From Mytilus galloprovincialis (Eukaryota > Mollusca > Bivalvia > Mytilida > Mytilidae), in assembly GCF_965363235.1 (NCBI RefSeq), contig NC_134839.1, positions 57,193,560-57,257,559 of the forward strand: a stretch of 64,000 bases of DNA. Direction: 5' to 3'. The notes beneath the pieces were generated by a model. The model did not search any database. It was not told the origin of the DNA and worked only from the letters and a program-made list of their open reading frames with translations. Position 1 is the stretch's first letter, and each line of letters begins with the position of its first letter. Positions 1 through 64,000 of this stretch are shown piece by piece. The translations under genes were made by a program, and so were the position numbers.

Positions 1-697
1 CCACTTTTAAAAAAGATTCAACACAAGAAACGAATATTGATATACAAAAAGTAATGTCCTGTCAAAATATGGAAGAAGTTAACAAACTAAAGACTTGGAT
101 TAAGAATATTACAAGTAAATTTTATTCAGAACTACTGGAAAATAAAATTAATAGTTTGAACGAAAATAACAAACTTTTTCTTTACAAAAATATTAAAGTC
201 AAACAAGACCAAGAATTTTATCTTAAATATCACAATTTTGAAACTAGACGTTTATTTACAAAAATTAGAATTAGTGACCATAATTTGCTCATTGAGAAGG
301 GCAGATATCTAAAAATACCTCGAGACAATAGAACATGTCCAACTTGTAAAACCTTAGAAGATGAAAATCACTTTCTCCTCCACTGTCAAATTAATAATGT
401 TTTACGTATAAAACTTTTTAATGACATGGCAATAGATAATCCTATGTTTCCAAATCTATCTGATACTGAAAAACTAGTAGTCCTACTAAATCCTTCTAAT
501 ATAAACCAAGTGAAAAAAACAGATTCCTTTATAAAACAGTCTTTAGAGCTGAGGACAGGGGACTCTTAGTTAGTTTTACTTGTATATATATAGATATGTG
601 TGTGTTCAACTCAGTTATTTTATTGTTGTTGTTACTTTTGTTTATGTCACAAGTATAATGTTACTTATATGACAAATAAAGATTATTATTATTAATA
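1..697 (+). mobile_element. LINE 3' end (reverse transcriptase C-terminus), cut by window edge
   Basis: The frame is open from base 3 to the TAG at 567-569, so the coding part begins upstream of the window. The protein is Lys/Asn-rich and carries RTCPTCKTLEDENHFLLHC, a Cys/His cluster of the zf-RVT kind found at the C-terminus of many non-LTR retrotransposon polyproteins. After the stop come about 100 bases of UTR, AATAAA at 675-680 and an (ATT)n tail at about 681-695, as expected for a LINE 3' end. No catalytic reverse transcriptase motif lies inside the window, so the clade is not assigned. No frameshift is seen in the visible part. Confidence 0.75.
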
Positions 698-1564
698 GAG
701 ACATACGTATCAGCACCAATGAGCAGGGATGCGTACTCATATTTGCTAAATATCTAAGTTTAAGATGGCCGTGAATGAAAAATACTTACGTGGTTTCAAT
801 TCACAAGGATCTTTAATCTTTGAATCTTACAAAAAACGTAATTAATGTTTTACAATAATCATAACAAAATAAATTACTATCATGATGTCAATTGTTTTAT
901 ACTGTTTTAGTAAGGATTTATAAGTCACTACTTATATTTTGTATAGCAATATATATTCATAATCTTTAAAGAGAGATTCATTTGATAAATAAAATGTCCA
1001 TCCGTAAATATTTGACATTTGTGTTTATTGATATTATATTCAAGTTATTTTCGGAAAAAAGATCACTGAAAGGAATGCATGTTTTATTAGTTCAACCTTA
1101 TAGCATCTAAATATTTGTACTATGGTACGGTTTTGAAAATTGTATTCGATCAATTAATGATCACTGTGTTTACCAGCTATCCTACACGTCTTGATTCATC
1201 CGCATTTTACATCAACCTGTTCAAATGCAGGCACACTATCGGTTTGCGTTAACAAAAACTTTGGACAAAAATGTCAATGAATCCGGAGTCAAAACACTTG
1301 AATTTTGTTTTGACATCCGAATTTAACTATTAGATTATTATATGTGATGATGCAAATGTGTGTTCTTATCGAAAGTATCAGACGTTCATGTATAAATATC
1401 GATTTCTAACGCGAATGCGAATTTTTGCTTTTCTTATATAAATTCAGGACACGGCAGTAAAAGCTTGACATGTGACTTTTAAGCACGGTCATCATTGCTT
1501 ATGGTATATTGACCTCTAGTTGTTTCTCTTTTGTTTTCTTTTTTGAGTCATTGTCCTTTTAAAA

Positions 1565-1690
1565 ACTTTGACATTTTCGAAATGCTAAGGATTTTTTACC
1601 TTAGCTTCGTAATATATTTGGACTTTTTATTTAACTATTTTTATTTGAGGGTCACTGATGATTCTTTGTAGACTTATTTCGCGTCTGGCG
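1565..1690 (+). repeat. Dispersed repeat, family D (copy 1)
   Basis: Carries the series 'gctaaggattttt', 'gtcactgatga', 'gcgtctggcgta', which recurs at 21755-21965 and 24225-24345 in this window. No coding potential is seen. Confidence 0.6.
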
Positions 1691-1984
1691 TACAACATGT
1701 TTTTTTGCTATCTTTTTACATCTACATGTCTTTTTATATGTCCTTTTGAGGGTATGTTCTGAAAATGAGATATTCCTCAAAACCAAGTTTCCCTCCAGAA
1801 TATTTGGATTGATTTATGTAAAATCATTTAATCCTTCAATTTTGAGATGTTTTGTGAGATCAAAATAAGTCTCTATATAAGAGGTCCAATGAAGCTGGTG
1901 TGGTACTCTCAACTGAGAAAAATAGACGAAAACTTCTTAAAAGTTACATGCCACAGGGTTTCACATCACATGGAAAATAGACTT

Positions 1985-2337
1985 TAATACTACTGTCCCA
2001 GGTTAAGGGGAGGGTTGGGATACCGCTATAATGTTTAATCCCGCCACATTCTGTATCTATGTGCCTGTCCCAAGTCAGGAGCCTGTAATTCAGTGGTTGT
2101 CGTTTGTTTATGTGTTACATATTTGTTTTTCGATCAATTTTTATACATAAATTATGCCGTTAGTTTTCTTGTTTGAATTGTTTTACATTGTCATTTCGGG
2201 GCCTTTTATAGCTGACTATGCGGTTTGGGCTTTGCTCATTGTTGAAAACCGTACGGTGACCTAAAGCTATTAATTCCTGTGTTATGTTGGTCTCCGGGGG
2301 AGAGTTGTCTCATTTACAATCATACCACATCTTCTGT
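1985..2337 (+). repeat. Dispersed retroelement 3' end, family A (copy 1)
   Basis: Matches 47750-48045 in order and orientation: 'cccgccacattctgta', 'tcaggaacctgtaattca' with small changes, 'tgtcatttcgggg', 'ctcattgttgaa', 'ggagagttgtctcatt'. Reverse-strand fragments of the terminal part occur at 3463-3640 and 38391-38435. No coding sequence is seen; SINE or LINE 3' end is not decided. Confidence 0.65.
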
Positions 2338-2928
2338 TTTTATGTTTTAATTTATCTATACAACATCTATCATACGTACAGACAACTTAAATAACGAGTC
2401 GAGAATATCAAGGCATCCAGATTAAAAAGCAAACTGAAAATTCATATTGCGATTGACCTGTGCAATTTGCATTATACATCCGGTTTATAGAAACTGGGAT
2501 TTACATTGGGATTATGAAAAAACTGATGTACAATCCCAAGTAATTATTATAAATGAAGTAGCCGAAATGAAAATATATATTCAAATAATACATTCTAGCT
2601 GTATATATATTCACAACTATTCAACATTGCTTTCAACTGACTTATGTAAAAATGAACACTATTCCTTCAATTCAAAAGCAAACACAAATTAAGTATTAAT
2701 CTTTTTGTTCTCAGTCAGCAGTTTTAGGTTTACGTATTGCTTTTCTTTTTTGAAAAGAAAGCAACTTGTTATTATTTTGAATGATTTGCTTCTTTTTTTT
2801 TTTTTTTTTTAGCTTTCTTAAGTAGCCGAGAACTAACCGATCTTTTTGTGATTTTTTTAATTGTTTTATTCCATTTTGCAATTCTGATTTTACTTTTTGC
2901 ATTCATATGAATTCACTTTCAATTACAG

Positions 2929-5900
2929 ATGTGAATAACGATAACATTTTTAGAGTGTTGGAGAAAATTGGAACGACTGTCAGCAGAGAAACTTGTACAA
3001 GTTTATCACCAGATGAAGAGTTAGATATTGCCGTAGATTTTACGAAGTGGGAAGAATATGCCGATTTAGCTATCTATAATTCAAACTACTTGTCTGCACA
3101 GATCCAGAAACACGGAGGATCACTAGAAGCGTTTCATGAATCTCTCTGTCACGATCTAGTTACAAATTTAGTAGTAACAGCTAAACCTGAAATACTTAGC
3201 GGAGTTGTGGAATTTGCGCCAGGAGTTTTAAAAAATTATGAACTATTTGCAGCTTTTGCGGTAAATACTAATGGCACTGTGGAGTCGGTAGAGTTAGGAA
3301 GTTTCTATAATTACACAAACGATAGCCTGGTCAACGAATGGTACAGTGTTCTAAGAGACCAAAACTACGAGAATGTGGCAATAGACCGGACTAAAACAAC
3401 TTTCAGGTTATATTGTTTTACAAATATTTTCAATTGATATTTTTCCAGTGTGATATAAAAAGAAGATGTCGTATGATTGCCAATGCATGATTGCCAATGT
3501 ATGATTGCGAATGATTGCCAATGCTCTCAGCAAGAGACCAAAATGACACAACTATAGGTCACCGTACGGTCGTCAACAACGAACAAAGCCCATACCGCAA
3601 AGTCAACTATAAAAGCACATTTATGAATGACTTGAAGGTGTTTCCTTATAATTTATCCTTTATGGTGCCCCATGCTACTTACTGCTTTCACGAACGACGT
3701 GTTTCCAAAAGAAGAAAATACAAATTCACATGGATCGATTAAAAATTAATCTAAATTTAAGATTTTTGTTGTTTATCTCTCTTCTGAATGTTTATTTTTA
3801 CTTCTTGTTTCTTTGTTACATGTGTCGTATAACTCTGTAGTACGTATACTAACGTGACTGAGTTGCTTGGCTTTGTTCCTTTATATCGATAGGGTTTGTT
3901 CGACACAAAGTGTGAATATCAGTTTGTTATTATTGTTTATCTAATTATAAAAAAAAGGAAAGCAATTTGAAGAATAAAAAATATGACAAAAACAATCATG
4001 GAATAAATCTTTCGTCTTCGAAGTAATAATGTAATGTTTAAACTTGCCTTACTGATGTTTTTCTTCTTTATTTAGAAATGGAACCATTATAGAGGCAGAC
4101 ATTTTGGTCGCCCGGAGAGATAATGGTCATGTGACTAAGCCATACTATGATTGCGGAGGAGGTTACGTCTGGATGTTTACCTACTCATCTCCTATCTTTG
4201 GGAGAAATAGAGACGGGTCACCTATTTTTAAGTAAGAAAACAAATATTGTTACACGTAATAGAAATAAGAAGATGTAAAATGAGTGCCAATGAAACAACT
4301 CTCCATCCAAGTCACAGTGTAAGAAGTAAGCCAACGTAGGTCAATATATAGGTTCATACACGGATCCTTGGCTCACACCAAAAACATATAGCCACTAAAG
4401 TCCACAAAATGACTTTTGAAAAAACAAATCAAGCCTGAAAACGAATAGTATAATCTTAAAACAACCCAACGAGAAACGAGAAATACGTTTAAACCTCCAT
4501 CAACACGAGTTCAAGCTTTCTAAAAAGCTATGAACTGCTTCTAATCTACCCCCATTGATTGCGTTATGATTCTAGTCTACCCAAATTGATTGCGTTGTAT
4601 CATTCTAATCTACCCACATTGATTGCGTTCTATAATTCCAATATACCCACGTTGATTGCGTTCTATGATTTTAATCTACCCACATTATTTGCGTTCTATG
4701 ATTTCAATCTACCTACATCACTTGCGTTCTATGTTTCTAATCAACCCCTATTATTTGCGTTGTATGATCCTAATCTACCCACATTGATTGCATTCTATGA
4801 TTCTAGTCTACCCAAATTGATAGCGTTGTATGATTCTAATCTACCTACATCGATTGCGTTCTATGTTTCGAATCAACCCCCATTGTTTGCGTTCTATGAT
4901 TATAATCTACCCACAATGATTGCGTTCTAAGATTTTAATCTACTATCATTTTTTTTTTAACAGAGGAGTAGCTACGATAGATATAGAGCTTACAGATAAA
5001 GACATCAATCAATGTGACCTTGGATATGACGATGACTCTGTTGATTTATTCTTCAATGTATTTAGAGGAACTCATAAATGTCCAATCGAAACCACGGTAA
5101 AACACAATTTTATTACTGGTACATATTTTGATACACATTTTCTTTAATTGCAATACCGGAGTGGCTCCTAGGATTATGTGAACTAAAAGTTATACAAGTC
5201 TATGAGCTGTTATCTATATGTTTTTGTCACATGTGTAAAATTATTCAAATAACAGAAATCTGTTTAACAGTCATTTCGACTAACATGAGCAACTCAACGG
5301 GTGCCACATGTGAAGGAGGATTTGCTTACCCTTCCAAGCCACCGTAGATGATCCCCAGTTTTTGGTGGGGTTCGTGTTGCTTAATGTATTTTTCTGTGTT
5401 ATGTTTTTTTGTACTCTATTTGTTTGTTTGTCTTTTTTGTATTTAGCCATGGCGTTGTCAGTTTAATTTTCGATATATAAGTTTAAATGTCCCTGTGGTA
5501 TCTCTGTTAAAATCAATTGAGGAATGACAGAAACTATAACCATCCTTTTATAATTGAATACAAATTAAGTGTTGGATTAGAACCGTATGACTGCTTTTAA
5601 ATAGTTGTTGTTGTTACGTAAATATGTATATTCCATTCTAGTGTAATTTCCGTCCCGGATTCGGATTTAGAGTAGGTGGATATATCTGTATCTGCAATGA
5701 CGGAGTTGACTACAACGGCAATTACATTGGCTTCAACGGAGAAGAAGTTGAGAAAGCCACAGACTTATCAAAGTTTAAGTGTAAAACGTAAGTAAATATT
5801 ACTTACTGCAATCTTCTATATTCAAAAAGTATTAATTTCTAAAACCACTTCGTTTTGACCGAGTTTTGGGATAACGATGGGGATAAGCTCTACGCATAGG

Positions 5901-6917
5901 AAAGATTTCTACAGTCTTATGACAATTTGTTTCATACAGAAACATTATTTACTTCAAAACTTACCCTCGATCGCCATAATCTGAATAAAACTGTTTTGCT
6001 TAAATAGGATCGTGCCGTTAATTTTTACCTGACTGTATACAGTTGCTCCAGTAATACACTGTAGATCGAGGATCACATGTGTGCTATTTTCTTGTACTGC
6101 TTTGTCTACGAGGAAGGCGTCGAGTTTGTTTTCTCTACATTTTGGAATGATTATACATATATCAGATTTCTTTAAATCCAAAAGGCACAAATCTTTTTTC
6201 AACCTAAATTTATGATTCAATTACATTTATGGACATTAACAACGCGCCCAACTCAGTCACGTGATATCAGTTATGATTCTCTCGAGATCGAATAGGAATA
6301 ATTTTTTCGTGTGGTGGGTAAAATTGATGTTGCAGTTTTAACACTAGATTATGTGAATAATGAGTACTGTAAGTCAAAGTTGATTAATGGGTTATCAATG
6401 TCTATTTTCAAATTGAATACATATTCAAAATGAATCCTGTTTTGGACTAGACCAACACTCTGAACTGAAATTTAACGGTGCTAGTCACAGTGACAAGTTC
6501 GACAGTACGAAATGACACCCTACCAGGAAACACTATTTTGGCTCCGAGCACACCAGTGTATGCTCTTTTGCGTTAATGCTGCGTGTACAAATAGTTTATA
6601 AGCAGCGAATACCAATTTGTTCGTCTTTGGTTTGACGTGATTATTTAACGAACCCACGACCTCCTGCTTTCGAGGCGAACAAGTTGCGACGAGACTACTG
6701 ATTCATTATATGTATTATAAATAAATACGGTAAAATAAATACTTCAGCCAATGTATATTATGATACTTTATATCAATCAGTCTATTTTATTGATAGGACA
6801 CATCATGGATATAGATCAGCATTCGGATCTGATTCTAATGACCGACAATCAGGAACATATCTCCCATTCAATTCAGATGATGCAGATGTATATTATAAAG
6901 ATCCTTATATGAAGTGA
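2929..6917 (+). CDS. GPR158/GPR179-like Cache + EGF-like ectodomain, 5' partial, no seven-helix part
   Basis: Five exons with matching phases: 2929-3406, 4076-4231, 4964-5096, 5642-5787 and 6797-6917, all bounded by AG acceptors and GT donors, about 343 residues. The first four encode a Cache-type sensor: the key stretch PYYDCGGGYVWMFTYSSPIF and then GVATIDIELTDKDINQC match the order seen in GPR158/GPR179 (class C orphan receptors; GPR158 is the glycine receptor mGlyR). An EGF-like part follows (HKCPIETT, CNFRPGFGFRVGGYICICND). The 5' end is missing: the first exon starts inside a codon and no signal peptide is seen. The last exon reads ...DPYMK and then TGA at 6915-6917, with AATAAA 36 bases on; the same bases AA/GTGAG could also be a splice donor. 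No membrane exon was found before the next gene starts at 9612. Either a soluble ectodomain protein, a receptor with distant exons, or a truncated duplicate. Family call fairly sure, ending unsure. Confidence 0.68.
3463..3640 (-). repeat. Family A fragment, reverse orientation
   Basis: Lies in the intron 3407-4075. Starts 'agaagatgtcgtatgattgccaatg' in part, then a short 16-base tandem of 'atgattgccaatg', then 'accgtacggtcgtcaacaa', the reverse complement of the end of the 1985-2337 repeat. Confidence 0.55.
4269..4515 (+). repeat. Dispersed SINE-like repeat, family B (copy 1, diverged)
   Basis: Shares 'gagtgccaatga', 'caactctccatccaa', 'ccttggctcacacc' and 'gagaaacgagaa' with copies at 16495-16690, 49517-49790 and 59518-59685. 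Sits in the intron 4232-4963 of the receptor-like gene. The four copies differ by many substitutions and have different lengths at the 3' side. Confidence 0.65.
4545..4940. repeat. 33-bp minisatellite in receptor-like gene intron
   Basis: About 12 imperfect copies of a 33-base unit of the form 'ttgattgcgttctatgattc' plus 'taatctacccaca'. Because 33 is a multiple of three, the array gives a long reading frame with 11-residue repeats (LPTLIAFYDSN type). That frame is a by-product of the repeat. It ends just before the acceptor of the exon at 4964. Confidence 0.85.
5285..5508 (+). mobile_element. 3' end of RT-element family P, sense strand
   Basis: Reads 'gggtgccacatgtg', 'ttggtggggttcgtgttg', 'agccatggcgttgtcagttt' and 'tccctgtggtatct'. 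This is the reverse complement of the block that follows the reverse transcriptase relic at 52480-53228, so it is a 5'-truncated copy of that element. It lies in the intron 5097-5641. Confidence 0.7.
5964..6220 (-). CDS. Unrecognised open frame with a good splice donor, possible first exon
   Basis: An 85-residue frame from ATG at 6220 ends at GAGG/GTAAGTTTTG, a strong donor. The product has a lysine-rich start and a Val/Ile-rich middle (ENSTHVILDLQCITG) that could form beta strands. Upstream on the minus strand is TCACGTGA and a locally CpG-richer patch. No partner exon was found and it would lie inside an intron of the plus-strand receptor-like gene. I do not recognise it. It may be chance. 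Confidence 0.2.
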
Positions 6918-6952
6918 GAAAAAATGTGATCTTTTGAGATGGACCGTTAAAA

Positions 6953-6958
6953 AATAAA
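6953..6958 (+). promoter_or_regulatory. Poly(A) signal AATAAA after receptor-like frame
   Basis: AATAAA lies 36 bases after the TGA of the last receptor-like exon, with another AATAAA near 6982. This supports, but does not prove, that transcription ends here without a membrane domain. Confidence 0.45.
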
Positions 6959-7039
6959 CATCTTGTAATATCCTTACCTTAAATAAAAAAAAAATAATCA
7001 GACGGAGTTTTTTTTCGTTGTTTTTAGAGTAATACCTTA

Positions 7040-7260
7040 AAAGTTATTTACAGCCTGACATGATGAACAGGACCAATCCAAGTGAAAAATTGAAAACAAA
7101 CTGACAATGACAAAGTTCGTTTTCGCAACGTCATCATCGACGTTGCGAAAACCGAAAAGACTAACATCAGCAAACAAAACACAACATAGAATACTAATAA
7201 AAGATTGAGTAACACGAAATCCACAAAAAACCAGAGGTGATTTCAGTTGCTTCGACATCT
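7040..7260 (-). mobile_element. Degenerate family P 3' fragment with inserted hairpin
   Basis: Shares 'aaaacaaactgacaa', 'acacaacatagaa' and 'gaggtgatttcag' with the better copies at 12116 and 52480, with many changes. In its middle a hairpin with 13-base arms (ttttcgcaacgtc and its complement, around 7120-7155) interrupts the match. Confidence 0.45.
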
Positions 7261-7927
7261 TTATTCTTGCGATTTCAAGAGCCAAGTAATGGCCTTTACA
7301 TTTCATTCTCCATTGCTCAACTATACCGACAAGCTGTTCAACATAGGCCCAGAAATATGACAACATCACAACACATTGCAGGGCCGGACCTGGCCATTTT
7401 TAAAAGGAAGATTTTTAACCCAGTAGAAAAGGGGATGTGTACAACCATATTTCCCCATTTAAATGCATTGGTCGTCCAAATGAAAGGGGGTTCCTATCCC
7501 CATGAACTTCCTCCTTGATGCGTAAATATCGAGACACGTCATTCCAAAACATAACAAACGTAAAAAAAAGATCGACAAAAACAAAACCCTAATCTTACAT
7601 TAAACAACAGATGTTGACGAAACAAGTAAAACACCATGATGGGATGTTGATAGCATGGGCAATACACTCAAATCAGAGTACAAAAAGGTTGTCTATGAAG
7701 TATAGTGCATAGAGAATCTCTAATAAACAATTTGCTTTACATGCGGAAAAGAAATTTACAGTAAATTTGAGAATGCATGGGGAATTCATCAAATTGAAAG
7801 TAAATCACAAAGCATGTTAACATATTTATCAACATCCATTTAATATGCGTAAATACGTTTTTTTAAGTGAAATTATTTACAGGGTCAGGGCCATTACTCC
7901 ACGTATACAATACTTTGTTTTCTAGCA

Positions 7928-9189
7928 GCTCACCTGGTAAAAAGGCTACGTGAGTTCTAGTCATCAATAAGGTTTGCTTTGGCGCTCGTTGTCGTCTTTG
8001 TCGCCCTCGTCCGTTGTTTTTAAACATATTTTTTCATTGAAACAACTAAAATAACATTTAACAAACTTTGGCCTGAGTAATCCTAAGTGTATCCAGTATA
8101 AAGTTTGTGTTTTTCATTCCGACCAGTCAAAAAATAAAAATAGAGCATACGAGTGCAGTTGCATTTATTGACTTATATGTTGACTATAATTATAGACATA
8201 CAACACATGAACTGGACAAAAATTATCAAAAAGTCGAGATCTAACTACTTTCTATTCACTCTAATTATTAGATAACTATTGGTGCATGTGGTTACCATTG
8301 ATAGGAGATTTTCTCAAGTAAAGGTTTTTGCCCATCATCTTAAAAACTCAATTAAGGCAAACATGTTTAGCTATAAAAAGATCTAAATAAAATATTGGAC
8401 GAATCCCTTAAAAGTGATTGCCATGAAATGAGTCTTTTTTGCTTATTTTAATGTGCTTTTCTATATTTGATTTTTTTTTATATAGTTGAAAGGTAGATAT
8501 TGCAAACAGCAAATTCAATCAGAAATTAAAGATCTACAAAATAACCAGTTAAACTATTATAATAACCAATAGATGACTTACTCTTTTAACTTGATATGAC
8601 GAATTTATATTTTACAAATTTTCGTGTTTTTACCATTTATTTCGAAAAAGTATAATAGAACAATGTATGCAGAAAGCTTAAAAAAAAATTAGAAACCCAG
8701 ACAAGATCTACATAAATATCAAACAGCCGACGTCCTCCCATGGATCATCGTACATTAAAGAGTTTCTACATAACTGAAGACTTATCATGGCTTATTTTCA
8801 TGTTTTCTTTTTATGTTATCTTGAAAACTACCTCATCATGATCATAGATTGGTAGAAACATACATAACATCAATAATCAGCAATATATTTCTGACTTTTT
8901 TGTTTTTACAATTTTCCCAATTGAAATATTATAATAGAGAAGTATATTGCAGAAAGTACAAACGATGAACAGCAAAATATGATAGCCATGATAATTTTTT
9001 TTACCAAAATCTAAATATAATCAAATCATCAGATGACTCCAATGGGAGTTATTGCTCTTTAGTTTTGATCATTATTTTGAGTTTTGGGTAAAATCTATAT
9101 AGTACATATAGAGAAACTTTATACAGAAAAATGATCAGCAAAACAATATCAATAAGCAAGATATTTTGTTCATGCTAGTGCAGGTGAGC
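7928..9189. repeat. 1.26-kb dispersed element with GCTCACCTG inverted ends
   Basis: Starts GCTCACCTG at 7928-7936 and ends CAGGTGAGC at 9181-9189. The first 250 bases ('ttggcgctcgttgtcgtc' in part, then 'caaactttggcctgagtaa') look like a repeat that I know as common in mollusc genomes. The rest is AT-rich with recurring short phrases such as 'agatctacataaatatcaaa' and 'gcagaaag'. No reading frame of note. No target duplication was recognised. It fills most of the gap between the first two genes. Confidence 0.5.
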
Positions 9190-9611
9190 GAGAAAGTATC
9201 GTTTTTTAATAAATCGTAACAATTTCTTCAAGATGTCAGAATAGTTCTATTTAATTTCAATCCGTTATGAATTATTATTAACAACATACCATTCGTTTAC
9301 AGTAACATACGAATTCAATTTATGAACTGCATGTCGCTCATTAACTTATTTTTTATTCTTATTTAATATTCGAATATAATAGCTGCTTTGTTGATAAGAT
9401 GTACCTATGATGCGATATTGGCATGTGTTACTAAGGGATGGGTGACGTTTTGGTAATAGTGGATAGGCAAATTAAATAACATAAAAATACAGTTTAATCA
9501 AGACAAAGTATCAAATTTTAAACGGAATAGAAACTTTTGCTGGTGTAGGGTGTTAACAAATAGAAAAGGATTTCTTAAAACATAACTGGTTATCAAAACA
9601 TAAATTTAATA

Positions 9612-11925
9612 ATGTGTAAATGTTTGCATGTGCTATGGTGTTTCTTGGCTATAGTTTGTGTATCAGTATGGACAAAAAGCTGTAGTGAGGATGCAGCCTG
9701 TGATGATGTTGTTACCATGCCATTATTGGATAATCTGGGGGCCACATTAAAAGCTGATATAGATGTCAAGAATCTAAACAAACATTTAAAAGCTTACATA
9801 GAACTAAAAATGAGGAAAGTGTTTGAAGAAACCACCAAAAATGTGAAGACTCTAGTTGAGAAGGAAATTGAGGAATTGAATACAACAGTTCAGGAAAACC
9901 AGTCAGGTATTTCGTTTGATTCATTTTCGTTTTGTTTTTCATTTTTCAAACTTTCTGTAACTTTTTTGTATAACAAACAAAGAGAAAATTGTTATTTTCA
10001 TGCATACAAAGTTCAAACTTTTGGAGACTAACTAAGATTCATAGTTCAACTGACAAAATCCTAATAGAATATCTATTATTACTTTTACAATTACCTGCAA
10101 TTTTGACTATCTATTCATTTCACCGTTACGACAGCAATATTTGATGATCGATCAGAACATCGAATATTAAGAAGATCGGATGTATATGCAGACATTTTAT
10201 AATCAATGTAATATCACATCCTATATTTGTCGTTGAAGTTTTTCTTGAAGAATCCCAAGGTTAGGACACGTTCAAATAGCTTTCAATAACAGCGAGTCTA
10301 CCTAACTCAGTTTTTTTGTCTTTTTAAAACATGTGTTTATGCTTCGTACCGATCTGAACAGTTAACTCTTTCCAGTTGATTTGTATTGCCTGTACTATTC
10401 TAAACCTCACTACATGTTCATCTGCTTGTCCATCGAACCAACAACGTTGTCAGGGGTGTCTGTTGTTACGGCCAGAAATTACCTTTAAATTGTAGCCAAC
10501 AAAAGACACAAATCAATAAGAAAATTTAACAATATTTATTATACAAAAGTTTACAAGAAGTATTACACAAATGTTACTGTCAACTTAACTGTCAAAATAT
10601 GAGTCCAATGTTTTATCTTTATCTGTATCCGGATATCTTTCGGAATCCAATCTGAATATTACGGTCACAATCCAGTATGATGTTGTTTGTAGAACAAAAG
10701 TGTCAATCCAAATACTATGAATATTAATGTCTATTGATGTCTAAGTCTTAGTCCAAGAGTGAGTGTTTAACTTTAGTGTCTATATATATATATATATGCC
10801 TTATATATCATGTACTGTTATACGCCGCTAGATTAAAACTGACGAAGAAAGGTAACACACGGCCAGCGAAAGCTCTTTTTTGAGAGCCCAGGTGGTCGTG
10901 TGGTCTAGCGGGACGGCTGCAGTGCAGGCGATTTGGTGTCACGATATCACAGTAGCATGGGTTCGAATCCCGGCGAGGGAAGAACCAAAAATTTGTGAAA
11001 GCAAATTTACAGATCTAACATTGTTGGGTTGATGTTTAGACGAGTTGTATATACATTATGTACACAGCCATGTATCACCATCATTGATGGCGATCCGATG
11101 GACACATCTGTTGTAGAGTTGTCACTGACTCAGACGTACTTATGAATATAATTATTTTCGGTGACTGTATATTACATTAATTTGTAGGATCCCTTACTAT
11201 AGATAATTTAGCTGATCTGTAACAATAACATCTTCATGCCTTATATATCATGTACTGTAGTACGCCGCTAGATTAAAACTGACGAAGAAAGGTAACACAC
11301 GGCCAGCGAAAGCTCTTTTTTGAGAGCCCAGGTGGTCGTGTGGTCTAGCGAGACGGCTGCAGTGCAGGCGATATGGTGTCACGATATCACAGTAGCATGG
11401 GTTCGAATCCCGGCGAGGGAAGAACCAAAAATTTGCGAAAGCAAATTTACAGATCTAACATTGTTGGGTTGATGTTTAGACGAGTTGTATATACATTATG
11501 TACACAGCCATGTATCACCATCATTGATGGCGATCCGATGGACACATCTGTTGTAGAGTTGTCACTGACTGAGACGTACTTATGAATATAATTATTTTCT
11601 GTGACTGTACATTACATTAATTTGTAGGATCCTTTACTATAGATAATTTAGCTGATCTGTAACAATAACATCTTCATGCCTTATATATCATGTACTGTAG
11701 TACGCCGCAAGATTAAAACTGACGAAGAAAGGTAACACACGGCCAGCGAAAGCACTTTTTTGAGAGCCTAGGTGGTCGTGTGGTCTAGCGGGACGGCTGC
11801 AGTGCAGGCGTTTTGGTGTCACGATATCACAGTAGCATGGGTTCGAATCCCGGCGAGGGAAGAACCAAAAATTTGCGAAAGCAAATTTACAGATCTAACA
11901 TTGTTGGGTTGATGTTTAGACGAGT

Positions 11926-11976
<51 letters not shown>

Positions 11977-14900
11977 TTGTAGTTTTCATGGAAGATTCTA
12001 GAACAGTCTATAATGGAACATCCTAGAAAGTTACAACAGAAGTGTCTAGTAAAATGTAGAAGATTATATAACGCATCTTTTATTAGGATCATTCTGGAAA
12101 GTTCCAATCATTTCTAAAAGAGGGACGAAAGATACCAAAGGGACAGTCAAACTCATAAATCTAAAACAAACTGACAACGCCATGGCAAAAAATGAAAAAG
12201 ACAAACAGAAAAACAATAGTACACATGACACAACATAGAAAACTAAAGAATAAACAACACGAACCCCACACAGTTCTAAGATTATTCTGTAAACAACTAT
12301 CAGGCCACACAACACAAATCAGGCCAACATAAACAAATACAATAATTACAATATCATAACACTGTTGTTACATACATATATATCTATCTTTTCAGTCATT
12401 TATGGATCTTTTATATCTCTGTTTCTCTACATCTGATTTAGAACATATTTAGAGCTTAACATTGTTAATACACCAGAATACCTTGACATATATAGATGTC
12501 TTTTATTATAGGCTGCTTTTACAGCATTTTGCTTTTGCTTAAATGAAATGAGTTCAGATAATCAAAATTGAAAGACAGTAAGTTTGATGAACATACTAAA
12601 AAGAGTCATTTTATTTCATTTTTACATCGTATTCCTTTTATTTTTAAGGGGTGACATACATACGATGGGGAAGAAAAGATTGTCCAAGTGGAGCTGAACT
12701 GGTTTATACAGGTAAATGATTCTACATTCGAGTTCGACTTCTAAAATATGTAACCTGAAGTAAAAACAAGATGTTTGTTTCATGGCTTTTTAAAAGTTTG
12801 AAGACATGAATGAATCAATATGGAAATTTACAAACTAATACCCAAAGCACTTTAAATGAAGAAAGTTAGCTGGTGTAAATTTAGTAAATAAGCAAATGTA
12901 ATTACATAATAAATTTCCACCTTTTTCACCTTAAACGATTGACATTTTTTTCATGTTTTATCATGATATTTTTCCTGCAATGTTGCATTTTCGATTACAA
13001 AACCTAAAACCACCTCTTTCAATTTGGAAATATTTGTTTGTCTTAAAGTTTCACCAACGCACCATATAATATATATCATATAGTCGTGTGATTGTTATAA
13101 TGATGTTGGTCCAATGTGCCTGGGTGTTGGAAAATCTAAATATTTGACTGAGACAATATAGAATAATTGACTTTTGATGAGGTTGTTACAATAATTTATC
13201 ATCCCCAAAGATATGACATTAACCGAGGACAACGACCAAGTGTGAATTTCGAGCAGTTGCAATTTCATAGTTCACTGGTCAATGTTCAATTTTCGTGTTT
13301 TGGTCTGTTTCTCATATTATATTATAAGTATAAAATGTCGACTTTACTTGGTACATTTGTAGATGGAACGTGTAAATGTCTGATTGTCAGCAGTCAACCA
13401 TGTGTTATAATCTTAATCACTTTAAAAACGTTTATTTTTTCAAATTTCAGGATTAAATTTCAGCATTCAAATTTTCAATATTCAATTTCTACTAGGGTCG
13501 ATCGCGAGGAAGCAGTCAAAAACATAAAGCTTCATTAAATTTTCCTGGTTAAATGTGTTTCGCAGAGATAATGAACATTAATTAAGCTTTATGTGGCGCA
13601 TGGTGTGAGGTAGGTATGGAACGCCGAAGCTGCCTTATGATAATGACAGAAAAGTATGAAAGATACATACCTGTCAACTGACCCGTATACTGCGGGTGTG
13701 ACCCGAGATTTTCACAATTCTGAGGGATCACCCGGGACACCCGCCGGGTCATTGAAATAACCCGGGAATTCCGAAAATGACCCGATTTCACCCGTATTTT
13801 TTAGCCTTGAGATTGATTTCATAAGTAATATTCCTTTGAAATTCCGGCAAATTCGTAATTCTTCCATGAACAGAAAGTTCATCTAGCTATGTAAACTGTC
13901 AAATTAAGTGACCCATTAAGTGCATGGCTTCACTTGACAGCTTTGGTGTCAAACACACTGTTAATTAACACCAATTACCTTAGCTTTTAGTTTAGGTCGT
14001 CAATAAATTGCACTATTGGTTTACAAAGATATTTCAACTAGAGTTACTTCCCCTTATTTGTCACCATTCAAAATTATTCCTTATATTTACGTTTTATTGG
14101 TGAAAAAGATTAAATCATTAAAATATAAAATTCAAATACATATTGAAAAATAACTTTTTCATTATTTTTATACCTTTATACAATCTTTAAAAAAAAGTTG
14201 AAAATTATTTTTTACATTTATACTTCCTTTAACTGTATTACTATATTTTATCATAGTCTAATTTCCTTGGAAATCGAATTATGGTATGTTTAAAGGCAGT
14301 AGCTATATTTTCAAACATTTTAAAATTACATTACAAAAATAAATTGTAGTATTTGATGATTTGTTGATCTCAAAACGTAAAGAACATAAGACTGTGTTAC
14401 ACAATTTATAAAAATCTTTAAAAGTGCAATGAAATAATAATTAATAGGATTTAAAATGACTTTAAAAACAAGTGAACATGCATTGACGTTTTGGTATCTT
14501 TGATATACATTATAAGAAAATGTACCAGAAATACTGAAATTCAGCTCGAAAAAGTTCTTACGCGTTATGACCTGAGATTTGATTATTCAATGCAGGTCAT
14601 GACCTGCATTTTAAACGTCACAGGTTGACAGGTATGAAGATAGCTACATCTTGTATCAATATGTCCCATAGTATATATGTTTATCTTAGTGATATAGCTT
14701 TTTAGGGTTTTTCTCTCAGAAACCAATCAAGGTATTTTATTGAATAATAAATTTATTGTGAAGTTATTTATTTTAGGACAGGCCGGTGGTAATCATTACT
14801 CCAACAAAGGAGGCGGTGTTAATTACCTTTGTCTACCAAATGATCCAGAAAATGGAGAACAACAGTCGTATTCAAATGACCAGATATATGGTAGTGAATA

Positions 14901-15994
14901 CGAAATCGAGTATGCGCACACACCAACAGGATGGCCCGGAAGTCTGCACAATACGGAGGTACCTTGTTCAGTCTGCTTCCGGAAACATAAATCCGCCATG
15001 ATAATGGTTCCAGGTATTTTGAAGTTTAAAAACACATTATTCAATTAACCTTTAGCGCTGCACCCTATATGATACAAATTTTGCTTGATAAATTACAAGG
15101 AATACTTAGTCATAATAAGTCATGGTAGGGAAATCGACTCTACTCGTAAATAAATATTTAATATAGTAACAAGTATATGTAATTCTTTAACGTCGCTGTA
15201 GCAAATTTCACAAATTTGTAAAATTTAAGTCCTTTCTTTGTCAGAAAGTTTTGATTTTATTAGACTTGTATTGTATTGATAATGAATGTAAAGATTTGAA
15301 CAGATCAAAATGTATCTGTGAAATCTTTCGGTTAAAACTAGTTAGATAGATAAGATCAATAAAGTCAGCTATTATACTAGAATTGATAAATGAGACTTCA
15401 TTGATACTCAAACATGTTGAAGTTTTCAAGAATATGATATAGAAAAATTTGCTTACTGCTTTAATTGGTTTTCGTTTTATGTCAAACTTTTATTTGTCCA
15501 TTGTTTCACTGTTTTAGCTTTTGCTACCCATGGGTCTGTCATAGATGAGCATATATACAGAATGTGTTTCACTCATCATTGAAGGCCTTATAGTGACATA
15601 TGATTGTTAACATCAAAGGTTTTGGGGTCTATAGTGTCTACAAGTCAATGGTTTTTCTACTGCCTTTTTCAAATTTTATATGACTAAATAACTATACACG
15701 ACATATCGACCTTGTACGACTTAAGTATTACTGCGATTTGTTGATATTTCAGGCAGAGAGACATGCTACAGTGGTTGGAATACGGAGTATAATGGCTATT
15801 TGATGAGTGACCACAACAGTCAAGCCAAGATCGACTATGCCTGTGTTGACAGTAATGCTGAACCGCTGGACAATTCAAATGATGTGAATGAGGATGGAGC
15901 TCTGTTCTTTACCGTACGAGCAAAATGTGGAAGTTTAAAATGCCCACCGTACACAAATGGTGCAACGGTTCTTTGTTCTGTGTGCACAAAATAA
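9612..15994 (+). CDS. Short-chain collagen C4-like secreted protein, complete, 278 aa
   Basis: Exons 9612-9906, 12649-12711, 14777-15013 and 15753-15994; every junction is phase 1 with GT-AG ends, and the sum is 279 codons including TAA. Residues 1 to about 23 are a signal peptide with an LWCFLAIVCVSVW core. Residues about 40-95 are charged and heptad-like (LKADIDVKNLNKHLKAYIEL, then MRKVFEETTKNVKTLVEKEI), predicted coiled coil, probably for oligomerisation. Residues about 99-278 form the cysteine-rich domain annotated in molluscs as short-chain collagen C4-like: GVTYIRWGRKDCPSGAELVY, GGNHYSNKGGGVNYLCLP, PCSVCFRKH, ETCYSGWNTEYNGYLMSDH and a final VLCSVCTK. There is no Gly-X-Y collagen repeat, so the name reflects domain similarity only. 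Probably extracellular; molecular role unknown. ATG at 9612 is chosen because it begins the signal peptide. Large introns carry a tandem SINE array and a DNA element. Confidence 0.88.
10798..11930 (+). repeat. Three tandem 440-bp units carrying a tRNA-like SINE
   Basis: Units start at 10798, 11238 and 11678, exactly 440 bases apart. Each has a box A-like TGGTCTAGCGG (10901, 11341, 11781) and a perfect box B GGTTCGAATCC (10960, 11400, 11840), so an RNA polymerase III promoter derived from a tRNA. The third unit stops inside an (AT)n run. The array lies in intron 1 of the C4-like gene, same strand. A stem 'agctcttttttgagagc' precedes each tRNA-like part. Confidence 0.88.
11928..11975. repeat. 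(AT)n microsatellite
   Basis: About 24 AT repeats at the broken end of the third 440-base unit. A shorter AT run also sits just before the first unit. Confidence 0.95.
12116..12269 (-). mobile_element. Family P 3' end, 5'-truncated copy
   Basis: Good match to 52480-52640: 'aaaagagggacgaaagatac', 'gggacagtcaaactcataaa', 'caacgccatgg', 'acacaacatagaaaa'. The match stops after 'cacgaaccccac', so the copy lacks all coding sequence. Located in intron 1 of the C4-like gene. Confidence 0.8.
13666..14636. mobile_element. 971-bp non-autonomous DNA element, 13-bp TIR, 6-bp TSD
   Basis: Ends CATACCTGTCAAC (13666-13678) and GTTGACAGGTATG (14624-14636) are exact inverted copies, flanked by AAGATA on both sides (13660-13665 and 14637-14642). 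Near the left end are several ACCCG/CGGGT repeats; near the right end a palindromic 'gcaggtcatgacctgc'. The inside is AT-rich with no coding frame. It interrupts intron 2 of the C4-like gene. The 6-base duplication does not by itself fix the superfamily. Confidence 0.8.
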
Positions 15995-15995
15995 A
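15990..15995 (+). promoter_or_regulatory. AATAAA overlapping the C4-like stop codon
   Basis: AATAAA spans the TAA stop. It may be too close to be the used signal; no second canonical copy was noted in the next 100 bases. Confidence 0.3.
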
Positions 15996-16494
15996 GGATA
16001 AAGAAAATTAAGTCATCTAGATATGTGCCAACATATCAATTCAGTGACACCAGTTAATTGATTGGATAGTTAATGGTTTTCATGCAATGAATTAAGATAA
16101 ACAAATTGTCTGTGTTTTTTTTTGTCTATCTGATTTCTAGTCTGTTTAAATATGATACATTCATATGTCCAATATTGCTGTTTCCATACAACTGATTAAA
16201 AAAACGAAAATATAGTGCAACAGTGCTAATTCGGAATGAACTGTTGTATTTCTGTCATAAGGTGTATTTGGGTACTGGTAGTCCCCTGGGGTTGCAATAA
16301 CCTCGTAGAGAGCTATTTTATACAGTCTTACATGTTTGATACATTTTGACATTTTGCTTGTTTTAACTTGAAACTAGGCCATATGTATTGTGTATTTCCG
16401 CACCCTCTTATGACGCGCAGTTTTGATAATTAATTTAGAGTTTAAGTTAAATTTACTTCTAAAGCAGTTTTTAGGTTTTTTTCTTGAACAGATA

Positions 16495-16690
16495 TAGGAA
16501 GATGTTGTGTTAGTGCCAATGAGACAACTCTCCATCCAAATAACAAATTTATAAAAGTAAACCATAATTGGTCAATCTACGGCCTTCAACACGGAGCCTT
16601 GGCTCACACCGAACAAAAAGCTATAAAGAGCCCCAAAATTACTAGTGTAAAACCATTCAAACGGGAAAAATAACGGTCTAATAAATGTTT
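16495..16690 (+). repeat. Dispersed SINE-like repeat, family B (copy 2)
   Basis: Reads 'ataggaagatgttgtgttag', 'tgccaatgagacaactctcc', 'ccttggctcacaccgaaca', 'attactagtgtaaaa'. Closest to the copy at 49517-49790. Confidence 0.75.
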
Positions 16691-17887
16691 AGCAGCAATT
16701 TTCCCCTAAAACTTCTAGGTCCTGTCAGTTGAAGTTTTAGAAAGTGATGAAGGGAGTACACATATTCTTAATAATTACTCTCGAATATTTGAAAGCTTAA
16801 GTGTGTTGATATCGATAGCCAGCTTGAAAGTACTAGTAACAATATTTGAGGTTTTGCATGTGTCTAGTCATTCATACCCATTTAGTATGACGTTCATTTT
16901 CACTGAACTAGTACACATTTTTGTCTAGGGACCGTCATCCCTCCGGTACGGAATGTTCTCACTATGATGAAATACCATTAGTGGCCTTTGACTGTTTTCC
17001 GCTCTTTGGTCAAGTTATTGTTTCTTTGACACTTTTCCCATTTCCATTCTCAATTATAACTATCTTAAAGCTAACGTATGACTTGTTATATATTACTGAA
17101 TTTTTCAGCAATCACATAAACGAAAGGTATCTTTTATATACAGTCAGTCAGTAGCACCGATATTTAAATCTCCTAAATTGACCAATCACTAATTAAGGAG
17201 ACACAAAGTAACTAATAGAATCGCACGCGGTTCAAACGGAGCGATAATGGCAGTGTTCACGTTAAGCGTCCCCTTCTGTATATGGTGCATCACTTATCAT
17301 GCGAATGCAATCAGCTAAAATGTAACATTGGGAATAGGACACAGTCGATGAGATACATGTAACATATTGAAAGATTGGACATTTTATGTATAATTGCTTG
17401 TATTTGATCTTCGGGATATACGTTATTTATCAAGTCCATCTTTTTTTGTAACTTTCGTTCAGGACGTTTGTTGCTGTAAAATCTACATTTCTAACCATTA
17501 TTCCAGAAAATCTTATAGAAATGAGTTGGAGACGCACTCCTTTCTGATGATTGATCGTTTTCGTGAAATGACGTGGTCTCGAAATGTGCATGCTCTACAT
17601 CGAGTCTACTACAATGGTCTATTTCTGCCTGGTTGATCTTTGGTATTGCAATGTCAGGTTTTGTTAATTCAGGTTCTTGTGAGCAACTGCCATCAACTGT
17701 TACATATAAATAAGAATGCAGAAAATAACCAAAGTGATGTTTTCTACAGTATTGTTTCAGAGAATAAGATACGAAAATGATATGGAAACCTATACAGCAA
17801 AGCAAACAGAAAAAGGACGGACAGTTGCTTGAATAAATAAAACAGAAGAGCATTAATGACCATATCCCCTTGAAAAATTGAAGAAAC

Positions 17888-18230
17888 AAGAATGTGTTCA
17901 TTGTACACGGATGCCCCACTCGCACTATCGTTTTCTATGTTTAATGGACCTTGAAATAGGGGTAAAAACTCTAATTTGACATTAAAATTAGAAAGATCAT
18001 ATCATAGTGAACATGTATACTAAGTGTCATGTTGATTGTACTTCAACTTCATCAAAGACTGCCTTGACCAAAAACTTTAACCAAAACCTTAACTTGAAAC
18101 TTGCATTATCATTTTCTGCGTTCAATGAACCCTGAAATTGGGGTCAAAACTCTAATTTGACATTAAATTTAGAAAGATCATATCATAGGGAACATGTGTA
18201 CTAAGTAGCAAGTTGATTGGACTATCGTGG
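17888..18230 (+). repeat. Dispersed repeat family C, two partial units in tandem
   Basis: The phrases 'ctctaatttgacattaaa', 'agaaagatcatatcata' and 'tgttgatt' each occur twice about 175 bases apart, so the unit is duplicated. A single unit lies at 57098-57310. No coding frame. Confidence 0.7.
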
Positions 18231-18748
18231 TGGGGCATAAAAATAACCCAAATACTGTTTCTTCCAATCAAATAAAACAAACAAACCAAATACTTTTCTG
18301 CCAATCAAATAAAACAAACAAACCAGTTTCTTGAAAAAAACGTCACTCAAAAAGAATGTATTGTTATTCATCCAAACAAACAACTTGTTTGTAATACATC
18401 GTCATGCATGAAAAAAGAAAAATCACACAAATACCGAGGAAAAGTAAAATTACTAATCAAATGGGAAAATCAAAAGCTCAAACACATCAAACGAATGGAT
18501 AACAAATGTCATACAGGCAATTTCTTAAGTAGAAAATCATGGATTAACCTTGGTACTTTTGAAAGCCATTAAACGATATTTTACGATTGCAAACGTTAAT
18601 GATTCTGGCATTAAAAATTATAAGTTATATATGTATAATCGTACGTCTACCTCCCCTAGACGCACTTGTTGTGCGCTATATTATCTGTTTCTTATTTTTG
18701 TTTATGAACCAGTACCCATGCTTGTTACCAATCAATTTTCGACCTCAC

Positions 18749-18965
18749 AATCTTCGTGCTTATATTTCTACTTCAGAACATGCCCGTACAATGTCAGGAA
18801 CATGACAGTTCTTTGTAGTGTTTTGTTGACTTTAAAGTACATTGCTAGCTCATAACTACAAAATCGATAGAAAGATGAAAAAGTCAACAAAACACTACAG
18901 AGAACTGTCATGTTTCTGACTTTGTACGGGCATGTTCTGAAGTACCAGTATAAGCACGAAGATTT
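18749..18965. mobile_element. Foldback/MITE-like inverted repeat, arms about 85 bp
   Basis: The left arm 18749-18835 ('aatcttcgtgcttata', 'cttcagaacatgcccgtaca', 'gtgttttgttgacttt') is repeated inverted at 18880-18965 with few mismatches and one short gap. The loop is about 45 bases. No target duplication was identified. Confidence 0.75.
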
Positions 18966-19943
18966 ATTATAAGGTTTAAGTTGTGAAAATATAGTAACGA
19001 TATTGTGGTCACAAGTAGAGTTACCGACATGCATTGTGCAGATACTTAATTTATTGGTGATATTTTTAATTGCAAAATCTAGTTATGCAGCCATGAAAAT
19101 TAATATAAAATAGATTAAATAAAGGCAACAGTAGTATACCGCTGTTGAAAACTCGTAAAACTATGGACAAAAAACAAAATCGGGGTAACAAACTTAAACT
19201 GAGGGAAACGCATTAAATACTAGAGGAGAACAACGACACAACACCACAATGTAACACACACATCAACGAACTAAGCATTAGACAAAATCCGATGAGAATA
19301 ACCAATATAACATCAAAACCAAATACATGAATCTGGGATAGAAAAGTACCGTGACACGTCTTATAGCAATGTGAATTACCTTTTTCAAAAATGAGAAACT
19401 TGATGGTATGATTGATATTTGTATTTGTCATGATAATGTTTATAACATAAGGAGATAAATACACTATGCTCAATGTAACATACAGAATAGATCAACACAC
19501 ACCATCAAACACAACTGAATATTGAACAAAACAATTTAAAGAGAAAATGTTAGTTTTTTTTACATATGACATATATGAAAGGGGTAGGGGTGGCATATAT
19601 TATATATTTTATTGATGGAATAAACTTATGATAGTTAATGAGATTAGTGAGGTATGGATGTGAAGACTTAAAAACAAAAACAAATGTTTATATTTAAAAG
19701 ACATTCGATAGCTTACTATCCATATCTTTACCCGATTACCGACAATTAAAAGAAAGAAAAAAACACAAAAACGTAAGCAGTTAAATACAAGCGATGATTA
19801 ATGGAATGGGTGAACATATACAGTAACAACATTTGTATAAAAAAATAAATTATCATATGTAATAATGTCCTATATACATGTTCATGATAAATTCTGACGT
19901 TGATAGTATGGTTATTTGAAACAGAGAGAACAATACCATTTTT

Positions 19944-19949
19944 TTTATT
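19944..19949 (-). promoter_or_regulatory. Candidate poly(A) signal of the SLC5 gene
   Basis: AATAAA on the minus strand, about 70 bases after the SLC5 stop codon. No nearer canonical signal was seen. Confidence 0.4.
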
Positions 19950-20019
19950 AATGTGAATCCGTTCTTTATATATAGTCGAGCTTTCTTCAAGTTTGTAAAA
20001 GGGTTATACCATTTGAGTC

Positions 20020-23000
20020 TTATATCACACTATGCTTTAAATCAGCTTCAAAGTCCTCGTGATTTATCGTAGATGCTTTAGATAATAGATGAACATTTTC
20101 CTTACTTTTAGTCTTTGTGTATATCGTTATAGGAATATCATCATCTTCATCTTCTTCATCAGAAAGTAAGTCACTTCCAGATTGTTGATTCTGTTCAAAG
20201 AATATAATTTCGACATTCAAATTTAGTTTAAAATAATAAAAAAAATAATATATTTAATAACATTAAAAGCATGATTTTCATAGTTGAAAGGAGTGGAAAT
20301 ATACGTAGGAAATCGTTTTATGGAGCCTTCAAGTTGTCTTAAACTCTCGTTGTCTTCGAATATAAACTATAATCAATGCTTATGTAAGTTACATATTTGT
20401 CTTTATGTTATACAGATTTTTTATCAATAAAACTACATCAAGACAGTAATTTTATATCTCATATTTTTAAAACAAAAAGAAAAACCGCATGACTTACATA
20501 TTTCCATAGCTGGTTGCAGTTAAAACATCTCATCAAAAATTCCGGTAAACAGCAACATAGTTTTTCTGACACTGGATAGATGAAGCGTGAATTAATCTTC
20601 CCTTTTCTCCACCCTATGGCAAATGAAATGTCAACAGGTAAGATTATATTTACATGGTAAGGTAGTAATTATTTGAATAAAAAAACCTATAAAAGTAAGC
20701 ATGGTAAATTATTTTGTTTCGTTTTGCTGTAGATTTTTAGGGACTATTGTCCGTACTGCTCTTTATTGGCGGTGAGATGGGACCAGTTGTTCGGTGTCGT
20801 GTCTTCGGCATATCATTTATTATCATCTTCTTGCTATATTCGCTTATTTATTTTATTTTTTAATTAAAAAATATTACAAAAAACAAAAGTCAAACATATT
20901 GTGATTTGAGGGGGGAAATTTCCACAACTTTAGAAGAACAATTTTGAGTTTTTATGTTTTTTGTACATACGGGTTCATCATATATTATGCCAAGGTTCAA
21001 TCCTTTATGTTATATCGTTCTTAAATCATGATCCATTTTTTTAACATCAAAATTTGAAAATCAATATATTGGCAATTGCTAAACCTGCCGCATGATCCGC
21101 AAACCCTTCCGGCGCGCCTTTGTATGTCATCCGATGAGGTGCGGGATGCTTATGTTTAGTATTTCTATGTTGTCTTAACGTCATTTTTGTGGGTATTTTG
21201 CCATAGATTTGTTAGTTTGCCACTATGAGTTTGAATCTTTCTTTCGATATCTGGTATAATGTTTTTTGTTACTTTACCAGTTCGCATGTTATAAAAAGTT
21301 CTACCACATTAACGCAGACATAATCATCACTGAGTATTAAAGCAAACATACCTGTTGCCCAGCTTATTAGTATTCCAAACACAACTGAGATACCAACAGC
21401 AACCGTTGGATACCATAGAAACGACAACTGATATATTATTTTATATCCAGACCTATTAAATAAAATGAAACTAGTTATTTTTAGTTTATCTTAAATTTGG
21501 TAATTAAATAAGATACATAAAGAACATACAGTTTTCGGAACATATCGAATGATAAGCATACACACTGGTTATTAGTTAATTGCCAGGTTATTGCCTGCAC
21601 GGGAATTATCAGCCAATCGGCAGTGATTTTTTTAGGTCAATAACAATAACTTACGTCCCGGAGAGTATCACCAGCCCAGTAGTCAGCACTTCGGCGTTGA
21701 CATGAATATCAATTATATGGTCATTTTTTTATATAAATTTCCAAAACTTTTAATTTTCGAAAAACTAAGGATTTTCTTAATAGGAATAGATTACCTTAGC
21801 CGTATTTGGCACACCATTTTTGAATTTTGGGTCCGCAATGCTCTTCAACTTTGTACTTGTTTTGCTTTATAGCTATTTTAGCTATCACTGATTAGTCTTA
21901 TGTAGACGAAACGCACGTCTGACGTATCAAATTATAATCCTGGTACCTTTGATAACTTTTTACTTACTTCAAATTGCAATAGAATGTCTCATTGAAAAAA
22001 TAATTGTATATGCAATATTCAGTTAAACAGCTATTTTTTTCGTCACCATTTGTTCATATAACACTTAACTAAAAAAATATAGAATGTTTACCAGTCCACA
22101 GAATGATCTGTCATAAGCTCTGTTACAACTTCAGGTTTACTCGTAGCACTAAAATCTACTACGTGCGATGTAAATTGGTTAAACAAATCATTAATTTGGT
22201 CTTTAACATCACATCCATCCGTTCGGAAAGGTAATTCTGGTAATGGAGCTTGATAAACAAATGCCCCAGCGACGATCCAGAATATAACTATTGATCCAAT
22301 TATAGTTCCAACAGTCGCTCCCTGAAAGTAAAAAATAATATAATAATCTAAATTATGAAATTTAATTGTCTAAGAAGTTAGAATTATCTAGACGATAGAT
22401 GCAGCCTTGTAAGGATCGTATTCAGATTACAAAATCATCTTTATTTATTTCATTTTTTGCTCCGTTAGGATTTACAGATAAAATTAAAACATAGTAAGAT
22501 TTATTCCTATGAAGAATAAATCCGGTTACCGGAGAAAAGAGGGCTCTGTTTTGGGAGTTGTCCCGCTTTGCACACGTGGTGGAATTTATGTATTATGAGT
22601 GACGTTGATTATTTTAACCTTGATAACTTTGACGTCATTCCTTCTTTACCACGATACAGCAGAGAGAAGACGTAAAAACTTGGTTCAATTAACAAATGTT
22701 GTTTCAACAGATACCCTCCAACCCACCACTCAAGTTAAAGTAATACTTCTAAAATGTAATTAATATGCACCTGTTTAATATGTATATATGTTATATCATG
22801 TTGTTAGTTTTTTGCTGTTTTTGTTCTATTTTTCAGGTTGAAATGACTGAGAGTTTGTTTCAATTGTAATCCCAATCCTTCGTCACGGCTTCACAAAGAC
22901 TTCGACCATTTAATGGAGAAAATAGCGACACAACATCTACAAATATATTATGCTTCTTATCATGGAATAATGTATCCGCTGATCTTCTGTTTCCCAGGGC

Positions 23001-26000
23001 CAGCATCCGATATATTTTGGAAGCAATAATGTTAATAAAGATATGATATTACTATATAAGGAAATGACATTGTAAGGAATAACAATAAGGTGGAAATAAG
23101 GAATAAGGAATGGACTGTAATGTTTAATTATATACTAGGGACTTGCCAATTTTGTTTCTCGACAGTCCCATTTTTCGTCAAGCCGTGACCGTACAATTTT
23201 GTACTTTTCCCAAATAAACTATTTCTTACTTTATATTGTATGTTATTTGGCCCCACGTTGTCTCAGATAAAACACTTTATCCTGCAATTGGGTGTTCTAC
23301 TATACAGATTAAGCAATACAGATATCCGCTATGCTGTATCTGTATACTATACAGATACCGCTTTAAAGCTCCGCCTACTGCCGGACTGAGTATTGTATGA
23401 ACCTGCGTGACCTCAGAATGTGTATTGCAGGCGCATTCCAATGACGTACCAATGGCGAATTAACGATTACTTTTATACGTTCTGTTTGTTTTCAAACATT
23501 TCTTTAGAGCAATAAAAACCAAACCACCTTTCTGATAACATGCACACACGAACAGCAGTCTTTTTTGCGATGACAACTATCGATTTCAAAACTCGAATGT
23601 GTATGATTGTGTAACAAAAACAACCATGTCAATTTAAGCATGCATGTTAAGTGAATGTCTAGTCTGAAGCGTAGGACAACTCGTACACTCCTGTTTTAAA
23701 TTGGACAATGTTTTGTTATTTGTTTTTACTGTTGAAATAAGTTGTTATGTTAAAATAGATAATTATTCACCTTGAGCGATGTATTATTGTTGACCATTCG
23801 AGATTCTTTTTTTTTTTGCGAACCCCTCTACAGCTGAATGTGTGATTACTGTATCGTATTACTACACGGGCCTCAAGGGATTTCAAATCGAAGGTAAATG
23901 CAAAACATGTGTTTTTGTGTCTTTCAAAAGACAAATAATATACAGAATTAATTGCAGTATAAAGACAATAACTGTTTAGTGTCTTTAAATATCAGCTGTA
24001 TTTGTACTCGGCTCGAAACAGGTGTAATAGCTCGCTAAAAGCTCGCATACACATTGTTTCTTAGCCTCGTACAGATGCAGCTGATATTTAAAGACACTAA
24101 ACAGTTATTGTCTATGTACGTAATAAGAATAAGTACAGTATATTATATGTCTGAGGGAAGCATATAGTGTGTGCATGTCAAAACCTTTCAACAAGAACAT
24201 ACATTTATCTTAGCTGTATTTGCAAGACTTTTGGGAATTTTGGTCCTCGGTGCTCTTCGGCTTCGTACTTTGTTTGTCCTTTTTAACTTTTTTGGATTCG
24301 AGCGTCACTGATGAGTCTTTTTTTGGAGGATGCGCGTGTCTGGCGTATATACAAAATTTAGTCCTGTTATCTATGATGAGTTTATTTACCCCTATTGTTT
24401 TAGTTAAAGAAACACTTCAGTGTTACGTTTTAATCTTCTATCTTGTTTTACAGTTTAAATCCCCAATGTATAGTATAATTTTTTTTTTATTACTTTTATT
24501 TTTACTATTTAGGCTGAAAAATTAGGAGACAACCATTTCCTTCGCATCAAGTTTTGTAGCATTTTGAATTGTAAAATGATGAAATTTTGGACAATGAAAG
24601 CAAGTATAAAGAAGCTCTTGCAGACAATAACACACATTTTATATTGATAAATTTTATAAGGTTTGTTTAATGCAATCTTAAAAACCAATGCACATCTTTC
24701 ATTCCTTCTCCCTAAGATTTTACGATGAGTTGTCAATGATTATACTTATTTTTATATTGTTGATACTTTTATATCAATAATCCATATTCTCTATCATATG
24801 CACGAATGTGAGCATGCACATAAGTATAAAATATTCATATCACAAATAATTCAATCTCGTATTGTGTCATTGATTAACGGAATGCTGTAATTAAGATTAA
24901 ACACAAAATAGACTCACCACTGCATTCACACATGGCATAAACATTCCCATTATAAACAATGCCAAAAGGGGTCCACCAGCCATACCTAACACTGTTATCA
25001 TAATCTAACAATAGACAAATGATTTTACTTTATAGAAAAGAGAGTATATAGAGAATTTGCAAGAAGAAGTAAAGGTAAATGGCCTTACTCATGTAACATT
25101 AATTGAAATGCTCTCATTTGAATATATAGTACTACAAACGACATTGACTATAGATACATGTAAAGAATGATCAGGTTGATCTTTTGTTTAAATGTTTAAT
25201 TACAGAAGATATGTTATTGTTATCGGTTTTGTAAAAACTCTTGCTAACTTGCATTATAATTAATCATTTTAAATTTTAAATTATAATTGGATTGTTACTT
25301 TGTTTTTTAAACATTGCATATAAAACCATGTCTTGATTTATTGTGCGTCAAGTCTAATGTCAGAAACCTCTCAGCCAAACATGAAGTAAACATAGAAGTT
25401 TTAAAATACTATAATAGTAGGCTAACATGAATATATTTCGTGGCATATTTATATATAAGATTTTTAACTTCGAACATCAAAAACCTACCACAAAGAATAC
25501 ACTAAACACAGAAAAATCCCGACTAACGGCTTACCATATCCATATTTTGTATCTAATCATTTTATAAAGTTATTGATCAATATTTCCTACAAACTAAGCA
25601 TATTGTAAATAGACATATCATTTTAAACGGCGAAAGTACCTGCAAAACAGTAGTTCCCAGAAAGTAACACAAAAACGCTAGTCCAATAACAAGAAGTCCA
25701 CCGAGTACACCTGAAATCATACATGTGTGTAATAAATGTTGCGTTAAAATTTGTTTAACATGTATATTACAATTTTTACCATTCGTATACTGTAGAATAC
25801 GACCAAATAAAATTTAGCTGATTTTCCATTTGCATTAGAAAGATTCAGGACCATTTCTCATTATAACATAGTTGGTCAACCTAAACTCTAATAAAGTATA
25901 ATTTTGTAAAGCTTTTTATCCATAAAAAAGTTGATCGTTACAGTGTCTTGATTTAATTTTAGCATTCAAGCTATTACATCATTGTACATATACCCCTTTT

Positions 26001-29000
26001 TTCTTCGACAATTTATCTTCCGTTATCAACGGTGCTTTTGAATATTTCCTAGTTAAGGTGGTACCTAACACTACAGGGAGATACCTCATTAAAATCAGCA
26101 GAACGTTTTAATAACGTTTTGTTCATAAGGGAATATTAGGCTCCTCAATATAACCAGTGTAATTTTTCGGATTAAAAGTTGGTTCAAATTTTTTGAAATT
26201 TTTATATTTTTGTCAAAGGGTCAAAGTAAATACTTTGTCAAAATTTTAAGAAAATAAAACGAGCCAAATTAATTTTAGTCAAAGTGTTAGGTACCACCTT
26301 AAGAGATCTTTTGACTATCAAGTTTGCTTTCACCTCGTATGATACCATGATATACTTGCTCAGTTTACATACCTGGATTCATTTCTGTTTACCAATCATT
26401 CCCATCCCTTACTTGTGTGTATGTATACCTTGATAAATTTGCGTTTTTCTTATTAAAATTACCTAGCAATTTTGCCAGTCTTGCCTCTGTTCTCTGCGAC
26501 AGTGTCACATCACAATAGTCCAGTGTCGGCTTGATCAAATCTTCCAGCACAGTAATTGATAACGCATTTAAACACGATGAAATAGAGCTACAATGAATTT
26601 AGTTATATGCAATCAAATCAACACCAATTATATTGTGGTTTATACAAAGTTTTAACGAAACACTGAGGAATAAAAAAAACGCTTTAAAATCCTTCAATTA
26701 AAGTTATGTGCAGGCATAAATGAAGGGTTTGGTTTCGATGAACACGATGAATGAATTAACACATTCAACACGTATATAAATACTCTCAATGGAGATATAA
26801 ATATACAACTAACGACACTGGCTCTAAAAGCATGTGCAGAATTATTACATATTTTCCATTGTTTTAAATGTTTAATTATAGAAGACAATTTACAGCAATG
26901 ATACGTGATCGTTTTATTAGGACAACAATTCTGCTAAGTATCTTTTTAGTCTTGTTTCATTTGAACTGTTGTTTCAATTTTATGTTATGGTTGTACAGTT
27001 TCAATGTTTTCTATTTATTGGAACGGTTGAGCGCCAACAAAATCATTGAACCGACCCATAGTTTTCAGGTCAGCAGTTTGAAATCATTTTTTTTTGTAAA
27101 TTTTTCCTGAAATATGTTTTTTTTTGTTCTATAGTTATAGTTCACTGATATGATTTAGCTCGGCGATGACTGTCATATGGTTACCATTAGCTTTTCACAT
27201 CGTTAAGTTTTAATGTATAGATCATTCCGCATATATTCTTATTGTTTGAAGTAATATTATTACCTTAACGCGGCACTGAATATACAAGCAACAAATAAGC
27301 CAGGAATACCATTAACTGTTCCCAGTGTCTCCATGACAAAATATGGCAAAAGCTGAAAATATATCAGAGGATAAACAAAAACAAAAACAGACACAGAATC
27401 AAATATTTTAGCTTTAAATCTGATAACTGTGTGGTCGCATTATGAAAGTGTACTCATTGCTAGATTATTAATACTTCCATTTTGTAAGATCTATCATTAC
27501 CGTTTCAATTAAGTCGGTTTATTCCGATCATGACGATCACATTATCAACTGGTTTAAGATGAAACATTCATAAGGGTAAAGCTGGGTCTCGTCTGACTAC
27601 TACAGTTGTAGCGTAAAAAAAGCGTATTCCAGGTAAGTGTTAGCTGGACTACTTTAAAATACAAAATATCCGGTTTTCAATGACACTCGTGACAAAAAAC
27701 CAGTCATTTGAGGAGATTTTCCTTCGTGTATCATTTTGGACAATTGTACTCTTTCACATTTGAGTATATAACAAATCAGGTGATTTGCTCTTTAAAAAAG
27801 ATACGCTTTGACGGAAATAACATTAATCAAGAGAGAACACATTTAGATATTTTCACAATTAATCAATACTCAAATACTCAAATGTGTAAACCATAATTAG
27901 TTATCATAGAAATCTTCGTGAATATCATTTGAATATGTTCATTACATTAATTTTTTGTCTTTTTATCTTGTTTTTTTCTCCCTTTGAAACCTTTAGATGA
28001 GCATCATGATCTCACCTGGTCTCTTGCTAAAATCTTTCCATCTAGCAATGGATCACAAGTAGCGTAAGCAGCATATATAACTAATCCACTTAGACATACT
28101 AGGGTAATAAGCAACATGGTGGCTGGAAGGCTGATAAATAATGCGCTGAAAAATATATTATATTAGTCAGACAACTTGTATAATTATTGTTCTCATTTAT
28201 GTTGTTGAGTATAAAAATTATAATAAGTTATAAAAACTAGAAATGGTAGAATAAGAACTAGTTGTTCTAGCAGTAGAGGCGTTTTAAGTATTATTTTGAT
28301 TGGGAGAATGAATGTGTTCCATTATTAAATTTCTCATCTCAATACAAGAGTACCTTTTTATTTAATTAAGCAATTGCTATTTTTTTTGTTCAATATATGT
28401 TGGTAACGGTCCTGTAGCCTACTTAAAATTTTATCCATTAAGAGAACATAAGTGCCAAACATTGGGTAAAAACACTACAACGCAACCATAGACAAATTGA
28501 TTTTAACCAACAAAACGACATAAGAAACCAGGATGAAATAAGATGTTACAGAAGAGTTCGCAGGATACATATCCTTACAAAATGTCAAAACAAATATATA
28601 CAATGTACTCTTGACCTCTTGTCACTTCTTGTCAAGTAATTACCATTCCCACTGCTTTATGAATACAAAAAAAATAATAAATATTTAAGGTTAAAAGAAT
28701 GTCGAAGGTAAGTTGATTATTATACAACGCTGATTGTTTTTGTTACAGAAAGTTGCATGTCACACAGTAACTCACAAGTAAACTGTCTAAAAGATCTCAA
28801 CAGGTCATAATGATCTGAGAAGCTCTAAAAAGACTGAGCAAAACACTTTTTAAGACCTTTTCGATCTTTGTGTACATTTTCAGACTTATCCACTGTGATA
28901 AATTCAGCACTGTTCGAACAATTGTCTTGCAGTTAAAAGAGGGACGAACGATACCAAAGGGACAGTCAAACTTATGAATCGAAAATAAAATGACAACGCC

Positions 29001-32000
29001 ATGGCTAAAAATGAAAAGGACAAAGAGACAAACAATAGTACATAATATGTGCACTGTTTAGACAATTGTCTTCCAGGTTATATGTGCACTGTTTAAACAA
29101 TTGTCTTCCAGTTAATATGTACACTATTCAGACAATTGTCTTCCAGTTAATATATGCAATGATCAGAAATTGTCTTCCAGTTAATATGTGCATTGTTCAG
29201 ACAATTGTCTTCCAGTTAATATGTGCACTGTTCAGACAATTGTCTTCCAGTTAATATATGCACTGTTCAGACAATTGTCTATCAGTTAATTTGTGCACTG
29301 TTCAGACAATTGTCTTCCAGTTAATTTGTGCACTGTTTAGACAACTGTCCTGCTGTTAATATGTGCACTGTTCATACAATTGTCTTGCAGTTAATATGTG
29401 CACTGTTCACACAATTGTCTTGCAGTTAATCTGTTCAGTTAAATTTATGTTCAGACTGTTCAGTAATTTGCGTTTTCCTTTAAACATCACAATTATACTG
29501 AAATACCAGAAAAGCTACCGAACAGTATTAATTTGACTGCAAGCGAATTTTTAACAACTCTGAAAAGTCTAAAATACTGAACATTACGAAATAATATATT
29601 GGTCCGACTTTTCAGACGATCTTAAGATCAAAATTAACGTTTAAGACTAAAACTCATTTACAAGTGACTCTTGACACTTATGATAATGGTTATAATTCGT
29701 AGTGACTGTTACGCTTCTTAAAGTGATATTTATACTTCTTTGAAGATACTTACAGTTGTGAGCTTCTTACATTACTAATACTCATGTATCTCTGTAACAT
29801 TGTTTGATTGGCTCCATAGATAGTCAGCTGACCAATAAAACTTCCTACTATTAACCCCCAAAATGTGCACCGTACAAATGGACTAGGATCAAAACTGAAA
29901 ATTTAATAAAACATCAGCACCTATGAATTTTGATTCATTGAAGCAAAGTGACCAAAGCAAATCCCTACTAAAATTTAGAAGCATTTATTTTATATTCTAT
30001 CAGCACATATAAAAAAAAAAACTAAAAAAAAAAAACGCTGTTCTAAACATGAATTTAGTAAATATGGAATTTTGTAATATGTTCTCTTCCAGTGACTTTT
30101 GGTGTGCGAAAGGTTCACAAAAACTACTATTCTACCAATTGATAATCATTAACAAACTTAATCTTAGACAATATTGATTTATCTTCAAAAAGATTGTGAT
30201 ATTACACAGATAAATGGTTGATGCAAAGTTGTTATTGGAATGAGCCTTATCTTATAAATCTATGCATGCAATGAACTACACTTCACATCTTGTAACTGTT
30301 TTTAACTGAAGAGCAATAATTTAGTTAAATCTTTACAACATTTTGAAAATAGAATTGATTTGTTTTTTCTATTGCAAAATCGCTTACTTGAAAAATTCAA
30401 TTCTGTTTCCTTCTGATGCAATTCTCCAGACCTCTGCTAGTCCTCCCAATTTTGAGCTCCCAATTGAAATGATGCCAATAAGACCACCAACAACAATGAA
30501 TGTTTGGAAGGTATCGGTCCACAATACAGCCCGCAATCCTCCCTTCAGAATATAAATATTGTGTAGCATAGTATAGTACGTATCATTAAGTGAAACAATG
30601 ATATTCCAAACAAATATTTGGTTTCCTACGTGAAATAAGTAACCATACTTGTACAAGAAGCACATTTATTGAAAAATAAATCATTGGAACAATTCTGCAT
30701 ATTGAGTGTAGCAGTTCATGAATGAATAGTGGTCTTCCCATTTAGATGAAAATATTTAGAATATGCTATAGGTTCTTTGAAATTTTCATCATTACATGCT
30801 GATGTGAAAATACATAGTTGAAGGCAAAATGTTCGTCCTAACTTCATACATTTACTAAGAAAAATATTAAAGCATTTGTATTTTAATGCATACATATGAA
30901 TAGCGTTTCTAAATTGAACATTTAGTACGTATATTGTAACATATTGTTAACATATAATTAGTTTGAAGTCTGCCTAAGAAAAAGTCTTTTTTCAAAATAC
31001 ATTTTTGTACGTACCATAGATGTATAAAATGTGACTACAATACCAACACTAAGTATAGATCCCCACAGAGACAAACCAGTTACTACAATATATGATATAG
31101 GTTCCTAAGATTGTGTTTATAAATTTTGAAAAGAACATATTTTAAAGGCAAAGTTTGTTCATTCATACATTTATTTGTAAAAATGAAAGGTTGAGATCTC
31201 AAAGGAAATGATTAACTATAATTGCATATTGTAATTGTGTGTGCAATGGCTGTAGTGTTGACAATTAGTGTGGATTCTTGTCTTTCTCCTTTCACTTGAT
31301 TAACTAGGCAGTATATTTTGCAATCTCATTTATACAGCTGGTTATTAGGCATTAGTATTTACAACAATTAAATGTATACATCCCTATATATTTTTGATCA
31401 ACATTTAATGCCAGACACACGTTGCCAGCTATTTGATTCTTCTTCTGGCTCAAATAAAAAAAAACCACTATTATTTGGATTTTACTTAAAAGTGAAATGT
31501 TTAAATGCAGATGCTATTATCACTTGGTAATAATAATTTGAAAAAGATTTCTTATGGTAGCTATGTTGCAGGTAAAATATCAATTTTAATGAAGATTTTT
31601 TTTTTAGAAGAAAAAATTAAAAACAATACCATCACTATCTTTAACACAACTTGCCTTGATTCAATGCTAAAGCTGGCGCATACAATACGACGGCCATGTA
31701 TAAAAGCTGAAGAAGAAAATAGAAAGATTATCGATCTACGAAAGAACGGTAAGTACAATGTATTGTTAAAATTTCAAACTTGAAATGTCATATATAATAT
31801 GATTGTTATTTCTCAGTTTAAAGCTGACAATTCTCAGTTTAAGCTTGACACTTCCAATTTTGAGCAAAGAAATGGCCCTTTGACAAAAGAAACAACACAT
31901 TGAAATGAGAAATGTCCTTTGAAATGAGAAATATTCTTTGAAATGAGAAATGTCTTTTGACATGAGCAATGTCCCTTTAACATGAGAAATCTCCCTTTGA

Positions 32001-34226
32001 CATGAGAAATGTCCCTTTGACATGATAAATCTCCCTTTGACATAAGCAACAACAAATTGAAATGTGAAATGTCACTTTGACATGAGAAATGTCCCTTTGA
32101 AGTGAGAAATTTCAACTTGGAACAGCAAAATGTGAACTTGGGAGTATCAAATGGCAACTTAGAACCAATAAGGTTACCTTTGAAGTGAAAATGTTAAGTT
32201 GATAATAAGTAATGTCAAAATGGAAAAGAGAAATTAATTTAAAAAATATATGACCATACCAGTCAATCGTATCATTATATATTATAAATCACCTCATCTT
32301 AAAAACCAATATACTAGACTGATGGTAGATTATTTGTGGTCTCTTAAATCCATTCACAAAGATTATAAAACATTTGTCACATCTAAACATTTGTCACATC
32401 TAATCATTTGTCACATCTATACATTTGTCACATCTATACATTTGTCACATCTAAACATTTGTCACATCTATACATTTGTCACATCTATACATTTGTCACA
32501 TCTAATAATTTGTCACATCTAAACATTTGTCACATCTAAACATTTGTCAAATCTAAAACATTTTTCACATCTAATCATTTGTCACATCTATAAATTTGTC
32601 ACATCTAAACATTTGTCACATCTATACATTTGTCACATCTAAACATTTGTCACATCTATACATTTGTCACATCTAAACATTTGTCACATCTAATCATTTG
32701 TCACATCTAAACATTTGTCACATCTATACATTTGTCACATCTAATCATTTGTCACATCTATACATTTGTTAGTTGTTTAAAAAACATTTCTTTTTTGTTA
32801 AAAAACCCCCCATCAAACAGTAACACGTTTCAATCTCCCAACAAGATCTCGCCAATTTGGTGTAATGCAATGATCACAATCTTAACAATAAATGTTCATA
32901 GACATGTACTAAACAGGGAATTGTATTTTTCGAAAAAAAAATGAATAATAACTTATTTACACATGACCCTTTTTTTCCTACGAATTTCCTTGGCTTGTCG
33001 TGAGTTTTCTGTCTCTAAAATTAGGATTTTCTACCTCACGATCAAAATATTGTTATATGACCTAGTAACATGTGTACAGTGAAACATCATTGCTCGCTTA
33101 TGCAACAAAAACGTGAAAGAGTACCAATGTGAAAGGGGTCACTACATGTGACTAAAGTATATTTGCAGGTGATGCATGAACTTTGATATATCAATCATAG
33201 AGAGAGAAGCATTGTAAAGTTGTTTTAACCTTTGGGATCTACTTACTTTTGGAAAATATGTAGCTTATTTTTAAAATATTACATAGCGCCAAAATAAGCA
33301 ATCTACTCGATGGACAATGTAAGTAATAGGTCTTTTTTGTAATTATTGCTAATGTTTGCCGTTTAATGACTGTGGATACAATAAACAATAGTTACCATTT
33401 CTAAAGCAAAAATTCCACCTGCCAGATATCTTGTTGCTCTACAAAACCTCAACTCTAAATACTAAATAAAATAAATTAAAAATGATGATAAAAAGTATAT
33501 TATAAACATGTTTATATCAATAAAAATTAACAAAAAACATTTCGTCGACTGCATGTTGTCTGCTCTTTGGTCTGGTTGTTGTCTCGTTGATATATTCCCA
33601 ATTTCCAATCTCAATTTTCTTTCAATTGTTTTTCCAATACAACGTTTAATTTTCTGCAAAATTATAATAAATGTTAAAAATTTAACTCAATTATTCTTAT
33701 ACAATTACCATGTTACTTGAAAGGAATGGGTGTCAAATGTAAATGAAACATACAAATAAATGGCAAGGAAATGAAAATTCATATAACAAATAAAATGTGG
33801 AAGGCAATTTATTTACATAGCTAAGAGATTTATACAGAGCATGGATTCAATATCTATAGAACATACTTATAACAAACTTACCTGGTACGCACTTGTTAAT
33901 CCAAGATTGTGAAAAAATGGCAGAAAAACATAACACGTCGCAGGGTACGTAAGTAGACCAGAAAATGCAACTAAATAATATTGACTTCCAAAAACATACA
34001 TTTCTGTCGGTGTACCTAACACGGTAATAGCAGACATGTAACTTGCTACTAAAGACATTGCGACCGGAAATACGGGCATTTCTCTGCCACCCATGAGAAT
34101 GTCATCTGCTGAAGCCTCTTTCGCGCCCCATTTTTCTTTAAGTAAATAGTATACTCCTATGAGTCCAGAAACTATTAATACAGCACCAAACAAACAATAG
34201 TCCAAAGCTGTAAAGGTAGCAGCCAT
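20020..34226 (-). CDS. Sodium-coupled solute symporter, SLC5A5/6/8/12 branch, complete, 648 aa
   Basis: Fifteen coding exons, in order: 33882-34226, 33396-33461, 31655-31706, 31015-31082, 30388-30542, 29754-29894, 28016-28145, 27264-27352, 26463-26587, 25640-25710, 24918-25004, 22092-22321, 21352-21452, 20498-20613, 20020-20190. All phases fit and the total is 649 codons with the stop. The fold is the LeuT-like SLC5 type. Landmarks: DDILMGGREMPVFPVAMSLV, ASYMSAITVLGTPTEMY, LYAPALALNQVTGLSLWG, GGLRAVLWTDTFQ, YGANQTMLQRYMS and SSISSCLNALSITVLEDLIKP; the last keeps the Ser pair of the second sodium site known in this family. Human SLC5A8 is about 610 residues, similar in layout. Residues about 470-520 form a long outer loop before the last helix; the cytoplasmic tail is acidic and ends HSVI, a possible PDZ ligand. 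Substrate (monocarboxylates, iodide or vitamins) cannot be told from sequence alone. It acts at the plasma membrane. One intron uses a GC donor. Confidence 0.93.
21755..21965 (+). repeat. Dispersed repeat family D (copy 2)
   Basis: Contains 'aactaaggattttcttaat', 'cactgattagtcttatgta', 'gacgaaacgcacgtctgac' and 'ataatcctggtacctttgat'. Lies in the intron between SLC5 exons 12 and 13. Confidence 0.65.
23962..24113. repeat. Inverted repeat with about 37-bp arms
   Basis: 'agacaataactgtttagtgt' plus 'ctttaaatatcagctg' at 23963-23998 is repeated inverted at 24076-24113. The loop is about 75 bases and contains 'ggctcgaaacagg'. MITE-like; no clear target duplication. Confidence 0.7.
24225..24345 (+). 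repeat. Dispersed repeat family D (copy 3)
   Basis: Contains 'gaattttggtcctcggtgct', 'gagcgtcactgatgagtctt' and 'cgcgtgtctggcgtata'. Lies in SLC5 intron 11. Confidence 0.6.
26057..26298. mobile_element. 242-bp MITE with TTAA target site
   Basis: Ends GGTGGTACCTAACACT (26057-26072) and AGTGTTAGGTACCACC (26283-26298) are exact inverted copies of 16 bases, flanked by TTAA at 26053-26056 and 26299-26302. A TTAA target is typical of piggyBac and Kolobok transposons. No coding frame. It lies between SLC5 exons 9 and 10. Confidence 0.88.
28908..29430. repeat. 35-bp minisatellite, split by a retroelement insert
   Basis: About 11 copies of a 35-base unit ('gttaatatgtgcactgttca' plus 'gacaattgtcttcca') from 29045 to 29430, and one more partial unit at 28908-28934, left of an inserted family P copy. 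Located in the intron between SLC5 exons 6 and 7. Confidence 0.85.
28935..29044 (-). mobile_element. Family P 3' end inserted in the minisatellite
   Basis: 'aaaagagggacgaacgatac', 'gggacagtcaaactta', 'caacgccatggctaaaaat', ending 'acaatagtacata'. Only about 110 bases remain. The flanks on each side are parts of the same 35-base unit. Confidence 0.78.
31860..32125. repeat. 20-bp minisatellite
   Basis: About 12 imperfect copies of 'ctttgacatgagaaatgtcc' in SLC5 intron 2. Minus-strand frames through it (SHVKGTLLMSK type) are by-products. Confidence 0.85.
32371..32769. repeat. 17-bp minisatellite
   Basis: About 23 copies of 'catttgtcacatctaaa', the last two bases alternating aa, ta and tc. Same intron as the 20-base array, about 250 bases away. 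No spacers, so it is not a CRISPR array. Confidence 0.9.
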
Positions 34227-34732
34227 ATTGTATTTTTATGAATGTAGCAATAATTTAACTTGCTTTATGTATTAACAACAAAGAATATAAAACATCTATT
34301 TTCAGGAAAAAATCCTGTTTCATGTGGTAAACGAACTACACGTGGCCTTTAACACTGGACATAACCTTCTACAAATACGTCTATTTCACAATATTTAGCT
34401 GTGAAATAGATAAGGAATTAAGAATAAACTAAGATAGACCTTGATCGCAGAATACACTTATGAAGATTGTATTTGTTATCTTAAGCTCGTGTTCGGTGTA
34501 CTTTAACATGTTAATTCGAGAATGTTATACTATAAAGTCTGGATGAAATTAAAGCACGTTTGTTTTCTTATTGCGCGTTAAAATAAAGAAAATATATTTT
34601 TTTAAACAATAACGTAACAGTTTTTTTTTAATGTTTTTGTAAAATGATACAGTCTGTATTTACCTTCCATTGGTGAAATACTGGTTCGAATATTAAATAC
34701 ATGTATTAGAATTTCATGACCGGGTTAATGAA

Positions 34733-35235
34733 GATTCTAACATCAAGTCCTTATTACGCTATGTCAACAAAGCCGTGTTCTAATCAGCACAAAAAATATG
34801 TTTGACACATGCGCAAGGACTTACTGTTTATATTAACGTTATTTTCATCGTTATCCTTTAAAATATATACATTAATGCAGCTAACATAAACTTTTATTAT
34901 ATATTTTTATGAAACAACATATATTTATCCTGTTCGTAGTTTTTAAACCTATCAATATGAAATGCAATGCACAGACTACTTGAGGAGGAAACGGGAACAG
35001 CCAAACATTTTTACGGTAATTTAGTACGCTTCGACCTATAAAAATACTATATTTGTCCTATTAGAATCGAAATAATTCCTTCATGTCATGCTCTATGCTC
35101 ATTTTAACATGGGTAGGCATTATATTTGACCACATTTTACACCTCGCTGACGCTCAGTGTAAAATATCGACAAAAATAATGCCTACCCATGTTAAAATGA
35201 GCATAGAGCATGACACGAAGGAATTATTTCTTAAA
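34733..35235. mobile_element. Hairpin-ended dispersed element (copy 1)
   Basis: About 500 bases that match 53365-53845 throughout. The last 165 bases form a near-perfect hairpin: 'gaaataattccttcatgtca', 'tgctctatgctcattttaac', 'atgggtaggcatta' and the inverted copies, with 'cgctgacgctca' near the loop. No coding frame. Confidence 0.8.
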
Positions 35236-36386
35236 CAACGTAAATTTTTCTCAACAACAAAAAAAAAAAAAAGAATTTACCCGAAAATAGCGAATTTAGC
35301 GTAAAATTGTAGGTCACAGGTTCAAATAACGGTAGATAACGGAAATAAGATACCCCTTCCAACTCATTAACATAAATTCTTTGTACCTACAAAATGTAAG
35401 TGTAAACAAAAAGTCAAAATACAGAGTAATTTTTTTTCCTGAAATTATTTCAGTAGTAATCTGTATACATAATATTGATACATAGAATGTCCATTTTTAT
35501 TATTATTAATTTACTGAACAATCTCCCTGTTTGTTCGGTAAAACTAACACTACAGGGGTGCCCTGTCAAATTCTGTAGACATAATATTCATTATAACAAC
35601 AATAGTGCAATAAATCAGATTTAAGATAAAAAAAAAGTGTAAACAAAAGTCGACAGATATACGAAATTCGAAAAATTGGATTCAAGTAATCTGCGGTGGA
35701 TACTAATAAAAAAAGTATTATTAACTGTTATCTTGGTGTATCAGGGATGTACAGAATTTTACACCGATGTCCAATTTTATTTAAACACAAAATAATCACT
35801 TGTTTATAGTTAAACATGAAAACAGCTAAAAATATACCTTTCAAGGTTTCAAGTAATTGTGGCATAATCACACCTTCCATTTACATTGATGAATTTGATA
35901 GCTGTAAATAATCTAGAATTCTCAGAAAATACTGCTGAAATTTACCCAAAATAACTCTTCTTAAATTAATTTGATGTAATTATTATATCTGTCCTCTCCA
36001 ATATTTGAATGTTTCAGTTCACCATCACAAAATCAATGCAAATGTAAACGAATAAAGAGACGATTTTTCGTTCCTTACTGTTAATTTTCCTTTTTGTTTT
36101 GATGTTTATTTGACTTTTCCCCCTTGTAACTGTGTTTATATTTCCAAACACGTTCGCTTAATTTATGTTTGTAGTGAGTTAAAATTGCAGTATTGCATAT
36201 ATACAAGGACTTGGTTGTACCTGTAGGTTCCTTTTACAAAACAGCATTTCAAATCTGACGTTTGCGGTAATGCAATTTATAAAGCACTTAGAATGAAATA
36301 CGATCCATGTAAACTTATTGATCATTTGAATCAACTTATCCTAAACGATATCATTTAAACACCACTGTTTGAAACCAACATCAAGT

Positions 36387-36500
36387 ATAGGTAAATGAGT
36401 TGAAATCTCATCTGTAAAATCAACGATAGGTAATTGAGTTGAAAACTCATCTTTAAAATCAAGGATAGGTAAATAAGTTGGAAACTCATCTGTAAAAAAT
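36387..36500. repeat. 39-bp tandem repeat, three copies
   Basis: Unit 'gataggtaaatgagttgaaa' plus 'tctcatctgtaaaatcaac'. A small minus-strand frame with 13-residue repeats (LPILDFTDE type) runs through it as a by-product. Confidence 0.75.
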
Positions 36501-36619
36501 TCACAGAAGATTACAAGGAGATATTCAAACTCATATGTCATGAACATATTTCGAAATATTTGTCCCCACCTGCCAATTTTAAAACAGATGTTGGCGTCTT
36601 AAAGTATTTAATATGTCGT

Positions 36620-36800
36620 CCCTTTGTGTAATAGGTCCCCTTTGATCAGTAACTATAAAGGAAATTATGATCGGAGAAATTCAAGCTCTGAATAACCTTA
36701 TCAACACGGAATTATTAATTATATATGCAGATTCTGCTGGAAAGTTGCTGCATAGAAATGAGATGTTCACAATTGTGAATGTTATAGCAGTGAATGATAT
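36620..36800 (-). pseudogene. Highly decayed family P reverse transcriptase fragment
   Basis: 'tatgcagattctgctgga', 'agttgctgcatagaaatga' and 'gttcacaattg' align with the coding part of the relics at 37064 and 52858, with many changes and gaps. No frame survives. Confidence 0.5.
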
Positions 36801-37063
36801 AAGTATTAGTTTGTTTAATTGTACTCAATCTGTCGAACAAGTTATATTATTTTAACCCTGAAAATATTAAATCGATTGCAACTTGAAGCATACATTCACG
36901 TTAATTTTAATTTTTATATAAAAACATTAAATTCAACCTCTACCAAGTACATAGTACATTAGGGGTAATATACGTAACAGAGGAAACTAAGCAAACTGAT
37001 ATTGATACATAAATGAACAAAGGACTTCTAGTAGTTACTGGCATGCCAGCTCCAGCCCTGAAT

Positions 37064-37683
37064 TAAAAGAGGGACGAAAGACACCAGAGGGACAGTCAAA
37101 CTCATAAATCGAAAATAAACTGACAACGCCATGGCTAAAATGAAAAAGACAGACAGACAAACAATAGTACACTTGACATAACACAGAAACCTAAAGAATA
37201 AACAACACGAACCCAATTAAAAACTAGGGGTTATCTAAGGTGTTCCAGAAGGGTAAGCAGATCTTGCTTCACATGTAGCACCCGTCATGTTGCTTACGTG
37301 ATAACAAATCCGTTAAATAGTCTAATTCGGTAGTCAAATTCATGACAGGGAAGTGGATTGTAGTTGCGTAAGGAACATATCCGATATAATTTGTAAAACG
37401 GTAAAACGGTTATTCCATAACGGTCAACCAACTCGTGATGGCGTCCGTAAAATTAACGAAGTGATGATTTCAACTTCACCCTTTGGAACTTTTGATTTAA
37501 TAGCTTCCTTATGAGCAACAATCCTCTATCAAGAAAATCATGATAGGAAATGCAAGCACGGGAATATCGTATCAATTGGGAGATATATACACCGTATGCA
37601 GGTGCTGCTGAAATGTTGCTACTTAGAAATGGAAAGTTCACAATTGGAAAGCTGAAATCATCTCTTTTGTCGTAAAGTTTTGT
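37064..37683 (-). pseudogene. Family P reverse transcriptase C-terminus and 3' UTR, relic
   Basis: Minus-strand frame at 37453-37641 gives NFPFLSSNISAAPAYGVYIS, QLIRYSRACISYHDFLDRGL and a Leu/Lys-rich end, then TAA and a tail reading FYGRHHELVDRYG in the same frame. This is the C-terminal region of a reverse transcriptase seen in many invertebrate retroelements. The 3' UTR runs to 'aaaagagggacgaaagac'. All upstream coding sequence is missing. Clade (Penelope-like or another) is not resolved from this piece. Confidence 0.72.
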
Positions 37684-38390
37684 AAACTGATTGAAAAACT
37701 ATGTCTTCGTCGTATGAAAATTGAGCATTCTCCCTCACGTTTTGAGTTCAGTATCATAATAAAATATATGAGAAAAACATAATCCGTATCTTTCAATTGC
37801 AATTGGAAACACATGATTTCAGAATAAATGTGTTTAATCCTAATGCAAAGACCCTATGAGTGAATCAATATTAATTTCAAAATATGCCATAATATTTTAA
37901 ATACCTGATAACTGAATCGTAACTATATTCCTTCGTAATAAGTCTGTCTAAAGGTTTTGAGGTGAATGACGATTTTTTTTTGTGCTTGTATAGAATATTA
38001 TCATAAAAAAATGATGTGAAATACATGAACGTATAAGAAATAAATTTTGAGAGTTTTTCTATGCTGCGTGCAAAGCATTTTCTGGATAAATGGTTTATCA
38101 TGTTTTAACATTCCTGTAAGTCTTATTCAGACTGTTGAGGTAGGTTAAGGAGATGACAATTCGATGACTTTCTGTGCTATTTTCCATATCTTGTCAGTTT
38201 TAGTTGTGAAATTCGTCGAACAAAGCGGAATAACTTAATATATGTTTTTGTTAAAACAGTGTTTGATGTTTACTTCTATGACTGTAGTTCTCTGTGTACC
38301 AGGAATAAAAATAAAACAAAAATAAATGTTGTTGCTTTTATGATATTTAAATTCTGTTTTGAAAAAAACATATTGATAAATATAAGAAAG

Positions 38391-38435
38391 AAGATGCGGT
38401 ATGGTTACCAATAAGACAACTCTCCACAAGAGACC
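38391..38435 (-). repeat. Family A terminal fragment
   Basis: 'aagaagatgcggtatggtta', 'acaactctccacaagagacc': the reverse complement of the end of family A repeats. Only 45 bases. Confidence 0.45.
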
Positions 38436-39215
38436 GAATAAAGCTTGAATAATATCTATGTATGTGTTTTGATACAGAATGCTGTTTTCTCATTTTGGTT
38501 GGAATGCCCACACAATGAATGCTCTTTGCAACGCATTAATTAAGATATACATGAACAATGATGAAGCCAGATGTTGTTTTCGTTGATGGTGTTTAACCTC
38601 CATAGTGGTAGCATGTGTTGCTTGCTTTCAAAAGAAGTAAAATTTGCCTTCGAACGAAGTGAAATTTGTTTTTATATGTATTCCATTTTTGTAGCTATTA
38701 TGTTTTCTGTTTTGTTGGCAAGAATTCCATCCTAGCCACTTTCATTTGAGAACTTATTTTCTATTAAGATGTTGTGATATAAAATAGGTTTTCTTCTTGA
38801 AATTGTCTCCTTTAATATTGTTATTATTTTATCACAATTAATATTTTTACATTTCAGTCACTGATTACAAGTGAACTGAATTTATATTTGAGTATTATAC
38901 ATTTTTTACTTTGCATATGCAGAATGAAATATAAAGGATCAACACAGTTAGCACCCATTACTTCATCGCGTTAAATCTTTTTCAAGGGTACGCAAATATG
39001 AGTAATTCTATAAATAACTTAACAATATAAACGAATAGCAACATTAAACAGATGCAATGCAACTGAAAACAATATAAAGTTGGTTCTTCATAACAAATAA
39101 AATTGCAAAACGTAAAATGTTAGAATACCGCCACTCAATGTAATTTATAATGCAATAAAGTGATTTGTTTTTTTCATTACTTTTTGTACTCATATCTAAT
39201 GAAGGTAAACTGAAG

Positions 39216-39359
39216 GTATGGGTATCTTACCGTGACAGACAATGGCAAACGTAGACAGAGACGTGTTCGATGTGATGGACTGTGGCAATCACAGCCTTTA
39301 GTATTTGAACCAATGTACTGCTACAGCCATTTGAAATTTCTTGCACAACACTCGGTCAG
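39216..39359 (+). CDS. Possible orphan exon with sushi-like Cys/Trp pattern
   Basis: Forty-seven codons lie between an acceptor-like 'aactgaag' with a T-rich stretch upstream and a strong donor CAG/GTAAAA. The product has VRCDGLWQSQP and then EPMYCYSH, which recalls the C-x-G-x-W-x-P-x-C part of complement control modules. An in-frame TGA just upstream means it can only be an exon, not a single-exon gene. No partner exon was found. Chance is quite possible. Confidence 0.22.
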
Positions 39360-39419
39360 GTAAAACCCTGATAGTTGTATAGAGATTTCCCTGGGATGGT
39401 TGAACGCCGTATGTGTGAG

Positions 39420-40175
39420 AACGGTTAGAGCGAGTGAGGTGCTCAGATTGAGTCAATGAGGAGCTCAGATTGAGTTAGTGAGAGGTGAGACTGTGAGGCG
39501 CTGAGAGGTGAGACTGTAAGGTGCTGAGAGGTGAGACTGATTGTGTGAGTGAGGTGAGAGTGTGTAAGTGAGTGGTGAAACTGATTGTGAGGTGACTCAG
39601 GTGAGAGTGTGTAAGTGAGTGGTGAAACTGATTGTGTGAGTGAGGTGAGAGTATGTAAGTGAGTGAGGTGAAAGTATGTATGTGTGAGTGTGTATGGGTG
39701 TGAGGTGAGAATAAGTGTGTGTGTAAGTGAAGTGAGAATGATTGTGTGAGTAAGGTGAAAGTGAGGTGACAGTGAGAGACAAGTGAGAGTACAGGGAGAG
39801 TGAGAGTGCCGGTGAGGTGAGGTGTGATTGAGTGAGGTCAAAGTGTGAGTGAGAGAAGTGAGAATGATAGAGGTGATGGTGAGAGTGCGAAAGTGGTGAG
39901 TGAGAGTGAGTGAGAGTGAGTGATGGAGAAAAAGTTAGGTGAGCGTGTGACACAGTAAGTCTGTGGGAGAGTGGGTGAGTGAGGGGGATAAGGGCTGAGT
40001 GAAGGGGAAAGTGATTGAGTAGGATGAGAGCGAGTGAAAAGAATGCTTTGCGAAAGAGCGGTTAGGTGTGACTGCGGTTGATGGTGAGGGTGTGGATGTG
40101 TAAAAGAGTGAGTGAGAGAAAATTAAAGTGAAAGACAACTTGCGACCCACTGACAGAGTGTGTGATGACATTTAA
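39420..40175. repeat. GAGTGA/GTGAGGTGAGA-rich low-complexity block
   Basis: About 750 bases of purine-rich plus strand built from 'gtgagtgaggtgagagt', 'gtgtaagtgagtggtgaaac' and similar words, with no fixed period. Minus-strand frames give Ser/His/Thr-rich strings and are not genes. It ends about 40 bases before the transposon at 40218. Confidence 0.88.
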
Positions 40176-40217
40176 ATAGTATGAAAGGTTGTGAAAGAGT
40201 ATGAGAGTAAACATACA

Positions 40218-40271
40218 CACAGTGTAGATACTATTCTGTACGCTATCCGAAAGTCGCGATTTTCGAAGCGA
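40218..40271 (+). repeat. Left terminal inverted repeat of the transposon
   Basis: Begins CACAGTG. The only mismatch to the right copy is A at the 33rd base, where the right copy has G (on its own strand). CpG-richer than the surroundings (TCGCGATTTTCGAAGCGA). Confidence 0.92.
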
Positions 40272-43050
40272 GAACTTTTTGAATCACATTTTAAATTTGA
40301 TGGGTATACTGAATTAAACGGTAAGTTGATCATCTGTACATTGCTTAATGATTAATTCAGCCGACATCGATATTCTCAAATGGTTTAGAATTAAATTCCG
40401 CACATTCATTATTCGTATATTTGCCTTAATCAAGAGATTTCCAAGTGCATCACTAAGACAAATCAGTCGGCGAACCTAAAAACAATCTTTTTACCCTCTT
40501 AGTGTACAAATTAACGTAAAAACCTGATTTAATTAACTAAATGAAGTATATTTCAAGTGGTGGTAAAAGTTTCAACCAGATCTTTAAAGCCAGAAATAAG
40601 AAAATTACACTTGTTTGAATTTCTCACTGTACGATCAGTCTCGCTTGTATATTTTAAAACTGTATGGTCAGTCTTTATGTCACTGTATTCTAGTGATGAT
40701 TTCAAAGTTATTTACGATACATTAGAAGGTGGCATTTCTAAATAACACAAATATAATTCAATAAATTCACATCCTGAAAAGTTATGAAACATGTTTTAGC
40801 TTGATAGGGTGTACTCGACTTACCACATTAAGTAAAAGGATGTTTAAATGTTGATAAAATAAGGGGAAGGGTTGATGTATACTAGTATATAAGTTTCAGA
40901 AATGTCCTCCGTTATTCTTAAAATTGTACAAACACACAGATTTAGTTGTTAGATAAAAATGCATGTATTTACACACATTCGAGGCCGTACTGTAGCCTAT
41001 AATTGATCACAGTTCCTTCACTTTGTTTAAGATGTAGAGATGTCTCTTTGACACTCAATTGTACACCACTTTGTCAAGGGGGGGGGGGGGGGTTTAGTGA
41101 TAAAGAAGTCCGTCTTTCCGTTCGTCCGTTGGACCGGTAAAATATGTTTTGCCGGTTTTGTAAGCGCATCTCCTCATAAACCACTTAATATACATTGGGG
41201 GTTCCGGCCATTTTTAAATGGAGAGGGGGTCTAATCCAGGAGAAAAGGCGATTCCAAATATATGTTCCCATACAAATGCATTGATAGTTTAAAAACAGGT
41301 TTCAAACTGCCGGATCCCCTTTTTTTTAATCCGTCACTGATATAACTATTACTTAATCTTATTCGGTTTCCTTATCATAAATGATAATGACTGTATTGTG
41401 CACCGTCTATTTCGAATTTTAGTAAAAATCTTTTATGGGGTTACTTTATATAAGATACGGACTTGAACATTGCATTTTATGGGGGCACCCATCAGGTATT
41501 TCCAACACCTCTTAAACCATTCATTAAAGTTTTCTGAAATTGCTCCATTTTTACTCGATTAATGCATTATGGACCTTCTATTTTTGTAAACTTACCAAAA
41601 TTATATCACATGAATTACCCCCCTACGCAAAGCTGTCTTTATCCATTTTTTGTTATTTTAAAAGAGACAAGCTTAATTTATGTTATCATCAATTGGTCAA
41701 CGGCGGACGGTGTAAATAATCTTTAAAAATGTAATAGCTAAACAGATAACTGTAACGATACACTATTACAAAGTCCACAAGCGAATCATGTATTACTTTT
41801 TAGGCATTTGATTTTAAATAAGACTGATGAACCAAAAATACATTTAATTTGCAGTCTAAAAAATTCATCAGAAATATATTTGTATTGTCTGATGAAAGTA
41901 ATTACACGTTATAGTTCCCTGGAGGATAGTTCATAATATCACAAACACACGTATATACCTTCAAATTGTTGTTGTTTTTTCTTCAAAATCACGACTGGTC
42001 ATACAGTCAAAAAATCTGAAATCGCTTCTAGAATACAGTCAGTTCTAGACTGATCGTACAGTAATTTATTTTGGGATCCTCAAGGAAAACATATTTTTTA
42101 TGGGAAATACGAATATTCTACTTAAATACGAAAAGAATATTGAAACAGTATATATTTAACTGTAAACTGATGCAAATATTTGCAATTAAAGATTATTTGC
42201 TTTGTACTACGAGAGCAAAATTGTCCATCGATTTCACTTTTTTCTACCAAGTTGATGTGATGCACACGTATATTTTATATTCTAATGCATGTTTTTGTTA
42301 CAGTTACTCATATTTATGATGCTATATGGGTCATTTTCAAAAAATGTAGATATTTTGTAATGGTGTTTTTCAAAAAAAAAATTACTCATATCGTTTTTAA
42401 TTTTATTTTGTTTCAACACAGAACTATTCAACTGTATCATAAAATAACAGAGCATTACTTTTGAATGCACAAAATGTCAAAAATTAAAAAAATGTACCTC
42501 TTGCTGTCTGCAAGTGTCACTTGTGTTACCATAACAACTTATTTGAAAAAAAAAATACTTTATTATTTAAAACCATCTTTGTAAACGTTCTAAAAGGATT
42601 ATTAGTTGAAAATTACTCGAATGTTATATATTTTATATAATTTTAAAGATTTTTTAATATTATTTTTCTAAATTCAAAGTCAGTCACAGAAAAAGCTAAT
42701 TTTAAGTAATAAACTTTGGTAATTTATGTGAAAACAAGTTGAATAAAAATATTCGTTCTCTCTCGAATGAAATGAACTGGCAATGCATTGTCCAAAAGCG
42801 AAACAATTATTAATTTAATTCAGAGGTTCATCTTTAGCATGCATTTTTCTATCAGTAACGCAAGTGACAATTTGGTAACACAAAAAGGAAAAAAGTAACA
42901 CTAGTGACATTCATACAAAATAACAACATATTTGATACAGTAAAAAAAACTATCAATGTTTCTGAAATATCTAATATGACATTCTTTGTTGTTCATTCAT
43001 ATCTTAAACCTATATTGATCTAGACACACATTTGAGGTCTATCAGTTAAG

Positions 43051-45951
43051 TCACATTTTGATCATTTCAAGGGCTTGTTTCCAAAGACTGACATCAACGA
43101 TGTACTTTTGTCCAACAAGTTTGGGTTCTGGAATTGTTCCCAAAACGTTCTCCATGTCGTACCAACATTCGTCTCTTACTGCAAGAGGCCAATAAAAGGA
43201 TGGATTGTCTAGGTTTCCTATTCTGTGCATACAACTTACAAACACCTCGGTTTCATCGCAATCTGTGACGATTCCAGGGTACGGTTTTTTGTCATAAGCC
43301 ACTAGTACATACTGTCCAAGTAAATCTTGAGGACTTAGATCTGAGACATTGAGATAGTTGTGTCTACTCCCGCCTGGATTATCGCCATTGTCAGTGTGTT
43401 CTTTTATATTAACATCTTCGAATTCGTTACCACTATTGAGTTCACCTCTTCTGTCGGAAGAAATGCCGTCACCTGCCACCGACTCATCACTGATGCCTGT
43501 ACTATTTTCATTGTCGTCGTTCTGTCCAGTTTGTTCCATTGGTGGTAAAACAATGAAATGATTGGGTACCCAATTGTTCCTTCTCATGTCGTTTCTCGTT
43601 GTAGTCCACATTATAAAACTTGTTTCTTTGCTTTTTATTTCTCTAGGTTTTATCATGCGATGAAGGTCTCTTCTGACGTTAGGGTTACCAAGGTTTGGAT
43701 ATACCGAATATATGTGACGACATAGCACACTAGCTAGGGCAAATACTTGCCAAATACCCATATAAGATTTATTCTTGCAAATTTTCAGGACCTCTCTCTC
43801 ATATAACCTTTCGATTTCTCCATTTGACAATACTTCATTTGCATATTCATCCGAGTAAAACGCAAAAGTTTTCGCAAGAGAATTATTCTTTTCCCGAAAT
43901 CCCCTTTCCAAGAAGCCTTGATTCAAGTATGCATCCTTGAAAATACAGGATTCGAGAATAATTCGGACTCTAATTTCCTCACTCATACCTTCCTTTCCAG
44001 AGACAAGTATACTACCCGAGTATGGTAAACAATTACCATCTGCACTGACTTTGACAGGATGAAGCGTTACATCAAGTGGTATGTCAGATGGCAGAATTGA
44101 ATGTGTTCTTTCATAAATTGCGATCCCAGTATTTGTGATATTTGGCGAGTAATTATAGTCTATTCTGTAACCCTTCTCATCTATGATTCGATAGATATTT
44201 TCGCATTTTTCTAGTATTTCCTCGTATGTCTGACATTGTCCAAGTTCGGTTAATGTGCGTGCGAAATAATACTTCCTTTTAGCTACTGTCCTATCTTCAG
44301 GTACCTGTATTTCTGGTGATTGTAGTGACCGGTGTCCTTCTTTATCATTGCACGCTCCTTGGTGTTCTGTTTCTGGTTGTTCACTTTTTTTTCGTTTTTC
44401 TGTTGTTTTAGCTTTTCTGTTGATCAGGGAATGCACTTTCATATCGTGTCCTGCATGAAATGAGCCTTTGACGCAAGTGCAGCTCACATCTCTGTACAGT
44501 ATATTTCCATATCCAGAGTACCATTTTTGGTGGAGTTTTAACGTTCCTGGAACGGTTTTGAGGGTTTCCTTTGATAAAATTATTGCCTTTTTGTCTATTT
44601 CTTGCTGTCCTACTTCATACACAAATACGGCAGAATCCTGGAAGTTCTTTACTAAAGACTTGGCACTCATTATATCTTTCCCATGAAGCACCAGGTCATT
44701 TGCTCGTCTTTTCAGAGCTCCACCTACACCGTCTGGCACTCCTTTTCCGTGTCCACTTTCATGGAAGTTCCATTCTCCAGATAAATTTCTGACTGTCATT
44801 TCGTGCGTAAAAAGTAAGAAATTGCCCTTCTGCTTGTATTGCGTTGACGGACCATCGCTAGAAAAGTGCACAGTGTCAACATCCTTGTTGGCTTGTAGAA
44901 GTTTATCCAAAATGGGGTCCATAAATGCCCAAACTGAGCAAGGATTGTGATCTAGACTATCTGACACTGCGCAAAATGTTTGTGAACTTAATGCAGTGTA
45001 AAAGACTCCAGTGTGAAGTGTTAATTGCTTTTTCGATGCCCCAAAATGCATGCTTTGTATTTTATTTGCTAATTTGCATTGAAAATTTTCAGCAAAATCG
45101 ACGTGAACGAGTGCTTCGTTTGGCTTTAAATTTTCTTTGATATTTCTGTAATGTTTCATCTGATTTGCTATGTTGAATGCGTGTATTTTTAACCTTTGCA
45201 TCTCTGTAGAAAAGGTATCCATCAACACATGAATGCTATCTGTGACTGTTTCCTTGACGGTCAAAGTGATTTCTTTCTCGTCACCTTTAATATTTCTTTT
45301 CTCCTTCTTTGTTTTCCATTGCAGCCAGGATGTTTCCTCATTATTGTCTCCCTGATCGTTTGTAATGATATTTATTTCTTTGCATTTCTCTCATTTTCCT
45401 TACATGCAATCCAAATCTTTTATGTCACAACTGAAAGTTTTTATCAGATCAGAAAGAGATTTCGACTCGACATGCTGTAATTTGAATAGTGAGTCTACTA
45501 GAAACTGCATGTTCTCGTGTTTCTTACAACCACAGGTGTCCCTATCAGATTCTTTTGGGGGTTGAACCAAGAATGGTCTAAGTCGACTAAATGTTGTGTA
45601 GCTTAGAGTTATGTTTGTATTTTCAATCAAAAACTTCTCGTGTAACTTTTCTACAGTGTCATTTAATATTCTCCTTTGTTTTTTCACACCATTTTTAGTC
45701 ACAGTGTCCTTCATACTAGGTGTTATCTTGCTGTTGTCGTCTCTTTCATAGAATTCAAAAATTTTCGGTTTGAGTCTGTATGACAAGGACCCTTTCTTAA
45801 AACGAGTTGTACCTGCTTTCATTTTAAGCTCTTCTCTTGCTTTGTCTATTAACTTATATTTCTTAAGCAGTCTTCCCTGTGTCAACTCTGCTAGATACTT
45901 CTGTTGTTGTCTTTTAGCTCGACCATATTTTGTCTTCAGTTCATCACTCAA
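43051..45951 (-). pseudogene. DDE-like transposase with OTU-like and C-terminal domain, two nonsense codons
   Basis: One frame of about 966 codons. Parts in order: a basic N-terminal part with FYERDDNSKITPSMKDTVTK and TLSYTTFSRLRPFLV, then CGCKKHEN; a transposase core with HVDFAENF (Asp codon 45097-45099), HFSSDGPSTQYK (Asp 44854-44856) and NFHESGHGKGVPDGVGG (Glu 44758-44760), a D-D-E triad by pattern; SCTC; an OTU-like peptidase part with ADGNCLP (Cys 44029-44031) and PNHFIVLP (His 43558-43560); and a C-terminal part GQYVLVAYDKKPYPGIV to FYWPLAV. TAA (45400-45402) and TGA (45391-45393) lie four codons apart inside a Cys-rich piece. No in-frame ATG exists at the start; the frame opens after stops, so a short upstream exon or decay is likely. 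The combination resembles uncharacterised transposases common in aquatic invertebrates. No intron that would remove both stops in frame was found. Confidence 0.82.
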
Positions 45952-46231
45952 CGAAAGTTGTTATCACATAGAATTGTAGATAAGCGATATTTTCTGTTTA
46001 GATATTAATTCTTACATTTTATTGTTGAATTACGAAAAGAAAAAACATGATTTTTTAAAAACATTTGTCCAGAAAACAACTGCATATGTTACTTACACAA
46101 ATATCTACATTTTTTGAAAATGACCAATATATACCTTGAAGATGTTCAAAGCACTTTGTAGATATAGGAGTAAACAAATGATGAGAAAAGTTACCGTAGG
46201 CAAAACCGTCCTGTTAGCCAGTTGGAAATCA

Positions 46232-46285
46232 TCGCTTCGAAAATCGCGACTTCCGGATAGCGTACAGAATAGTATCTACACTGTG
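46232..46285 (-). repeat. Right terminal inverted repeat of the transposon
   Basis: Read on the minus strand it begins CACAGTGTAGATACTATTCT and ends GAAGCGA. Followed on the plus strand by the ATACA target duplication. Confidence 0.92.
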
Positions 46286-46373
46286 ATACACTGAACGAAT
46301 ACAAATGATCTATAAAATAAAGTGTGAATAAATAAAGGCAACAGTAGTTTTGCGGTAGACATGTAAAATAATT

Positions 46374-46377
<4 letters not shown>

Positions 46378-46403
<26 letters not shown>
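46378..46403. repeat. (AT)n microsatellite
   Basis: About 13 AT repeats in intergenic DNA. Confidence 0.9.
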
Positions 46404-46408
<5 letters not shown>

Positions 46409-46586
46409 CTATGTTTATCCATTAAAAAGTGATAGACGCTTTATGTGTTTTCAAGTAAATCACATGTTGGTTCCCATTCAAAATGTAAGGAAAAAGAGTT
46501 GATATTAAGGAGACTCATTATACTATTTATAATTATAAATGTATCAAGAGATAACTGTAAACTTGACCCATTGACGGTAGCAAGGA

Positions 46587-46844
46587 AGCTACCATTTGAT
46601 TTTTATGGGGGGGGGGGGGGCTAGGATGAAAAATTTTGTCCTGCATTTTTTTTTAGTTGTAATCTCTGTCCTGCCTTTTTTTTTAATTAGTTTATCCTGA
46701 CTTTTTTTACCTAAATTGTCATCCTGCCTTTTTTTTTTTTTGCAAAGTGTCTCATCCTGCCTTTTTTTTTACTCAAAACTCCTGTCCTGCCTATTTTTTT
46801 CAAATTTAATCCTAGCCTCCCCCTCATAAAATCAAATGGTAGCT
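46587..46844. mobile_element. 258-bp MITE with about 35-bp TIRs and internal T-rich tandem
   Basis: Left end 'agctaccatttgatttttat', a G run and 'ctaggat'; right end is its inverse, 'aatcctagcctccccctc' and 'ataaaatcaaatggtagct'. Inside are about six imperfect units of 'tcctgccttttttttt' with 15-25 base spacers. No target duplication was recognised. Confidence 0.78.
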
Positions 46845-47749
46845 CCCCAAAAGGATGAAATTATCGAATTTCAGAGAGCATATGGAGTTTTTGTTTACAG
46901 AGACTGGAAATTTAGATACGACCTGTGTAACTTATCGGTCCTTTAAATAAACATATCTTCAAAGGGTACCAATTCATAATTTTGTTTTTATTAATATTTT
47001 AAAATCAAACTAAATATCATTTGTTTAAACATATGCAAATTCATTGCTATACAATCTGTCGATACTTTACCTTGGCATTGGTAAAGGTCATGTTTTTCTG
47101 ACTGTTAATGACGTATTTACACTAAATTCATTGGATGTTTATTAATTGAAATTGTGGTCTAAGATGCAAGGTTTTTATTATTAGTTGATATTGGATTGCC
47201 TGTCAGTAACCGAGAGTATTCTCATATGTGTACGTAGTGTTATTTTGTTGTGGTGATGTATAAGTACCTAGCCACAGTTCTACGTGTTTATTAGATGTGT
47301 TCTGCTTTGTATCGATCTGTTGAATATATCTCTTTTCAAGGATGCACTTAGGTGAGGTTTTGGAATTTGTGTCAAATGTTCGGACTCTTTGGTGTTTTTC
47401 CATACAATACAATGTAAAATATTTTGCCCCATAACACCCATTTATTTTTCCATATAAGACTAAATGGCTCATGAAAGGTCATTTACCAAAATTTTAGAAG
47501 ATTCTTGATTTTCTTTCTTTTGTTTTGAGACCCAAATAATAGTAATGCAAATATAAGGTAAAAGTCCGAGTCAGCCTTTTCCCGCCATATTTTAAATCGC
47601 AAATATCTCGAAAAGGAGGTCCATGACCTATCAATATTTTTAGCTTATCTTTATCCTTAATTGATGCTCTACCAGCTTATAGTATGAATTTTAATTTCTT
47701 AATTTATTATTTTTTACCTAACCTTAACTGTTAAATATAAAGTTTTTTT

Positions 47750-48045
47750 ATGGTGTACTATTACACCATTGTCCAAGGTTAGGTTGGTGCACCGTCTTAC
47801 TAGCTTAAGCCCGCCACATTCTGTAAGTGCTAGGAAGTCAGGAACCTGTAATTCATCAGTGGTTGTTGTTTGTTGCTGTGTATCATATTTGCAGGCTGTT
47901 TGAGTTGTTTTACATTTGTCATTTCGGGACCTTTGATAGCAGTCTATGCGGTATTGGTTTTACTCATTGTTGAATGCCGTGCGGTGACTTATGGTTGATA
48001 ATGTATTTGTTATTTGGTCTCTTGTGGAGAGTAAGTTAATTATCT
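47750..48045 (+). repeat. Family A retroelement 3' end (copy 2)
   Basis: Matches 1985-2337 over its whole length with several small deletions: 'accattgtccaaggttagg', 'cccgccacattctgtaa', 'tgtcatttcgggacctttga', 'ctcattgttgaatgccgt', 'tctcttgtggagag'. Confidence 0.7.
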
Positions 48046-49516
48046 TCTTTTGTTTATATCATCAGCCTCCAAAAACAACCTATGTTGCTGCAAGTCTGTG
48101 TTTAGTAATGATCAATTTGGCGTGTTTTATCTTACTGTTCGCTAGCCTGAGTATAAGCTAACGCTTGCTTTCTTTTTTAAGTTGACCTTCTTTCATTGTA
48201 CAACGTAAAATTGAGCAACGCATTCTAAAATCTATTGATTAAATTGTTTAGTTGACAAGTGTGGACATAGATCAGTGTCAATAGTTTGTTTGGCTGTTTG
48301 ATAGTGTTTTCTGACATAAAGAGGATTTTCTCTGATAGGGTTCTATGTTAACCTGTGAAGCACAGTGGCAGCAAACCTGTATCAAACACTAAAATATCAG
48401 TGTATTTTATCTAACATTTAGTTTTAATGTTCAAGACTGTCATGGAGGAAACACTAATTCAAATCAGTGCCCACCATTCATAGATTTTATTTAGTTAGAC
48501 ATTGCTTTTAACTTCAAATCCACATATAGGCCAACATGCATGCTTTGAGTGCTTCGTGTGTATAAATATGTGCATTCCTGTAATTAAATTTTGTACATGT
48601 ACAACGTTCCATTTGGATGTTTTCCTTTCAAAATTTTAACTTTGGCTTCTTTTTGAATACACTCATCCTTTTTTTTTTTTAAATGATCCATTAATGGAAC
48701 ACAGCTAGCTGACTGAGCAGCAACCCTGGAGAGATTTCATTAAAGAAACAGAAGATTGCAAACATTACCAAATGATTCCGATAATATATCTCCCACAATT
48801 TTGTTTTGTATAGCAGCAAAAACTCAAATAAGAAGAGGATCACATAAGGTGCATTTCTGCATGATGTGATTTTAATATGCGAGATGGTATCCAAAAAACC
48901 TGCAAACATATAGTATTTGTATGGTTCTACCCAAATGGTCCAATTATATACTTCATCAAAATGTGTCTAAATTTTTACTTTCCAAAAACAACTTGTCAAC
49001 TTCACAAAAACTTTAATTTCTGCACAAAGGTTACGACATACAATGATCGATAAACAGGCAACACACATTCAGATAAATGGGGAATATGTCCATGGGACAC
49101 ATCTAATGCCCTCGCTTGGATATAGGATTACTGGTATAAAGATACATAACTGAAGAACTGTAAATGAGACACCACTCAAATGTGTATGTGTATCTGCTTT
49201 TTTGTGGTAATAAACATTGTGTACTAGTTTCCTAACATTTGCTTGAGGAAAACTTCAGCTAGAGAATAAAAAAATCTGTTTTTTTTTTCATTTGTAATGG
49301 GACTCAACTCTAGAACAGTAAAAGTGAGGCCACCAAAATTCAAACATCATCTATGTTTTGTAGTAATAAGCTAAAGTATTGTATTTAAATGAGGCAAACT
49401 ATAAAGTTAGAGAAGAGGAGCGAAAAATTAAGCAAGTTTTCTGTTTGTAAAGGGGCATAACTGTAGAATAGTAAAATGACGCTACCCAAGTTTTTTCTTG
49501 ATGTGTGTTATATATA

Positions 49517-49790
49517 TATAGGAAGATGTGGTATGAGTGCCAATGAGACAACTCTCCATCCAAGTAACAATTTATAAAAGGAAACCATTATAGATCAAGG
49601 TCTGGTCTTTAACACGGCACCTTGGCTCACACCGAACAGCAAGCTACAAAGGGCTCCAAAAATTACTAGTGTAAAAGCATTCAAACGGAAAAACCAACGA
49701 TCTAATCTATATTAAAGCGAGAAACGAGAAACACGTATGAACTTCATAAACAGACGACAACTACTGTACATCAGCATTGTGTTTAAGTTT
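49517..49790 (+). repeat. SINE-like repeat, family B (copy 3, longest)
   Basis: 'taggaagatgtggtatgagt', 'gccaatgagacaactctcca', 'ccttggctcacaccgaacag', 'gcgagaaacgagaaacacgt', 'aaacagacgacaactact'. This copy shows the fullest 3' part. Confidence 0.78.
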
Positions 49791-50599
49791 CATAACATTT
49801 GTTTAAGGCAAACTAAAGTAAGAGAACGGAAACCAAAATTGGGATGTTCGGACGTACAGATTATCAAGCGTAAAACTAAAAGCCCCTCCTTTACGGTTAG
49901 GGCATAAATAAGATATCACAATCAAAAATTATCTTCGCTTACGAGAGCTCTTTATTAATTTGTATCGATGTGATTATTATAGGTAACATTTTAGATGAAG
50001 GTATTTGAACTAATTCACAAATATACATTCAGTTTCATCTTGCCAGTTTAACTAGACTAGTGCAAGTTTTCTCAGTGCTCAAACTATTTATTAAGTGGTC
50101 ATTTATTAGAATTGGTTTGAACAAAGTCAGTTGTTTATATTTAGCATAGTTTGCCATACATACCTTAAATTTTATTGGTTGATGTACAGTCCCAAATATT
50201 TCATGCATATTTAGAGCAAATATAAAGATATAAATAGTTAATTTTGTTCAGTTAAATGCATTCTTTACAAAGTAAATTATTCTTTTGCACTAATAAATTG
50301 CAGTGCTGACTTTATATTTTAATAATTCATTAGGGATTCATTGTATTGCAGGTACATGTACGGCTTCATGCAAAAGTGGTGTATGGGCTTTTAGAGAAGT
50401 ACTCTTTTATTTTTACTATAAAACAAAAGGACGGTTTCTGTAATAATATCAATTGGGTTTATATTTAAATTTTCTGAAAACTGTAAAATCAACCAACCAC
50501 CCTTTAAATGTCACAAACGTTAAATCTGAAATTTCTAAAATTCGAGAGGGAGCAAACATCAAAAGATACAATTCACCGAAGTTTTATGGAAAAACGTGA

Positions 50600-51170
50600 A
50601 AGCAGTTCTACCTAGAACAGTTCTACCATAGAACTATTAGGATCAGTTCTAGTCGTAGAACTGCCAGCAGAACTGATCAAATCAGTTTTAACCATAGACT
50701 GTCAGCAGAACTAATTAAATCAGTTCTAGCTGTAGAACTGTCAGCAGAACTGTCTAAAACTGTTCTAGCCGTAGAACTGACCAAACCTGTCAGGATTGTA
50801 GAACAGTTCTAAATGACGTCACTACAGTAATGGTATCTCACTGGTCACCATTCAGTATTATTGTTATTGTTGATTAAGCCAATTTTTTACCATTATATTC
50901 TTTTGACTTATTTATATTTAAGACAAAGAGCTCTCAAAACTGTTCTATGGATAAAACTGACTGAATCGATTTTAACCGTAGAAATGACTGTTCTAGTCGT
51001 AAACTGTTCTAGCCGTATAACTGTTATAGTCGTAGAACCGTCTAAGTCAGTTCCAAGTAGAACTGTCAGGCCCAGTTCTAGGTTAGAACTGTTCTAGTCA
51101 GAACTGTTTAAAAGGTGTCAGGATGACAGTTCTAGATACTGTCCTAGAACAGTTCTCCTGACAGATTCTG
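50600..51170. repeat. Palindrome-rich block of AGAACTG / CAGTTCT words
   Basis: Two sub-blocks (about 50600-50815 and 50925-51170) flank about 110 unrelated bases. Imperfect units of about 40 bases, 'atcagttctagtcgtagaac' plus 'tgccagcagaactg', repeat, and perfect palindromes AGAACAGTTCT occur near 50618, 50800 and 51145. Both strands therefore look alike. No protein is supported. Confidence 0.8.
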
Positions 51171-52479
51171 ACAAATTTGGTGAGAGGTTAGAAGTGATCT
51201 CCACAGTGACTGTAGTTGTTATTTGGTCTCTTGTAATGATTTTGATAAGCCCTCATTCCACATCATCTTTTTGTTTATATTAGCCTAGCTCGTAGTGTTT
51301 TTATAGACAAAATTGCAAAACAATAAAATCAACATGTCAGGTTACTCCAAAAAAAGAACATGAAGCAGTAGATAGATATGTCTATAATTGTTTAATAAAT
51401 TTTGTAATCTAACTTATACAAATCAACATTTCAGGGCAATAACTTCAAAATATGCTGGCAGATTTTCAAACAAATTTCATGCAGAGTGAACTTGTTGTGC
51501 TGACCATGTTTGCTCTGCCAGTTTTTCTCGAATCAAAAAAAAAAAAAAAATGTAAAAATACTAACCAAAACTGTTATGTCCATCTTTGCATGTTTCCTAA
51601 TTTACCTTTTCTATATGCCTTTTTATATTATATGGCTCTGTACTTTGTACATCCCGTCATTGTTTTATTGCACTATGGTAACATTGTGTGTTTTTGTCTT
51701 TAATTTTCGCTAAAATGTTTGGTCTATATGCCATTTTGTGCTTCTTTGTTACATATTTGTTTGTTTTAATAGTAATTAAGATTATAACACAATGTTGACT
51801 GCTGTACCCCTATTTTCGACATTTTAAACTCTTATGTTTGGGTTTTTTCCCCAAACATAATAATTATTGTCATTATAAAATAATTTGATGTTAATGTCAT
51901 ACTACATGTACAAATGAGAACTTTAACTAGCTTAAAACCCGGTTTAATCCACAATTTTTAACATAAGAAAATGCCTATATTATTTTTTTTTAATTTTCCT
52001 CCGATTTCAGTATTTTGTGCTTTTACTTTATGATGTATACATGTATGTATACCTCAAATAATGGCGTTTTTCCCTAAAATCCTGAAACTTTGTTAAAAAT
52101 TAATTATTTCCTTTAAATTGTTGTACATACATGTATTAAGAGCATACATGTATATTTGTGTTAAGAACATTTTCATGATGTTTTAGATAAAATCCGGCTT
52201 TGTTTGTCTATTAAAATAGAAAAGCTAGATGTTTCTCTCCTTAGAATAGAAATTGTATCTAAAAAAAGAAAAAAAAAAAATTTAAAGAAAATTTCTAAAA
52301 TTTGTACCCCTTTTATCTCTTAAAGTATATTAATTCAAACATATGAATCACTTGATAGGTGAAAAATAATAGCTTGTATGCACATTTTCGTAAACAAATC
52401 TTTACATGTAAAAGATCTAAACTGGCCCAAGGACACAGTTATCGTCCTTTGAATATAGTCCCTAGTGTAAACAGTGTAT

Positions 52480-53228
52480 AAAAGAGGGACGAAAGATACC
52501 AAAGGGACAGTCAAACTCATAAATCTAAAACAAACTGACAACGCCATGGCTAAAAATGAAAAAGACAAACAAACAACAGCACACACGACACAACATAGAA
52601 AAAAGAATAAACAACACGAACCCCACCAAAAAACTAGGGGTGATCTCAGGTGCTCCGGAAGGGTAAGCAGATCCTGCTCCACATGCGGCACCCGTCGTGT
52701 TGCTTATGTGATACCAATCCGGTAAAAAGTCTAATTCGGTAGGTCACATTCAGGAAAGGGAAGGGGATTGTAGTAACGACGTAAGGAACATATCCGATAT
52801 CATTTGTGATACGGTTATTCCATAACGGTCAACCAACTCGTGATGGCGTCCGTAAAATTAACGAAGGGATGATTTCAACCTCACCATTTGGAACTGTTGG
52901 TTTAATAGCTTCCTTGTGAGCAGCAACCCTCTATCAAGAAAATCATGATAGGAAATGCAAGCACGGGAATATCGTATCAATTGGGAGATATATACACCGT
53001 ATGCAGGTGCTGCTGGAATGTTGCTACTTAGAAATGGAAAGTTCACAATTGGAAAGCTGAAATCATCTCTTTTGTCGTAAAGTTTTGTTTTCAACCGACC
53101 CTCATTGTCAATTTCTAGATGTAGGTCAAGATATGAGGCCGACGTAACTGTATCTGTAGTATCCTTTATCTCTAGCTCGATTGGATAGATGCGTTCCACA
53201 TAGTCACCAAATTGTATAACTTGCATGT
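52480..53228 (-). pseudogene. Family P reverse transcriptase C-terminus and 3' UTR, longest relic
   Basis: Minus frame 52858-53226 (about 122 residues) starts at the truncation point and reads GDYVERIYPIELEIKDTTDT, SYLDLHLEIDNEGRL, KTKLYDKRDDFSFPIVNFPF and SQLIRYSRACISYHDFLDRG, then TAA. In the same frame the next residues FYGRHHELVDRYGITVSQM are still family-like. The 3' UTR (52480 to about 52760) is the sequence found alone at 5285, 12116, 28935 and 60484. No upstream catalytic part, so the copy is 5'-truncated and dead. The block resembles C-termini of invertebrate reverse transcriptases; the exact clade is not resolved. Confidence 0.78.
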
Positions 53229-53364
53229 TTTATTATACACTTTCCCAATTTATTTCTTGATATTAAATGCATGAAATATTAAGTAGGGGGATGTAGATGT
53301 TAAAAGAAATTGGGTGCTGAATCTTTATGTTAAGTAGTGATTTGGTCCAGGTAAAAAAGGTCAA

Positions 53365-53845
53365 ATTCTAATATGACGTCTAATATGTCAAAGCCTTGTT
53401 CTAATGAGCACAACATATGTTTGACACATGCGCACGAATTTACTGTGTATATTAACGTTATTTACATCGTTATCCTTTAAAATATATACATTTAAGCAGC
53501 TAGCATAAACTTTTATTATTTATTTTTATAAAACAACATATATTTTGCTCGTAGTTTTTAAACTTATCAAATATGAAATGTAATGCACAGACTCCTCGGG
53601 GAGGAAACAGGAAAAACCACACATTTTTACGGTATTTTCGTACGCTTCGACCTATGTAAATACTGTATTTGTCCTATTAGAATCGAAATAATTCCTTCGT
53701 GTCATGCTCTATGCTCATTTTAACATGGGTAGGCATTATATTTGTCGATATTTTACACTAATGCTCAGTGTAAAATATCGACAAATATAATGCCTACTCA
53801 TGTTAAAATGAGCATAGAGCATGACATGAAGGAATTATTTCTTAA
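53365..53845. mobile_element. Hairpin-ended dispersed element (copy 2)
   Basis: Matches 34733-35235 from 'ttctaatatgacgtc' to 'ggaattatttcttaa'. The terminal hairpin 53684-53842 has arms of about 75 bases and a loop of about 7; the arms here are closer to perfect than in copy 1, adding 'gtcgatattttacact' on both sides. Confidence 0.82.
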
Positions 53846-53849
53846 TTTT

Positions 53850-55105
53850 ATCACGTCTGAAGCTGTCAAATTGAATTTTACACCCCTTAACACAGAATTG
53901 TCAATATTTTGAGTTAGAGCTGGTAGAGTTTCAATAATTTTGATATTATTTGTCTCACTGGTAGTACACTAAACTATAAAAATCATTTTGAGAAAGAGCA
54001 GGTGCGATTTTTTTAATTTGAATTTATTGTCTAAAAGAAATGCACTACGAAATAACTGTGTTCTCGGGCCAACTATATCGTATGCTCTTAATGAAAGATT
54101 GTCATCTTATTAAGATTTGAAATAGGTGGGCTACTTACGATAAGAAAACATACGAAAAAAGGACAATAAACAGATGGGGTCAATTATATTTTTGAGATAT
54201 AAAGAGTAATGCACAGTTATTTGCAGACACCTTTCAAGAAAATAAAAACTTATAGCCCATAACAAATACTCATGGTGCTAGCTATATACTGTGGATTTCA
54301 TTATAATTATTCGTTGAATACTAATGTTCGTGGGTTTCGTGGGTACAGGTGAACCAGGAATTCAAATGTTCAACGAATGATATCTGTTTAATAGGCTTTG
54401 TATACAGAGATTGGCAAAACCACGAAATCAAATATCAACAAAAAGTTAATATGCAATTTTTCAGCAATCCACAAAAAATTGATACCCATCAAAATAATTA
54501 AAACCACAGTAATACTTCTGCAAAACTTAACACCATTGGTATATTTGACATTCCCAAAAAGTGTTATTAATTTTCAAATAGGAAGATAACAACGTCGTCG
54601 AAAATAGTTGAATGTTATCTAAATAATGGTAATCTATCTGATTTTATTTGTAATAGAGAGGGGGCAGCAAAGGGAACCATTGTTTCCCTACCTGTTTGTT
54701 TTATGTCAGGAACCGGTGTGGTGCATCAATAAAATATGACAACGTCAACATTAATGTTTTATTCAGCCAGTGTGTAGATGATTTGACTTTGATCCTGGAT
54801 GATAATCTCATCTTATTAGTTGAATTTGTTTAATCTTTTCTTTTTTTCGGTTCATTATCATTAACTTAACTGACATTATCAATATTTTTATTATGTAACA
54901 GGCATGTTCTTTTTTATTTATCTTTTTTTATATATTGCATCTCAAGTAACAGGAAGACAGATAACAATAAGCACTTGTTGCTTGTTTCTGAAATCTATTT
55001 GTGAATGTAAATATACAATATATAATTCATAATAAAATATTGTTTACACTAACACAAAACAGATACTGAATGATTAAGATAGAAGGCAAGTCTCTTTAAA
55101 CTTAT
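53850..55105. other. Intergenic DNA 3' of the orphan gene
   Basis: AT-rich. The part 54285-54520 ('ggatttcattataattattc', 'aggctttgtatacagagatt', 'ggcaaaaccacgaaatcaaa') looks like a dispersed mussel repeat from memory, with no second copy in this window. No gene is supported. Confidence 0.45.
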
Positions 55106-55111
55106 TTTATT
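55106..55111 (-). promoter_or_regulatory. Poly(A) signal of the orphan secreted gene
   Basis: AATAAA on the minus strand, about 66 bases after the stop codon of the last exon. Confidence 0.6.
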
Positions 55112-55176
55112 CAGAATTTTGTTATTTCATATCATCAACTGAAGACAATTTGAATGAAATCTGATGTTGTGGTAGG

Positions 55177-58100
55177 CTAGATTCCCCAAAGCGCATAACT
55201 AACAATTGTACAAGTGTCCAACTGATGACTTGTGAGCATTTCTGTAATTGACCTTGTACTTTCTGGTGCGCACGAATCAAACTGACAAAGACATGACTTA
55301 AAACTGGTAACTACAGCTGTGAACCAAGATTGGTAATTTTCATCGTCTTCTCTGCAAAATAAAACAACAAACTAACATTATTTTTGTATGGGTGTCAGAC
55401 AATTCTAACTTTCCAATATATTTATATACCACGGTAGGTGTAGTGTCCGGCTAGAATCGGCATTTTTTTCGAGTGATTTGATCGGGATTTTTCTAGTATG
55501 ACCACTTTTTCGAGTGAATATGAAAAACAAATGTGGACAAACATACTCCCTTTCTGACAAGACGTGAAACAGAAGTTTCAGTTTAGTATTCGAGGTTAAT
55601 ATACATGGTATGCTTGTGTTTGAAAAAAATATCTAGTTATCAATCCGACTTTATTTTTCGTTAAAATGGATAAATTAAGTCTTACAATGCTTTTGTTCCA
55701 AAATACAGAATAAGGCTGTTTTTAATCGCATACCAATGCAAATGTCGAAGAAAATGCATAAATGGAATCTATATATATTGTTATAGGTGGCACGGTAGTA
55801 TTTCCTGGCCTATAAGGGATAATGATAGCCTTTTGAGAATTTTCACCACTTTCTAACACTGCCAAATATTCTACATTCACAGTAAACTGAAGTACTTTTA
55901 TCTTACTATTCGGAAATGAATTTGAATATGTATCATGACCGTTTACCTTTTTTGCTATTTTTAAAAACCTAAGGTCACTAGTAGTTTTATGTCTTTTATC
56001 GAGAAGTAAATACCAAATTTTGAAAAAATCTAAAACATTCATTTTCATCTGTATGTAAAATTATTTCCTATTTTTCTACACCTGCTGCATCCCTCAGTTT
56101 GGCAAGTATGTTCAGTTGATACTGAACTTTTTGTCCAACGACACTGTACAGACAGCAACCTAAATTCTGGAATGGAAATACTACCGTGCTACATGTACCT
56201 ATACAGACACTTTACAAATTTTTTTGTTATTGCATTGAAAACGACATTTTGAGAATAAATTCATTTCTATATGTCTTGATTTTTCGAAAGCAGTCAGGAC
56301 TTATTCAAGTGTGTCCGTGTTTTATCGAGTGTCTATATAAATTTCCTATAGTTTGAAATGTTATGTGTCAGTGTAATAACGTTTAAAAACAATACAATAT
56401 GTTCAAATTAAGTACTTTTCAAGGCACGAGACTGGTGCGTTCATCAGTTTGATAATGGTATACTAACTTTGACAATTGATACACAAGTATCGTTCATTTG
56501 CATATATTGTTGTTTGTTACATCTTATAAATCACATGTACAGTAAATATTCGTGATTATGTTAACAATAAAATGTACAATATAAGCATATACAATTTGGA
56601 TTGCGACGTATGTATACATAAAGTGTGTTAAGTTGATGAACTATTCCTTGGTTTGTTAAGTATATATTTATTGTATTATCTTCACGCTAAAATTTAAAGT
56701 TCTATAGACAAATGCGATTATATATTCAAAGCCTCACAACAAGGAAAGAGACAAACAGTGTACACAAATGCTTTAGTTTACGATATCGGTCTTATAGAAA
56801 ATCTCAAATATTATTTACTGTTTATTCGTATACTAGTATTTAGAATCTTACACAATTAGGTACTATAGTTGTTTCATTTAAAATATACAATACTTTATAT
56901 CGATATTATACTGCAGTATAGACAAATATTTTTGATTCGCTGAAATAAGACACATGTATTGAAAAAAACCATATCATCGTCCGAATTTAATGTTACATTT
57001 GGTTTGATATTTTGTCATATTAAGCTATGTTAGCCAGAACAATTTCTTCCAAAATGAGAGAGGGGATTCCAAAAGGAATTCAAATTTCATTCATAAAACA
57101 AGAATGTGTCCAAGGTACACGTATGCCCCATTCGCACTATCATTTTCTATGTTCATGGGACCGTTAAAATGGGATAAAATCTCTAATTTGGCATTAACAT
57201 TAGAAAGATCATATCATAGGGAACACGTTTACTAAGATTCAAGTTGATTGGACAAAAACTTCATCAAAAACTACATCGACCAAAAATTTTTACCTGAAGC
57301 GGGACAGACGAACATGCAGACAATAACCCCACCAAAACCGAGGTGCTCCCAGCAGAAGACAGTTTCAGGTCTGCAAGTGTTACCCGTCGCGATTAGCATC
57401 ACTTCAATATCCCGTTATTAGTCGTTTTTTTATTGTCATAATCGAGAAAGTGGGGACGAGATTGTTGTCCAATAATATGAACATAATTCGTAGTCATACT
57501 TGACATACCAGATATTTAATATCAATCAAACCACGAATGCGTACGTAAAACGTTCGAAAGGATTTACAAGTAAAAGTTTTCTTACATACACTTTAAAAAA
57601 TGAAAAGATAAATACATAACGCATGAAACTTTAATTTTTATTTCAAGAAATGTTTATATGTATCCACTGAACTTGCAATTAGTAGATTATTAATGAATAA
57701 CATATAATTTCACCATTCTCCGTAGTCATGGAAATTGCATATTTTGATTTTTCAAGCAGCAATTCATGTTGTTCAATAAATAATTTCTATTTTCTTACAA
57801 TTTCACTAAGATGAAATCTGATTCTATACTTAATTTTGAAATTTCAAATATACTTACGAGCAAGTGAGAGAATCGGGTTTACTCAAACTCAAACCACGTA
57901 GAGTACCTTGGAGACATCCATCGAATCCGTGCTGTGTCATATGGTTATTATTAGCACATGTCAGAAGGGCTTTAACATCTGTAATTAAAAATTGGATATT
58001 ACTTACACATATCAGAAGGGCTCATAATCTGTAATACAAAATCTGTTATAACTAACACATGCCAGAAGGGCTCATAATCTGTAATACAAAATCGGTTTTT

Positions 58101-61100
58101 ACTAACACATATCAGAAGTGCTTTAAGAACTGTAATACAAAATCGGTTATTACTAACACATGTCAGAGAAGGGATTTGAGATCTCTAATACAAAATCGGT
58201 TATACCTAACACATATCAGAAGTGCTTTAAGATCTGTAATACTAACTTTGGTTATTATACTAACACATGTCAGAAGGGCTTTGACATCTTTAATACAAAA
58301 TAGGTTATTACTTGCACATATCAGAAGGGCTTTATCATCTGTAATACAAAATCTGTTATTACTAACACATGTCAGAAGGGCTTTATCATCTGTAATACAA
58401 AATCGGTTATTTCTTACACATGTCAGAAGGGCTTTTAGATCTCAAATACAAAATCGGTTGTAAGCTACACATGTCAAAAGGGTTTTAACATCTGTAATAT
58501 AATATATGTTGTTACTAACACATGTCAGAAGGGCTTTAAGATCTGTAATGCAAAATCGATTGCAGGGCATACAGCAGTGGACCTATCTGTAATACAAAAT
58601 CGGTTTAAATTAATAACACATGTCAGAAGGACTTGAGATCTTTAATACAAAATCTGTTATTACTAACACATTTCATAAGGGCTTTATCATCTGTAATACA
58701 AAATAAGTTATTACTAGCACATGTCATAAGGGCGTTAACATCTCTAATGCAAAGTCAGTTGTTAGTAACACATGTCTGAAAGGTTTTAACATCTGTAATA
58801 CAAAATCTGTTGTTAGGTACACATGTAAGAAGGGCTTTATCATCTGTAATACAAAAACTGTTATAACTAGCACATGTCAGAAGGGCTTTGAGATCCCTAA
58901 TACATGTAAGAAAGGCGGGTTTAAGATCTGTAAACAAAATCGGTTGTTCACAATAATTCAGTTTTATATCATATGTTAACATTAAAAGAGAATTTTATCT
59001 ATCGTTGAACCTGGTTTTTTTTCAATATATCAGGAATCAAGTAAGAATAAAAGATTTTTAAAAAAATGTAGTTATAATACCTTTCGTTTTCTCGACATCA
59101 CACATTGTTGTAGCAACATTATTTATATGCGGCATTAGGTCTAAATAGTTTCTCATATAATCAGTGTTGCACAATATTCTCAAATCTGCAATGTTGTTTT
59201 CGTAAATTGGAACCGCCTTTCGAAACAAGCTAAAAAGAAACACATAAAATTGATGTAACGATCCACTTAACACCAGTAATCATGCAAACGTTAAATTGAT
59301 TCCTGAAAAAATAATTTTATGTTATGGAAGTGCAATATTCCTTAATAAACTAGTTATGACTAATTAATAAATTCAGCTGAAATGAGTTATAAAATATATG
59401 TGCAAAATGTTTACACTGGCACCACGTTAACATATAAAGATTATTTTTTCTCTAGAATTCAGTTTGTCTTTTCGAAAAAAAGAGAGGTTCCCTATATATT
59501 AATCAACTGAACGTTCACGAAGATGTTGTATGAGTGCCAATGAGACAACTCCTCATCCAAGTCAAAGTGTATAAAACGTAAACAATTATTGACCAAACAC
59601 GGAGTCTTGGCTCTAACCGAACATCAAGCTATCAAGGGTCCCAATATGACTAGTGTTAAACAATCCAAACTGTAAAACAGTCTTGTCGAGTATGTTCCAA
59701 TTGCATCAGACACAGTAGTGGTCGTCGCCATCAAGTTTCTTTCCACAGATGTCCTAAAGCTGGTGCAAGGAGAAACCAGTGAATCAAGGCAATCAGAAGA
59801 TACCCTGGACCACTAATTAATGTAAGTTTTTTTGTGTTGATTGAATCATCGTTGTTTAACCCGCAGAATCTTCAAAGCTATTTGTTACCGCTCGAATCCA
59901 AAAAAAAAAAAAAAAAAAAAAAGGCCAAATAAAGTACGAAGTTGAAGAGTATTAAGAACCAAAATTCATAAAAGTTTAGTCAGTCAACCGTAGTTTTTCG
60001 TGGAAATCTTTTTTTTTGTTATGTTTTTTTGGCTTGGTTTATCAAAGAGACAAATCAAAGTAGCAAACCAAAAAAACTAAGGAAATTGCATGAGCTCCAA
60101 AAAGGAACGAGCCTGTATGCTTCGACAGAGTAATCATATCTCTCTATGCATTTATCAACTACCAAGCGAATTAACACCTCAATCAAAATGCCAGAATGGG
60201 GAATAAAAAACATTAACCGAGTAGACGAGTTAAATGGGATATAAAGATCTAAGATTCGCGATGTGCACATGCCGTTAGTGAGTTGACACACCAACACACT
60301 GTATTTGTCGAAAAAAATCGCGATAATGACCGTTAACCTTCTGAAGTGTCAATAACAATTGCATTTGTTTTGCTTTTGTTTGTCGTAACGGTAGGTTTTC
60401 AGTTTGTATGACTTTTCTCTGTGTCTGATACAGTTCGAAATACATTTTATGAATTCGGATTGAATCCCGTTATGTCTTACCATGAGGGACAAAAGATAAA
60501 AGATACCAGATGGTTAGACAAACTCATAGACCGAAAATAAACTAACAACGCCATGGCTAAAAAAGAAAAATGACAAACAGACAAATTATAGTACACAAGA
60601 CACAACATAGAAAACTACAGCATAAGAAACAGTTGTGTTGTGTAACATTATCTGCTAGAACCTTTGTGTAAGTAGTACGATGCACTAACTACTTCACCAC
60701 GGTAAAGAACATCTTTACAGGTAAGACATGAACTTTTTCAAAGTATACTTAACGTTGAGGCATATCAAGCACACCTGTATGACCTCCTATACAGAAAAAG
60801 AAAGGATTAATATGAAAATAAATAATATAGATAAAATATCCTTTTTGATACATATAATGGTGAATATCCACTGTACACTTTGTAAACCAAACTCCGAAAC
60901 AGTGGTAACGTCCTCTTTGCTACGATACGTTGACTTCATGAAAGAGACCCGAGAGATGCGAAATGCTCGTTGCAGTGATTATAGTTTCGGAGTGTGTTTG
61001 TAAACATAAAACAAAAATGAAAACAACACTTTCAATAATGTATTGCGTCCGAAGCGCTTTTCTGGATTTACCTTCATCAGGAACGCTCAAAGCCATACAT

Positions 61101-62513
61101 TTGAAACCCGAAGAAGGATAAGTAACGAAAATCGTTGAAGAGCTGTATGTCAAAAATACCTAAAATAAATAGCCAAATTCATCTAAAGCCAACTTTGACT
61201 GAGGGAGTTGAAGCCTTAGTTAATAATAATTTCAAAATTTATAAACGGACAATTTAAGTAAAGTTTGTTAAATCATGTCAGTACCGAAGCACAAACTACT
61301 GAGCTGATGATACCCTCGGTACTGATAGTCCACTAGCAGAGGTACATGTATCGACCCAGTTATGTAAAAAATAGATAACAACACGTTAAATAATTTATTG
61401 CGTCCAAAGCGCTTTTCTGGATTTACCTTATTTAGGAACGCTCAATGCCAAACATTTGTAATCCGAAGATGGATAAGTTCTCATAAACTACGTGTAGGAG
61501 ATTATAGTTATTTCTCACCTACAGTAATCATCTACCAAAGTTTCATTGATATAATACTCGTCCTTTTGGGTATTTGTCTGTATATAACTTTTAATATCTA
61601 TTGTCTCCCGTGAAGCAAATTCTTGTGTCAATTCGTCAAGTCTATCTGTACATATTTGTGAAGGAAGGGGTGGAGGTACTGCTTTAGCAAAACCTGCAAT
61701 GAGAATGACACACAGGTGTTGTCGACATTTTATCGCTTTATCTCTTTATCAATTATTATAACGTTTACCTTTTCATAAAGGTATAACGTTAGTATTGACA
61801 TTCTGAAATTTAAGTTGCTCTTTTGTAAATGTATCAATACAGCGTGATTGGACAAAAAATACAGCATCGACTGGAAATACTTTCCCAAGCTGAGGTGTGA
61901 ATCAGGTGTAGAAAAATATGAAATAATTTTGCATACAGGGGAAGATCAGTTTTTGAGAATATTTTATTCATGACATGGTAAAAGAGCTCAAAGCACCAGT
62001 GGCATTAGTTTTCTAGATAGCAAAAAATGTAAACGGTCTTCATACATATTTAAATATATTTTTTAATATAAAATGAAAGTAATTCATCAGTTAACAGAGG
62101 ATGTAAAATTTTGAGTAGTGTTAGAAAGTGGTGAAAATTCTAAAAAGGCTATCATTTTCTCTATCGGCCAGGAAATTCTACCAAGCCACCTAAACTATAT
62201 TTCTATCTGTGTACGGTAAATTGTGGAATACATATATCCTATATTGATGCGCTTTCAATCTTAATGTACATCTTTTGTATTATTGACAAAAAAGTCACAT
62301 TTAAAACATAAATTTGAATTAGTTATTCTGAGGATTTCAAAAATTTAAATAAATGAACAATAAATGTGTTTGACGTATATATCATGTCTTTTACTTCAAA
62401 TAAAGAAATACAAATAATATTAAACAGCAATAAAAATTATAAAAAAGTAACTTACATGCTATCATTAAAACCAACAAGTTAACAAAATACATCATCTTTG
62501 AACAATGCAACAT
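55177..62513 (-). CDS. Secreted cysteine-rich protein, unrecognised, complete, 225 aa
   Basis: Exons 62456-62513, 61519-61693, 59081-59229, 57858-57978 and 55177-55351; all phases fit, all introns are GT-AG, total 226 codons with TAG. Residues 1 to about 24 are a signal peptide (MMYFVNLLVLMIACFAKA), followed by VPPPLPSQIC. The mature part has 11 cysteines spread over all exons, among them NNIADLRILC, NVATTMCDVE, DVKALLTCANNN, GFDGCLQGTL, SLTCS and FKSCLCQFDSC, and is otherwise mostly helical by composition, with no membrane segment. It ends SYALWGI. I do not recognise the family and find no catalytic motif. Extracellular or haemolymph location is likely from the signal peptide. An AATAAA follows the stop. 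Introns hold a 51-base tandem array derived from exon 4 and several dispersed repeats. ATG at 62513 is chosen because it opens the signal peptide. Confidence 0.85.
55775..55890 (-). repeat. 115-bp repeat, inverted partner at 62100-62215
   Basis: 'ggtggcacggtagtatttcc', 'taatgatagcctttt', 'gaattttcaccactttctaa' recur inverted near the other end of the orphan gene, with about 15 percent differences. A minus-strand frame of 108 codons at 55722-56048 passes through it and has no other support. Confidence 0.6.
57098..57310 (+). repeat. Dispersed repeat family C (single unit)
   Basis: 'caagaatgtgtcc', 'gccccattcgcactatcatt', 'agaaagatcatatcataggg' and 'caagttgattggac' match 17888-18230. In the last intron of the orphan gene. 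Confidence 0.7.
57961..58930 (-). repeat. About 19 copies of a 51-bp unit made from an intron-exon boundary
   Basis: Unit on the minus strand: 'tttgtattacagatgttaaa' then 'gcccttctgacatgtgttag' and 'taataac'. The most proximal copy is real: its 'attacag' is the acceptor and 'atgttaaagcccttctgaca' the start of exon 4 of the orphan gene (57858-57978). The other copies extend upstream into the intron. Copies differ by point changes and small gaps; several have lost the frame. Confidence 0.88.
59518..59685 (+). repeat. SINE-like repeat, family B (copy 4)
   Basis: 'cgaagatgttgtatgagtgc', 'caatgagacaactcctcatc', 'ggagtcttggctctaaccga', 'gactagtgttaaacaatcc'. Lies between orphan-gene exons 2 and 3, opposite strand. 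Confidence 0.72.
59693..59821 (+). pseudogene. Decayed THAP-like zinc finger exon
   Basis: One frame reads CSNCIRHSSGRRHQVSFHRC then PKAGARRNQ, TGA (59780-59782), IKAIRRYPGPL and a GTAAGT donor. The pattern C-x2-C, VSFHR.P and R..WI.AI is that of THAP domains, with the conserved Trp codon turned to TGA. It directly follows a family B repeat and lies in an intron of the opposite-strand orphan gene. Possibly a relic of a THAP-bearing transposase. Short, so moderate doubt. Confidence 0.38.
60484..60632 (-). mobile_element. Family P 3' end, 5'-truncated copy
   Basis: 'gagggacaaaagataaaaga' (with a small duplication), 'caacgccatggctaaaa', 'gacacaacatagaaaacta'. No coding part. Confidence 0.72.
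61037..61125. repeat. Short dispersed repeat E (copy 1)
   Basis: 'tgcgtccgaagcgcttttct', 'ggatttaccttcatcaggaa', 'cgctcaaagccatacattt'. The second copy is at 61391-61478, 354 bases away in the same orientation. Confidence 0.7.
61391..61478. repeat. Short dispersed repeat E (copy 2)
   Basis: 'tgcgtccaaagcgcttttct', 'ggatttaccttatttaggaa', 'cgctcaatgccaaacattt'. It ends about 40 bases before exon 2 of the orphan gene. Confidence 0.7.
62100..62215 (+). repeat. 115-bp repeat, inverted partner of 55775-55890
   Basis: 'gtgttagaaagtggtgaaaa', 'aggctatcattt' and 'ggccaggaaattctacca' are the reverse complement of the copy at 55775-55890. Confidence 0.6.
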
Positions 62514-64000
62514 CTATCTTTGTTGAGGATCCTTTTATTAGGGTATTTATATATTCTGTTAAGCTTGTGAATTAATTCAAATTTAAAACGACATAAACTG
62601 ATATAAAAGGTTTGAAATGTAATAGCACTTATAACAGTCATCATAATTGTAAGATGGCTATCGCATTTTAATATATTAAATAATTTATATGTTGTTGTTT
62701 TAAACATGTGCGTTGTGGCAAATATGTGTATCATATGAAACAGCATTAAAAAGTAAAATCACAAAAATACTGATCTCCGAGGAAAATTTAAAACGAAGAG
62801 TCCCTTATCAAATGGCAAAATCAAAATATAAAACACATCAAACGAATGGACAACAACTGTCATATTCCTGATTTGGTACAGGCAAATGTAGAAAACGGTG
62901 GATTGAACCTGATTTTATAGCGCTTAACCTCTCACTTGTACGACAGTCACAGCAATTTCCATTATATTGACAATGATGTGTGAACAAAATGGGACAAATA
63001 GGAGTACATAAACAACACGGAACCCACCAAAAAATAGGGGTGATTTCAGGTGCTCCGCAAGTAGAAGCAGATCCTGCTCCACAAGTGGCACCCGTCGTGT
63101 TGCTCATGTTATTACGAAGCCGGTAAATAGTCTTATTCGGTAGGTCACATTCGTGTAAAGGGAAAGGGATTATAGTTACGACATAAGGGATATATCCGAT
63201 ATCATCTGTATAACGAATATTCCATAACGGTCAACCAACTCGTGATGGCGTTCGAAATATTTACGAATTGATGATTACAACTTCACTATTTGGATCTCGA
63301 GGTTTAAAAATGAAAAGATCACAATTGGGAAGCTAAAATCATCTCTTGTGTCGTTAAGTTTAATGAAGTCGACAATCATAGAGTATGTTTTCTTTTATTA
63401 GCACACTATTGTTTTGTTTTTCCGTGAATTCACGGGACATATCATAACTTGATGTATTATTTATACATAACCAAAGTTATGATTTAAATTATCAACAGCG
63501 GGACAATACTGTAATTATACCATAAGTTATTTATTTATACCAAAGTCTTCTAAACGCAGATTCTACTTAGTTGATAAACAAATGAGCGTTAACATTGCTG
63601 AAATGCTTGATGTTTTGTGCCACTTTGTATTTTATTCTATTTATTTCGTTGTACTTTTGTAATAAAAATGTAAGTAGGTATAACCAAAACAAACAAATGT
63701 TCATGTGCAAACGAAGACGTCAATGAGTATAATCCTAACCGAGCTGCTAGTATAATGACAACATGTATGAAGGTGGTCCTTTGTCCAGGTGATTGCGGAC
63801 AAACGATGGTATTTAAAACACACAATATTCATAAAAAAGTAAAATCACAAAAATACTAATGTTGTAAACGGTTTACCGTTAAATCAGTTAACCGTCGGAA
63901 GTACCGAATACCAAATACCAAAAACGCTATCCGGTTAATCGGGCTTTTTCAATTTAAGAGATTTTATATAAATTAGTATTGAAATCATTTAATATTTTTG
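62514..64000. other. Upstream flank of the orphan gene, no gene seen
   Basis: Includes the family P relic at 62950-63365. The rest is AT-rich; no TATA box is convincing. A patch near 63860-63945 has short inverted 'ggtttaccgttaaatc' / 'gttaaccg' words that look like a dispersed repeat cut by the window edge. Confidence 0.4.
62950..63365 (-). pseudogene. Family P relic with internal deletion
   Basis: The minus strand reads DDFSFPIV and, after a deletion of about 150 bases relative to the relic at 52858, IRKYFERHHELVDRYG and the family 3' UTR 'gggtgccacttgtggagcag'. This copy keeps a Lys codon where the relics at 37064 and 52480 have TAA. The last 3' bases are replaced by unrelated sequence. 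Confidence 0.62.

Follow-up and report, generated by a model that had tools for sequence, protein, structure and literature searches.

OTU domains are known from Ginger1 and Helitron transposons. The Ginger1 transposase is described as Gypsy-integrase-like, with an OTU or Ulp1 protease domain at its C-terminus, and the elements begin with TGTNR and produce 4-bp target site duplications (TSDs) of CCGG/CCGT (PMC2836005). Helitrons and Helentrons contain OTU and VTD domains, of which VTDs were described as active and transposon OTUs as not yet assayed (PMC9741609). Roles of these proteases in the removal of ubiquitin were suggested by the authors of both reports (PMC2836005, PMC9741609). Sola2 elements duplicate 4 bp of AT-rich target (AWWT/ATAT), their terminal inverted repeats (TIRs) are 12-21 bp long in slime moulds, and the transposase of Dictyostelium fasciculatum contains 888 aa (PMC3627910); Sola2 elements were also reported in bivalves (PMC10294476). 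The ends of Transib/RAG-like elements start with CAC and are flanked by 5-bp TSDs (PMC7204232).

Here, a window of 64,000 nucleotides of Mytilus galloprovincialis was analyzed together with related loci of the same genome. The first-pass annotation had described a single transposon in this window, in which 54-bp TIRs and a 5-bp TSD enclosed a transposase fused to an OTU-like domain. Comparison of copies revealed two nested DNA transposons instead, and the OTU-transposase belonged to the inner one.

Results

Two nested transposons in the window

The 54-bp TIRs paired at 53 of 54 bases and ATACA was read on both flanks, as annotated (Table 1), but these ends did not belong to the gene. Counting the window itself, the genome contained at least 40 matches to the 83-bp left end of the outer element (40 of 564 candidates scored). 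Five of these copies were extended, and in the fifth (o4) no right end could be located. All four non-window copies with both ends read had the empty site TTTATGATGCTATATATACCTTG. These insert-free copies read GATGCTATATATACCTTG, where the window read GATGCTATAT, followed by the insert and then ATATATACCTTG, and comparison of the window with the empty sites showed that the 4 bp ATAT were duplicated at the insertion point. The insert of 3,799 bp contained the OTU-transposase gene. In loci closely related to the gene, the match to the window was confined to about 42323-45960. Eight sites of the gene outside the window were compared (L010-L015, L016 with L025, and L017). In each, the homology to the window broke off at the inner TIR, and about 0.3-0.8 kb of 3' flank had no match to the outer element; the 5' flanks of three of them (L010, L011 and L013) had no such match either. 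The divergence between the insert and L010 was 1.2% (45 of 3,797), compared to 92-95% identity between the window and the insert-free outer copies, which is consistent with an insert younger than the outer element.

Table 1. Positions of the outer and inner transposons and of the parts of the inner gene, numbered within the window.
Feature	Position	Strand	Basis
Outer (host) transposon, interrupted	40218..46285	.	54-bp TIRs, 53/54
Outer TIR left, starts CACAGTG	40218..40271	+	inverted-repeat match 53/54
Outer TIR right	46232..46285	-	inverted-repeat match 53/54
Outer TSD left, ATACA	40213..40217	.	sequence
Outer TSD right, ATACA	46286..46290	.	sequence
Inner OTU-transposase transposon, 3799 bp, 5'-deleted	42328..46126	-	empty sites; homology limit of relatives; TIR/TSD in L010, L011, L013
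Inner TSD left, ATAT	42324..42327	.	empty-site comparison
Inner TSD right, ATAT	46127..46130	.	empty-site comparison
Inner TIR, gene 3' end	42328..42355	+	27/28 vs other arm
Inner TIR, gene 5' end; terminal base differs, TGG for GGG	46099..46126	-	27/28
Deletion junction; about 1490 bp missing, including about 200 N-terminal codons	45960..45961	.	comparison with fuller copies
186-aa remnant of the N-terminal half, Cys-x-Cys motif	45400..45960	-	ORF
Open frame of 779 aa with transposase-like core, OTU and C-terminal domain	43051..45390	-	ORF
Transposase-like core: D1 (DFAEN), D2 (SDG), HGKxxxD	44569..45390	-	alignment of 12 families
OTU-like cysteine protease domain; DGNC 44029-44040, NHF 43555-43563	43534..44175	-	profiles, motifs
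C-terminal tail domain, bounds approximate	43054..43326	-	common to L019 and OTU-less relatives

The ends and copies of the inner element

The TIRs of the inner element were 28 bp long, began with GGGTCATTTTC and paired as GGGTCATTTTCAAAAAATGTAGATATTT. The same TIRs bounded the fuller copies L010, L011 and L013 (5,244-5,289 bp), with TSDs of ATAT, ATAA and ATAT respectively, so the first-pass pairing of the OTU-transposase with 54-bp TIRs and a 5-bp TSD was not borne out by gene copies elsewhere. In a second family, the TIRs were imperfect and the TSD was ATAA in three of four copies, while the fourth (L021) read ATAC/ATAT. The ends of both families start with GGGTC, and ATAT or ATAA was duplicated in seven of their eight copies, L021 being the eighth. 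When an OTU-less family was included, ten copies had been read at both ends, and the 4-bp TSD was exact in nine of them, again with L021 as the exception.

Two copies of this OTU-less family, L057 (with L063) and L062, were 5,036 bp long and 100% identical at different sites, which indicated very recent movement. Their TSDs, ATGG and AGTA, were also 4 bp and less AT-rich; the TIRs of L057 were 26 bp, and the ends had CATTTTCAA in common with the inner TIR.

The OTU-transposase and its relatives

The first-pass annotation had joined a D-D-E-like core, an OTU part with DGNC and NHF and a third C-terminal domain in one frame, which was confirmed on the minus strand of the window (Table 1). Two in-frame stops, one TAA and one TGA, separate this frame from the 186-aa frame upstream, and about 1.49 kb was absent on the 5' side compared to fuller copies. 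The window copy of the inner element is dead through this 5' deletion and the two stops. Unbroken stop-to-stop frames were found in L010 (1,170 aa) and L011 (1,175 aa), and in the second family in L019 (1,130 aa), L020 (1,130 aa) and L022 (1,123 aa); the proteins of the two families were 56% identical over most of their length. The order in the fuller copies was a basic N-terminus, a Cys cluster, the D/D/HGK-D core, the OTU part and the tail.

Twelve families of this genome, chosen by the authors from search lists and with L010 representing the window family, were aligned. The residues invariant in all 12 included C-x-C, W, H, D, N, E, S, H, D, Q, HGK and D, and the core D, D and HGK...D were kept throughout. 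An RNase-H fold and DDD chemistry of the core are suggested by these conserved residues and by the TIR/TSD anatomy. Neither the core profile nor the window protein matched any solved structure, and none of the proteins scanned with Pfam gave a transposase match. Single-sequence structure models of the OTU part and the core of the window reached pLDDT values of 37 and 32 and were unusable. Scans with the core alignment confirmed no relative in viral contigs or prokaryote genomes, and neither did a scan of the viral contigs with the OTU alignment.

The OTU part was present in 7 of the 12 families and absent in 5. Four OTU-less families (L055-L058) had frames of 850-891 aa, and in the fifth, L034, an apparent intron was followed by an exon in which the Cys cluster and the tail are joined directly; thus the OTU of L010 and L019 sits between parts that are adjacent in relatives. 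The tail is predicted to be a small barrel of SH3/chromo-like type. For the remaining five families with an OTU, the tail profile gave nothing convincing 3' of this domain: the protein ended 51-71 residues past the OTU in L036, L048 and L049, and tandem peptide repeats ran to the end of the fetched stretch in L046 and L047. Downstream of the gene in L036 and L037, direct repeats with units of about 0.4 kb were observed.

The OTU domain

The window protein alone gave no Pfam OTU match, and the matches of L049 (E 1e-3) and L036 (E 0.046) were both below the curated cut-off. When a profile of eight OTU parts was compared with solved chains, OTUD1 was detected at E 3e-4 over a short stretch, and the ten hits under E 10 contained entries of OTUD7B and of VCPIP1, also an OTU protein, at E 0.15 to 0.66. 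LeuO, eS4 and an entry for RNA polymerase were intermixed at E 0.087 to 0.22. The same profile aligned by hhalign to the OTU of another locus, L060, with 99.4% probability over 172 columns, and the L060 OTU itself scored above the Pfam cut-off (28.5 vs 23.3). DGNC and NHF were invariant in all eight rows, and the OTU regions of the seven families were 31-56% identical. Between the OTU parts of L010 and L019, pS was 0.81, which is saturated, and pN was 0.29, with a pN of 0.275 for the whole protein. At the level of sequence comparison, these results established OTU homology with conserved Cys/His motifs, and purifying selection.

Among the genome's weaker OTU hits, two were looked at, L060 (E 1.5e-5) and L061 (E 0.0045). 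L060 (1958-3400) has a PHD-like finger below the Pfam cut-off besides its OTU, and is perhaps another mobile-element protein. In L061 (2442-3500), which gave no Pfam match, an OTU-like stretch is followed by a zinc-finger-like segment resembling that of hAT-type proteins; possibly the OTU occurs here in a further class of elements.

The history of the OTU cassette

In the core tree, OTU-bearing families were placed in two positions, and OTU-less L034 grouped with L010 and L019 (100/99). The mean identity of OTU parts was 37.9% between the two lineages (10 pairs) and 35.3% within lineage A (10 pairs), while that of cores was 25.1% between lineages and 34.5% within lineage A. The OTU tree split the two groups (96/94) and did not root them, since its outgroup formed a very long branch.

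The outer element

Without the insert, the outer element is about 2.26 kb long. The four insert-free copies measured 2,260, 2,212, 2,445 and 2,239 bp, and their longest stop-to-stop frames were 82-113 aa. Both ends were read in five copies, the window's among them; four of these had a 5-bp TSD (ATACA, TTGTT, AATAG and TAATG), and the remaining copy showed only a 4-bp repeat, ATTC. No transposase-bearing partner was found for the outer element, which would presumably be mobilised by a transposase encoded elsewhere. The terminal CACAGTG is identical to the heptamer of vertebrate V(D)J recombination. A Pfam search of the genome for RAG1 gave no match, and control genomes were equally silent, so this search was uninformative. 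CAC ends and a 5-bp TSD are common to the outer element and Transib/RAG-like elements, while past CAC the end did not fit the protostome RAG-like consensus (PMC7204232). The outer element may be a non-autonomous member of the Transib/RAG-like elements.

Other repeats were observed in and around the outer element. Within it, 40659-40715 and 42006-42062 form an inverted pair that is 74% complementary and is perhaps an older nested element. Just beyond it, an inverted repeat with a spacing of 200 bp (46584-46615 / 46816-46847) is possibly a small non-autonomous element, and imperfect GTGAG-rich tandem repeats adjoin the outer element at 39456-40133.

Discussion

Well-kept TIRs and a TSD that flank a gene invite the conclusion that all of them belong to one transposon, as the first-pass annotation had supposed. 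Four outer copies lack the gene and preserve the empty site, whereas the gene copies have different TIRs and a 4-bp TSD and show no adjoining outer sequence at eight places. These observations leave the single-element explanation practically no probability, and the empty site rules it out. We consider it highly probable that the locus consists of an older outer transposon without a long frame and a younger, autonomous-type OTU-transposase element inserted into it, with the mechanism proposed below. The nested case is also a warning that copies should be compared before TIRs that flank a gene are taken as its ends. As for the OTU part, it could be a catalytically dead fold retained for protein or DNA contacts, in line with the low overall similarity to known OTUs and the scores of the family's own proteins under the Pfam cut-off. 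In that case, the loss of DGNC or NHF in some lineage would be expected, whereas both are kept in every row despite the low identity of the domains, and a dead fold is therefore quite improbable. That selection has conserved the active site speaks for a functional enzyme, which would be a deubiquitinase.

The first-pass annotation had named no superfamily. With the correct ends, the inner element resembles Sola2 by TSD and TIRs; no Sola-type Pfam match was obtained for its transposase. The TSD is 4 bp and AT-rich, with ATAA being AT-rich yet not AWWT, the TIRs are short (28 bp in the window copy), and one large transposase is encoded. The differences from Sola2 are the OTU module ahead of the C-terminal domain and the duplication of ATGG and AGTA by an OTU-less relative. 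That no protein scanned had a Pfam transposase match would suit an undescribed superfamily distinct from Sola2; however, ATAT and ATAA are close to the AWWT/ATAT described for Sola2 and the OTU-less relatives are similar in size to its 888-aa transposase (PMC3627910), and Sola2 elements of bivalves are on record (PMC10294476), which makes a new superfamily rather unlikely. The distribution of the OTU also allows two histories. The ancestor shared by the two OTU-bearing lineages may already have had the domain, with a later loss in L034 and perhaps also in the OTU-less clade. On the core tree, two changes fit one gain and one loss equally, and the OTU tree separates the groups without rooting them, so that the probability of this history falls only a little short of even. 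We prefer an exchange of the OTU cassette between transposase lineages, since the OTU parts are as alike between lineages as within one and the cores are not; unequal rates of the two domains could still account for this pattern.

Other classes of transposons were also compared. KDZ/Zisupton, for which Pfam includes models, was rejected as no Pfam match was found, and Academ was rejected by its 3-bp TSD (PMC5199201) against the 4-bp TSD here. Ginger1 likewise joins an OTU to a cut-and-paste transposase (PMC2836005), but the inner element has the ends GGGTCATT and duplicates ATAT or ATAA, and its protein did not match a Pfam integrase; Ginger1 was ruled out by ends and TSD. Helitrons and Helentrons are alike in that deubiquitinase-type domains are carried by a transposon, and differ by rolling-circle movement with another transposition enzyme (PMC9741609). 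A literature search for OTU together with Sola returned nothing relevant, with most subscription papers outside its reach; a Sola2-like carrier was thus absent from the literature searched, which is no proof of novelty.

A mechanism for the inner element can be proposed. The autonomous-type element inserted into the outer one and duplicated ATAT, and the transposase encoded by its fuller copies is about 1,123-1,175 aa long. In this protein, the basic N-terminus and the Cys cluster may bind the TIRs, the D/D/HGK-D core would cut and join DNA in a 4-bp staggered cut-and-paste reaction, and the tail may serve protein contacts. The OTU would strip ubiquitin either from the transposase or from host or repair factors at the cut ends, and may interfere with host ubiquitin signalling.

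The occurrence of an OTU in several families of a further cut-and-paste class with 4-bp TSDs, together with its apparent exchange between lineages, strengthens the idea that removal of ubiquitin aids transposition. Tentatively, these families may form part of one large family of animal transposases with invariant C-x-C, D, D and HGK...D and a 4-bp TSD, which would be a superfamily of its own or else branch deeply within Sola. Its deubiquitinase cassette, about 200-250 aa in length, would have been passed between otherwise distant lineages. If this is true, the cassette would be an accessory module with which mobile elements handle host ubiquitin. The genome of M. galloprovincialis offers a natural comparison, in which related transposases with the module (L010 and L019) and without it (L034) occur side by side.
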